Shown: positions 1 to 49,812 of the stretch, one piece after another
How the letters are laid out: each line of letters starts with the position of its first letter
Numbering within the stretch: the stretch's first letter is position 1
Origin: Flavobacteriia bacterium
GTDB taxonomy: Bacteria; Bacteroidota; Bacteroidia; Flavobacteriales_D; Crocinitomicaceae
Assembly (NCBI GenBank): GCA_016178305.1
Contig: JACOTM010000117.1
Coordinates: 1-49,812 of the forward strand
Direction: 5' to 3'
DNA: 49,812 nucleotides
Position numbers and translations under genes: made by a program
Notes under the pieces: model-generated
Database searches by the model: none
What the model was told of the DNA's origin: nothing
What the model saw: only the letters and a program-made list of their open reading frames with translations

Positions 1-72
1 TAGAAAATCCAATTTCGATAATCCGCTATTTTTCCAGTCTTCAATCAACCTGAACATTTCGTCTTTTAACAT
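1..72 (-). CDS. N-terminal fragment of possible IS accessory protein (partial)
   Basis: An open frame runs off the left edge from an ATG at 72. The 24 visible residues begin MLKDEMFRLIEDWKNSGLSK. This resembles the start of small IS66-type accessory proteins (helix, then a 'W..SGLSK..F' turn as in a helix-turn-helix). The match is from memory of the family and rests on few residues. Its position next to a truncated marR gene fits the edge of an inserted element. It could instead be an unrelated small DNA-binding protein. Confidence 0.35.
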   Translation of the reverse strand, partial: MLKDEMFRLIEDWKNSGLSKLDFL

Positions 73-132
73 CTTTTCTTTTTTAAGCAAAGATCAAGAC
101 TATTTAATTTTTAGAAAAGATGTGCTTAGTCG

Positions 133-465
133 GGCGGATACCTACCTCAATACAATATTTTAAGAATATTAAGAGGAGCAAAAGGACAAATCAATGTTAA
201 CACAGTGAAAGAAAGGATGATTGAAAAATCTCCAAATACAACACGATTGATGGATAAACTTTTGTTAAAAAAATTTATTTCTAGAGAAAATTGTAGCAAT
301 GATAGAAGAGTTGTTTTTGTAGAAATTACACCAATTGGATTGGATGTATTAGCTAAAATTGATGTCAAATTTGCTAATAGTAAAATTACACCCAAAGGTT
401 TAACTGATGAAGAAGCAGAAACTTTAAGTAATTTATTAGATAAAATCAGGCTAGAGTATTATTGA
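133..465 (+). pseudogene. 5'-truncated MarR-family transcriptional regulator
   Basis: The frame is open from just after a TAG at 127-129 to a TAA-independent end at 465, and only a GTG at 205 could serve as start. Reading the open frame from 133 gives YLPQYNILRILRGAKGQINV and then the MarR winged-helix: a recognition helix with 'SPNTTRLMDKLLLKKFISR' and a wing with DRR, followed by the C-terminal helix. Real MarR proteins have about 35-45 further residues before the PQYNILRIL helix. Those are missing and are replaced by sequence of a different kind leading into a minus-strand reading frame at 72. I infer that an insertion removed or displaced the 5' end. The remnant probably cannot dimerise, since the N-terminal dimer helix is absent. 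Confidence 0.7.
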
Positions 466-1021
466 ATTTTTCACAATAATTAATGAAATTTTGAAAAATT
501 ATTTGCCCATGATTCCCTGATACTTCTGGGTGAAATTGAACTCCAAAAACAGGTAATTCAGTATGTTGCATCGCCTCGTTAATACAAACGTCTGAGGAAG
601 CTATTAACTTAAATCGGGGGGGGATAGATATCGTTTCGCAATGGTCTTCCATCATTTCTATTTCTGTAGGTAATTTGTCAAATAACAGACATTCTTCAAA
701 TACTTCTACTATTTGAAAATCACGGTCTTCACGCATTCTAGCACCATATCCACCAAATGTTAAACCTATAATTTGATGTCCAAAGCAAATGCCAAAAACA
801 GGAATAGTCGTTTCTTTGATCCATTTCATTTTCTGAAGATAAGGTGTCATATCCATTTCTGTTATGAGTAAAGGAGCACCAGAAATAATTACACCCAATT
901 TATGATGTAAATGCTCATTTGTGAAATCTAGAATTTTTACAGTTTCAAAATCCATAAATTCATCAACTATCCGTTCAATATACGGTGTTTTCTGACTTCC
1001 GCAATCAATTATTAGAATCAT
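446..1021 (-). CDS. Class I glutamine amidotransferase-like protein
   Basis: A 191-residue stand-alone GATase domain. The nucleophile elbow FGICFGHQ carries the catalytic Cys, and QFHPEV supplies the His and Glu of the triad. An early 'SGAPLL' stretch corresponds to the oxyanion strand. It resembles the glutaminase half of GMP synthase but lacks any synthetase domain, so its acceptor is unknown. The frame could be extended to 1075, but the ATG at 1021 starts the conserved strand (MILIIDCGS) and overlaps the stop of the upstream gene as ATGA, indicating translational coupling. Its 3' end overlaps the marR remnant tail by about 20 bp in the opposite orientation. Confidence 0.8.
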   Translation of the reverse strand: MILIIDCGSQKTPYIERIVDEFMDFETVKILDFTNEHLHHKLGVIISGAPLLITEMDMTPYLQKMKWIKETTIPVFGICFGHQIIGLTFGGYGARMREDRDFQIVEVFEECLLFDKLPTEIEMMEDHCETISIPPRFKLIASSDVCINEAMQHTELPVFGVQFHPEVSGNHGQIIFQNFINYCEKFNNTLA

Positions 1022-1641
1022 AAATCTATTAAACCTATTCCTTGTCGAACAATTGTTGCAACATCTCCCGTACAATCTACAATTGTTGAGGCATTTAAAT
1101 TACCTGCACCGCCGTCAATAATTAAGTCAATTTTATCATCCACCTCATATTTTTCATAAATAGCATAAGGATCAGCGAAGTAATCTTGTACCGTATCTTC
1201 TTCGTTATGTAGGGAAGTTGTTGCAATTGGATTCCCTAATTTTTCTACAATTTTTAGAATGATTTTATTATCAGGAATCCGAATCCCGATTTCTTTTTTG
1301 TTGGTATCAAAAATTCTTGGAACTTCATTGGTAGCGGTTAATATAAATGTAAAGGGTCCTGGAAAACTTTGTTTTAATAATTTAAAAGTTGGTCTATCGA
1401 TTTGTTTACAATAATCGGAAAGATTACTTAAATCGTGACAAATAATAGAGAAATTGGCCTTACTTAATTTAATTCCTTTCAGAGTCGCTAAATTTTGAAG
1501 TGCTTTTTTATTGTATAAATCACACCCCATACTGTAAACAGTGTCGGTAGGAAAAATGATGATGCCGCCTTTTTTTAACACTTCTACAACTTGATCAATT
1601 AAGCGAACATCAATATTGGAGGGATTTATTTCAATAAACAT
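1018..1641 (-). CDS. L-threonylcarbamoyladenylate synthase-like (YrdC/Sua5/YciO family)
   Basis: A 207-residue YrdC-fold protein. Family hallmarks are the N-terminal KKGGIIIFPTDTVYSMGCD, a lysine-rich segment (LKGIKLSK), FPGPFTFIL, the IGIRIPDN strand and the C-terminal STIVDCTG. In the family, TsaC/Sua5 makes threonylcarbamoyl-AMP for the t6A37 modification of ANN-decoding tRNAs. YciO paralogues have the same fold with an uncertain role, and the 'KGIKLSKANFSII' segment is closer to YciO-type proteins, so the exact reaction is not settled. It is coupled by a 4-bp ATGA overlap to the amidotransferase downstream. Confidence 0.8.
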   Translation of the reverse strand: MFIEINPSNIDVRLIDQVVEVLKKGGIIIFPTDTVYSMGCDLYNKKALQNLATLKGIKLSKANFSIICHDLSNLSDYCKQIDRPTFKLLKQSFPGPFTFILTATNEVPRIFDTNKKEIGIRIPDNKIILKIVEKLGNPIATTSLHNEEDTVQDYFADPYAIYEKYEVDDKIDLIIDGGAGNLNASTIVDCTGDVATIVRQGIGLIDL

Positions 1642-1644
1642 ATT

Positions 1645-2094
1645 TTATTTTTCGATATAAGGAATGTACGAATGTATATTTTTGTTTTTGTTTTGAATTT
1701 TTAAATTTTCGCTATCACATTTAATTATTTCAAAATCTTCTTTTTTTATTTGATCTTGATTGATATGATTTAATATTAAAACACCATTTTCAATTTTCCA
1801 TTGACCTTTAGAAATAGGTTGAATCTTATCAATTCCAGCTTTAGCAAATTTGGGGTCATTTAAAACGGTGTTAACCTCAAAATATCCTGACTTTTCGATA
1901 TGTAACATAACATCAGAACTCCCATCTGATTTTTCTTGAATTAATTTCCATTTTCCAACAATCGTATTTTCGGAGGATTCCTTAGATGATGTTATAGGAT
2001 TCTCATTTTTTATATCATTATTTCCACAAGAAACAATAATGAATATAAATGAAAGCAAACAAAATGTATTTTTCAAAAAGAAGGTATTTTTCAT
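1645..2094 (-). CDS. Lipocalin-like lipoprotein
   Basis: A 149-residue protein with a signal sequence ending in a lipobox-like SCG (residues about 22-24), then a polar linker. A compact beta-rich domain starts at 'IVGKWKLIQ' and continues with 'GYFEVN', 'GQWKIENGVLILNH'. The GKW...G.W.I...L.L pattern is typical of lipocalin-like (DUF4923/DUF5004-type) envelope lipoproteins of Bacteroidota. It is probably anchored in the outer membrane or periplasmic face. It lies 3 bp upstream of the YrdC-like gene on the same strand and may be co-transcribed. No ligand can be inferred. Confidence 0.65.
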   Translation of the reverse strand: MKNTFFLKNTFCLLSFIFIIVSCGNNDIKNENPITSSKESSENTIVGKWKLIQEKSDGSSDVMLHIEKSGYFEVNTVLNDPKFAKAGIDKIQPISKGQWKIENGVLILNHINQDQIKKEDFEIIKCDSENLKIQNKNKNIHSYIPYIEK

Positions 2095-2162
2095 TTTAAT
2101 TTGTTTTAATTGTTTGATTGAAAAATTTGGTTTAATTCAATCTGTAAAAATAAAAGTACAAA

Positions 2163-3281
2163 TTATTTGTATATATAACACGAAATAGCTCTGTGATCAC
2201 TGTAAATTTCTTTTTGAATTTTGAAATTTGCTGATTTTAAAGATTGTGAATGAAAAATATAATCAATTCTTCCTGCGGGTACTTTTCCAGCGTAAGTTGA
2301 TCCAATTCCTTTGACACAATTACGATAACTATCAATGAGTGTTTTATTAAATTGATTATAGGTATAAGACATTGGAGTATCATTAAAATCACCACAAATG
2401 ACTACTGGATAAGGAGAAGTTTCCATGTGTTCAATAACCGTTAAAGCTTGATCCGCTCTTTTGGGAAAGGCAATTCTCAATTTATCAACAATTTTTCGAA
2501 TAGCTGATTTTTGCTCTTGACTGTTAATGGGGTTGTCACCAAAAGCGGCATATTCATCTTGTTCAAATTTAATCGAGCGTAAATGAACATTGTAAATTCT
2601 TAAAGTATCCGTTCCTTTTACGATATCCGCATAAATACAATAATTATCATCATCATTATTTTCAATAACGACAGCTCCTTTTGCAATCATAGGATATTTT
2701 GAAAGCATTGCGATACCAAAATTTTGTCTTCCTTTTAATTTGTAACTGTATCTTTCATGATAATCTTTAATGCTTAAAGCTTTAATTAAATAATCTCTTG
2801 TAGGAAATTCAGTTGGTTTGTCTTGATGATAAAATTCTTGAAAACAAATTACATCTGGATTTTCGCGTTCAATGTAATGAAAAATCGAATCTCTATTTTC
2901 ATATTTTTCACTCATCGTCCAATTGTAAAGATCAAATAAACGAACATTGTAACTCATTATATGAAAACAATTTTCTTTTGCTGGAATTGTGTCTGGTTCT
3001 GAACCTAAAGTAAACATTCTGAAATGTAATTTTCCTCCAATAAGCAATACAATTAATGTGATAATTGCCCATTTTGATTTTGCCAATATCCAGATAAATA
3101 ATAATAGTAGTGTACAAATTAAAATAATTGGATAAGCTAATCCGAAAAAAGGTAAAATCCAAAAAGTACTTGGATAAACAAAAGGACATAAATACGCTAA
3201 AAGCAAGCAGCATAAACAAATAATTGTCAATACTTTAAAAAGAGAGGCGAATCGAAATATTTTTTTTAATATGTTAGCCAT
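2163..3281 (-). CDS. Membrane-anchored endonuclease/exonuclease/phosphatase family protein
   Basis: A 372-residue protein. The first about 100 residues hold two or three hydrophobic helices, and the rest is an EEP (DNase I-like) domain. Visible active-site motifs, in order, are SYNVRLFD (metal-binding Asn), CFQEF (catalytic Glu), NVHLRS (His), CGDFND (Asp/Asn), RIDYIF and the terminal SDHRAIS (Asp-His). All catalytic residues appear present. The family contains nucleases and phosphodiesterases acting on nucleic acids, lipids or sugars, and the substrate is not readable here. The start overlaps the stop of the rhomboid gene by 8 bp. It is the last gene of the mutL-rhomboid-rhomboid operon, an order recalled as common in Flavobacteriia. 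Confidence 0.85.
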   Translation of the reverse strand: MANILKKIFRFASLFKVLTIICLCCLLLAYLCPFVYPSTFWILPFFGLAYPIILICTLLLLFIWILAKSKWAIITLIVLLIGGKLHFRMFTLGSEPDTIPAKENCFHIMSYNVRLFDLYNWTMSEKYENRDSIFHYIERENPDVICFQEFYHQDKPTEFPTRDYLIKALSIKDYHERYSYKLKGRQNFGIAMLSKYPMIAKGAVVIENNDDDNYCIYADIVKGTDTLRIYNVHLRSIKFEQDEYAAFGDNPINSQEQKSAIRKIVDKLRIAFPKRADQALTVIEHMETSPYPVVICGDFNDTPMSYTYNQFNKTLIDSYRNCVKGIGSTYAGKVPAGRIDYIFHSQSLKSANFKIQKEIYSDHRAISCYIYK

Positions 3282-4194
3282 TTTTACTTTGTTTGAATAA
3301 GAAGTCTTTTTCTGCTTTTGTTAAAGATTCATATCCTGATTTTGAAATTTTATCTAAAATAATATCTGTTTGTTCTTGTTTTTGTTTTTTGTTCATGTTA
3401 TACTCTTCATCAGAAACAAAAGAAGTACTTCTTCCTCCTTTTTGAACTTTCATTTTGGGTTGATTTTGACCGAAAAGCTTTTTAAAAAATGCCCCGATCG
3501 ATTCGATAAATCTTTGAAACATAGTTAATATATTATTTTTATGATGAATTTTTTTAATAGATAATATTCCAATTAATGCTCCGCCAATATGGGCGAAATG
3601 TGCCGTTCCATCCGTTTTTCCCAAGCTGAACAAATCAACGAATAAAAAGATTAATGCTAAAATAATTATTTTAACAGGAAAAATTCCAAAAAAGTTAACT
3701 TCTAAATTTGGCCTGTAAAATGCTAAGGCAGCAAAAATTCCTAATACAGCTCCAGAAGCACCAACAATAAAAGTAGAATTAATTTGAGGGAAAATTATTT
3801 GTGCTAAAATTTCTAAAATACTCCCTGAAATTCCACAGAGTAAATAAGTATAGACTAATTTTTTTGAATTAAATATTTGTTCAAACATTTTTCCTGCAAC
3901 ATAAAGCATCAGCATATTTGATAATAAGTGAAAGAAGCTAAAATGTGTAAATGTGTTTGTTACAATTGTAATTGGAAAATAATATAGATACGATAAATCG
4001 GTTTTAAGAACAAAGAAATTATTAATTTCTCCCATCAAATTTAACAACGTTAATCCACCAAATAATCTAACAATAACTTCTAGAAAACTTAGAAATAAAT
4101 AAACAATTAGATTCGCAAGAATCAAGCGAACAGTTGCACCACCAAACTTTATGTGATGTCTCAATAAATCAACAAATGTTTCTTGTCTATTCAT
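3274..4194 (-). CDS. Rhomboid family intramembrane serine protease (with cytosolic tail)
   Basis: About 306 residues with six or seven hydrophobic segments. The catalytic serine lies in the GASG motif (Ser about 147 from the ATG) and the histidine in HFAHIGG (about 202), with the upstream HFSFFHLLSNM helix also present. After the membrane core a charged tail of about 90 residues ends in a short helical motif ('SKSGYESLTKAEKDFLF'), a domain often appended to Bacteroidota rhomboids. I chose the ATG at 4194 because it overlaps the preceding stop as TAATG; the alternative TTG at 4200 is unlikely. Rhomboids cleave transmembrane helices of other membrane proteins; the targets are unknown. Confidence 0.88.
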   Translation of the reverse strand: MNRQETFVDLLRHHIKFGGATVRLILANLIVYLFLSFLEVIVRLFGGLTLLNLMGEINNFFVLKTDLSYLYYFPITIVTNTFTHFSFFHLLSNMLMLYVAGKMFEQIFNSKKLVYTYLLCGISGSILEILAQIIFPQINSTFIVGASGAVLGIFAALAFYRPNLEVNFFGIFPVKIIILALIFLFVDLFSLGKTDGTAHFAHIGGALIGILSIKKIHHKNNILTMFQRFIESIGAFFKKLFGQNQPKMKVQKGGRSTSFVSDEEYNMNKKQKQEQTDIILDKISKSGYESLTKAEKDFLFKQSKNG

Positions 4195-4949
4195 TACCAA
4201 AAGTTTTTTCGATCTGTTTTACGCCAAATGAGGATAATTATTATTCCTGTAATAGCTCCACCGATGTGAGCCAAATGATTTACATTATCATTAATATCAA
4301 TTTTAAAACTTTTATATAATTCAAATAAGATATAACCTCCAATAAGAAATTTTGCTTTAATAGGAATAGGAGGAAATAATAATACTAATTCTGTATTTGG
4401 AAAAAGTAAAGCAAAACCTGCTAAAACGCCAAATATTGCCCCAGAAGCACCTAAAGATGAAGAATCAATAGCTGAGTTATAACTCTTGATTAAATTCATA
4501 TTCTCTGTAGAAAAGAAATTCAAATTAGGGTCAAATGATCTATTATTAATATCTAAAATATCAATTCCATTTACAGCTAAATGATGTTTTAAATTTGTAA
4601 TTTCATTAAAACCAATTATTTGATCCAATACTGAAGCCCCAATACCACAAAGAATATAAAAAATGAAGAATTTTTTTGGTCCCCATAATCGTTCTAAAAA
4701 AGATCCGAATAAGACTAGGACATACATATTTAAAATTATATGAAAAATATCAACCCTACTATGCATAAACATATTAGTCACTAATTGATATGGTTGAAAT
4801 TTTGGCGATAATATGTTATATTGACTTAATGTGTTAAATAAATCTATTGTACCAAATTGAAATAATAAATTTGAAACAATATATAACATTACATTTAACA
4901 ATAAAATGTTTTTTGTAACTTGAGGTATGTTGTTTAAAAATGAAAACAT
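4194..4949 (-). CDS. Rhomboid family intramembrane serine protease
   Basis: 251 residues with the catalytic dyad intact: Ser169 in SSLGASGA and His228 in HLAHIGG. It also has the conserved HIILNMY helix and the 'WGPKKFFIFYILCGIGASV' segment. A loop of about 50 residues between helices (residues 112-163) is longer than in minimal rhomboids and is predicted extracytoplasmic. There is no extra C-terminal domain, unlike the next gene, so the pair are diverged paralogues rather than a recent duplication. It lies 3 bp after mutL and is translationally coupled to the second rhomboid by a 1-bp overlap. Confidence 0.88.
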   Translation of the reverse strand: MFSFLNNIPQVTKNILLLNVMLYIVSNLLFQFGTIDLFNTLSQYNILSPKFQPYQLVTNMFMHSRVDIFHIILNMYVLVLFGSFLERLWGPKKFFIFYILCGIGASVLDQIIGFNEITNLKHHLAVNGIDILDINNRSFDPNLNFFSTENMNLIKSYNSAIDSSSLGASGAIFGVLAGFALLFPNTELVLLFPPIPIKAKFLIGGYILFELYKSFKIDINDNVNHLAHIGGAITGIIIILIWRKTDRKNFW

Positions 4950-4952
4950 AAT

Positions 4953-6794
4953 TTAAAATCTATTTGCTATTTCGTCTAATGTAATTGTTTGCATAATTTT
5001 TTTCCCATTGGGAGAGAAGGCGTGTTCAGAGCAATTAAATAATTGATCGATTAAGGCTTCAATTGATTCTTTATTGGTAATCAAATTTTTCTTTTTTGAA
5101 GATGATGCCGCTATTGTTTGAATTAAGACATGTGCAATATCGCCTTTTTCAATTTCTCGGTATGAGATATTATCTAGGATAGAATCTATACAATCATTGA
5201 TACTTTCTTCTTGTAAAATTGAAGGAACCGCTTTTAAAAGCATATTGTTTTCTTCAAAATCGACACTAAATCCTAAACGATTTAACATGGTTTGATTTGA
5301 ATTCCAATGATTTTTTTCATTTGCTGAAATCTCCTTTTCATAAGGAAATAATAATTGTTGGGAATGAATTGGATTTGAAATAAAAGCTCCCATCATTTGA
5401 TCAAAAATAATTCGTTCATAAGCTCTGCGGTACTGAATAGCAAGCAATCCTGATTTGCAAGTTGTGATAATAAAATTGCCACGCAAGATGTATTCTTTGG
5501 AAGAATTACTTAAATCCTCAAATTCAATTTCTTGTATTTGTTGTTCAACAGGTTCTTCTTTGATTTGGTAAAAATTATTCCAATCTTGTTGATTGACTTC
5601 TTTGTTTCCAAATCCTTCTGATTTAATTGCTGAAGTAAATCCATAATTTGACGAGCTTCCAGATTTTGAAGGATTCGTTGTACTTGAAGAAAAAGGATTG
5701 TAATTGGTATTAACTTTGACAACAGGTTCAACAGGAATTTCATTTTTCATTGAGAAAGGTAAGTCAAAACTAGTTTCTCTTTCAAAATCAAGAGTAGGTG
5801 CGACATTGTATTTTCCCAATGCTTGTCGAATACTACTAACTAAAATAGCATAAATTAAGCGATCTTCTTCAAATTTTATTTCTGTTTTTGTTGGATGAAC
5901 ATTTACGTCTATTTTCTGTGGATCAACTGTTAAATATAAAAAATAACTAGGATGTGATTTGTGTTGTATCAGACCATCAAATGCTTTTGTAATTGCATGA
6001 TGAAAAAAAGAGTCTTTAAAAAAACGATTGTTGACAAATAAAAATTGCTCACCGCGTGTTTTTTTAGCGAACTCTGGTTTTCCAACAAATCCTTTAATTT
6101 CAACAATATCTGTATTTTCTTCAATAGGAACTAATTTATCATTTGAAGTTTTACCAAGAACATCAATAATTCGTTTTTTCAGAACTACGGAAGGTAGATT
6201 GTAAATTTCACTTTCATTATGTTTTAATGTAAATGAAACTTCAGGATGCGTTAATACGATGCGTTCAAATTCATCTGTAATGTGATTAAATTCAACATTT
6301 TCAGACTTTAAAAAATTTCTTCTAGCAGGAACATTATAGAATAAATTTTTCACTTCAAAAGAAGAGCCTACGGGGCATACAAAAGGTTCTTGTTGCGTAA
6401 CTTTACTTCCTTCAATTTGCAATATAGTTCCAACTTGGTCTTCTTCTTGTTTTGTTTTTAATGTCACATGGGCAATGGCGGCAATTGAAGCCAAAGCTTC
6501 TCCTCGAAACCCCTTCGTTGTTAAAGCGAATAAATCCTCTGCTTTAGAAACTTTACTTGTAGCATGTCTTTCAAAGCACATTCGCGCATCAAAAATAGAC
6601 ATTCCTTTTCCGTTATCAACGATTTGAATCAAAGTCTTACCAGCATCTTTAATAAATACATCAACTTTTGAAGCTCCTGCATCTATCGCATTTTCAACCA
6701 TTTCTTTTATGACTGAAGCAGGTCTTTGAATAACTTCTCCCGCTGCAATTTGATTGGCAATGTGATCGGGTAATAATTTTATTACATCACTCAT
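4953..6794 (-). CDS. mutL: DNA mismatch repair protein MutL
   Basis: 613 residues, normal length for Bacteroidota MutL. The GHKL ATPase head is intact: MVENAIDAGAS (catalytic Glu), IVDNGKGM, and KGFRGEALASI, followed by the ribosomal S5-like fold with VNVHPTKTEIKF. A low-complexity Ser/Asn/Pro linker spans residues about 345-400. The C-terminal dimerisation domain is recognisable (SGLLAIQYRRAYERIIF, CSEHAFSPNGKK), but the endonuclease motif DQHA(x)2E(x)4E reads Q454-Y-R-R-A-Y-E-R-I-I-F-D, so the first Asp and last Glu are changed. In the family this motif binds the nicking metal. MutL couples MutS mismatch recognition to strand excision. First gene of the operon with two rhomboids and the EEP protein. 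Confidence 0.95.
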   Translation of the reverse strand: MSDVIKLLPDHIANQIAAGEVIQRPASVIKEMVENAIDAGASKVDVFIKDAGKTLIQIVDNGKGMSIFDARMCFERHATSKVSKAEDLFALTTKGFRGEALASIAAIAHVTLKTKQEEDQVGTILQIEGSKVTQQEPFVCPVGSSFEVKNLFYNVPARRNFLKSENVEFNHITDEFERIVLTHPEVSFTLKHNESEIYNLPSVVLKKRIIDVLGKTSNDKLVPIEENTDIVEIKGFVGKPEFAKKTRGEQFLFVNNRFFKDSFFHHAITKAFDGLIQHKSHPSYFLYLTVDPQKIDVNVHPTKTEIKFEEDRLIYAILVSSIRQALGKYNVAPTLDFERETSFDLPFSMKNEIPVEPVVKVNTNYNPFSSSTTNPSKSGSSSNYGFTSAIKSEGFGNKEVNQQDWNNFYQIKEEPVEQQIQEIEFEDLSNSSKEYILRGNFIITTCKSGLLAIQYRRAYERIIFDQMMGAFISNPIHSQQLLFPYEKEISANEKNHWNSNQTMLNRLGFSVDFEENNMLLKAVPSILQEESINDCIDSILDNISYREIEKGDIAHVLIQTIAASSSKKKNLITNKESIEALIDQLFNCSEHAFSPNGKKIMQTITLDEIANRF

Positions 6795-6847
6795 TTCAAA
6801 GGATCATTTATTAAAACCATATTTTAACTCAAAAATTGAATATCAAA

Positions 6848-6855
6848 CAAAAATA
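6848..6855 (-). promoter_or_regulatory. Possible -7 element for mutL operon
   Basis: Reads TATTTTTG on the minus strand, matching the Bacteroidota -7 consensus TAnnTTTG, about 55 bp upstream of the mutL ATG. No clear TTG at -33 is visible, so this is a weak call. Confidence 0.3.
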
Positions 6856-6994
6856 ACTATTCTATTAATTTTTCAGAAACTAAAGGTCAATTATTATTCC
6901 ATAGTTTTCAACCTTGACAAATTGTCAGAAATTTGGATAAAATCCAATGATTTACAATGATTTGTTGTAACTTGTAATCGAAAATACTATTCGA

Positions 6995-9115
6995 ATGAAA
7001 AAAAAATATTGTATAATCGTGCTTTTTGGATTAATCAATTTTTCAATAGCACAAGATTTATTTCCTAAATTAACTTTAAAATTAAATAATATCAATTTAG
7101 AAAACGGGTTTAATCAAATTGACGAAATGGTAGTTAATGCGATTGAATTGCACCCGAAAGATGCCTTGAAATATAAGTTATGGCAAGTGAAAATATTAGA
7201 TTCACTAGGTTTTACTAATGAATCTATACATGTTTCAAAAGAATTGATTTCTCAAAAAAATAAGTTTACAATTAAAGAATTTTCCTTTGTTTTTAAACAA
7301 TTGGGAACTGTTCAAATGGATTCAAATTTATTCGAAAAAGCGATAGAAATTTTTCATAATGGAATTGATTTTTCTTTGAAATATAATGATTTAAAATCAG
7401 TTACAAGTTTTCAAAAATCAATTGGAATTTGTTATTTGAAGCTAGAAGATAATGTAACTGCTGAAAATTTTTTAAGACAATCTTTACGAAATGCTAAATT
7501 GATAAAAGATGATTTGGCAATTGCAAATGCGTGCATTAGTCTAGGTAATTCGTTAAAAGATCAAGGAAAAATAGATGAGTCAATTATTTATTATCAAAAG
7601 AGTTTATCGATAGCTATCAATTTGAATAATTTGAAATTAATTGCAGGAAATTACAATAATTTAGGGAATGTAATGCGTCACCGAAAAAAATTAATTGAAG
7701 CCTTACAATATTTTCAAAAAGCACTAAAAATTAATCAAAAATCAAAAAATAAATTATGGGAGTCTTATAACTTCAATAATATAGGTAATACCTATAGCGA
7801 TTTAAAACAATATCAAAAATCCATCATTTTTTATCAAAAATCAAATAAACTAAAATTAGAATTAGGTGATTCTCTTTCAATGTCTAGTGGTTATTTTGGG
7901 ATGAGTGAAGCATACTCTTTTTTAGGAGATTATAAAAATGCATATTTATCATTTGCCAAGTTTTATAAATTAAATACGGCATTAAATATTGAAGAGCAAT
8001 CTAAAAAATTAAAAGAATTAGAAGCGAAATACGAGTCGTCTAAAAAGCAAGCTGAGATAGATTTTTTAACGAAAGACAAGGAATTAGCTAATTCAAAGAA
8101 TGAAAATTTAAAAATAAATATTCAAAAGAATATTAAAATTACTATATTATCAATCATTTCAGCATTGTTTTTATTCGTTGTCGTCATTGTATTATTTCGT
8201 TTAAATATCAGTAAAAAAGAATTGAATAGTGTTTTATCTGAAAAAAATAATGAAATTGAAAACTCAAATGAAGCCCTTCAAAAAGCTTTAAATGAACTAT
8301 CTATAAAAAACAAGGAAGTGATTGATAGTATAAATTATGCGACTTACATTCAGCAAGCTAGTTTGCCTAATATTTCACAACAATCATCTGATAAACTTCG
8401 GTTTGAATTGTTTTTTGCTCCAAAGGACATTGTAAGTGGGGATTTTTATTTTTCGTATCATCAATATCAAAAATCTATTTTTGGAGTTGCAGATTGTACA
8501 GGACATGGTGTTCCTGGTGCGATGGTTTCATTGATTGGAATGAATTCGATTGATAAGGTAGTGAGGGAAGAAAAACATCAATCAACTGCTACCATGGTTG
8601 AATCTTTAAATATGCATGTTTTAGATAGTTTGCATCGGGGAGAAGCAACAATTCACGATGGAATGGATATTAGTTTTTGTGTGATTGATCATCTTACGAA
8701 TCAATTAAGTTTCACTGGAGCAAACCACAATGCATATATATTAAGATCGAAAGAAAATATTTTAAATGTGGAAGAAAATCAAATAAAAATGTTTTTTGAA
8801 AATTTTGTACTTATTGAATTAATTGGATCAAGAAGACCTATTGGGAAAACGGAAGTAAAAGCACCATTTAAAGAAATTCAATTTCAACTAATTAAAACTG
8901 ATCGAATTATTTTGTTTACGGATGGCTACGCAGATCAAATTGGGGGAGAAGGAAATAAAAAATTAAAAAAAGCGAATTTATTAAAATTACTTCTTGAAAC
9001 TTCGGAATTATCAATTCAGGAGCAAATAGCAAATGCTAAATTAAATTTTATAAATTGGAAAAACAACGAAGATCAAATAGATGATGTCTGTTTGTTAGGA
9101 ATTGAAATAATATAA
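6995..9115 (+). CDS. TPR sensor protein with SpoIIE-type (PP2C-like) serine phosphatase domain
   Basis: 706 residues. It has an N-terminal signal peptide (KKKYCIIVLFGLINFSIAQ), then tetratricopeptide repeats over residues about 40-340. A single transmembrane helix follows near 378-402, then a coiled coil, then a C-terminal PPM/SpoIIE phosphatase domain from about 460. Phosphatase motifs with metal-binding aspartates are DIVSGDFYF, VADCTGHGVPGAM, DGMDISFCV, LFTDGYADQIGG and EDQIDDVCLLG. The topology puts the TPRs in the periplasm and the phosphatase in the cytoplasm, so it probably transmits an envelope signal by dephosphorylating a Ser/Thr target such as an anti-sigma-antagonist-like protein. 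No partner is adjacent. It is monocistronic and ends at a strong terminator. Confidence 0.88.
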   Translation: MKKKYCIIVLFGLINFSIAQDLFPKLTLKLNNINLENGFNQIDEMVVNAIELHPKDALKYKLWQVKILDSLGFTNESIHVSKELISQKNKFTIKEFSFVFKQLGTVQMDSNLFEKAIEIFHNGIDFSLKYNDLKSVTSFQKSIGICYLKLEDNVTAENFLRQSLRNAKLIKDDLAIANACISLGNSLKDQGKIDESIIYYQKSLSIAINLNNLKLIAGNYNNLGNVMRHRKKLIEALQYFQKALKINQKSKNKLWESYNFNNIGNTYSDLKQYQKSIIFYQKSNKLKLELGDSLSMSSGYFGMSEAYSFLGDYKNAYLSFAKFYKLNTALNIEEQSKKLKELEAKYESSKKQAEIDFLTKDKELANSKNENLKINIQKNIKITILSIISALFLFVVVIVLFRLNISKKELNSVLSEKNNEIENSNEALQKALNELSIKNKEVIDSINYATYIQQASLPNISQQSSDKLRFELFFAPKDIVSGDFYFSYHQYQKSIFGVADCTGHGVPGAMVSLIGMNSIDKVVREEKHQSTATMVESLNMHVLDSLHRGEATIHDGMDISFCVIDHLTNQLSFTGANHNAYILRSKENILNVEENQIKMFFENFVLIELIGSRRPIGKTEVKAPFKEIQFQLIKTDRIILFTDGYADQIGGEGNKKLKKANLLKLLLETSELSIQEQIANAKLNFINWKNNEDQIDDVCLLGIEII

Positions 9116-9117
9116 AA

Positions 9118-9158
9118 AACTCTTATGTTTGTTTTGTCTTTGACAAACATAAGAGTTT
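9118..9158. terminator. Rho-independent terminator, bidirectional
   Basis: A perfect 16-bp inverted repeat (AAACTCTTATGTTTGT ... ACAAACATAAGAGTTT) with a 9-base loop starts right after the phosphatase stop codon. It has A-runs on one side and T-rich sequence on the other, and could also stop antisense reading. The transaldolase gene converges on it at 9224. Confidence 0.85.
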
Positions 9159-9223
9159 CTAAAACCATATTCTGATTATAAATGATGTTGGCTCCGAATA
9201 ATTCTAAACCAATGTCATTTTTA

Positions 9224-9886
9224 TTATTTTACAGTATTACCTTTCGCATAATCAGCTAAAAATTGCTGTAATCCTAAATCTGTAAGTGGATGTTTCGCTA
9301 ATGCTTTAATTGCGCTTAACGGCCCTGTCATAATATCTGCGCCAATTTCAGCACAATTAATTATATGCATAGGATGTCTTACTGATGCAGCAAGTATTTC
9401 GGTGTCGAATGCATAGTTGTCATAGATTTGTTTGATTTGTGCTATTAAATCAAGTCCATTTGTTGAAACATCATCTAATCGGCCAATAAAAGGAGAAATA
9501 TATGTTGCACCCGCTTTTGCAGCTAATAAAGCTTGCCCCGCTGAAAATATTAAGGTACAGTTTGTTCTGATTTTTTTAGTCGAAAAATATTTAACAGCTT
9601 TAATACCTTCAATTGTCATAGGAATTTTGACAACAATATTTTTATGTAAAGCCGCTAATGCTTCTCCTTCACGAATCATTCCATCAAGATCTGTTGCAAT
9701 AACTTCAGCACTCACATCCCCATCGACAATATTACAAATATCAATATAATGTTGAAGAATGTTTTGCTCTCCTGTGATACCTTCTTTGGCCATCAATGAT
9801 GGATTTGTAGTTACTCCATCAAGTATTCCCAAAGCATAAGCTTCTTTGATGTCATTTAAATTAGCGGTATCTATAAAAAATTTCAT
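9224..9886 (-). CDS. fsa: Transaldolase / fructose-6-phosphate aldolase-like protein
   Basis: 220 residues, the size of the small TalC/FSA class rather than the about 320-residue TalB class. Motifs are [13 protein letters not shown] at the N-terminus, [20 protein letters not shown] with the Schiff-base lysine (Lys87), [19 protein letters not shown], and a TIM-barrel end '[13 protein letters not shown]'. In the pathway it moves a dihydroxyacetone unit between sugar phosphates (sedoheptulose-7-P + glyceraldehyde-3-P to erythrose-4-P + fructose-6-P), or cleaves fructose-6-P. Which of the two cannot be read from motifs. It belongs functionally with rpe at 17945, although the two are not adjacent. 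Confidence 0.9.
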
Positions 9887-10127
9887 ATATAAATAATTTG
9901 TTTTTTTAATAATAATATGGAATATGTCCTGCTTTTTTCAGATGTGCTTGCGCGAAAATATTTGCATCGCTATTTCATATAATGTTTTTTTTTGGTAAAA
10001 ATACATTTAAAGCAATCGAATTACCAAACAATAAAAAATGACTTTATTAAGATTTAGAAAGAGTTATTAACATATTGTTCAGACTATATTTATTTTACAG
10101 GAATAAATTCACGTTAATTTCTAGCGT

Positions 10128-12545
10128 CTATTTCCCCATTTTTAAATATTTTTCAAACCATTGGTCTTGCTCCCATAATAAATGTAAAATATTTTCTTTA
10201 GCAACATACCCATGACTTTCTTTTGGTAAAATGACCAATCTAGCTGGTGCTCCAAATCCTTTCAATGCATTGAAGTAACGTTCGCTTTGCAAGGTAAAAG
10301 TACCAGGATTATTGTCTGCTTCCCCATGAACAAGCAATAGCGGATGTTTCATTTTATCCGCAGAATTAAAAGGAGACATTGTATTATAGATCGTAGGAAT
10401 TTCCCAAAAATTACGCTCTTCATTTTGAAATCCAAAAGGGGTCAAAGTTCTATTGTAGGCACCACTTCTGGCAACACCACAAGCAAATAAGTCTGAATGA
10501 GTCAATAAATTAGCTGTCATAAATGCTCCGTAAGAATGTCCGCCAACAGCAACTTTTGAACGATCGATATAGCCTAAACTATCAACTGCATCAATAGCGG
10601 CTTTTGCGTTATCGACCAATTGTTCTAAGAAAGTGTCATTAGGCTCTTTTTCCCCTTCTCCAATGATAGGAAAAGAAGCATCATCTAATACGACATAACC
10701 TCTAGTAATCCAATAAACAGGAGAACCATAAAACGGAAAGGTAAAAGCATTTGAATTCGAAGTGTTTTGACCGGCACTATTTTTATCTTTAAATTCTGTA
10801 GGATAAGCCCACATAATCATAGGTAGTTTTTCTTTCTTTTTCATGTCGTAACCAACAGGTAAATAGAGCGTTCCAGTTAATTCAACTCCATCTTTCCTTT
10901 TGTATTTGATTACTTCTTTATGAACATTGGCTATACTCGTAAAGGGATTTTTGAAGTTTGTTATTGCTAATGGTTCATTTTTACTGTTTATCTGTCTAAT
11001 ATAATAGTTCGGATAATCTGTTGGGGATTCTAATTTTACCAAAATTTCTCCCTTTTCTTTGTTTAAAATTGTAATTAAATTTTCAAGTTTATTCGTATAT
11101 TTCGATTGATATATTCGAACGGATTTCAAAGTGATTAAATTGTATTTATCAATAAAAGGAAATTGTCCGTTTGCTGTAAATCCCTCTCCTAAAAGAAAAG
11201 CGTCATTTTTTAGAGTTAATGCTAAAACATTCCAGCCAAAAGTGTTTTTTTCCATCTCAAAATTTCCAGGGTTACCGTAAGCATTTTGTTCGTCTCTGTC
11301 GAAAATAATTTGAGGCAACGCGTTTGGATTAGATGGGTTAAATAAATATGTTTTTACATTTCGAGTGTTCCACCAACTATCATAAGCTATTGCAATTTGA
11401 TCATTCCCCCAGGTAATGTCTGAGAACCGTTGAATTGTTTTTAAAATAGAAACTGGTTTGGTATTAAAAGGAGCTTCCCATTGGAAAAGTTCATCTCTAA
11501 ATTCAACTTTTATTTCAGGATTACCTTCGTCTAAAGCCTTAATAAAATAGAGTGTTGCAGGTTTATCTGCTCTCCAATACATATCTCTTTTTCCTGTTCT
11601 TACAGCCATTGTTCCTTTTGGTAAGGATTCAGTTAATGGAACATCATTTACTTCTTGTGTAATCAAACCATTCAAATCAAAAACAATGGATTTAAAAGCA
11701 AAACGATTGTATTGAACGATATACGAAAATGGTTTTTGATATTTACTTGTTAAAATGTATTGTCCATTCGGTGAAGGAGTTAAACTTCCCCACATCCCAG
11801 CATCATTCCATTTGATTGGTTTACCATTAAGGATTACTTTATAAATTTCAGAAGTAATTAATGTTTCAAAATTTTCTTCATCAATTTTGTTTTTTAATAA
11901 ATCCTGAAATGTTCTATTCTGTGCTTTTGAGCCATTGCTAATAGAAACGATAGGACCAGCTGGTTTTTCTTTTGCTGAATTGATTAATGCTTTCATTTCC
12001 GAAGGCATAGCTTTCACTAGTAAAGACTGGCTATCATTTAACCATTTGTAGGGCATTCCTAAATTTGCATTTAATCTACCGTCATAAATTTTCAAGGCTT
12101 GTGCCGTTTTCAAATCAATCATCCATAATTCAACGCTTGTAGTTGTAGTATGTGTAAATGCAAGTTTTGTGTCGTCTGGAGACCATGATATATAAGTAAT
12201 TTTTGGATTTTGAGGCAGACCAATAACTTGAATTAATTCTTTCGATCCAAATTTTTGAATTTTTAAATTGTTTAAATAAGTGATTGTACTTGATATATTC
12301 GTTATTGGATTAATTCTAAGTCCTGCTAATTTCATTTCATCTTGAGATAAATCTTCTAAAGTTTTATAATTATCTCGGTAGGTATATAACATATAATCGT
12401 GCTTCCCATTGATTAATATAGATGGTGGTCGCTCATAATCCACTAAATCTAAAATAGATTGTGGTGGTTTTTGATAAGTTACATTTTCTTGAGCTAGAAC
12501 AACGAATTGAATTAAAACAGATAGTCCGAATATTATTTTTTTCAT
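10128..12545 (-). CDS. Secreted S9-family prolyl oligopeptidase-like serine peptidase
   Basis: 805 residues from the ATG at 12545, which directly precedes a clean signal peptide (KKIIFGLSVLIQFVVLAQ). A start 7 codons upstream is possible but adds MMFNTTF before the basic N-region. The middle is a beta-propeller-like region with WD40-like blocks ('ISWSPDDTKLAFTH', 'SPNGQYILTS'). The C-terminal alpha/beta hydrolase has Ser about 671 in GGHSYGAFM, Asp about 744 in HGEADNN and His about 778 in ESHGY, so the triad is complete. The family releases dipeptides or cleaves oligopeptides, here probably in the periplasm for peptide nutrition. No regulator is adjacent on the same strand. Confidence 0.9.
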   Translation of the reverse strand: MKKIIFGLSVLIQFVVLAQENVTYQKPPQSILDLVDYERPPSILINGKHDYMLYTYRDNYKTLEDLSQDEMKLAGLRINPITNISSTITYLNNLKIQKFGSKELIQVIGLPQNPKITYISWSPDDTKLAFTHTTTTSVELWMIDLKTAQALKIYDGRLNANLGMPYKWLNDSQSLLVKAMPSEMKALINSAKEKPAGPIVSISNGSKAQNRTFQDLLKNKIDEENFETLITSEIYKVILNGKPIKWNDAGMWGSLTPSPNGQYILTSKYQKPFSYIVQYNRFAFKSIVFDLNGLITQEVNDVPLTESLPKGTMAVRTGKRDMYWRADKPATLYFIKALDEGNPEIKVEFRDELFQWEAPFNTKPVSILKTIQRFSDITWGNDQIAIAYDSWWNTRNVKTYLFNPSNPNALPQIIFDRDEQNAYGNPGNFEMEKNTFGWNVLALTLKNDAFLLGEGFTANGQFPFIDKYNLITLKSVRIYQSKYTNKLENLITILNKEKGEILVKLESPTDYPNYYIRQINSKNEPLAITNFKNPFTSIANVHKEVIKYKRKDGVELTGTLYLPVGYDMKKKEKLPMIMWAYPTEFKDKNSAGQNTSNSNAFTFPFYGSPVYWITRGYVVLDDASFPIIGEGEKEPNDTFLEQLVDNAKAAIDAVDSLGYIDRSKVAVGGHSYGAFMTANLLTHSDLFACGVARSGAYNRTLTPFGFQNEERNFWEIPTIYNTMSPFNSADKMKHPLLLVHGEADNNPGTFTLQSERYFNALKGFGAPARLVILPKESHGYVAKENILHLLWEQDQWFEKYLKMGK

Positions 12546-12697
12546 AAATGTAGTATTGAACATCAAATTTAATAGAATTAATTAAATTAGAAAGTTAAGA
12601 ATGGAGTTTATCCTTGTAATTTAGACTTTAAACATTTTTATATACCAATTATCCATTTTTATTCTATTTACGAAAAGAATCCTATATTTTTGTTAAT

Positions 12698-13732
12698 ATG
12701 GAAACAAAGAGATTATTGTATTGGAGTGCGCAATTAATTGGCTGGACTATTTATTCAGCTTTATTAATTTTAGCTACTTATGCTCAAAATCCAGATGAAT
12801 TAAAAATATCACTTTATTTAAAAATAATTATTCTAGACGCACTGGCTATTTTTTTAACGAATTTGATGCGTAAAACTTATATTCGTTTGAATTGGCTTGA
12901 TTTGAAATTGCCTCCACTTTTACCAAGAGTAATAATTTCAACGTTAACAGTTTCAGTATTTTTCACGCTTATATATGAAGGAATATGTTATTTAATTGAT
13001 ATTAATAATGGTGAATATAAAGAAACGTCATTTCTTAATTTTTATTTAGAGATATTTTCAATAATGGTTTTGGTTTTATTTTGGAACGCACTTTATTTTA
13101 CGTATCATTTTTTTATGAAATCTAGAAAGCAAGAATTGAACAATATTATTTTAGAAGCAAATCGAAATGAAATTGAATTAAAAAATTTACGATCACAATT
13201 AAATCCTCATTTTTTATTTAATTCGCTAAATAGTATTCGTGCATTAATCGAAATAGAACCAAATGAAGCTAAAAAATCCATCACTTCGCTATCTAATTTA
13301 TTACGAAAATCACTAATGTATGGCAAGCAAAATTTAATTTCTTTAGAGAATGAAATTGAAATGGTCAATAATTATTTAGAATTAGAAAAAATTCGATTTG
13401 AAGAAAGATTAAAAGTTATTTGGTTAGTCGATGAATCTTTATATGAGTTTATGATACCTCCTTTTTGTATTCAGATGTTAGTTGAAAACGCTATTAAACA
13501 TGGAATCAGTGAATTGATAAATGGAGGTGAAATACAAATTAAAATTGGACAAACCGAAAATGACATTTATATGATTATCGAAAATACGGGTTTGTTAAAA
13601 AAATCGAAAGATATTGGTATAGGTATTGAAAACACAAAACGACGATTAGATTTACAGTTTAAAGGAAAAGCTCAATTTAACATTTACCAGGAAGAAAATA
13701 AAGTTGTTTCATCTATAAATTTCAAAAAATGA
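12698..13732 (+). CDS. LytS/YpdA-type sensor histidine kinase
   Basis: 344 residues. Four predicted transmembrane helices lie in the first 140, then a short coiled linker and the HisKA_7TM-independent 'His_kinase' module. The phospho-accepting histidine is His171 in QLNPHFLFNSLNSI. The downstream block carries LENEIEMVNNYLELEKIRF, and the ATPase N-box is in MLVENAIKHGI. G-box features follow ('GIGIENTKRRL'). No periplasmic sensor domain is visible, so the signal is probably sensed in the membrane. It overlaps the LytTR regulator by 4 bp (ATGA). A TATTTTTG -7-like element lies only about 5 bp before the ATG. Confidence 0.92.
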   Translation: METKRLLYWSAQLIGWTIYSALLILATYAQNPDELKISLYLKIIILDALAIFLTNLMRKTYIRLNWLDLKLPPLLPRVIISTLTVSVFFTLIYEGICYLIDINNGEYKETSFLNFYLEIFSIMVLVLFWNALYFTYHFFMKSRKQELNNIILEANRNEIELKNLRSQLNPHFLFNSLNSIRALIEIEPNEAKKSITSLSNLLRKSLMYGKQNLISLENEIEMVNNYLELEKIRFEERLKVIWLVDESLYEFMIPPFCIQMLVENAIKHGISELINGGEIQIKIGQTENDIYMIIENTGLLKKSKDIGIGIENTKRRLDLQFKGKAQFNIYQEENKVVSSINFKK

Positions 13733-14472
13733 AAACATTAAAAACAATTATTATTGATGATGAGCGATTGGCTCGAGAAGAATTAAAATTGTTACTGAAA
13801 GATTATCACGAAATCGAAATCATTGATGAAGCGAAAAATGGGGCAGAGGGCATTCAAAAAATAAAAGCTTTGAAACCTGATTTGGTTTTTTTAGATATTT
13901 CAATGCCTGAGATGAATGGTTTTGAAATGTTGAAACAATTGGATGAAATTCCCAAAGTTATTTTCGTTACTGCATTTGATGAGTTTGCAATTAAAGCATT
14001 TGAAGTGAATGCTTTAGATTATGTCATGAAGCCTGTCGATCCAACTAGATTAGATGAGTCTATTCAAAAATTAAATAACAAAGAAGAAGAATTTTCGTCT
14101 AGTTATGAAGGGGCAATTTCAAGAAAAGATAGAGCTTTAACTTTAAATGACAGTGTTTTTATTAAAGATGGTGAAAAATGTTGGTTTATAGAGCTGCATA
14201 AAATTAGAATGTTTGAATCAGACGGGAATTATGTAAAAGTATATTTTGACAATTTCAGACCTCTTGTTTTACGATCATTGAATAGCTTTGAAGAACGTTT
14301 AGATCCTGAATATTTTTTTAGAGCGAATCGTAAATTCATTATCAATTTAAAATGGATTTCTTCAATTGAAAATTGGTTTAACGGCGGATTACAAGTAGAA
14401 TTAAGAGAAGGTGAAAAAGTTGAAATTTCTCGAAGGCAAGCAATTCGCTTTAAAGAAATAATGAGTTTATAA
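13729..14472 (+). CDS. LytTR-family response regulator
   Basis: 247 residues. The N-terminal receiver domain has the acidic pair IIDDERL, phospho-acceptor Asp56 in LVFLDISMPEMNG, a threonine/serine-type TAFDE strand and Lys in YVMKPVDP. The C-terminal LytTR DNA-binding domain has 'FESDGNYVKVYF' and 'FFRANRKFIINLKWI'. It is translationally coupled to the kinase, so the two form one two-component system. LytTR regulators typically control envelope or secreted functions. No target can be named from the neighbourhood, since flanking genes are transcribed away from or towards it. Confidence 0.93.
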   Translation: MKTLKTIIIDDERLAREELKLLLKDYHEIEIIDEAKNGAEGIQKIKALKPDLVFLDISMPEMNGFEMLKQLDEIPKVIFVTAFDEFAIKAFEVNALDYVMKPVDPTRLDESIQKLNNKEEEFSSSYEGAISRKDRALTLNDSVFIKDGEKCWFIELHKIRMFESDGNYVKVYFDNFRPLVLRSLNSFEERLDPEYFFRANRKFIINLKWISSIENWFNGGLQVELREGEKVEISRRQAIRFKEIMSL

Positions 14473-14476
14473 AAAA

Positions 14477-14515
14477 ATGGTGGCTAAACATAGTTAAAAC
14501 CACCATCATTTTCTT
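14477..14515. terminator. Rho-independent terminator
   Basis: The stem ATGGTGG ... CCACCAT, followed by a T-rich run, lies 5 bp after the LytTR stop and just beyond the stop of the converging gene at 14518. It can serve both strands. Confidence 0.75.
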
Positions 14516-14517
14516 TT

Positions 14518-15345
14518 TTATAGCACTGATATAGAATCTTCATTGATTTGAATTAGTCTATTTTTATATAGATTTCCTATGGCTTGTTTAAATGTTTTTT
14601 TACTCATTCCAACTTGATGGCGAATTTCGTCTGGATGACTTTTATCTGTCAAATATAAAGTCCCTTTTTTAGATTTTATTATTTCTAATAATTGCTGTGA
14701 AAGTGGTTCAACTTTCTCATAACCAGACTTTTCAAGTCTGACATCTAATTTTCCATCCTCTCGAATGTTATAAATGAATCCTTTTGTGTAATCACCTCTT
14801 CGCAGATTTCGATTGACATCGTTATGATAGATAATTCCTAGGAATTTGTCATTCACAACAACTTTGACACCTAAATCAAAGGATTCACAAATCAATAAAT
14901 CAACTTCATCGTTGACATTTAATTCGCTTGTATCGGTTGAATAACATTTTTTATCTTTTGTTGTTGCAACTAAACGATCGGTTGAAGTATCCAATTTCAT
15001 ATAAACCAGATAATATTTGTCTTCTTCTAAACGGTTGGTTTGCTCTCTGAAAGGAATTAACAAATCTTTTTCCAATCCCCAATCTACAAAAGCGCCATAA
15101 GCAGTTACTTCTTTTACTTTTAAATAGGCAAAAGAATTTAAATGGATATAGGGTTTTTGCGTTGTAGCAACAATTCTATCTTCTGAATCTTTGTACAAAA
15201 AAACACTAATTTCATTTCCAATTTCCATTTCATCAGTCAAATACTTATTAGGTAACAAAACATCATTATCGTTTTCATCACCTAAATATGCGCCAACAGA
15301 CGTAAATCGTAATATTGTTAACACATTGTATTCACCTAATTTCAT
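14518..15345 (-). CDS. S1-type RNA-binding protein, CvfB/YitL family
   Basis: 275 residues, usual CvfB length. Repeated OB-fold (S1-like) modules can be seen: 'VGAYLGDENDNDVLLPNKYL', 'AYGAFVDWGLEKDLLIPF' and 'LGVKVVVNDKFLGIIYHND'. A C-terminal winged helix begins near 'LYLTDKSHPDEIRHQVGMSKKTFK'. CvfB was first described as a virulence-regulator and RNA-binding protein in Staphylococcus; its role in Bacteroidota is not known to me. It lies 12 bp downstream of the universal stress protein gene on the same strand, so the two are probably co-transcribed. Confidence 0.85.
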   Translation of the reverse strand: MKLGEYNVLTILRFTSVGAYLGDENDNDVLLPNKYLTDEMEIGNEISVFLYKDSEDRIVATTQKPYIHLNSFAYLKVKEVTAYGAFVDWGLEKDLLIPFREQTNRLEEDKYYLVYMKLDTSTDRLVATTKDKKCYSTDTSELNVNDEVDLLICESFDLGVKVVVNDKFLGIIYHNDVNRNLRRGDYTKGFIYNIREDGKLDVRLEKSGYEKVEPLSQQLLEIIKSKKGTLYLTDKSHPDEIRHQVGMSKKTFKQAIGNLYKNRLIQINEDSISVL

Positions 15346-15356
15346 TGATTATTTTT

Positions 15357-16163
15357 TTAAAAGTAAGAAACAGAAGCTGCTTTTGAATTGATAATCATAC
15401 AAGGAATATTTACTTCATTGGTAATTAATGTTTGAGCAAACATTTCAAATTGAGGGAGTAAACTTACTGTATGATAAGCTATTGCAATCATGTCTATATT
15501 GTTTTCATTACAATAATTTGTGATTTTTTTATGATATGCGCCGTTTGAATCTAATTTAACAATTTCACACTTAATATCCCGTTCTTCATATTTGTTTTTA
15601 ACGATATGAATTCGATTTTTCATTTGATTTTCGCGCATGGTATCACCTTGTTTTTCATACGCAATACAAACTTTTGCATTGTACATTTTAGCAACATCAC
15701 CAGCACTGTTTACAATTTGTAAACTTTCTTTGTTTAAATCAATAGGTACTAATATTTGTTTCAATTCTTTAGGAACTGTATTTTCTTGTAATACAATAAA
15801 TGGAATATCTGAACTTGTAATAACTTTCATCGCATGACTTCCAAATATTTTCTGGAAACCTTTCATTCCATGAGTTCCCATGATTACCAATTGAGATTTT
15901 TCTTCCGTAATCACTTTACCGATATCATCAAAAATTTTACCAACTCTAATTAACGGAGTGATTTCAATATTCGAAGTTTTATCTGCGGCCGCAATAATTT
16001 GGTTTAATTTTGCTTCAGCATTTTTAATATCAGCCTTAGAAGGAATCAAATGGAGAATTCTGATTTCAGTATTTACATGGCTACTTAGGTATATAGCGTA
16101 TTTTAATGCGGCATCACCAACAGGAGTAAAATCATGTAATACAACGTAGACGTTTTTATTCAT
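15357..16163 (-). CDS. Tandem-domain universal stress protein
   Basis: 268 residues forming two UspA folds. The first starts VYVVLHDFTPVGDAALKYA and ends with the nucleotide-loop motif 'VIMGTHGMKGFQKIFGSHAMKVI'. The second starts 'QILVPIDLNKESLQIVNSA' and has 'IDMIAIAYHTV' in place of the G-2x-G-9x-G(S/T) loop, so only the N-terminal half is likely to bind ATP. This asymmetry is common in tandem Usp proteins of Bacteroidota. The role is inferred as stress survival. A TATATTTG -7-like box lies about 17 bp upstream. Confidence 0.88.
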   Translation of the reverse strand: MNKNVYVVLHDFTPVGDAALKYAIYLSSHVNTEIRILHLIPSKADIKNAEAKLNQIIAAADKTSNIEITPLIRVGKIFDDIGKVITEEKSQLVIMGTHGMKGFQKIFGSHAMKVITSSDIPFIVLQENTVPKELKQILVPIDLNKESLQIVNSAGDVAKMYNAKVCIAYEKQGDTMRENQMKNRIHIVKNKYEERDIKCEIVKLDSNGAYHKKITNYCNENNIDMIAIAYHTVSLLPQFEMFAQTLITNEVNIPCMIINSKAASVSYF

Positions 16164-16179
16164 TTAGCTTGTTTTTTTT

Positions 16180-16187
16180 CAAATATA
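16180..16187 (-). promoter_or_regulatory. Possible -7 promoter element of usp-cvfB
   Basis: TATATTTG on the minus strand is an exact match to the Bacteroidota -7 consensus TAnnTTTG, 16 bp before the usp start codon. A -33 TTG is not obvious. Confidence 0.4.
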
Positions 16188-16329
16188 CGCATTTTGTCTA
16201 TTTGATTTTTTTTGTTTTTTGAACAAACAGATCTTTATAAATATGATTTTAACATAAAAGGTAGTAAGAAGAAGGGTTAAAGATGTCTATAATTAATTAA
16301 ATTTCGAATAAAACGAATGATATTAAATT

Positions 16330-17436
16330 TTACCTTCTTTTCCTCGGTTTTTTTTTAATATCTGTAAAAATATATGAAGAGTATAATCGATTTTTCTTTT
16401 TCGCTTTCTTCTCTTTTAAAGTATCCGTTTTTGTTGTCCCCTTTTTTACATTTTTATTTTCATCTTCTTCTATCTGTTCTTCAGGTGTTGTAGCTTTGTG
16501 TGTATTTGCCCCCGCAACTGCTCCTTCATCTGATGGGTCAACCCATTTCCCCTTATATTCAACTTCTTCGATTTTTCCAGTTTTAGGATTTTGTACCCGA
16601 ACTACTATTTTTTCATCCGTTTTTTTATTAACACCTACTACTTCTTCTTGTAATATCCACTTATCTTTTACAAACGTAAAGGCATCGTAAGAAAAGTCTG
16701 GAACATAATAGCAGTAAAAACCTTCCATACTAGGAGATTCAGGGGATAAATGATCAAAAATAATTCGGTTATACTCTTCCTCATATTTTAAAGACATATA
16801 GGCTTTTTCAGAGTGTTCGTAAAACATTCTATTAAATGTTTCTTTTCCTACTTTGAAAATTGGTGCTCCTAATTTGGGGTTGTTTCCTGTAAAAGATAAT
16901 ACATCAATTAATTTTATATTACTTGAAACGGTATTCGCATCATATCCTAATAAAGTATATAAGTGTTTTCCATTTTTGGTTATTGGAATAATTTTGTAAT
17001 ACAATGCACCATACCAATTTTTTCCTTCTAATATTTCTTGTGGACGAGGAGCAAGGGCAAATGAATTATCAATTAACTCACTTATTTTGATTTCTTCTTT
17101 GTCTTTTCGAAGTATATAACAGTAATATTTTTGGGTATGGTCATCTTGCTCAACATTCCAATTAAATAATCGCAATAAATTGTCATCACTTTTTAAACTA
17201 CCTACTGATTTTAATAATGAAAAGGGGTAATCAAAAGCACCTGGTAATTGGATGGTTTCGAATAAATAATTTTTAAATTTTTTATTCTTTTCATTTCGAT
17301 CAAGGTCTTTTTCAGACTCGCGAAGCTCATTTAAATATACTAACAATTGCTGTTCGCGCTTAGGCAAAACAGAATCAGTCTGAGCAAATATTTTGCTTAA
17401 ACTGAAAATTGCGAATAATATTAATATAGCTTTCAT
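16330..17436 (-). CDS. Secreted protein of unknown function
   Basis: About 368 residues from the ATG at 17436, which opens a signal peptide (MKAILILFAIFSLSKIFAQ); a start at 17460 would add eight residues ahead of it. The body is beta-rich with no motif I recognise. It has an acidic insert (EEQIEEDENKN) and then a very basic C-terminus (KKAKKKNR ... KKKPRKRR). Similar proteins without assigned function are, from memory, common in Flavobacteriales. It lies between usp and the DinB-like gene on the same strand, with a 160-bp gap downstream. I can suggest an exported envelope protein and nothing more. Confidence 0.6.
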   Translation of the reverse strand: MKAILILFAIFSLSKIFAQTDSVLPKREQQLLVYLNELRESEKDLDRNEKNKKFKNYLFETIQLPGAFDYPFSLLKSVGSLKSDDNLLRLFNWNVEQDDHTQKYYCYILRKDKEEIKISELIDNSFALAPRPQEILEGKNWYGALYYKIIPITKNGKHLYTLLGYDANTVSSNIKLIDVLSFTGNNPKLGAPIFKVGKETFNRMFYEHSEKAYMSLKYEEEYNRIIFDHLSPESPSMEGFYCYYVPDFSYDAFTFVKDKWILQEEVVGVNKKTDEKIVVRVQNPKTGKIEEVEYKGKWVDPSDEGAVAGANTHKATTPEEQIEEDENKNVKKGTTKTDTLKEKKAKKKNRLYSSYIFTDIKKKPRKRR

Positions 17437-17496
17437 GCTCTTATAAACGTAAATGTACAAAGATAGTTACGGTATTGCAAATACAATTCCAAAAAT

Positions 17497-17937
17497 CTAC
17501 TTAAAAAGTATGAAATTGGAACTTGAGACAAGTAAGCCTAGTTGCCTCATTGCTAAGGAAATTTGTTCTCTATGGTAATTCGAATGATTCAAAATATGGT
17601 ATAAAATATCACAGTTATTTTTTTTCAACAATACTCCTTCTGAATCATGATAATTTACTTTTTCAGTTAGTTCATGATGCTCTAAATAATCAATTGTCGT
17701 CTGATAATTGTTTAAATGAAGTTTTTCAAAGTAAGAAAGAGGTAATTTATCCCATACTTCTGATTCTGCTTTTTTTTGGATTAAACGACTGTTCCAAATA
17801 TGATGAACATTCAGAATATGGGACATTGAGTTTAATACATACTCATTTAATAAATCTTCTTGTTGCAACATGTTTTCACACCACATTTTATTTGAATAAT
17901 AATCATATTCAAACTTATTAATGAAAAATTCTTTCAT
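17497..17937 (-). CDS. DinB-like four-helix-bundle protein
   Basis: 146 residues, all helical. The family's metal-binding histidines are placed as expected: His40/His45 in SHILNVHHIW and His118/His122 in LNHSNYHREQI, with the paired-helix spacing of the DinB/YfiT superfamily. Members include metal-dependent thiol transferases (bacillithiol or mycothiol S-transferases) and many proteins of unknown activity, so the substrate is open. It is followed at 7 bp on the upstream side by rpe (same strand) and is probably in the same transcript. Confidence 0.75.
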   Translation of the reverse strand: MKEFFINKFEYDYYSNKMWCENMLQQEDLLNEYVLNSMSHILNVHHIWNSRLIQKKAESEVWDKLPLSYFEKLHLNNYQTTIDYLEHHELTEKVNYHDSEGVLLKKNNCDILYHILNHSNYHREQISLAMRQLGLLVSSSNFILFK

Positions 17938-17944
17938 TTATTTT

Positions 17945-18595
17945 TTACATGTTTTTTAAATCAGCTATCGTTTTGGTTGGATTTCCGGAATTAAAAACAA
18001 AACTGCCGGCAACTAAAACATCTGCTCCTGCTTCGATTAATTTTTTTCCTGTTTCTAAATTTACACCTCCGTCAACTTCAATCAATGCTTTCGCCCCGCT
18101 TTTTAGAATTAATTCCTTTATTTGTTTTACTTTTGTTAACGCATTTTGGATGAATTTTTGACCACCAAAACCAGGGTTTACAGACATAATCAGTACTAAA
18201 TCCAAATCAGCTATTACATTTGCTAAGAGATCAATATTGGTATGTGGATTTAAAGCTACTCCTGCTTGCATTCCAGCTTCTTTTATACTTTGAATTGTTC
18301 GGTGTAAATGTGGGCAAGCTTCATAATGTACTGTCAAAATATCTGCCCCTGCTTTTTTGAAAGCATCAACGTATTGCCCTGGATTTTCAATCATTAAATG
18401 AACATCGAGAGGTTTGGTAGCATGTTTTTTTATCGCCTCAATTACTGGAAAGCCAAAAGAAATATTTGGGACAAAAACACCGTCCATAACATCTACATGA
18501 AACCAATCTGCTGTTGATTGATTAATCATTTCTACATCACGCTGGATGTTAGCAAAATCACATGAAAGTACTGAAGGAGAAATTAAATGCGCCAT
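17945..18595 (-). CDS. rpe: Ribulose-phosphate 3-epimerase
   Basis: 216 residues, standard length. TIM-barrel motifs carry the metal and catalytic residues: LSCDFANIQRD, HVDVMDGVFVPN, VHLMIENP, MSVNPGFGGQKF and LIEVDGGVN. It interconverts ribulose-5-phosphate and xylulose-5-phosphate in the pentose phosphate pathway in the cytosol. Nothing appears missing. It is the first gene of a minus-strand run with the DinB-like gene; the upstream 540 bp carry MITE-like repeats, so its promoter must lie close (a TAAATTTG -7-like box can be read on the minus strand around 18630). Confidence 0.95.
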   Translation of the reverse strand: MAHLISPSVLSCDFANIQRDVEMINQSTADWFHVDVMDGVFVPNISFGFPVIEAIKKHATKPLDVHLMIENPGQYVDAFKKAGADILTVHYEACPHLHRTIQSIKEAGMQAGVALNPHTNIDLLANVIADLDLVLIMSVNPGFGGQKFIQNALTKVKQIKELILKSGAKALIEVDGGVNLETGKKLIEAGADVLVAGSFVFNSGNPTKTIADLKNM

Positions 18596-18667
18596 ATTTA
18601 TAATTAATTTGATTTTTATATTTATTTGGATACAAATTTAATTAATCCAAATTACAAAAGCCTTTTA

Positions 18668-18857
18668 GAAACTCCTAAAATTATTTAATGAACGGATTTT
18701 ATTGAATTTTTCGTTTAAAAAAGTAAGTTTTTCAGTAATAATAGCCGTTTATTTTGCTTCGATGAAACTTTAAGCTTTTTTAAACTTAAAGAATTTTGAG
18801 TGGAAAATGAGTGGAAAAGGCTTAAAATATGGAAGTCCTAATTTATTTAGGAGTTTC
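18668..18857. repeat. Short inverted-repeat-bounded element (190 bp)
   Basis: GAAACTCCTAAA at 18668-18679 is repeated inverted as TTTAGGAGTTTC at 18846-18857, a perfect 12-bp pair. The enclosed DNA has no ORF of note, but includes a near-tandem repeat 'GAGTGGAAAATGAGTGGAAAA'. It abuts the next element. It may be a non-autonomous element, or simply the outer arms of a larger palindromic structure. Confidence 0.45.
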
Positions 18858-18859
18858 AT

Positions 18860-19126
18860 AACCTGAGTTCGATTAATATTTTGCAATCAGATCGCCTATA
18901 AATAGGGAGTTACGACTAAAATACTAGAAGGAATAGCGGGCTATTTCAAGAGGCTTTTAGGAAGTAAATCACTTTTTATAGGTGAAATGTACAAAATGCT
19001 TTTCAATTAAATTCGAAAAGCTTTCGTTGTGTCTTCTTGATTTAGCCCGATAAAGCTGCGAAAACACGCCTTGTCCTTTCAAATTTAATTAAAATCTGAG
19101 TGTAAAATATTAATCGAACTGAGGTT
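18860..19126. mobile_element. MITE-like element with 26-bp terminal inverted repeats
   Basis: The left terminus AACCTGAGTTCGATTAATAT (26 bp to 18885) and right terminus (19101-19126) are inverted copies with 2 mismatches in 26. The element is about 267 bp and lacks a plausible gene. The trinucleotide CAT flanks both ends (18857-18859 and 19127-19129) and could be a 3-bp target duplication. A related single end occurs at 22313-22332. This fits a non-autonomous transposable element mobilised in trans, but the family is not identified. Confidence 0.6.
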
Positions 19127-19139
19127 CATAGTATTTGTA

Positions 19140-20720
19140 TTATTTTTTCAATAAACGGATGTATTTTTCATCTCGATTATAAATGTCGATTAAAAAAACA
19201 AGGTTTTCACGATTCGCGATTACGGATTTGTATTCTACATAAATAGGGATTGCTTGAAGCAAACGGATTGAATGATTTTCAACAATTAATAACAAGCTAT
19301 CTATTTTAGCGGAATCAATTTCATTGCATTTGTCTTTTCGACAATCATATTTTAAAATTGTTTTGGCTAAACCTATCGGATTTTGACAACGCATACAACC
19401 ATGAGAAAATGAACGTATATCTTTTGAAAACAGGCTTTTACTTGGTGTATCATGAACATATACTCCAAATGGATTTTCGAATTCAAATTTAATGACTCCT
19501 AAACTGTTTTTAGGTCCATATTCTTGACGTAGTTTGAAAGGAAAGGTATTTTTATATTTTGACCAATTTATAGAAAGTGGATCAATTTCATTATTTTCTT
19601 TGGTTAATATTTTTAAATTATTACGAATGAAATAGTTAGCGTTTTTTTGAGCTTCTGGAAGTATTTCTTTGTTTTTAATTGATTGAGGAACAGTCCAATA
19701 AGGGTAAATTACGATTCGGTTAATACTTGATATTAATTCGGGAGTTTGTGTTTCGTATTTTCCAATGACGATTCGATGATTTTCTCTAATTGAATCAATT
19801 GTTAAATGTAAGGCGTATTCAGGTAGATTAATGCGGATATTTCGTTGTGTATAATTTGGATGATTTCGCCATTTCTCTAAAGTTATAATTGTCCTTAAAA
19901 TTTTATCATAAGTACTTTCATTTAATGCTCTAACTGTGTATGTTCCAATTTTTCCATCGCTTGCTAAACCATTTTCTTTTTGAAATATTTTTAATGTTTC
20001 TATTATAGAAATTGAATCCTGAATTTTAGAATTTAAATACCCTTTTGAGATTAAGGCTTCTTTCATTTTTAGAAAGGAATTGAGAGTATCTTTTGAAAAT
20101 GTTGGTACATTGAATGTTGTGGTATCAATGATATGTTGGTTGCAATATTGATATAGATTATGGGCTATTTTTTGATAAGAAGTATCTTGCGGTCCCCAGG
20201 CAATGATTTGGTTTTCAATTTGCTTTTGAGTTAAATGGTTGAATTTTATAACAGTAAACAAACTATCAATAGAAGGTAATTCATTTTTCTTTAGAGCAAT
20301 GGTGTCTTTTTCAAAAATTCCGTAAGTTATTTGGCTCTTAAATTTTGCTAATTGCAAGGTTAACATTAATTCTGTTTGTAAAAAATTCGCTTTTTCCCAT
20401 TTTAAATTTAACAAACATTCAGAAGGTATTCCAAAATGTAAATTTTTATTTAAAATACGTTTTAATTGAGAACCTGAATTTGAAATAGTAGAGTCATTAA
20501 TCCAAATTGCCTTAAATGAATTTGTTTGATAAAATGAAAAAAGGTAGTCAATTTCTTTATTCGAAAAACCTAATGAATCCAGATATGTTGGAGTTAATGC
20601 TAATTGTATTTTCTCTTCAAGCGATAGTTTTTTATTTTCTTCTGAAAGTGGATCAATAGATTTAGTACCACAGCTATAAAAAGTGAAAATAAAAAATAAA
20701 AAATATATTAATCTTTTCAT
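19140..20720 (-). CDS. L,D-transpeptidase (YcbB-like) lipoprotein
   Basis: 526 residues. The N-terminus is lipoprotein-like (FFIFTFYSCGTKS, lipobox Cys at about 17). A peptidoglycan-binding domain (IIETLKIFQKENGLASDGKI around residue 230-260) precedes the YkuD catalytic domain. The active site is 'SFSHGCMRCQNP' with catalytic Cys442, the usual HGC-R arrangement. A preceding 'VYVHDTPSKSLF' strand supplies the partner histidine. The enzyme makes 3-3 cross-links in peptidoglycan or attaches proteins to it, in the periplasm. It is divergent from the rhomboid at 20792, leaving about 70 bp for two promoters. Confidence 0.9.
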   Translation of the reverse strand: MKRLIYFLFFIFTFYSCGTKSIDPLSEENKKLSLEEKIQLALTPTYLDSLGFSNKEIDYLFSFYQTNSFKAIWINDSTISNSGSQLKRILNKNLHFGIPSECLLNLKWEKANFLQTELMLTLQLAKFKSQITYGIFEKDTIALKKNELPSIDSLFTVIKFNHLTQKQIENQIIAWGPQDTSYQKIAHNLYQYCNQHIIDTTTFNVPTFSKDTLNSFLKMKEALISKGYLNSKIQDSISIIETLKIFQKENGLASDGKIGTYTVRALNESTYDKILRTIITLEKWRNHPNYTQRNIRINLPEYALHLTIDSIRENHRIVIGKYETQTPELISSINRIVIYPYWTVPQSIKNKEILPEAQKNANYFIRNNLKILTKENNEIDPLSINWSKYKNTFPFKLRQEYGPKNSLGVIKFEFENPFGVYVHDTPSKSLFSKDIRSFSHGCMRCQNPIGLAKTILKYDCRKDKCNEIDSAKIDSLLLIVENHSIRLLQAIPIYVEYKSVIANRENLVFLIDIYNRDEKYIRLLKK

Positions 20721-20791
20721 AAAATGAAATCAGTTTGTTTTCGTTAAATTCGTAAACGCAATGAAGTAAAATTAAACAAAATAATTCAGAG

Positions 20792-21433
20792 ATGCATTTT
20801 ACATTATTAACTATAATCTTGATTGTCACAGTTCTTGTCTCGATGAAAGCAATGGATAATGAAAGATTAAAGGATAAATTGATGTTTATTCCTTATCGTT
20901 GTACACAAAACAAGGAAAGTTACCGCGTTTTTAGTCATATTTTAGTTCATGCTGATTTTCCTCATCTGCTTTTCAATATGCTGACACTTTTCATGATTGG
21001 AAAAGATTTAGAATTATTTTTAATTTTTCAATATGGTGAATTAACGGGGGAATTTCATTTTCTAATATTATATATATTAGGGGCAATGTTTGCTACTATT
21101 ATTCCTTTTGTACGAAATTACAACAATTATAATTATCGTTCTTTAGGCGCGTCCGGAGCTGTTTCTGCTATCGTATTTGCATTTATTGTTTGGAATCCGA
21201 AAGCAGAGTTAAGTCTTATGTTTTTACCAATTCCAATGCCCGCGTATGTTTTTGGTATTTTGTATTTAGTTGTTGAATATTATTTAGATAAAAAAGGGAA
21301 TACGGGAATTGCACACGATGCGCACATTGGTGGTGCAATTTTTGGTGTTATTTACATATTAATTATTAATATTGACAAAGGAAAAAGTTTATTACATCTG
21401 TTTTCTAATTTATATGGCACAACTATTCGTTAA
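20792..21433 (+). CDS. Rhomboid family intramembrane serine protease
   Basis: 213 residues, a compact rhomboid. The dyad is Ser121 (RSLGASGAVS) and His178 (HDAHIGGAIFG). The HADFPHLLFNM helix has the conserved His/Asn. It is the third rhomboid of the window and differs from the mutL-linked pair in loop lengths and N-terminus. Its 3' end overlaps the next gene by 20 bp in another frame, so the two are probably co-translated. The target is unknown. Confidence 0.88.
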   Translation: MHFTLLTIILIVTVLVSMKAMDNERLKDKLMFIPYRCTQNKESYRVFSHILVHADFPHLLFNMLTLFMIGKDLELFLIFQYGELTGEFHFLILYILGAMFATIIPFVRNYNNYNYRSLGASGAVSAIVFAFIVWNPKAELSLMFLPIPMPAYVFGILYLVVEYYLDKKGNTGIAHDAHIGGAIFGVIYILIINIDKGKSLLHLFSNLYGTTIR

Positions 21434-22274
21434 TTCAAACGGGACGATTTTATCAAATGATGGTCCTACAATTCAAGCTGGTAATAGAGGGCATCTCTAT
21501 GGTGATGGTGTTTTTGAAAGTATTCGTATTCGAAGTGGGAAACCTTTGAATATGGAAAATCATATTAAGCGCTTAATTGAAGGAGCAAAAGCAATCAAAA
21601 TTAGGCCTTCTGTTTTTTTTACAACCGAGTTTTTTGAAGAAAAAGTTCAGCAATTAATTGAAAAGTCTGACATAAAAGAGGGAGGGAGATGTCGTATATC
21701 TTTGGATAGAATGCCTGGTGGAACCTATACTCCAACATCGAATGAAGCAGTTTATTTTATTGAAGTATATCCAATTGATAATAATGATTTTGATTTAAAT
21801 TCAAAAGGTTGGGAAGTTGATTTATATACAGATTTAAAAAAATATAAAAATAGTTTATCTAATTACAAAACAAAAAGTGGGTTGCTTTATGTTATGGCGG
21901 GTATTAATGCTGCTGAACGTAACTTAGATGAAGTATTGATAGGTAATGAGAAAGGGGCAATTTTAGAAAGTTCAAGTTCTAATTTATTTGTTGTTTCGAA
22001 CGGTGTTTTATATACTCCAGGCTTGGATGAAGGTTGTTTAGCTGGAACTATGCGAATGCAAATCATCAATTTAGCAGTAGCTCATGGAATTAAAGTTTAC
22101 GAGTGTACCATCTTTCCTCAAAATATTATTGCTGCAGATGAAATTTTTTTAACAAATGCTGTTCGAGGAATTACATGGGTTAGTGGCTATCGAACAAAAA
22201 GATATTTTAACAATACAGCGAGAAAACTAGTCGCTTATTTGAATGATTATTGGGAAAATGTATTAGGAGAATAA
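21414..22274 (+). CDS. Fold-type IV PLP enzyme (aminodeoxychorismate lyase / branched-chain aminotransferase-like)
   Basis: 286 residues from the ATG at 21414. An ATG-less extension to 21372 exists, but homology begins at MAQLFVNSNGTILSNDGP. Motifs are GHLYGDGVFESIRI, the PLP lysine in SNYKTKSGLLYVMA, EVLIGNEKGAILESSSSNLF (conserved Glu) and the late EIFLTNAVRGI. Members make p-aminobenzoate (PabC), transaminate branched-chain amino acids, or act on D-amino acids. These cannot be told apart here; with no pabB nearby I do not assign one. It starts inside the 3' end of the rhomboid gene. Confidence 0.88.
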   Translation: MAQLFVNSNGTILSNDGPTIQAGNRGHLYGDGVFESIRIRSGKPLNMENHIKRLIEGAKAIKIRPSVFFTTEFFEEKVQQLIEKSDIKEGGRCRISLDRMPGGTYTPTSNEAVYFIEVYPIDNNDFDLNSKGWEVDLYTDLKKYKNSLSNYKTKSGLLYVMAGINAAERNLDEVLIGNEKGAILESSSSNLFVVSNGVLYTPGLDEGCLAGTMRMQIINLAVAHGIKVYECTIFPQNIIAADEIFLTNAVRGITWVSGYRTKRYFNNTARKLVAYLNDYWENVLGE

Positions 22275-22312
22275 TCAAAACAATAATTTTTTGATAAGGT
22301 TGAAATACTAAC

Positions 22313-22332
22313 CTCAGAGTTCGATTAATCAA
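22313..22332 (+). repeat. Solo copy of the MITE terminal sequence
   Basis: AACCTCAGAGTTCGATTAAT matches the terminal repeat found at 18860 and 19126 (AACCTcAGTTCGATTAAT) apart from a 2-base insertion. No inverted partner is visible nearby. It may be the remnant of a deleted copy. Confidence 0.5.
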
Positions 22333-22375
22333 GCTTTATTTGGACAACTCCTTATTAGAAGTAAAATTAGAACAT

Positions 22376-22415
22376 AAAAAAATGGTGATGAAGTTAACCC
22401 CATCACCATTTTTTA
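22376..22415. terminator. Rho-independent terminator, bidirectional
   Basis: AAAAAATGGTGATG ... CATCACCATTTTTT: a 10-bp GC-containing stem flanked by A and T runs, between the PLP enzyme and the converging cyclophilin gene. Confidence 0.85.
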
Positions 22416-22426
22416 TTTAATTATGT

Positions 22427-22879
22427 TTAATCGATAATTTCAATTGTATCGATAGAATCACCTTCACGGATTGCATCCAATACATCTTCTCCTGTAGATA
22501 ATTTCCCGAAACAAGTATGTACGCCATCTAAATGAGCTGTATTTGCTCTTCCATGAACTACAAAAAATTGAGATCCACCAGTATTCCTTCCAGCATGAGC
22601 CATTGATAAAACACCTCTGTCGTGGTATTGATTACCACCTTTTGTCTCGCAATCGATTTTGTAACCAGGTCCACCAGTCCCAACCATACCTTTAGCGCCA
22701 TCTTTTGAATTTGGACACCCACCTTGAATTACGAAATTAGGAATAACTCTATGCCATTTTAAACCATCGTAATAACCGCTTTTTGCAAGTTTAACAAAAT
22801 TAGCAACTGTATTAGGAGCATCTGTTTCGTAGAAATCTACATGCATTTCTCCTTTATTTGTTTTAATTATCGCTTTCAT
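22427..22879 (-). CDS. Peptidyl-prolyl cis-trans isomerase, cyclophilin type
   Basis: 150 residues, a single minimal cyclophilin domain with no signal peptide, so cytoplasmic. Active-site motifs are YDGLKWHRVIPNFVIQGG (with the catalytic Arg), GVLSMAHAG..TGGSQFFV and HLDGVHTCFGKL. It catalyses Xaa-Pro isomerisation during folding. It lies 79 bp after yidC on the same strand and may be in the same transcript or have its own promoter. Confidence 0.93.
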   Translation of the reverse strand: MKAIIKTNKGEMHVDFYETDAPNTVANFVKLAKSGYYDGLKWHRVIPNFVIQGGCPNSKDGAKGMVGTGGPGYKIDCETKGGNQYHDRGVLSMAHAGRNTGGSQFFVVHGRANTAHLDGVHTCFGKLSTGEDVLDAIREGDSIDTIEIID

Positions 22880-22958
22880 ATTTTTGTTTTATTTTTTAAT
22901 TATTAAAGATTAAGATCAAAGATTTTAATCAAAAAGGTAAGCTGAGCCAAGTTCGAAG

Positions 22959-24821
22959 CTACTTTTTCTTTCTCATCTCCATTTGCTGTTTCTGAGCAGC
23001 TTGCATTGCTTCTAAACGTTCTTGGAATTTTGATTTTTTCTTAACTGTTGTTTGATTTGCCATTTTTCGTGCGGCCATTTTCTCTCTCAATTTCGTTTCA
23101 TCAACAAAGAATTGTTTGATTAACAACATGATAATGATAGAAATTAATGTAGAAATAAAATAATAATAACTTAAACCTGAAGAGTAATTGTTGAATACAA
23201 AAATCATCATTACAGGGAAGATGTACATGATTACTTTCATATTCGGCATACCAGGTTGTTGCGGTTGTTGCATATTTCCACTGTTGATAAATGTATATAC
23301 AATTGTCGTGGCAGCCATCAAAATCGTAAACAAACTCATGTGATCTCCATACGGCCAAATATTTACTCCAAAATCCCAAATAGAATCATAAGAAGATAAA
23401 TCTTCAGCCCATAAGAATGGTTTTTGACGTAATCCAAATGTTGCTGGAAAGAATCGGAATACCGCTAATAAAATAGGCATTTGAATTAACATTGGAATAC
23501 AACCTGCCAAAGGACTAGCGCCGGATTCTTTGTAAAGACTCATCATCTCTACTTGTTTTTTCATAGCATCTTCTTTATTTGGGAATTTTTTGTTTAATTC
23601 TTCTATTTCAGGTTTAAGAATTTTCATTTTCACAGAAGAAACAAACATTTTCCATTGAATAGGCATTAATACAACTTTCAATACAATTGTTAATAATAAA
23701 ATAGCCCATCCTAATCCCATTCCTGTACTACCAAACAATTCAAATATTGGTTGAACAGCATAAAGGTTAATCCATCTGAATAATCCCCAACCATAATTCA
23801 AAATATCATCGTAATTTTGGTCATACGATTTCAATGTTTTATAATCATTTGGTCCAAAGAACCAATTCATTTTAACATCTGCAGAACCTGTATTTGAAAT
23901 ATTTAAATTAGCTAATACTGTAAATTCTTTAAGATGGTTAAAATATTTTTTATCCCCTTCTTTGTAATTTTTCACTTTGAAAGTTGAACCTTCTTTAGCG
24001 AAACCATTCATTGGGCGTAAAATAGATGAAAAATAACTTTGTTTGAAAGCAATCCAATCGATTTTATCTTCTGCTTCTGAATAATCATCCGCTACCTCAC
24101 TTAAATTGTCAACTCCATTTGTAGAATATTTATAACAAACTGTTGAAACTCTTCTTTGTTCGGAAAATAAACGCTCTGTTAATCGATAAGCTGTTTCCCA
24201 TTTGAATTGAACATTTTGTGGTGTAGTTTTCCCTTGAAAACCTTCTAAATGGATTGCGTAATCTAAATCATAAGCGTCCTCTTTTAAACGGTAAGTATAT
24301 AAAATAGCTTGTTTATCCGCGGGATGAATTTCGAAAGTAATCGCATTTTTTGTTTTTGATTTAACATCAAATTTTAAATTTCCAGTTTTGAATTTTTTTC
24401 CATTTAAAGGAAAGACTAATTCATTTTTCGCATCCCCATCTAAAAATAGACGCATTGGTTTGATTGCTTTATCTCCTTTTGCGTAATTTGAATATGTTTC
24501 AAATCCTTTAAGGTAAACCGCAGCAACTTTTCCACCTTGTGTAGAAAAATCAACAATCATTTTTTTGTTTTCTAGCCGAATTAATTCGCCTTTTTCTATA
24601 CTAATAGAATTTGAAATACGAGCCCCTTTGTTTTCAGAAACAACTTTATCTTGTGTTTTTTCAGCCTTTTCTTTTTTAGCTTCTTCCTTTTGTAAGGCTA
24701 GTTCTTTTTTGTTTTTTTCTTCTTGCTTTTTTAATTCTTCGGCAGAAGGTTGACTTATTACACTGAAAACAGTTAAAATAAGCCCCATCAAAACTAATCC
24801 GTAAACGGTCTTTTTATCCAT
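22959..24821 (-). CDS. yidC: Membrane protein insertase YidC
   Basis: 620 residues, normal for Bacteroidota. The N-terminal anchor helix (residues 5-22) is followed by a Lys/Glu-rich coiled linker. The large periplasmic beta-domain spans about 60-345. The conserved five-helix insertase core follows, including 'GMGLGWAILLLTIVLK', 'PIQWKMFVSSVKMK' with the groove arginine/lysine region, and 'SGASPLAGCIPMLIQMPILLAVF'. A basic tail (KKKSKFQERLEAM ... MRKKK) fits ribosome contact. It inserts membrane proteins with or without Sec. It lies only 2 bp after pyrG, so the two form an operon. Confidence 0.96.
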   Translation of the reverse strand: MDKKTVYGLVLMGLILTVFSVISQPSAEELKKQEEKNKKELALQKEEAKKEKAEKTQDKVVSENKGARISNSISIEKGELIRLENKKMIVDFSTQGGKVAAVYLKGFETYSNYAKGDKAIKPMRLFLDGDAKNELVFPLNGKKFKTGNLKFDVKSKTKNAITFEIHPADKQAILYTYRLKEDAYDLDYAIHLEGFQGKTTPQNVQFKWETAYRLTERLFSEQRRVSTVCYKYSTNGVDNLSEVADDYSEAEDKIDWIAFKQSYFSSILRPMNGFAKEGSTFKVKNYKEGDKKYFNHLKEFTVLANLNISNTGSADVKMNWFFGPNDYKTLKSYDQNYDDILNYGWGLFRWINLYAVQPIFELFGSTGMGLGWAILLLTIVLKVVLMPIQWKMFVSSVKMKILKPEIEELNKKFPNKEDAMKKQVEMMSLYKESGASPLAGCIPMLIQMPILLAVFRFFPATFGLRQKPFLWAEDLSSYDSIWDFGVNIWPYGDHMSLFTILMAATTIVYTFINSGNMQQPQQPGMPNMKVIMYIFPVMMIFVFNNYSSGLSYYYFISTLISIIIMLLIKQFFVDETKLREKMAARKMANQTTVKKKSKFQERLEAMQAAQKQQMEMRKKK

Positions 24822-24823
24822 AA

Positions 24824-26455
<1,632 letters not shown>

Positions 26456-26464
26456 CTACGGGGT

Positions 26465-26497
26465 GCAAAGTTATAACATTCATTGTAGAATCGGCAA
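26465..26497 (-). promoter_or_regulatory. Promoter of pyrG-yidC (Bacteroidota type)
   Basis: On the minus strand, TAACTTTG (26472 to 26465) matches TAnnTTTG at -7, and TTG at 26497-26495 lies 22 bp further upstream, close to the known TTG-N19-21-TAnnTTTG spacing. It is 28 bp before the pyrG ATG. Confidence 0.5.
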
Positions 26498-26683
26498 CTT
26501 ATTTTCTTTTTTTTCTGAAATAATATTAAAAAGTCGGTGAAATGCGGTTTTGAAGCACTGAAATGTAACTACTAATTCTCATGAATTAAATCAATGTTAA
26601 CACGCTTCATGACAGTTTGTCTTATTTCAAAATTTGGCATTTCATTTGACAAATAAATTGTACATTTATAAAAAATTAAAGCA

Positions 26684-27244
26684 ATGAAAAAATCGTATAT
26701 TGTTATTGGTAGTATCATCTTATTTGTGTTCATAATTTTCATGACTTATCGTTCAACCTTTAATAAAGCAATAACTTTACAAGAAACTGTAGATGAAGCT
26801 TGGGGAAATGTCGGCGCAACTTACCAAAGAAGGGCAGATTTGGTTCCTCAATTGGTTGCAACAGTAAAAGGTGCTGCTGAAAATGAAAAAGGAATTTTAG
26901 TGCAAGTAACTCAAGCGAGAGCAGGTATTGTGAACGCAAAAACTCCTGAGGATATGGAATTGATGGGGAAAAAAATTAATACTGCAATTAATCTAGCTTT
27001 TGAAGCTTATCCGCAAATCCGAGCAACTGAAAACTTTAGTGAATTACAAGCACAATTAGAAGGAACTGAAAATAGAATTAATAAAGCTCGACAAGATTAC
27101 AATGAAGTGATAAAAGAGTATAATTCTCATATTAGAGGTTTTTTAAACAGTATGTTTTTGAATCCAGAAACATTCCCTAAGAAAAACCCATTTGCAGCGG
27201 CAGCTGGAACAGAAGTGGCTCCAACTGTAGATTTTAGTAAATAA
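26684..27244 (+). CDS. LemA family protein
   Basis: 186 residues. One N-terminal transmembrane helix (residues 5-22) precedes the LemA helical domain: DEAWGNVGATYQRRADLVPQLVATVKG, 'LQAQLEGTENRINKARQDYN' and 'FNSMFLNPETFP'-like end (LNSMFLNPETFPKKNPF). The family's biochemical role is unknown. Its conserved neighbourhood with TPM-domain proteins, seen here, suggests a membrane-associated module. It is the first gene of a plus-strand cluster, followed by a terminator-like hairpin that may attenuate downstream expression. Confidence 0.92.
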   Translation: MKKSYIVIGSIILFVFIIFMTYRSTFNKAITLQETVDEAWGNVGATYQRRADLVPQLVATVKGAAENEKGILVQVTQARAGIVNAKTPEDMELMGKKINTAINLAFEAYPQIRATENFSELQAQLEGTENRINKARQDYNEVIKEYNSHIRGFLNSMFLNPETFPKKNPFAAAAGTEVAPTVDFSK

Positions 27245-27253
27245 TAATCATGC

Positions 27254-27283
27254 AAGGCGATTTTAATTGATCGCCTTTTTTTA
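27254..27283 (+). terminator. Rho-independent terminator after lemA
   Basis: The stem AAGGCGAT ... ATCGCCTT is followed by a T-run, 10 bp after the lemA stop and 10 bp before the next start. It probably gives partial termination inside the cluster. Confidence 0.75.
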
Positions 27284-27292
27284 TATAGTTCG

Positions 27293-27730
27293 ATGGGAGT
27301 TAAAGATTTTTTCACAGAAATACAACAGCGTTCGATCCAAATGTCGATTGAAAATGCTGAATTAAATACGTCAGGTGAAATTCGAGTACATTTAGAATCT
27401 AAATGTAAAAAAGAGCCAATGGAAAGGGCAATTGAAGTTTTTAATAAACTCAAAATGATAGAAACAGCTGAAAGAAATGGTGTTCTTTTTTATTTTGCTG
27501 TAGATGATCAAAAATTTGCTATTCTCGGTGATAAAGGAATTAATGACATTGTTGGTGATTATTTTTGGGATGAAATTAAAAATCAGATGTTAATTGAATT
27601 TAAGCGTAAACAGTTTTCTGTTGGATTGTGTCAAGGGATTGAAATGGCAGGATTGAAATTAAAAACTCACTTCCCACATCAAAAAGACGATAAAAATGAA
27701 TTAACAAATGATATTTCTTTCGAAGAGTAA
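27293..27730 (+). CDS. TPM-domain protein, short cytosolic form
   Basis: 145 residues without a signal peptide or membrane helix. The TPM (TLP18.3/Psb32/MOLO-1) fold is recognisable by 'ELNTSGEIRVHLESKCK', 'NGVLFYFAVDDQKFAILGDKGIND' and 'FSVGLCQGIEMAGLKLKTHFP'. The same fold occurs in the next protein, but here it is free and presumably cytosolic. The role is unknown; the LemA-TPM-TPM order is, from memory, frequent in Bacteroidota. Confidence 0.85.
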   Translation: MGVKDFFTEIQQRSIQMSIENAELNTSGEIRVHLESKCKKEPMERAIEVFNKLKMIETAERNGVLFYFAVDDQKFAILGDKGINDIVGDYFWDEIKNQMLIEFKRKQFSVGLCQGIEMAGLKLKTHFPHQKDDKNELTNDISFEE

Positions 27731-27749
27731 ATCATAAAAAAACTTCCAA

Positions 27750-28532
27750 ATGTTCCATAAAATTATACCATTTTTCTTTTTTATATTTCTTACACTTTCC
27801 AATGTTTTGGGTCAAAAATCTGGAATTCCAGAAGCACCTAACCCACAGAGATTGGTCAATAATTTATCCAAAGCATATCCTGATTTTTTAACATCAGATG
27901 AAGAACAAATATTAGAGCAAAAGTTAGAAAGATTTGCAAAAGAAACTTCTAACCAAATAGTTATTGTTATCGTTGATGATTTGAAAGGTTATGAACCTGC
28001 GGAATTTGCTTATGAATTAGGTGATAAATGGCAGGTAGGTCATGAGAAAGAAGATAATGGAATTGTGATTTTAATCAAACCAACAGGAGGGAAGGGGCAA
28101 CGTAAATTCTTTATCGCAACAGGTAAAGGATTAGAAGGTGCTATCCCTGATGCAACTTGTAGGGAAATTGAGAACAATGAATTAGTTCCAAATTTAGCAA
28201 ATGGAGATTTTTACAAAGCACTGGATCAGACTACGGATGTTTTGATGAAATTAGCTAAAGGAGAATATAATTCGAAAGAATATTCAAAGGAAAATAATGA
28301 AATTTCCATTCAAAAAGTAATTCTTGTAATCATCATTATCATTGTTGTTATCATTGTTATGTTCAATAATAAAGGTGGCGGCAGAGGCGGATACACAATG
28401 GGGTCAGGAGGGATTTTCTTTGGTGGCTTTGGCGGTGGAGGTTTTGGCGGAGGAAGTAGTTCTGGCGGCGGAGGTTTTGGCGGTTTTGGTGGAGGAAGCT
28501 TCGGTGGTGGTGGATCTGGAGGAAGCTGGTAG
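27750..28532 (+). CDS. Exported TPM-domain protein with glycine-rich tail (YgcG-like)
   Basis: 260 residues: signal peptide (about 1-21), TPM domain (about 35-170; 'SNQIVIVIVDDLKGYEPAEFAYELGDKW', 'NGIVILIKPTGGKGQRKFFIATGKGLEG'), then one transmembrane helix (about 190-205). It ends in about 50 residues made almost only of Gly, Ser and Phe ending GGSW. The Gly-rich tail is typical of YgcG-type TPM proteins. The topology suggests a periplasmic TPM domain. It forms a set with LemA and the cytosolic TPM protein on each side of the same membrane. Confidence 0.9.
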   Translation: MFHKIIPFFFFIFLTLSNVLGQKSGIPEAPNPQRLVNNLSKAYPDFLTSDEEQILEQKLERFAKETSNQIVIVIVDDLKGYEPAEFAYELGDKWQVGHEKEDNGIVILIKPTGGKGQRKFFIATGKGLEGAIPDATCREIENNELVPNLANGDFYKALDQTTDVLMKLAKGEYNSKEYSKENNEISIQKVILVIIIIIVVIIVMFNNKGGGRGGYTMGSGGIFFGGFGGGGFGGGSSSGGGGFGGFGGGSFGGGGSGGSW

Positions 28533-28556
28533 TTTAATTAAAATGATTATTAGATT

Positions 28557-29264
28557 GTGAAAGAAACAAAGAAATGCGCAATAAGTAATGTGGATTTACC
28601 GATTAATCAATTGATATTAGGATCATCTATTGTTCAACCGATTAAAGAAATTATAAAAAAAAGATATCCTGTTTTCACAAATGAAAGTTGGATTGATTTG
28701 AAAATAGTTCATAAATTAAGGAAGGAGTATTTAGAAAATTTAGTTCGAAATGAATTAGGTGAGATCCATACTTTAGAACAAGAAGTAGTTGACGCAATAC
28801 AAGCGAATGAAATTATTACTGAAAAATTAAATTTAGAGATAGAAAAAAACTACACATTTGGAGAAAAATTATCTGATAAAATTGCTGAATTTGGTGGAAG
28901 TTGGAGATTTATTATTTCTTTTCTTTTTTTTATGTTCGTCTGGATTGTTTCTAATATTCTCTTTTTGACAAACAAAGGTTTTGACCCATATCCATTTATT
29001 TTACTGAACTTGATATTGTCATGTTTAGCAGCTTTACAAGCACCTATTATAATGATGAGTCAAAATAGACAAGAAATAAAAGATCGGAAAAGAGCTGAAA
29101 ACGATTATAAAACGAATTTAAAAGCAGAGTTAGAAATTAGACAACTTCATGATAAAATCGATCATTTAATTTCCCATCAAAATAAAAAAATCATGGAAAT
29201 TCAGGAATTACAAACTGATTATTTAAATGAACTTGTAAATATTCATCGTTCAAATAAAAAGTGA
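28557..29264 (+). CDS. DUF1003 membrane protein
   Basis: 235 residues from a GTG at 28557 (no ATG nearby fits the conserved N-terminus). The N-terminal part has a CAISN-type Cys motif and 'LGSSIVQPIKEII'. The DUF1003 core is 'DKIAEFGGSWRFIISFLFFMFVWI', then 'FDPYPFILLNLILSCLAALQAPIIMMSQNRQ', giving two transmembrane helices, followed by a long charged coiled-coil tail. The function of DUF1003 is unknown. It may be co-expressed with the TPM genes (24-bp gap). Confidence 0.88.
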   Translation: MKETKKCAISNVDLPINQLILGSSIVQPIKEIIKKRYPVFTNESWIDLKIVHKLRKEYLENLVRNELGEIHTLEQEVVDAIQANEIITEKLNLEIEKNYTFGEKLSDKIAEFGGSWRFIISFLFFMFVWIVSNILFLTNKGFDPYPFILLNLILSCLAALQAPIIMMSQNRQEIKDRKRAENDYKTNLKAELEIRQLHDKIDHLISHQNKKIMEIQELQTDYLNELVNIHRSNKK

Positions 29265-29271
29265 AATTAAA

Positions 29272-29658
29272 ATGGAAAATAAACATTGCCCATGTTGCTC
29301 TGGACTTTCATTTAACGAATGTTGTGAACCGTTATTATCGGGTAAAATGTTCGCTTCTACTTCTAAGGAATTAATGTGTTCAAGATTTACCGCTTATGTT
29401 TTATGTGATGTGGAATATATTTACAATACAACCTTAAAAGCTGAAAGAATAAATTATTCAAAAGCTGAAATTGAGAAATGGTCTAAAGAAAATAATTGGC
29501 TTCAGTTAGAAATCATTGAATCAAATGAATTTGTTGTTGAATTTAAGGCTTATTTTCAATTGAAAGGTTCAAATGTTGTAGAAGTACATCATGAAAAATC
29601 TACTTTTGTATTTGAGAATTGTAAGTGGTATTACGCTTATGGAGTTTACAACAACTAA
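29272..29658 (+). CDS. YchJ-like SEC-C motif protein
   Basis: 128 residues. A zinc-binding motif opens the protein (CPCCSGLSFNECCEPLLSG), matching the YchJ/UPF0225 family, whose body has a cystatin/NTF2-like fold ('LMCSRFTAYVLCDVEYIYNTT', 'FKAYFQLKG', 'HEKSTFVFENCKWYYAYG'). The biochemical role is unknown. It starts 8 bp after the DUF1003 gene, so it is probably the last gene of that transcript. Confidence 0.88.
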   Translation: MENKHCPCCSGLSFNECCEPLLSGKMFASTSKELMCSRFTAYVLCDVEYIYNTTLKAERINYSKAEIEKWSKENNWLQLEIIESNEFVVEFKAYFQLKGSNVVEVHHEKSTFVFENCKWYYAYGVYNN

Positions 29659-30027
29659 TCAAACTTAAGTTTTCAGAAACTGTTTAAAATTATTTATTTA
29701 GTTTTTCATTATTCTAATCTTCTTGTAGAACGCAATTTTAGAATTGTATGATTAAAGAGATAATGTAGTAAAACAATACTGTTTAAATAATCTATTAAAA
29801 CTATCAAATAAATCTTATTTATCTAGTAAACAATGTGTTATTTCGCTTGTAAGAGTCCAATAATACACATTAAATAAATCAGCAAAATATGGATGAATAA
29901 CGATTCGAATGTTAAATTAACTTCCACATAGTTCAGATAATATTTGTTTAAAATTTAACTAAAATAAGTTGTATTGATAAATATTAATTTACAAATTTGG
30001 TAAACTGTTAAACTAAAAATTAGAATT
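29659..30027. other. Intergenic region without a gene
   Basis: AT-rich sequence with stop codons in all frames. The last 60 bp hold TTGTATTG (29969-29976) and TACAAATTTG (29990-29999), which could form the promoter of the surface-protein gene although the -7 spacing deviates from consensus. I see no RNA gene or repeat. Confidence 0.4.
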
Positions 30028-33000
30028 ATGAAAAGAATCACTACTAAGCTAGTAATGGCTTTGCTATGTGCGTTTTCTTATGGAAATGTAAAAGCTCAAC
30101 TCCCCAATGGAAGTATTGCTCCAGATTTTACAGCGACAGATATTAATGGAGTTTCCCATAATCTGTACTCGTTGTTAAATGCTGGAAAAACAGTAGTAAT
30201 TGATATTTCTGCAACTTGGTGTGGACCGTGTTGGGCTTATCATCAATCAGGAGCTTTAGAGAATTTGTATAATCAATATGGACCTTCTGGAACAAATGAA
30301 ATGTATGTCTTTTTAGTTGAAGGCGATGGTTCAACAACCCTGGCGGATTTAAATGGGACAGGAACAAATACACAAGGAAACTGGGTTGCAGGTACACCTT
30401 ATCCAATTTTAGATAATGCTGATATTGCAAATTTATATCAAGTAGCATATTTTCCTACAGTTTATGTTATTTGTCCTAATAGAACTTTGACTTTACATGA
30501 TCAAGAGACTACGGCACAATTATATGCTGCTAAACAAGCTTGTCCTCCTTTGACGGCAACAGCAAATTTTATTGCAAGTAATACAACCCCTTGTATTGGT
30601 TCAACTATTACACTTTCAGACCAATCTATTGGAAATCCGACAAGTTGGAGTTGGTCTTTTTCTCCAAATACAGTAACTTTTGTTGGAGGAACTTCTTCTA
30701 CGTCTCAAAACCCTCAAGTACAATTTAATGCAGCAGGACCATATACTGTAATATTGACTATAAATGGTACAACTGGTACTGATAATGAAATAAAAACATC
30801 TTATATTACACCAAACACGACGGTATTGAATTTACCGTTAACAGAAAATTTTGAAGGAACTACATTTCCACCAACAAATTGGAAAGTAGAAAATAGTGAT
30901 GCTCCTTCAATTGCTTGGGGAACAGCTGGTTCTAAAGGATTAGAAAGAAGAGCTGCAACAGGAAATACAGGTAGCACGAGTGGATGTGTTGGATATAATT
31001 GTTTCAATTATGCCGATTCTTCCAAAGTTGATAATTTAATTTCAAGTACAATTAATCTTAATGGCGCAGCAAGTCCTAAAATGACATTCAAACGATCTTA
31101 TAAATATTATAATAGCGCGACAAATCCTACAAAATATCATGATGAATTAAAAGTCTTTGTTTCTTCAGATTGTGGTGTGACATGGGGAAATGCAGTATAT
31201 TTTAAAAAAGGAGTTCAATTAGCGACAAATGGTACGATTAACACTACTTTTTCTCCAGCAGTTGCTGCAGATTGGGATATGGATACAGTAAATTTATCAG
31301 CTTTTGTTGGACAAAATATTTTAATAAAATTTGAATTTGGAAATCGTTATGGAAATAATATCTATTTAGATGATATCAATATTGCGAATACGGGAACTGT
31401 TACACCTAGTGTTTCAATTGCATCTAGTATTCCTAATAATACAATATGTTCTGGTTCAACTGTTACTTTTACAGCAACAGCAACAAATGGTGGAACACCT
31501 ACCTACCAATGGAAAGTGAATGGTGGAAATGTCGGTACCAATTCTTCTACATATTCTACCTCTTCTTTGACGAATGGTCAAATTGTTACTTGTATAATGA
31601 CGTCCTCCATATCAGGGACAACTCAAGTTACTTCAAATGCAGTTACCATTACAGTGAATCAAACACCTGCAACTCCAGTTGTGACATCTAATTCTCCAGT
31701 TTGTTCAGGGAATTCAATTGCATTGCAAACACCTAATTTAGCTAATGCGACATTTGCATGGACAGGACCTAATTCGTATTCAAGTTCTTCTCAAAATGCG
31801 ACAATTACAAACTCTACGATTTCTATGGCAGGTGCTTACAGTTTAATTGTAACAACAAATGGCTGTTCAAGTACACCAAGTTCAAGTGCTGTAGTAGTTA
31901 ATCCTATAGTTACACCAAGTGCTACAATGGCTATTACATCTGGAGGGAATCCAACTTGCGCTGCACAAAGTGTAACTTTTACATCTAGTCCAATTTCATG
32001 TGGAACCACTCCTACGTATCAATGGCAAGTAAATGGAGTGAATGTTGGTTCTAATTCTTCGATATACACGCCTACAATAATTAATAATAATGATGTTATT
32101 TCATGTTTAATAACATCCAATGCAGTTTGCTCAACGGTACCTACAGTAAATTCGAATAGCATTACGATGCAGGTAACAACTTCCGTAACACCTTCTGTTT
32201 CGATTGCTTCTAATACAACTTCTACAATTTGTGCTGGAACAAGTGTGACTTTTACACCAACACCAGGTAATGGAGGAGATTCACCAAGTTACGCTTGGAG
32301 TGTAAATGGAAATCTTGTTTCAAATAATCCAATATTTACAACTTCTACTTTGAGTAATTCGAGTGTGATTTCTTGTATTATGACATCAAATTCAGCATGT
32401 GCAAGTGTTTCAACAGCAAATTCTAATTCGATTACTATTAACGTATCTCCTTTAGTTACACCAACAGCAACTATTTCAACTGTTAGTAATTCAATTTGTC
32501 AAGGAGATATAGCTGAATTTTTGATTGTATGTGCATTACCAGGAACTATGCCTGTATATCAATGGCAAATTAATGGGATTAATGTGGGAGTAAACTCAGC
32601 AAATTTCACATCATCAGCATTGGCTAATGGTCAAACTGTTACTTGTATTTTAACGAGTAATGTAGCTTGTGCAACAAATTCTACTGTTACTTCAAATGCG
32701 ATTTCAATGACGGTTAATCCAACACCAATGTTTGCAGTTTCTTCAAATACACCAATTTGTAGTGGTGAAACAGTTAATTTGTCTTCTACGAATATTCCTG
32801 GAGCAACTTATGCATGGAGTGGACCAAATTCATTTTCTAATTCTACACAGAATCCATCTTTTTCAAATGGAACTACTTTATTGAATGGAACTTATAGTTT
32901 GGTAATAACTCAAAATGGCTGTTCAAATACACAAACAACAAATGTAACGGTGAATAATACGCCTGAAGTACCCGTTGTTGTTTTGAACGGAAGTACTTTG

Positions 33001-33438
33001 ACTTCTTCTTCTACAACGGGAAATCAATGGTATCAAAACGGAGTATTAATTCCAAATGCTACATCGCCAAATTACACAGCGACTTCAAGTGGAAATTACA
33101 CCGTATCAACAACATTAGATGGTTGTACTTCAACTTCTGCTATAACAATTGTTGATGTTAATGGAATTCATGAAATTTTGGTAAATAAAATTAATTTAAA
33201 AATTATTCCTAATCCTTCGACTGGAATATCAATAATTGAAATAAATGACCCGACAATTGGTGAATTTGAAATTGAAATAAAAAATATTGAAGGCCAATTG
33301 ATTGAAAGAAGAATATATTCAAAGCAAGAGGTTAAATTTAGTACCGAAATAAATTTATCAAATAAAGATAAAGGCGTTTATTTTATTCAAGTAAAGACAG
33401 GAACAAAAATAGAAGTGTATAAATTACTTCTTATATAA
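30028..33438 (+). CDS. Secreted T9SS protein with thioredoxin-like, PKD, jelly-roll and Ig-like domains
   Basis: 1136 residues. Order: signal peptide (to about 24); TlpA/redoxin domain (about 25-175) with active site W64-C-G-P-C68; PKD-like domain ('SWSWSFSPNTVTFVGG', about 178-265); choice-of-anchor/MAM-like beta-sandwich ('LPLTENFEGTTFPPTNWKVE' to 'NNIYLDDINI', about 275-460). A series of Ig-like repeats with 'PTYQWKVNG'/'PVYQWQING' and 'TCIMTSN' motifs fills about 465-1045. It ends in a type A sorting domain ('IPNPSTGISIIEI' ... 'KGVYFIQVKTGTKIEVYKL'), so it is exported by T9SS. A surface-located disulfide-active domain on an adhesin scaffold is inferred. Monocistronic with its own terminator. 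Confidence 0.92.
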   Translation: MKRITTKLVMALLCAFSYGNVKAQLPNGSIAPDFTATDINGVSHNLYSLLNAGKTVVIDISATWCGPCWAYHQSGALENLYNQYGPSGTNEMYVFLVEGDGSTTLADLNGTGTNTQGNWVAGTPYPILDNADIANLYQVAYFPTVYVICPNRTLTLHDQETTAQLYAAKQACPPLTATANFIASNTTPCIGSTITLSDQSIGNPTSWSWSFSPNTVTFVGGTSSTSQNPQVQFNAAGPYTVILTINGTTGTDNEIKTSYITPNTTVLNLPLTENFEGTTFPPTNWKVENSDAPSIAWGTAGSKGLERRAATGNTGSTSGCVGYNCFNYADSSKVDNLISSTINLNGAASPKMTFKRSYKYYNSATNPTKYHDELKVFVSSDCGVTWGNAVYFKKGVQLATNGTINTTFSPAVAADWDMDTVNLSAFVGQNILIKFEFGNRYGNNIYLDDINIANTGTVTPSVSIASSIPNNTICSGSTVTFTATATNGGTPTYQWKVNGGNVGTNSSTYSTSSLTNGQIVTCIMTSSISGTTQVTSNAVTITVNQTPATPVVTSNSPVCSGNSIALQTPNLANATFAWTGPNSYSSSSQNATITNSTISMAGAYSLIVTTNGCSSTPSSSAVVVNPIVTPSATMAITSGGNPTCAAQSVTFTSSPISCGTTPTYQWQVNGVNVGSNSSIYTPTIINNNDVISCLITSNAVCSTVPTVNSNSITMQVTTSVTPSVSIASNTTSTICAGTSVTFTPTPGNGGDSPSYAWSVNGNLVSNNPIFTTSTLSNSSVISCIMTSNSACASVSTANSNSITINVSPLVTPTATISTVSNSICQGDIAEFLIVCALPGTMPVYQWQINGINVGVNSANFTSSALANGQTVTCILTSNVACATNSTVTSNAISMTVNPTPMFAVSSNTPICSGETVNLSSTNIPGATYAWSGPNSFSNSTQNPSFSNGTTLLNGTYSLVITQNGCSNTQTTNVTVNNTPEVPVVVLNGSTLTSSSTTGNQWYQNGVLIPNATSPNYTATSSGNYTVSTTLDGCTSTSAITIVDVNGIHEILVNKINLKIIPNPSTGISIIEINDPTIGEFEIEIKNIEGQLIERRIYSKQEVKFSTEINLSNKDKGVYFIQVKTGTKIEVYKLLLI

Positions 33439-33458
33439 GATTCATTTTCATTTTATTT

Positions 33459-33500
33459 AAAAGAAGCTGTTCTATTGAAATAGAGCAGCTTCTTTTGTTT
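33459..33500 (+). terminator. Rho-independent terminator
   Basis: AAAAGAAGCTGTTCTA ... TAGAGCAGCTTCTTTT, 15 of 16 paired with a 6-base loop, followed by GTTTTT. It lies 21 bp after the surface-protein stop. Confidence 0.88.
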
Positions 33501-33744
33501 TTAAGCTGTTTCATTTTGAATAAATTAGATTATCCCACCAATGATGTTTTTTTTAGATAATACCAGTCTTGAATCATTTGTGATTTAAGATAGTTTCTAA
33601 AATCTTCAGATCTTTTTTTATATTTTGTATTTGAAATTAAAACAATATGTGTTTTGGATGTAAAATAGTCGAATATTTTAGGTTATTAACATCAAAATAT
33701 TCATCGATTTAAAAGCATCCATATTTAATTACTTAAAATTCCGT

Positions 33745-33752
33745 TACTTTTG
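33745..33752 (+). promoter_or_regulatory. Possible -7 element of surE-lpxB
   Basis: TACTTTTG matches TAnnTTTG, 33 bp before the chosen surE ATG. The upstream 240 bp hold no gene. No TTG at the right spacing is evident. Confidence 0.35.
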
Positions 33753-33784
33753 TTGTTAGTTGTATTCTAAGAGTGAAAAGAAGA

Positions 33785-34549
33785 ATGGAAAAACCAATGA
33801 TATTAATTACGAATGATGATGGAATCGCAGCAAAAGGGATTCGATCTTTGGTTGCGGTAATGAAAAAATTTGGTAATGTGGTGGTTGTAGCTCCAGATAA
33901 ACCTCAGTCAGGAATGGGACACGCCATTACGATCAATCAGCCATTACGTTTAAATAAATCTGATATATTTGGTGATATTCAAGCTTTTAGTTGCACCGGA
34001 ACACCTGTAGATTGTGTAAAATTAGGGATATATGAAGTATTAAAGCGAAAACCTGATTTACTAGTTTCTGGAATTAATCATGGAGAAAATACTTCAACAA
34101 ATGTATTGTATTCTGGTACAATGTCAGCAGCTGTAGAAGGAGCAATGGAAGGAATTCCTTCTATTGGATTTTCATTGTGTGATTTCGATGCAGAAGCAGA
34201 TTTTTCAGCTTGTGAAAAAATAATCGAAAAAATAATTGAAAAATGCTTTGATAGATTGATTCCTGAAGGAATTTGTTACAATATTAATTTTCCTAAATTA
34301 CCTTTCGAATCTATTAAAGGAATTAAAGTTGTTCGACAAGCTTTGGCTTATTGGGAAGATAAATTTGATAAACGAATTGACCAGTTTGGAAAACCTTACT
34401 ATTGGTTAACAGGAGATTTTGGTAATCATGATCCTGGAGAAAATACAGATTTAGATGCGATAAAAAATGGGTATGTCACAATCGTTCCTACACAATATGA
34501 TTTAACAGCCACTAAACAAATGAAAGAAGTAGAAAATATTTTTAAATAA
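33785..34549 (+). CDS. surE: 5'/3'-nucleotidase SurE
   Basis: 254 residues from the ATG at 33785 (a GTG at 33773 would add four residues; the ATG gives the usual MEKPMILITNDDGI start). Metal-binding aspartates are in NDDGI, with PDKPQSGMGHAIT, CTGTPVDCVKLGI and SGINHGENTSTNVLYSGTMSAA. The enzyme removes phosphate from nucleoside monophosphates in stationary or stress conditions. It heads a plus-strand cluster with lpxB; surE next to lpxB is, from memory, a recurring order in Bacteroidota. Confidence 0.95.
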   Translation: MEKPMILITNDDGIAAKGIRSLVAVMKKFGNVVVVAPDKPQSGMGHAITINQPLRLNKSDIFGDIQAFSCTGTPVDCVKLGIYEVLKRKPDLLVSGINHGENTSTNVLYSGTMSAAVEGAMEGIPSIGFSLCDFDAEADFSACEKIIEKIIEKCFDRLIPEGICYNINFPKLPFESIKGIKVVRQALAYWEDKFDKRIDQFGKPYYWLTGDFGNHDPGENTDLDAIKNGYVTIVPTQYDLTATKQMKEVENIFK

Positions 34550-34556
34550 TACATTT

Positions 34557-34868
34557 ATGAATTTAAGAAAATGGACAAATCAACATACTTTTGGTTTAAT
34601 AGTAGGAATTTTTTCAACGCTCATTTTTATTCCGATTGTAATTTTTATCTATAGTTTTTTTGAAGAACAAAATTTTTATGTTTTATGGGATCGCTTTAAA
34701 TTTTTAAGAGATCATACCAGTAAATTTATTTCACTTGCATGTATATCAAATTTAATTTGGTTTCATTTAAGTATTCGAAAACAGAAATATAATTTTGCAA
34801 TGGGTGTGATTTTAGCAACATTTATTTATTTCTGTATTATCATTTATTTGAAATATTTTTCATATTAA
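34557..34868 (+). CDS. Small membrane protein of unknown function
   Basis: 103 residues with three hydrophobic segments (about 12-35, 55-72 and 80-101). I recognise no family motif. The gene sits between surE (7-bp gap) and lpxB (11-bp gap), so it is translated with them. A role in envelope or lipid A metabolism is only suggested by that position. Confidence 0.65.
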   Translation: MNLRKWTNQHTFGLIVGIFSTLIFIPIVIFIYSFFEEQNFYVLWDRFKFLRDHTSKFISLACISNLIWFHLSIRKQKYNFAMGVILATFIYFCIIIYLKYFSY

Positions 34869-34879
34869 TTACCATAAAA

Positions 34880-35995
34880 ATGAAATTATATATTATTGCT
34901 GGTGAAGCTTCTGGAGATTTACATGGAAGTAACATGATGAAAGCACTGTTAAAAGAAGATCCAACAATCGAATTTCGTTTTTGGGGTGGAGATAAAATGG
35001 CTGAAATAGCTGGTCCTCCTGTAAAACATATCAAAGATTTGGCATTTATGGGTTTTGCAGAAGTAATACTGAATTTAAAGACAATTTTAGGGAATATTAA
35101 AGCTTGTAAAATGGATATTGAGAAGTATCAACCGGATGGAATTGTACTTATTGATTATCCTGGTTTTAATCTTCGTATTGCAGAGTGGGCAAAATCAAAA
35201 GGAATTAAAGTGTATTATTATGTTTCACCTCAAATTTGGGCTTGGAAACAAAATAGAGTTCATAAAATTAAACGAGTTGTAGATCACTTATTTGCAATCT
35301 TACCTTTTGAAAAGGATTTTTATAAAAAGTTTAATTATGAGGTAGAATATGTGGGGCATCCTTTACTTGATGCAATTGAACAATATCGCTTAATTCAAAA
35401 AAGTCCGGATGAATTTCGAAAAGAAAATAATTTATCCGATAAACCAATTATTGCAATTTTACCTGGAAGTCGCAAACAAGAAATTAAAGTGAAATTGCCA
35501 ATCATGTTGGAAGCTATAAAAGATTTTAAAAACTATCAATTTATTATCGCAGGTGCTCCAAGTTTAGACCCTACATTTTATACTGATTTTATTAAGTCTG
35601 ACACAACTATATTATTCGGAAAAACGTACGACATCTTGAGTGCTTCCGAAGCCGCAATAGTTACATCAGGAACCGCAACTTTAGAAACAGCTTTATTAAA
35701 TATTCCAGAAGTTGTATGTTACAAAGCTTCTCCGATTTCTTATTCTATAGCTAAAAGATTAGTGAAAATTAAATACATTTCATTAGTTAATTTAATTATG
35801 GATGATGAAATTGTAACAGAATTAATTCAGCATGATTGTAATTCAGCGGATATTCAAAAAGAATTAAAATCAATAGTGATTGGAGGTTCTAAAAGACAAA
35901 AAATGCTAGAGGATTATCATAAAATGGCTGAAATTCTAGGTGGAGGAGGGGCAAGCCAAAAAGTTGCACATTCTTTGTTGAAAACTATTCAGTAA
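34880..35995 (+). CDS. lpxB: Lipid-A-disaccharide synthase
   Basis: 371 residues, full length. Motifs are GEASGDLHGSNMMKAL at the N-terminus, LIDYPGFNLR, YYVSPQIWAWKQNRVHKIK, FEKDFY and VEYVGHPLLDAI, then ILPGSRKQEIK and TSGTATLETALLNIPEVVCYKA. It joins UDP-2,3-diacylglucosamine and lipid X into the disaccharide of lipid A at the inner membrane. Its presence confirms an LPS-bearing Gram-negative host. Third gene of the surE cluster. Confidence 0.96.
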   Translation: MKLYIIAGEASGDLHGSNMMKALLKEDPTIEFRFWGGDKMAEIAGPPVKHIKDLAFMGFAEVILNLKTILGNIKACKMDIEKYQPDGIVLIDYPGFNLRIAEWAKSKGIKVYYYVSPQIWAWKQNRVHKIKRVVDHLFAILPFEKDFYKKFNYEVEYVGHPLLDAIEQYRLIQKSPDEFRKENNLSDKPIIAILPGSRKQEIKVKLPIMLEAIKDFKNYQFIIAGAPSLDPTFYTDFIKSDTTILFGKTYDILSASEAAIVTSGTATLETALLNIPEVVCYKASPISYSIAKRLVKIKYISLVNLIMDDEIVTELIQHDCNSADIQKELKSIVIGGSKRQKMLEDYHKMAEILGGGGASQKVAHSLLKTIQ

Positions 35996-36034
35996 GCATT
36001 CTTTAAGACTCTTTTGTTATCGTAATTTTGTGAA

Positions 36035-37213
36035 GTGAAATTGTTTTTCCTGATATTAATTTTGTTTGCTTTAAACAATTTATCTGCTCAACAAATGAGA
36101 GTAGGGGTTTATCGTGGCTATAAAATTAATCGAATCGTTTTTGCTTATAATGATGGTAGTTATTCAATAATTGGAGATTCAACTGATTTTGGTTCAATAA
36201 TTCAGAATGAATTTGTAGATATTTCTTTAGACACGAATGGATATATTAAATTGAAAAAGGGAGCTGTGGAATTAGGTTCTTTTAAGAAAGTTTTTATTAT
36301 TCAAAATTATCCAAACACTTCTATTATCCTTTCACCCAAAAATCCAGTAATTAAAGAACGGAAATATAAAGATGATTTTGAAGTATTTGCAAGTAAAACG
36401 GCATTAACTATCGTGAATTTAGTAGATATGAACAACTATTTAGATGGGGTTGTAGAGTCTGAAGGTGGTGGAGGAAAAGAATTGGATTATTATAAGGTTC
36501 AGGCACTTATGAGTCGGACTTATGCTTTAAAGTATCAAAGTAAACATTTAAAAGAAGGATTTGGGTTATGCGATCAGGTTCATTGTCAAGCTTATCATAA
36601 TATGTTGAAAATCAATCAATTGATAGATTCTGCAGTAAGACAAACCAATGGCATCATCATGACGGATGAGAAAGGAGTTTTGATTGATGCTTATTTCCAT
36701 GCAAATTGTGGGGGACAAACATCTGAACCTGAATTAGTATGGAATGAATCAGTACCTTATTTATATACTTTTAAAGATACTTTTTGTATCTATACCAAAC
36801 AAGCATTATGGGAAAAAAGAATTCCTCAAAGTGATTGGAGAACTTATTTAGTTGATCAATTTAATTACCCAATTAATGATAGTATTTTTGGAGCGTTAAT
36901 TTTTACTTTTTCCCAACCTCAAAGATTAGCCTTCTATCAAAATCCAATTTTAGGAATTCCTTTACGTGATTTACGTGAAAAATTTGATTTAAAATCGACA
37001 TATTTTAGTTGCTATCCTGATAGTGCTGATGTTGTTGTGAGAGGACGTGGATATGGACATGGGGTTGGTTTATGTCAAGAAGGAGCTATGAAAATGGCGA
37101 AATATGGATATAATTTTTTACAAATTGCTCAATATTATTTCCCCAACGCTATCATCCGTAATCAATTTGAAGATAGCTTTTTTAGACAAAAAGTAAAAGG
37201 CATTGAATTTTAA
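36035..37213 (+). CDS. Secreted SpoIID/LytB-domain protein
   Basis: 392 residues from a GTG at 36035 that opens a good signal peptide (KLFFLILILFALNNLSAQQ). The SpoIID/LytB region includes 'MNNYLDGVVESEGGGGKELDYYKVQALMSRTYALK', 'CQAYHNM', 'YFHANCGGQTSEPELVWN' and the C-terminal 'GRGYGHGVGLCQEGAMKMAKYGY'. Family members are lytic transglycosylases acting on denuded peptidoglycan, or activators of amidases. The catalytic Glu candidate is in VESEGG. It probably acts in peptidoglycan turnover. It lies 39 bp after lpxB. Confidence 0.9.
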   Translation: MKLFFLILILFALNNLSAQQMRVGVYRGYKINRIVFAYNDGSYSIIGDSTDFGSIIQNEFVDISLDTNGYIKLKKGAVELGSFKKVFIIQNYPNTSIILSPKNPVIKERKYKDDFEVFASKTALTIVNLVDMNNYLDGVVESEGGGGKELDYYKVQALMSRTYALKYQSKHLKEGFGLCDQVHCQAYHNMLKINQLIDSAVRQTNGIIMTDEKGVLIDAYFHANCGGQTSEPELVWNESVPYLYTFKDTFCIYTKQALWEKRIPQSDWRTYLVDQFNYPINDSIFGALIFTFSQPQRLAFYQNPILGIPLRDLREKFDLKSTYFSCYPDSADVVVRGRGYGHGVGLCQEGAMKMAKYGYNFLQIAQYYFPNAIIRNQFEDSFFRQKVKGIEF

Positions 37214-37289
37214 AGAATTTTAACTGTAAAATATTGAAAATACGTATGTTGTAATAAGTTAAGGAGTTTCTAAAGATTCTAACAAAACA

Positions 37290-37545
37290 TTAAAATCGAA
37301 ACTGAAAACCTATTAGTGAATAGGATTTAATTTTTAAAAAATCTAAAGCTGTAAATTTCATACCACACTCGCCGATTAAGGCAAATCTCCTTTTTTTCAT
37401 TGAAATAATAGGTCGCTCCAAAAGGTAACGAACCACTAAAATTACTTTGCGCTTGATTATAGATATTCGCACCTAAGCCAATACCCGTATAAAAATTAAA
37501 GCTTTCTTCATGTACTAAAATATCCAGCAACTTAACGCTTTTTAA
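37290..37545 (-). pseudogene. Fragment of an outer-membrane beta-barrel protein, frameshifted
   Basis: Two overlapping minus-strand frames join into one sensible C-terminus: 'SFNFYTGIGLGANIYNQAQS', 'GSLPFGATYYFNEKK', then in the other frame 'FALIGECGMKFTALDFLKIK' and the terminal 'SYSLIGFQFRF'. Alternating hydrophobic residues and a C-terminal Phe are typical of outer-membrane barrels. The frame changes at a run of seven A's (rc of about 37384-37391). No 5' half or start is present, since a stop lies just upstream near 37560. Remnant of a lost gene. Confidence 0.7.
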
Positions 37546-37608
37546 GGAAAAGACTTAAAATATTGAAATCATAATAAATTTAGACATTTACTCAGTTTCA
37601 AATTTTCT

Positions 37609-40272
37609 TTATTTAGTGTCAAATAGTTCATTTACACGATTCGGACAAGTAGTACAGAATTGTTCATGAAGTGGTGCAGAATCCATTATTTGAAATGGAA
37701 TACCATAATCTCCATAAAAAATTGAACACCATTCATCTACGCTCAATCTTTTTTTACTTTCAAGTAAAAGTAATTGATATTCTTTTTCGAAAATTAATTC
37801 ATTTTCTCCAGTTAAATATGATGAGTGAATGTAAGCGAGAGGAAAATAGATTTTTAGGACATCGTTGTTATCTAAAAAATCACTACACAAATCTACAGCC
37901 ATTGAAATATTATTGAAGTAACATAATAACTTCGAAAGCTCAATCACTTTTTTTGCATCAAGTTGATTCGTGCGTCGATAAAATTCTATTATTTGAATAA
38001 GACTTTTATTAATAATATCAGTATAGTCATAAATTTTTTCAGGACCGATTGTTGAACAAATTGTATTAATAATATTCAGATTGGCTATAGATACATTTAA
38101 ATAGAAAACAGAATCTATTGTGTACGAACTAAGTAAAGAGTTTAGTCTGTCAAATGCTTTTTGAATAATCTGAGTATTAGCTGTATTTTTTTTGGGGTCC
38201 TGCTGAATTTTATCAACTAAAAGACAAGCGGATAGATAATGAAATTCGGCTGATAAATGATCCGCAGCTCCACACATATCAAAAACTTTGGAAATTTCAT
38301 TTTCATATGTTTTGATTTTTGTTCCGTCTATACTTTCTTTATTGAGATGATATTTATAAAAGGCAATATCTTTTTCAAAAGAATGAGAATAAGGTATTTT
38401 AAGTTTAGGGAATGTTATTTTAAGAAAATCTACTTTACTGAGTGTATCAACCGTTGTGAGATAATATGCTTTTTCATAAAGTAATTGCAGCTTATTGTAA
38501 TCAGAGCAAATAATTTCTTGTTTAGAATCCTTGTAAAAGAAATTTGAAATGTCTCTTGATACATAATAATTGGCTGTATTTGGACTAAATTCTTTTACTG
38601 CATGTATTATAACTATTACTTTTCGTTCTTGATTTAGAATTTCAATGGGTTGTTCATTCTTTTTGTTGGATAAGTATTTTGAAATTTGTATTTGTGATTG
38701 AGGAAAGAGAAATTGCCATTTTGAAAGTTTTGAAACATTTTCGTAAAAATGAGACCAAGCGGTTTGGGATTTTACCTCAAATTTTGTTGTTGAATCTGTT
38801 AATGGTTTTAGATTGTTTAAAATATTTTCAGCTCTCTGCTGATGTAATCTGTTGTTGATCAAGCTATCTCCTTCTACTGAACAATATCCATGAATTTGTA
38901 TGTTTGTTATTTTGAGATTTTGTTTTTCAAATTTTTGTATCAATTGAGGTAGTTCTAATCCATTTGAAATTGTTTTTCCAGATTGATAAAATAGTTCTAA
39001 GGTATCTGTGAAATACTCAAGTTTAAACTCATAATTGTTTATTGGGATAGGAGGGAAGTAAGCTACTTCCATTAATTCGGTTACTAATTCACCAGGATAA
39101 CTAGTTAAATATACAAAATGACAAATTTGTTTGTTATGTATATATGTCAAATTATGATTCCACCAACCTTTGAGATCTTTTGGTACTTTCCCAAGTTTTA
39201 TTTCAAAATACTTTGCATTAAACTTGGCAAGTTTGTATCTTCCAAAACGTTTAAAAAATGAAACTGAATCATTTGAAAATATGTAATTAACAAAATTGAT
39301 GTTTTTGACTTTTATTCTTTTTTTGAACCCTTTAACGAGTTCATTTCTATAAATAGGTTCTAAGATTTGTCCTGAGGTTTTCTTTTTACCATTACGTCTG
39401 CTATCCTCATTATTGTAAGCAGGATTTCCACATGCAAAAGGGTCGAATGGCATGATCTCGATTGCAAAACCATCAAACTTATTTTGAATTAAAGATTTCA
39501 CAAAATCAGCATCTTCAACTCTTAGAATGAAATTATTGTTTTGAACTCGCACCGAAAGACCTGGGTAATTTTCCCAAATTTTTCGGCATTCTTCACATGT
39601 TTCGGTTTCATCGGCTCGAAGTTTAAATGGATATTCATTGGATATTGTTTGAACGTTAGTTTGTTCATCACCAGTTAAGGTTGAGTATGGGAAAAAGGTT
39701 TTATTTTCCAAGAAAGAATAAGTGTACATTACTTTGGCAAATTTCTGACAAGCGTAAATTCTTTGTTTAATAGTGTCTATTGAAATCGCTAAACCTGTTA
39801 CTTGATAATCCGGTGTAATTATATTTTTGAAATGTCCTTTCGAATTTATCCATGCATAGACCATGCTCCTAGCAATTTCTAGATAGTTCTCTGTTTGAAA
39901 TATTTTACCTTTTACTTTTACAGAAGAGTTATAGGGAGTATAAACAAGATTTTCACCAACGAGATAGCTTTTTGAAGCACCATAGTAGTAAGCTCGATCT
40001 TGTGGTGAATAACAAGTTTTACTTCCAGTTTCTTCGTGGCTTAATATTCCTTTTTTAACCAAATATTCAGCATGATGTCTTGAGGCAACATAAAGAATTG
40101 AATCATTGAATAAAGGAGGTAATTGATGAGCATTTCTTGTAGAGTCGATGAGTATTTTGATTTGATGTTCTAATAGTTTTTGGTTGAAATTATGAGGGTT
40201 GAATTGAGCAGAAATAGATTCTGAACAGTTAATAAAGAAAATAAAATAACAAATCCAAAAGTAAAAACGCAT
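37609..40272 (-). CDS. Large secreted protein with CAP (SCP/PR1) and OmpA-like domains
   Basis: 887 residues. A signal peptide is followed by a CAP domain (about 30-190: 'DSILYVASRHHAEYLVKKG', 'GENLVYTP', 'YAWINSKGHFKNIITPDYQVTGLAI') with the histidine and Glu cluster of the family. A middle beta region follows. Near residue 450-500 there is an OmpA-like stretch ('ITNIQIHGYCSVEGDSLINN', 'HQQRAENILNNL') of the peptidoglycan-binding type. The last 300 residues look helical and repeat-like, of unknown fold. The C-terminus is Cys-rich (EQFCTTCPN). It may be a wall-associated envelope protein; no T9SS signal is seen. Confidence 0.75.
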   Translation of the reverse strand: MRFYFWICYFIFFINCSESISAQFNPHNFNQKLLEHQIKILIDSTRNAHQLPPLFNDSILYVASRHHAEYLVKKGILSHEETGSKTCYSPQDRAYYYGASKSYLVGENLVYTPYNSSVKVKGKIFQTENYLEIARSMVYAWINSKGHFKNIITPDYQVTGLAISIDTIKQRIYACQKFAKVMYTYSFLENKTFFPYSTLTGDEQTNVQTISNEYPFKLRADETETCEECRKIWENYPGLSVRVQNNNFILRVEDADFVKSLIQNKFDGFAIEIMPFDPFACGNPAYNNEDSRRNGKKKTSGQILEPIYRNELVKGFKKRIKVKNINFVNYIFSNDSVSFFKRFGRYKLAKFNAKYFEIKLGKVPKDLKGWWNHNLTYIHNKQICHFVYLTSYPGELVTELMEVAYFPPIPINNYEFKLEYFTDTLELFYQSGKTISNGLELPQLIQKFEKQNLKITNIQIHGYCSVEGDSLINNRLHQQRAENILNNLKPLTDSTTKFEVKSQTAWSHFYENVSKLSKWQFLFPQSQIQISKYLSNKKNEQPIEILNQERKVIVIIHAVKEFSPNTANYYVSRDISNFFYKDSKQEIICSDYNKLQLLYEKAYYLTTVDTLSKVDFLKITFPKLKIPYSHSFEKDIAFYKYHLNKESIDGTKIKTYENEISKVFDMCGAADHLSAEFHYLSACLLVDKIQQDPKKNTANTQIIQKAFDRLNSLLSSYTIDSVFYLNVSIANLNIINTICSTIGPEKIYDYTDIINKSLIQIIEFYRRTNQLDAKKVIELSKLLCYFNNISMAVDLCSDFLDNNDVLKIYFPLAYIHSSYLTGENELIFEKEYQLLLLESKKRLSVDEWCSIFYGDYGIPFQIMDSAPLHEQFCTTCPNRVNELFDTK

Positions 40273-40353
40273 AAGTAATTCAGGTATTTTTTTTTAGTTG
40301 TTTATGGTAGTATTCAGTTTGATTTTTGATTTTGATTTATTTTCAAAGTTGAA

Positions 40354-40430
40354 AATAACGCTTTACAGTCAGATGAAATAGCGTTCTGAATCTAGTGCAT
40401 CTCAAATCGATGTGAAAGGTGAAGTTAGTA
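40354..40430 (-). repeat. attC-like palindromic site, degenerate
   Basis: On the minus strand it begins CTAAC (40427) and ends GTTA (40356), with the central TGAGATGCACTA identical to the loop of the better site at 44819-44902. It lies 10 bp after the stop of the gene at 40440, the position expected for a cassette recombination site. The stem is weak, so confidence is low. Confidence 0.35.
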
Positions 40431-40439
40431 CAGCTTTCA

Positions 40440-41231
40440 TTATTTACACCAATATGACACCAATGATAATTCAAAAGGTTTCCATTTACCAAAATAACTT
40501 TCTTTATCTCGATAATACAAGTCGAACTTGTCAGAAAGGGATTTATTGCAATATACAGTTTGAAGAATTTCTGTCCAAGAACCTCCTCTATCTGTTAATA
40601 TAAATTCTTCGTTAGGGTAATTTAAGGTAATTTCATTATTAATCATAATTTTTAAACGATCTTCTTTTCTATAACAAGTTTTCTTTTTCTCATTGCATTT
40701 GAATGTAAAATCAAATTCACCTTCATATTTTATCCATAGAGGACTAGGTGTCATTATAAGGTTTTCATTTTTTAAAATACGATCTCTATAATCACGAGCT
40801 TTGGTTAAGTTTTCAAACGTCTCTATTTTTTTTAAAGGTATTTTGAATTTACCATGAAATTTTCTCAATTTGTCACTATCAAAATAAAAGTAAGCTTCAT
40901 CTGTCACAATTTCATTACATTCTAAATTAACTCTCAAACTTTTTAAAACTAAACCATTTTTACAAATGAATATTTCGTAATGATAACCACAAGCATACAT
41001 TTGTCCTGGGATTGAAAAAAACCAATCTGTTTTTATTTGATTTAAAATTGAAGTATCTTTAGTATAAAACTCACCGATACTATCAAGTAAACTATTTTTT
41101 AATCCCCCCCATTTTACCCCAAGAATGGAATATCCACCATCATTAAAATCAAACTCTTTTAACACCTGAGTTTGACAATAAGTAAATGTTGTTACAGTGA
41201 TAAAAAATATTTGTAATATTATGTTTTTCAT
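40440..41231 (-). CDS. Secreted protein of unknown function
   Basis: 263 residues with a signal peptide (MKNIILQIFFITVTTFTYCQ). Beta-rich, with several Cys (GYHYEIFICKNG, NLECNEIV, CNEKKKTCYRK) that could form disulfides. It contains 'GGYSILGVKWGG', a segment seen in small exported Bacteroidota proteins. No family recognised. A minus-strand gene in the accessory block, followed by the degenerate attC-like site. Confidence 0.6.
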   Translation of the reverse strand: MKNIILQIFFITVTTFTYCQTQVLKEFDFNDGGYSILGVKWGGLKNSLLDSIGEFYTKDTSILNQIKTDWFFSIPGQMYACGYHYEIFICKNGLVLKSLRVNLECNEIVTDEAYFYFDSDKLRKFHGKFKIPLKKIETFENLTKARDYRDRILKNENLIMTPSPLWIKYEGEFDFTFKCNEKKKTCYRKEDRLKIMINNEITLNYPNEEFILTDRGGSWTEILQTVYCNKSLSDKFDLYYRDKESYFGKWKPFELSLVSYWCK

Positions 41232-41510
41232 AGGGTTAGTTTGTTTTTTTCTCTACTAAGCTGATGTTAGATGATATTGTGAATATTCAACTTATACAGT
41301 TGATTTGCTCGTTTTCTACTCAAGAAGCAAACTCTCAATCTAATGGTAATTTATAATCTTATTTTTATTGTCTATTTATAAACTCTAAAAAGTTTTTTTG
41401 TGCATCAACAATTTTTCAGTTAGTTATTTCGGAAATAGAATGAATTATATACTATTTCTTTTTCGAAATATCCAAAATCTACCTTCTTTTTTGGTGATTT
41501 CAGGTATTAA

Positions 41511-43283
41511 CTAGTAAAGTTTTACACCTTTGTGGTCTAAATAACCAATATTGTAATTTTCATCAACAACAATAAAGTTTTTATTGACAGCAATAATTAT
41601 TTTAAATGATGGAGCTTGTATTATTTTGTAATTTTCATCCATCAAGCCATAAATATTTTTATTTTGATCCAATCCTCCGAAATTATTTTTAGCAGTATTT
41701 GTATGATATATGATAAAAGGGCTTTCAACTGGTCTATTCGTTAAATCTTGTACACTAACACAAAAATTTTTAGAAATTATTTTTTGCAATTTTGAATCAA
41801 TTTGAAAATATTCACCTTTGTAATGACTTGTTTCTAATATGAAATTATTCCCTGTTTTTACAATATTTAAATATGGTAATTTTAATAATGTTTTACCTGT
41901 CGAATCCATCAAAATATCTTCATCATCTTTATCTAAAAAGTAAGCATTTGAATTTAAAATAGATAATTCATTTAACTCACGAATGAAAAATATTTTCCCA
42001 TTGATGTATATTCCAAAAGCTTCTACCTTCATATCAAAAAATGATTTTTCATAGCTTCCAATTTTCATTATGCCATTTTCTTGAACAGCTGTTTTTGCTA
42101 GATAAGAATAAATACCTCCAATAAGATTTCCCAAAGTATCATAGCCTTTCCAGATATGATTTTTGTAAGAAATTAATACTGATATTTCGTTTGAAGGATT
42201 GAAATAGTTGAAAATTACATTGGTATCTCTAAGAATTTCCTTTAATTCGTCATTGTACACAATGTTCAAATTCGTTGAATCTGTAGTAACGAAAAATCCT
42301 TTAAAATTTTGAAGAGATTCAAAATCTTGGTCGTAAAAGGAACGAGTTTCGCAATTTAAAATTTTGTAATATTGTCTATTGTTTTTTGTAATTGTAAAAA
42401 TGCGTTTTCCCCTATCACTACCGTCTTGATAAGTCATATTGTATTCTCCCTCAATTTCGGAAATCAATTCACCATTCTTATTAATGAATTCAATTGAATT
42501 TTTCTTAATGATTAGATAGTCACAATCTTTAGTTTTGATAGTAAAGATGTTATACCATTCATCTGAATCATAAAATTTGTTGCTGGAATGAAAATAGGAG
42601 ATGTATTTATTACTGGTAGCGTAGTTTAAAACATTTTCTTTATCGAGATTAATGTATTTAAGTGATGTAATTTCATGTTCATAGGTTCTTATATTTGAAG
42701 AATAACAAGTAAGTAGATGATTTTTTGTTATTGTATCGTAAATTAAGTATCCCGTACTTTTTTTAGCCACATCAAAAAAGAAATGATAATTTACGAATTT
42801 TGGAGCAATTCTTAAATGGTCCATATTGTTTGAAAAATGAGTTTTATCAAAATATTCAACGGTAATTTGATTTAAATCAATTTCAATATGATAACTATTC
42901 AAACTATCACATAGATATAAATTATCTCTGAAATATGTTTGCGTTATATTCATTTTATCAAATGTTTTACCAAATAATACATTTCCGTTACAATCTATTA
43001 TTTTGTATAAATTCCGCTCTTTTGCTAAAAAACAATTTTGTATCAATGATTTTTTGGTTGTTAAAGAATAAATTGAATCTAAAGTTGCTTTATAGATGAT
43101 TTCTCCTTCAAATGATTTTATTCCCCATTTTCCATTTAATTTAAAAGGAACGGCGTTGTTTGATAAATTAATATAGGTGTCTTTCAATTTACGATAGGCA
43201 TTGCTAAGTTGACTATTCTTTTGAGCTTTTACATTTAGAACGATGAATATAAAAAAAATAAAAGTAATGTTCGATTTATTCAT
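41511..43283 (-). CDS. Secreted WG-repeat-like protein
   Basis: 590 residues with a signal peptide (ITFIFFIFIVLNVKAQ). WG-type beta-hairpin repeats are seen as 'FKLNGKWGIKSFEGEIIYKA', 'NLYKIIDCNGNVLFGKTFDK', 'IEFINKNGELISEIEGEY', 'NKNIYGLMDENYKIIQAPS' and the terminal 'NIGYLDHKGVKLY'. Repeats are diverged in the middle. WG-repeat proteins are usually extracytoplasmic with unknown ligands. It lies at the left edge of the cassette-like region, and no clear attC-like palindrome follows it. Confidence 0.6.
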   Translation of the reverse strand: MNKSNITFIFFIFIVLNVKAQKNSQLSNAYRKLKDTYINLSNNAVPFKLNGKWGIKSFEGEIIYKATLDSIYSLTTKKSLIQNCFLAKERNLYKIIDCNGNVLFGKTFDKMNITQTYFRDNLYLCDSLNSYHIEIDLNQITVEYFDKTHFSNNMDHLRIAPKFVNYHFFFDVAKKSTGYLIYDTITKNHLLTCYSSNIRTYEHEITSLKYINLDKENVLNYATSNKYISYFHSSNKFYDSDEWYNIFTIKTKDCDYLIIKKNSIEFINKNGELISEIEGEYNMTYQDGSDRGKRIFTITKNNRQYYKILNCETRSFYDQDFESLQNFKGFFVTTDSTNLNIVYNDELKEILRDTNVIFNYFNPSNEISVLISYKNHIWKGYDTLGNLIGGIYSYLAKTAVQENGIMKIGSYEKSFFDMKVEAFGIYINGKIFFIRELNELSILNSNAYFLDKDDEDILMDSTGKTLLKLPYLNIVKTGNNFILETSHYKGEYFQIDSKLQKIISKNFCVSVQDLTNRPVESPFIIYHTNTAKNNFGGLDQNKNIYGLMDENYKIIQAPSFKIIIAVNKNFIVVDENYNIGYLDHKGVKLY

Positions 43284-43453
43284 TATAACTTATTAAAAAT
43301 TAAAATTATTAAAAAACGCCTTCAATTATAGTAGAAAAGAACGAAGAGTAGAATGTTTTATATTGATAATTAGAGTTTGTTCAAAAAAAACGGAAGTCAA
43401 TCTTAGAAACTGTTTTGAATTTGTTATGGCTTCTTTTTCGATATTCTTCGTTA

Positions 43454-44083
43454 TCATTTTTGTATGTTTATTGAATATATTTCAACATCTGGTTTTATTG
43501 GATTAACTGCTAATGTTAAGTTATCGTCATAGAAACCAATTTGTTCTTTTCCTTTTGTATTAAAGACTAAAATTATATTTTTTTCTAATTCACAGCATTC
43601 ATTTTCAGTGATAACGTTATAATTTATTTTCAATTTAGAATTATTTGTAATTAAATTTTTAAGCATTTCACCAACTAAAGCTCCTTCTTTAGTTTTATCT
43701 TTTTCAGAAAGAATAATTATTGAAATTATTTTGTTCAATTTTTTACCTGTTTCGGGTATTAATACAAATTGATTTTTATTATTTTTAGTAATTAAAAATG
43801 CAGGTCCTTCACTATCAAATCCCCAACAACAAGCAAAATCTTTCTTAATTTTATATGATTTAAGTTTCTTTATATTTTTTAAACATAAATCTATGTCTGT
43901 GTTTAATTTTGCAAGGCTTATTCCTTCACTTGTTATTATACTATCATTTCTCTTTTTCTCTTTACTTTTGGTAATAATAGAGTCATGTATAGATAAGTTT
44001 TTAATACTCTTATTTTCTGGCACTCTATTATTACAACTTAAAATTGAATTTATTATAAAAATAATACAAAATAATTTTTTCAT
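43454..44083 (-). CDS. Lipoprotein of unknown function
   Basis: 209 residues with a lipoprotein signal (FIINSILSCNN, lipobox Cys about 17). The mature part has 'DFACCWGFDSEGPAFLITKN' and a late 'NECCELEKNIILVFNTKG' with vicinal cysteines. No family recognised. Minus strand, cassette-like size, with an attC-like half site 160 bp upstream (44246-44270). Confidence 0.55.
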   Translation of the reverse strand: MKKLFCIIFIINSILSCNNRVPENKSIKNLSIHDSIITKSKEKKRNDSIITSEGISLAKLNTDIDLCLKNIKKLKSYKIKKDFACCWGFDSEGPAFLITKNNKNQFVLIPETGKKLNKIISIIILSEKDKTKEGALVGEMLKNLITNNSKLKINYNVITENECCELEKNIILVFNTKGKEQIGFYDDNLTLAVNPIKPDVEIYSINIQK

Positions 44084-44245
44084 TAATTAGTTTATTGAGG
44101 TTTTAAGTTTTTTTTGCATTTGACTTTAAATTATATTAAGTTGGTTTTCAAGTTAAAAAAATATTTGTAATCTTTATTCAATGCGATTTAGGAAACTTTT
44201 TGACTTTCCATAGACCCAAAGCGAGATTTTTGTCAAACAATGACA

Positions 44246-44270
44246 AATAACGTTGTCGCCTAGCTGCTAC
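44246..44270 (-). repeat. Collapsed attC-like site
   Basis: On the minus strand it reads GCAGCTAGGCGACAACGTTA. This joins the left stem of the full site at 47557 (GCTAGGCGACAACG) directly to its right terminus (CGTTAT), so the hairpin and loop are missing. The TAG stop of the gene at 44267-44755 lies inside it. Confidence 0.45.
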
Positions 44271-44755
44271 AATTTTTTTAAATGTATAAAATTTTCATAA
44301 TCTATATTTTTGTCACTAATTAACTTTAGGTTATTGTTTTCTTCTATAATATTAAAAGAATGAGATCCTGTATAATTGTCGAAATTAAGGTCAATTTTAT
44401 AAAATTCGTCATAGTCAATTAGTTTCCATGTTCCTTTATGTGAATTGAAAATAGATGTGTCTGCAATAAATGTGTTATTCTTTTTTAGTCTTAATATGAT
44501 TTTTTTAGAGTTTATATCTCTGTATTCTCCAATAAATTTATCAGTATCATTAATATCTTTATTTGAATTAAAGAAATAAAGAGAAGTCGTAATTGCTATT
44601 ATTGTTATTCCAAATCCAATACTAAAAATTTGAACGTATTTGTCAAACCTATTTACAGACATTCCATATAAACCATATCCAAGTGAAATTATTCCAATAA
44701 TTGTCGTAAAAACTACAATAGTTGAAGTCAATAAGAAATTCAGGCCATCAAACAT
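44267..44755 (-). CDS. Small membrane protein of unknown function
   Basis: 162 residues. Two transmembrane helices lie in the first 65 (about 9-30 and 43-65), then a beta-rich soluble part ('KFIGEYRDINSKKIILRLKKNN', 'GTWKLIDYDEFYKIDL', 'SHSFNIIEENNNLKLISD') reminiscent of lipocalin-like domains. The stop codon TAG lies in the attC-like remnant, a frequent situation for cassette genes. No function inferred. Confidence 0.5.
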   Translation of the reverse strand: MFDGLNFLLTSTIVVFTTIIGIISLGYGLYGMSVNRFDKYVQIFSIGFGITIIAITTSLYFFNSNKDINDTDKFIGEYRDINSKKIILRLKKNNTFIADTSIFNSHKGTWKLIDYDEFYKIDLNFDNYTGSHSFNIIEENNNLKLISDKNIDYENFIHLKKL

Positions 44756-44818
44756 ATTTTATTTATTTTAAGATTCAAGTCTAAATTGAATTGATTTTAC
44801 TTTTTTATGGGTTTTAAT

Positions 44819-44902
44819 TCTAACTAATGTTTTGAGGCTAGCGAGCAGTGGCACTCTGGAATTAGTGCATCTCAGCCCGTTGTCGCATAGCACCTGTTAG
44901 GA
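44819..44902 (-). repeat. attC-like palindromic site
   Basis: Minus strand: CTAACAGGTGCTATGCGACA ... loop with TGAGATGCACTA ... GAGCGATCGGAG-type arm reading GCTAGCCTCAAAACATTAGT. The ends are TAAC (44899-44896) and GTTA-like (44822-44825 on the plus strand). The arms share GCTA-GCGA-CA--GGC. It lies 9 bp after the TAA stop of the gene at 44911. Confidence 0.5.
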
Positions 44903-44910
44903 GACGTTTT

Positions 44911-45642
44911 TTATCCTTTAATATTTTTCCTCCATTTTTTTAATGCATAGTTTAATAAAACTTTGTCATTATTAAAATTATCTGATTGATGTATTTCTCC
45001 TCCATATTTTTCATTTTCAATATAATCTATTAAAGAAGCTCCTTGAATTTTACATTTTTGATCTCCTTCATACATGATTAAATTTAGTTCATTCGGACTT
45101 ACGTCACCTTTACAAGCCACACTATACATAGTCCAAATTTCTGGGATTTCATTATTGTTTAAGTCAGTAATTTCAATGCTTTTATTTATAAAAAAGGCAA
45201 TTGCATCCATCGGACATTTTAGAGATTTATCGTAAATTTCCCACTCTAATTTGTACTTATTATCTTCTATTTTGTAATGGTAACAGAAAATTTCAGCGTT
45301 TTGTTTGAATGTCTCTTGCTTTATTATTTCTTCTTTACCTTCAATTTCAATATTTACAGTTTCATTCGCAAAATCTGAATAATAAAAATTTTCGCAAGTA
45401 AAAATTATATGTGCTCCAAATTTATCTACCCATTTTAATGCATCTTTAAGTTTACCCTTATATTTAAAATTTTTTGAAATAAAAACGGTATCTATTTTCT
45501 CAATTTTCAAATTTATTATTGAATCCTTTGACAATATATTTGTTTCATTTGAAGTATTTGTATTTGTTTTATTGTTTTGATTTTGTTCTTTACAACAATA
45601 AAAAAATGTAAAAATAATTGCAATATAGATTCCATTTCTCAT
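44911..45642 (-). CDS. Lipoprotein similar to M949_RS01915-type surface proteins
   Basis: 243 residues with a lipoprotein signal (IIFTFFYCCKEQ). The C-terminal part carries 'EITDLNNNEIPEIWTMYSVACKGDVSPNELNLIMYEG', recalled from the 'M949_RS01915 family surface polysaccharide biosynthesis protein' of Riemerella and relatives; that assignment is from memory and unverified. The gene ends directly before an attC-like site and is the third in the cassette-like run. Confidence 0.55.
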   Translation of the reverse strand: MRNGIYIAIIFTFFYCCKEQNQNNKTNTNTSNETNILSKDSIINLKIEKIDTVFISKNFKYKGKLKDALKWVDKFGAHIIFTCENFYYSDFANETVNIEIEGKEEIIKQETFKQNAEIFCYHYKIEDNKYKLEWEIYDKSLKCPMDAIAFFINKSIEITDLNNNEIPEIWTMYSVACKGDVSPNELNLIMYEGDQKCKIQGASLIDYIENEKYGGEIHQSDNFNNDKVLLNYALKKWRKNIKG

Positions 45643-45713
45643 TTTGTTAATATTAAATATACTTTAAAGTTTTTTAGATTTCTCATTTTCGAAGCGTGTA
45701 CTTCTAAAATGTA

Positions 45714-45792
45714 CCCTAACGTTTTCCAGCTAGGCGATCGGGCGGTAACAAACACAGTACGTTTCCGTCTGGTACCCTAGGTGGTGTTAGTT
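45714..45792 (-). repeat. attC-like palindromic site
   Basis: Plus strand reads CCCTAACGTTTTCCAGCTAG ... GGTACCCTAGGTGGTGTTAG: TAAC at 45717-45720 and GTTA at 45786-45789, with CTAGG in both arms. It shares CTAACGTTTT..AGCTAGGCGA..GGGC with the site at 47557. It sits 36 bp beyond the stop of the pseudogene at 45828. Confidence 0.5.
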
Positions 45793-45827
45793 GGCGTTTT
45801 ATTTTATTTCAATTATTGCCGAATCTA

Positions 45828-46424
45828 TTATTTTTCTTTAGACAAATAATCTTTTCTATACCCTAAATAAACTTTCAATTTATTCGATTTATTATTTGGT
45901 TTTATTATCCATCTATTTCCGACTTTTTTTGTTAGATAAGCATTATTTGTAGATATTGTTTGATTTCCTGATGGCAAATTCTTTGAAATAAATTCGATTG
46001 TATCCTCTTGATCTTTTATTAAGTAATTTCTTGAACCGTCTTTAATTACTATTTTCAATGGTCCAACATCTTTTAAATCAATTGGATTTTGAAACCTCAA
46101 TAAACCACTTTCAGAAAATTCTTTAGTACAGATGATTTTTCCTTTAAAGTATTCTTTTTCAATTCTAACAATTCCACTTGTGTAATATTCTTTTGATATT
46201 CCCGATAATTCACCTTTTAAATAATTTTCTTCCAGATATATCTTTCCTAAACTATCCTACCAAGTTGTTTTCCCATTCAAAACAGAATCAATATCAATTT
46301 CAGAAATTCGAGTTATACCTTCTTTTGGGTAAAATGTTTTGGTTTTTATTTTAATATCCTTCTTTTGTTGAGAGCAACTTAAGATGGTACTTGAAATTCC
46401 AAAAAATATTAGATAAGTTTTCAT
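45828..46424 (-). pseudogene. Lipoprotein with MORN/YwqK-like repeats, interrupted by an in-frame TAG
   Basis: From an ATG at 46424 the frame reads a lipoprotein signal (MKTYLIFFGISSTILSCSQQ), continues to 'VLNGKTTW', and meets TAG at 46259-46257 (codon 56). Without a frame change it then continues 'DSLGKIYLEENYLKGELSG', 'SKEYYTSGIVRIEKEYFKGK' and 'CTKEFSESGLLRFQNP' to a stop at 45828. The repeats 'K.YY.sG.v..E..y.kGk' are MORN/YwqK-like. A single nonsense change (for example Tyr to TAG, W-Y-D) explains it. A sequencing error or suppression cannot be excluded. Confidence 0.7.
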
Positions 46425-47019
46425 ATTACACTGAGTTTAGTTTGTTAATGACAGCTGTTATATACTGACCTTTCTCACGCTGGTTTGCTGTGGTTTTCAG
46501 GTTGTGTATTTCTAGTTTGTCTTCACGGCTTCGCCTTCTACACTCACAGATTTAAGTATAGGAGGACAAATATTCTGAAAACGTAAATTTAAAATTATTA
46601 TTGATTCAATTTTCACTTTTTCAAAACTTTTCCCGAAGCAATTCACGTATTTTTCAGCGATTACTTAGACAACAAAAATGTCTAAAAACTTACCAAAATT
46701 TCGGCTACAGATTCTCTTTTTAGAAGTCGTCAAGTTTCGGTCGTCCGGGAATGAACTTCAAGATTCTTCATGTCCGAATTTTGGTTTTCAACGCGTAAAC
46801 TTCTTGTCAACAGTTTCTTTGACTTAAACAACCATTTTTGTTGTCGTCGCGAATAGTTGTGAAGTGAAAATTTGTCCGTATTTCTTCGATTTGTCCATAT
46901 CTTCCGTAATTTTTTTAGAAGCGAAACTTTCCAGTTTTCAGATGAATTGTCTTCGAAGCAGAATTCTTGTTAAGGCTTGCATATAACGATGTTATGTGTA
47001 GTAAGTACTACACAGCTTA
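46425..47019. other. Non-coding stretch inside the cassette-like region
   Basis: 595 bp with no convincing gene on either strand. Near each end there is an attC-like terminus: AGCTGTTATATA at 46454-46465 (compare AGCTGTTATGTG at the 47557 site) and TATAACGATGTTATGTG at 46982-46998. The latter reads CACATAAC-ATC-GTTATA on the minus strand, a collapsed site. In between are short hairpins (TTAGACA..TGTCTAA; AACAAC..GTTGTC). Base composition is more C+G than neighbouring spacers. It may be a gene-less or decayed cassette. Confidence 0.4.
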
Positions 47020-47508
47020 TTATTTTTGTATCACATCTATTGGGTCAGGTTCTGCTTTGTAAAAACTCAAAACTTTTTCAACTTCTTGTTTTGACAGTAT
47101 TTTCACAGTTACATCATTAATATCTTCTTTACTTGCCATCATTGATTTTGCTAGAATAAGATTAAATATTTCTTTTTTAGAACCTGAATTAATTTTAATC
47201 TCTTTAGAGTTTAAACAGTTTTGATAAGCATCAACTATCTTCATCCAAACCATAATTTCTTTATCAGGATTCATATCCCTTTTGAAATCAGTTATAGTTT
47301 GTTCTAAACTCCTATTGTCAACTTCCTGAAACACCGAATGTATTTTTTTGATTTTTAAAATTTGCTCTTCCGATAAATCTCTATTAACAGTTTCATTCTG
47401 TCTAATTTCATTTGGATTAATCGTTTGTATTTCATCATTTTTTTCAGAATTTGAATTACAGGATGATAAAAATAATGTCGTAATTATTAGTTTTAGAATG
47501 CCTTTCAT
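47020..47508 (-). CDS. Lipoprotein of unknown function
   Basis: 162 residues with a lipoprotein signal (LKLIITTLFLSSCNSN), then a Glu/Asn-rich linker and a helical domain ('EEQILKIKKIHSVFQEVD', 'YQNCLNSKEIKINSGSKKEI', 'SKQEVEKVLSFYKAEPDP'). No family recognised. It is preceded (on its own strand) by the best attC-like site and followed by a collapsed one, so it is flanked like a cassette gene. Confidence 0.55.
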   Translation of the reverse strand: MKGILKLIITTLFLSSCNSNSEKNDEIQTINPNEIRQNETVNRDLSEEQILKIKKIHSVFQEVDNRSLEQTITDFKRDMNPDKEIMVWMKIVDAYQNCLNSKEIKINSGSKKEIFNLILAKSMMASKEDINDVTVKILSKQEVEKVLSFYKAEPDPIDVIQK

Positions 47509-47556
47509 TGTTTTATAATATTATTGTTTTCGGGTTTGTTTTTTTTACATTTATTA

Positions 47557-47638
47557 CACATAACGTTTTGGTGCTAGGCGACAGCGGGCTAACAGGTACA
47601 GTAATTTTCGCCCGTTGTCGCCTAGCAGCTGTTATGTG
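47557..47638 (-). repeat. attC-like palindromic site (best example)
   Basis: Perfect outer repeats CACATAAC (47557-47564) and GTTATGTG (47631-47638). The inner 18-bp arms TGCTAGGCGACAGCGGGC (47572-47589) and GCCCGTTGTCGCCTAGCA (47610-47627) pair with one mismatch, around a 20-base loop. The layout (TAAC - stem - loop - stem - GTTA, about 80 bp) is that of integron attC sites, although the canonical GTTRRRY is only partly met. Confidence 0.55.
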
Positions 47639-48308
47639 ACGGTTGTGTGTCCTGCGTTACCTCAGGATGCTAAGATACTTAAATCTTAGAAAAGGTAACA
47701 TAACTATAACAGAGATGATAGCGATTTTCTTCTGTTTTCAAAATTTGTAGAGGTCGAGCGAACAGACTGGCTACGGAATTGAATTTACAGAATTTAATCA
47801 TAGGTCTATCGGACAAGCTGTTCAGGCGTATTGTTCAAACTGCCTTGTGGTGCTGAGTTTAAGAGATTTGGTACTGAGCGACAAGGTTAAAGCATTAGAA
47901 TCGTTTGTAGGATTACTAATTGTATGGTATGAGTATAGGAGTTGAACGTAAGTGAAGCCTTATTGACGTGTCGAAAATAACATTTACTGTGTCAAAATCG
48001 AAGGGGAGGGCGATCCTGAGAGACAAAGTGTAGAGGATACCTGATTACTGTCTACACGACACACGGCATTAAGAGGACAAGAACTATACTCGGGCTCTGT
48101 TATGGAACAGGAGAACCAAGGCTGAAATGATAAGCAAAAATGACAATAGTCCAAGAAGGAAAAGTCAGAAAGTAGCGAAGTTCAGCCTTGGGGCGGATGA
48201 AGTCGTAGTAGCGAAAACATCCAAAAGAGCTCCTTTGAAAATTGGAGCGAGTGAAGGACTTCACTTAACAAGTTTATTTAACATATTACAACTTAATTTA
48301 CGTTAAGG

Positions 48309-49571
48309 ATGATTTTTGTAGAGAAACACAAGTCGCAACCTATCAGTAAGTTGCAAATCAATGAGGCTTTTCGAAAAGTAAGAGCCAACAAGGGAAGCGC
48401 AGGAGTTGATGGAATCACCATCGAACAAGTGAATAGCGATATTAGAAAATATCTGTACCCTTTGTGGAACAGAATGTTTAGTGGAAGCTATTTTCCAAGT
48501 CCTGTACGTCAAGTCCTTATTCATAAAGAGAAAGGCAAGACACGTCCCTTAGGAATCCCAACAATCGTAGATAGAGTAGGGCAACAAGTCATCTCTACGG
48601 AGTTGGAACGTATTGTAGATAAACACTTTAATCCAAACAGTTTTGGGTATCGACCGAACAAATCGGCGCAAGATGCCATCGAACAATGTCGTATCAACTG
48701 TTTAAAACACAGCTGGGTAATCGACTTAGATATAAAAGGGTTCTTCGACAACATAGATCATGATTTATTGTAAAAGCAGTAAGCCACTACACACAAGAGA
48801 AACACATTTTGTTGTATGTAAAGCGATGGCTCAATGCACCTGTTCAACTGCGAGACGGAACACTTAAACACCCAGAAGGAAAAGGCACACCACAAGGCGG
48901 AGTAATCAGTCCTGTGTTAGCTAATATCTTCATGGACATTGTTTTTGATAAATGGATAACCAAAAGAAATCCAGAGGTACAATTTGAAAGATATGCGGAC
49001 GACATAGTTGTTCATTGTAAAAATTTCAAGGACTCACTTCGATTACTAGAAGCAATTAAACAACGCTTAAAAGACTGTAAACTGGAACTTAACCAGGAGA
49101 AATCTAAGATTGTTTACTGCCGAAGAAATCAGAAGTATCATCCACCTTTTAAGGTTCATTATCAAAAGTTCGACTTCTTAGGCTACACATTTAAACCGAG
49201 AATAATAAAAGAGCGAGGAAAAAATCAAATTAGGATTTACTCCAGCAATCAGTACAAAAAGTATCAGCAGAATAGCGCAAGAACTTTGTAAAATGGACTT
49301 CCACCGTTGGGTGCATCATCCGTTGAGCAAAATTGCAGAAATACTGAAACTCAAAATACGAGGTTGGCTCAATTATTACGGCAAGTTCCGTCCTTCAGAG
49401 CTACGCAAGCTGTTCAACATCTTACACATTCGACTCACCAAATGGGTTCGCAACAAATACCGTAGGTTTAGAAAGAAACATTGGTATGTCGCCTACAAAC
49501 ACCTCAAAGGAATAGCCAAAAGCTATCCGAATTTGTTTGAACATTGGCAGTACGAAGGTTATAGACCGTAA
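48309..49571 (+). pseudogene. Group II intron reverse transcriptase/maturase, two frameshifts
   Basis: Three successive frames restore one RT-maturase. Frame 1 from the ATG at 48309 has 'NKGSAGVDGITIEQV', 'GKTRPLGIPTIVDRVGQQV', 'NSFGYRPNKSAQDAI' and 'DLDIKGFFDNIDHDLL', then a stop at about 48773. Frame 2 (about 48775-49230) has 'GTPQGGVISPVLANIFMDI', 'FERYADDIVVHC' (catalytic YADD) and 'FDFLGYTFKP'. Frame 3 has 'FTPAISTKSISRIAQEL' and the X/maturase end 'KLKIRGWLNYYGKF'. There is no HNH endonuclease domain. The frameshifts near 48770 and 49225-49237 should make it inactive unless another copy acts in trans. Confidence 0.88.
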
Positions 49572-49586
49572 AGACTTGGTTAAGAA

Positions 49587-49620
49587 GAGCCGTATGAATC
49601 GAGAGGTTCACGTACGGTTC
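49587..49620 (+). ncRNA. Group II intron domain V
   Basis: A 34-nt hairpin containing the catalytic AGC triad (49588-49590), with the arm CGTACGGTTC pairing to GAGCCGTATG, 16 bp after the maturase stop. This is the most conserved part of group II introns and fixes the element's type and strand. Confidence 0.88.
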
Positions 49621-49662
49621 TGTGAGAGGTTTAGGGGTGAAAATCTCCTTTACCTACTCGAC

Positions 49663-49812
49663 TTTTTTCGTTCGTTACGTATTAATTTTGTCGTCCGAAA
49701 GTCTGTTTTCTTATAGTTTTCTCTTCGGTAATTTGTTACGAAGCATAATCTTCGCCATTTTTTCCTTCTTAAACACAAAAAGAATTCGGTAGAATAGGGT
49801 GGGAGTGTAGAA
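49663..49812. other. DNA after the intron, no gene seen
   Basis: 150 bp to the window end. No ORF of note. It has the same style as the non-coding stretch at 46.5-46.9 kb (short TCG/CCG-rich words in T-rich sequence, for example GTCGTCCG). It may be the rest of a cassette interrupted by the intron. Confidence 0.3.

Follow-up and report, generated by a model that had tools for sequence, protein, structure and literature searches.

A decayed, non-IIC group II intron adjoins an attC-type hairpin in a Bacteroidota integron-type array

Introduction

Targeting of hairpins, attC sites among them, is best known for group II introns of class IIC and their neighbours. The IIC-attC introns (e.g. S.ma.I2), which have no endonuclease domain, are found at attC hairpins and run antisense to the cassettes. 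PMC7923331 describes group IIB introns associated with halophile integrons; UHB.I2 (CL1, with the AGC triad shown) stands in cassette orientation immediately after attC, and the truncated class E introns H.ha.F1/F2 have an attC-like structure upstream. Adjacency to terminators is described for the C, g6, U1 and U2 types in PMC8919778, where other types tend to lie far from terminators. A literature search that reached few of the subscription journals found no paper joining group II intron, attC, integron and Bacteroidetes.

Here we describe a stretch of 49,812 nucleotides from a Crocinitomicaceae genome, hereafter the window, which holds an old, broken, endonuclease-free non-IIC group II intron just 3' of an attC hairpin in an integron-type array of Bacteroidota. 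The locus is like the IIC-attC introns in its place at an attC hairpin, in the missing endonuclease domain and in being antisense to the cassettes. It is like UHB.I2 and H.ha.F1/F2 as a non-IIC intron at attC or CALIN sites, but those are single or truncated cases, whereas here tens of loci are found, with a fixed register and an EBS1 matching the attC core. Neither these arrays nor this intron clade is described in the titles and abstract starts among the matches listed for IIC-attC, orientation and Bacteroidota/Flavobacteria integrons.

Results and discussion

The hairpin upstream of the intron is of the attC type

The palindrome that precedes the intron, which a first-pass annotation of the window had called attC-like, has its arms CACATAAC at 47557-47564 and GTTATGTG at 47631-47638 (Table 1). 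Sites of this kind recur on small contigs of the window genome, between ORFs that point mostly in one direction. Copies were gathered by a loosened pattern search, and in 20 aligned sites a long inner stem is bounded by near-invariant AACG-TTTTG on one side and by TGTTA on the other. A structure of 22 pairs, written down from folds of the sites, pairs in 89.2% of cells over the 20 copies, and 11 of the 22 pairs are changed on both sides, a count as high in 1 of 500 shuffles. The covariation score of 0.282 (0.123 for shuffles) was reached by none of 500 shuffles, and sliding the partner column by 1 to 3 positions lowers pairing to 32-49%. RNAalifold, run unaided, finds no more than 10 pairs, of which 8 have changed on both sides.

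A model built from 20 sites, the window hairpin being one of them, gives 36 matches in the window genome (model R2). These correspond to 31 places, five matches being the reverse reading of the same palindrome; as 150 of 427 candidates were scored, the genome holds at least 31 places, 20 of which went into the model. R2 also matches 31 of 60 Crocinitomicaceae genomes at E <= 1e-4, the window genome (G000) among them.

Conserved R boxes, compensatory changes and repetition between one-direction ORFs are thus all present. We class the window hairpin as an attC-type site because the 20 copies covary, because at least 31 places of the genome carry the structure and because an IntI-like recombinase lies on the contig in five of seven relatives (see below). 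The attC-like call was right. The same annotation took the position of the intron as independent support for folding in single-stranded DNA; adjacency is not proof by itself, and the covariation is better evidence for that structure. Like attC sites of integrons and CALINs, the sites have an R box, an unpaired spacer, a long inner stem and mostly one-direction ORFs between them. They differ in belonging to Bacteroidota and in the near-invariant AACG-TTTTG, and the neighbouring recombinase of the relatives is without the region of the IntI-specific additional domain. At 46980-46998 of the window, between two cassettes, CATATAACGATGTTATGTG resembles an attC cut down to its two outer R boxes.

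Table 1. Features of the window and recombinases on contigs of relatives.
Feature	Position	Strand	Evidence or remark
Third attC-type site, same array	44823..44902	+	R2 62.6 bits
Second attC-type site, same array	45715..45792	+	R2 59.2 bits
Cassette ORF adjoining attC, 162 aa	47020..47508	-	Pfam: no match at E 0.001
Hairpin classed as attC-type, bottom strand	47557..47638	+	R box CACATAAC/GTTATGTG, unpaired GTTT spacer, long inner stem; CM R2 89.7 bits, E 2.3e-20
ACGGTT, six bases separating stem from intron, IBS1 position	47639..47644	+	Without pairing to predicted EBS1
Group II intron, classed as non-IIC, degenerate	47645..49662	+	RF01999 and RF00029 matches; 5' end common to G006 remnant
Domain I segment, Rfam RF01999 group-II-D1D4-2	47796..47913	+	63.0 bits
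Predicted EBS1 loop GAGGGCGA (EBS1 GGGCGA, 48008-48013)	48006..48013	+	Fold and homology with relatives; alternative 10-nt loop possible
RT fragment 1 (RVT_1), 154 aa	48309..48773	+	ORF and domain match
RT fragment 2 (RVT_1), 160 aa	48809..49291	+	ORF and domain match
RT fragment 3 (GIIM maturase domain), 92 aa	49293..49571	+	ORF and domain match
Domains V-VI, AGC-type domain V, ends CTACTCGAC	49585..49662	+	RF00029 63.5 bits
3' exon flank, starts TTTTTT	49663..49812	+	Reaches contig end
IntI-like recombinases of relatives, N-terminal extension, without additional-domain region	L150 2828-3940; L151 1090-2130; L152 799-1923; L144 986-2407; L145 contig start

Boundaries and class of the window intron

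The intron begins with GTGTG at 47645 and is 2018 nt long; its end is set at 49662 because the Rfam match to RF00029 (domains V-VI) ends there. The 5' end is backed by a remnant in a genome of the same genus, in which similarity begins exactly at GTGTG. The intron lies on the plus strand, opposite to the minus-strand cassette ORF. The palindrome arms, the intron start and the opposed strands are all where the first-pass annotation had placed them; it had put the intron 7 bp beyond the hairpin, and here the adjacency stands while the intervening bases number six. The insertion point is 12 nt past the GT/T point of the attC core (the slash marks an insertion point throughout). The 130 nt preceding the intron fold at -48.2 kcal/mol, with z = -6.4 relative to 60 dinucleotide shuffles.

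The window and its relatives share a domain I matching RF01999 and a domain V with AGAGCCG, which is of the AGC type (the AGC versus CGC distinction is drawn in PMC7923331). As IIC controls we used four plasmid introns, chosen because their RTs resemble that of GsI-IIC; among them is L154, a Shewanella xiamenensis plasmid intron beside an annotated integron integrase. All four have matches to RF02001 and RF01998 and a domain V that opens with GAACCGCC. In a FastTree phylogeny of 89 RTs, whose references are class C and one CL only, the five IIC references group together (support 1.0), apart from a clade of 83 others that includes the window (support 0.892). The window RT is a long branch, and its place within the 83-RT clade is without support. 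The behaviour of clade 1, described below, is therefore evidence by class and not by close kin.

The window intron has a GUGYG start, a RAY end, the RF01999 and AGC features, and an RT with X domain, the RT being broken. It is a decayed copy, because the RT lies in fragments across three frames, a feature absent from the first-pass annotation. On these features we assign it to a non-IIC, endonuclease-free class of the Rfam D1D4-2 type. This bears out the earlier remark that the protein is not textbook class C, and the class check proposed with it, made here with the Rfam models, likewise places the intron outside IIC. Its domain I matches the RF01999 model at 63 bits; it differs from other RF01999 introns in the broken RT and in having 151 nt before the model start, compared with 27-57 in L053, L101, L104 and L111. 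Another RF01999-type intron, L036, has a long 5' part of domain I too.

Other copies of the window lineage

A search for other copies had been suggested, and it yielded no second copy in the 3.6 Mb window genome and, among 399 genomes of the order, a single further locus of the lineage, which does lie at an attC. This remnant, in the same-genus genome G006, comprises 175 nt of the window lineage at 77%, starting from the corresponding GTGTG. Some 10 nt further on comes the right half of an attC, on the same strand, and then a cassette. The counterpart of this cassette in G007 (78% over 235 nt) has an intact attC. On the left side of the remnant there is an R-box-like CTAATAACGTTT; no matching left arm was found there, and R2 gave no match on the remains, which are half an attC. 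Thus, both loci of the window lineage known from the 399 genomes are at attC sites on the bottom strand. An intron-less allele, which was to define the exact boundaries, was not found when the 150-nt 3' flank alone was used to search 59 genomes; only one match in another genome (G018) starts at the boundary, and no attC precedes it.

A clade of related introns inserts at attC-type hairpins in a fixed register

A scan of named genomes returned 163 relatives, of which the best 80 loci were kept. A usable 5' boundary was available for 70 of the 80 (left out: L059, L062, L078, L081, L083, L085, L091, L113, L123 and L128), and the addition of the window, five copies from G104 and three further loci brought the set to 79, with 78 used for folding and 77 for arm pairing. 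The 3' ends of L055, L056, L064, L070, L073 and L074 were read by eye. For L104 (G037) the intron start was set at position 3479, an earlier candidate start lying inside the end of the upstream intron.

Folds of the 130 nt upstream reach z below -3 in 26 of 78 sites, a count that takes in sites behind another intron's domains V-VI, compared with 4/59, 3/72, 2/75 and 0/57 for downstream and distant control segments. Arm pairing reaches z >= 3 relative to mononucleotide shuffles in 28 of 77 sites, compared with 7 of 373 control points, which were taken at fixed distances from the sites whether coding or not. The raw pairing score gives a weaker contrast (>= 15 in 21/77 compared with 13/373; >= 13 in 31/77 compared with 56/373). 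Of the 49 sites with z < 3, eight belong to clade 1.

The signal is concentrated in clade 1, where 24 of 32 loci reach z >= 3 (7/373 controls) and the arm ends at -7/-8 in 21 of 32 (16/373 controls). Among the 45 sites tested outside this clade, a z of 3 is reached only by L036, L101, L111 and the window. Each of the 32 clade-1 sites ends in CGT/, and T is the next base in 28 of the 29 with a readable 3' end; the loci are partly non-independent, as some Sediminibacterium sites may be common to two species. R2 spans the insertion point in five of the 31 clade-1 loci given (L060, L068, L072, L082 and L093), always on the minus strand, and has no match across it in the other 26. The nearest upstream ORF is on the strand of the intron in 30 of the 31 clade-1 loci listed. 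Taken together, the CGT/ sites, the minus-strand R2 matches and the ORF strands show that the entry point of clade 1 is the R' core, on the strand that codes for the cassettes and at the attC end opposite to that of the window copy. Compared with clade 1, the window intron thus occupies the other strand, 12 nt past the clade-1 position. In the IIC control L154 the core is split as CTTGT/TAG beside minus-strand ORFs (ends read by eye). A clade-1 start 2 nt earlier (CAAAAC/GTGTGTG) was considered and rejected, as EBS1 pairing and the joined core CGT/TAG favour the later GTGTG.

Targeting of such hairpins by a non-IIC class is therefore well supported, and the list of 5' flanks of other introns that had been called for does show attC-like hairpins repeating at related introns, chiefly in clade 1. 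The claim that the hairpin served as target for a non-IIC intron gains from the fixed register of clade 1 as far as the class is concerned; for the window copy, EBS1, strand and offset speak against it. We regard targeting of the hairpin by the window copy itself as probable.

Among the loci kept, Sediminibacterium sp. C3 carries six closely related copies (L061, L063, L065, L069, L071 and L093) and S. salmoneum four (L066, L067, L068 and L079), three of the latter within ~28 kb. The copies of both lie at several different attC-type sites. A further subclade of this intron class (L092, L104-L107, L109, L112, L114, L115, L121, L124 and L131) is inserted at the apparent end of another intron. 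Its 5' flank reads ...CTACTCGAT/GTGTG or a near variant in 12 of 13 loci, and a pattern search found the IIC-type domain V start GAACCGCC at most 170 nt upstream in nine of 13. In this subclade EBS1 matches five or six of the six bases before the intron in all nine loci tested.

EBS1-IBS1 pairing

In the relatives the likely EBS1 is predicted in a stem-loop after TCAAAA. In clade 1 this loop reads GTT-ACGTTT-G, and the EBS1 ACGTTT pairs with AAACGT. Predicted EBS1/IBS1 pairs at other loci are CTTTGC/GCAAAG, TAAGTT/AACTTA, GCTTGT/ACAAGC and ATCGAG/CTCGAT. Under an automatic loop rule, at least five of six bases pair in 60 of 79 loci and all six in 43 of 79; with flanks exchanged between loci the figures are 28.2% and 10.3%. 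Within clade 1 only L076 and L080 fall below five. A tally with loops picked by eye while the flank was in view gives 43 of 43 at five or more, which is biased and covers 43 of 78 loci.

The EBS1-IBS1 check that had been proposed for the window went against targeting: the predicted EBS1 GGGCGA matches the six-base flank at four of six positions, two of them G-T, and the alternative loop at three. Of 433 mismatched combinations, 282 reach four. This mismatch is the strongest result against simple targeting of the window copy. With its score of 4 the window is one of 19 of the 79 loci below five under the automatic rule, and the result is less damaging because 18 other loci fail too, some of which may have wrong loops. 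Within the attC, TCGCCC at 47608-47613 fits the predicted window EBS1 at six of six positions; the intron lies 31 nt further on.

A model for insertion at the attC stem

On balance we favour the explanation that non-IIC introns of this kind reverse-splice at the attC stem, the window copy included. The intron RNP would reverse-splice into single-stranded DNA at the six or seven bases next to the long attC stem on its 3' side, these bases would be recognised by EBS1-IBS1 pairing, and a primer at the replication fork would serve to copy the intron in. What is computed from the data is the attC-type fold, the class of the intron and the fixed-register insertion at such hairpins in one clade. Single-stranded DNA and fork priming are suggested by established knowledge of introns without endonuclease. 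We infer that the window copy took this route too, on the bottom strand, and that either its EBS1 or its flank has altered since.

Ectopic retrotransposition into the array is the alternative that survives best, although we think it unlikely: the intron would have inserted without recognising the hairpin, and the 6-bp distance would be a coincidence in an attC-dense region. The mismatch of the window EBS1 and its flank fits this account, as do the spacing of attC sites in the arrays of the window genome, ~1.1 kb, and the many relatives without a strong upstream hairpin. Against it, a random array insertion has a ~0.7% chance of falling at most 7 nt downstream of an attC on its own strand, a post hoc figure that rests on 24 sites in 27,066 bases of four contigs in the window genome. 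The only other locus found for the lineage (G006) is also at an attC, and hairpins are enriched in the intron class (28/77 compared with 7/373).

A further alternative, to which we give still less credence, is that the target is a terminator-like hairpin with a T-run (ACGGTT/TTTTTT), as for class IIC, and not attC as such. The T-run does span the insertion point, C, g6, U1 and U2 introns are reported beside terminators (PMC8919778), and five or more T in a row occur at most 20 nt away at three of the 19 other attC-type sites of the window genome. A terminator scan, limited to loops of 3-8 nt and so blind to a hairpin with a loop this long, called no terminator. The clade-1 sites argue against this alternative, for they are without a T-run and have instead the CGT/T of the attC core.

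That the window holds an IIC-attC intron is very improbable and was rejected: strand, antisense orientation and attC end are as in IIC-attC introns (PMC7923331; control L154), yet the match to RF01999 and not to the RF02001 and RF01998 of the controls, the AGC-type domain V in place of GAACCGCC, an RT outside the IIC clade and an insertion 12 nt past GT/T, with no TTGT/T site in R'', all set it apart.

Integron context and recombinases

No protein of the window genome scores above the TIGR02249 cut-off for integron integrases, nor does any in 120 genomes of the family; an IntI with the additional domain beside the array, as a complete integron would have, was not found in the window genome. 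Five of seven relatives examined (G132, G002, G023, G058 and G007) carry a tyrosine recombinase on a contig with attC-type sites. In these five the recombinase aligns with the two ends of the integrase model, ~1-180 and 238-315, that of G007 being a C-terminal piece only, at the contig edge. The stretch absent from them is the expected place of the IntI-specific additional domain, a domain described in PMC9668308. The distance from recombinase to the nearest attC-type site found is ~1 to 8 kb, and in all five the recombinase lies on the side that the ORFs point away from and in the same direction as the ORFs. In G022 the recombinase and the listed attC-type sites are on different contigs, and G104 has many copies of a shorter recombinase type. 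With NCBIfam models, none of four of these recombinases passes the TIGR02249 cut-off, and two of the four just pass that of NF040815 ('site-specific tyrosine recombinase/integron integrase').

Their position suggests that these recombinases act on the attC-type sites, and the arrays that have them are possibly overlooked integrons of Bacteroidota, a phylum from which integrons as such have already been reported (PMC8618304). We lean, cautiously, towards a joint reading in which Bacteroidota harbour an endonuclease-free non-IIC class specialised on folded targets. Clade 1 would use CGT/T on the cassette-coding strand with a core-matched EBS1, other subclades would use other registers of such hairpins, and another would insert exactly at the 3' end of IIC introns. 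The attC hosts would be integrons run by a recombinase without the additional domain, and the window copy would represent this class on the bottom strand. If this is true, folded single-stranded DNA would be a niche that group II introns have entered on more than one occasion, since a second class would have its EBS1 matched to the core of attC. Such introns would also serve as natural probes of how attC sites fold in Bacteroidota, and would point to integron-type arrays unflagged by the curated integrase models used here.

Two contigs of G104 (C1 and C2) carry twelve similar-scoring copies of a ~300-aa IntI-like recombinase, which may be a mobile element; one copy of this recombinase in G104 lies within ~10 kb of an intron copy (L153). 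In G132, a region of ~108 kb (C1, 4211547-4319509) contains many attC-type sites of two sizes, ~77 and 131 bp, and those listed for this contig are all in one orientation.
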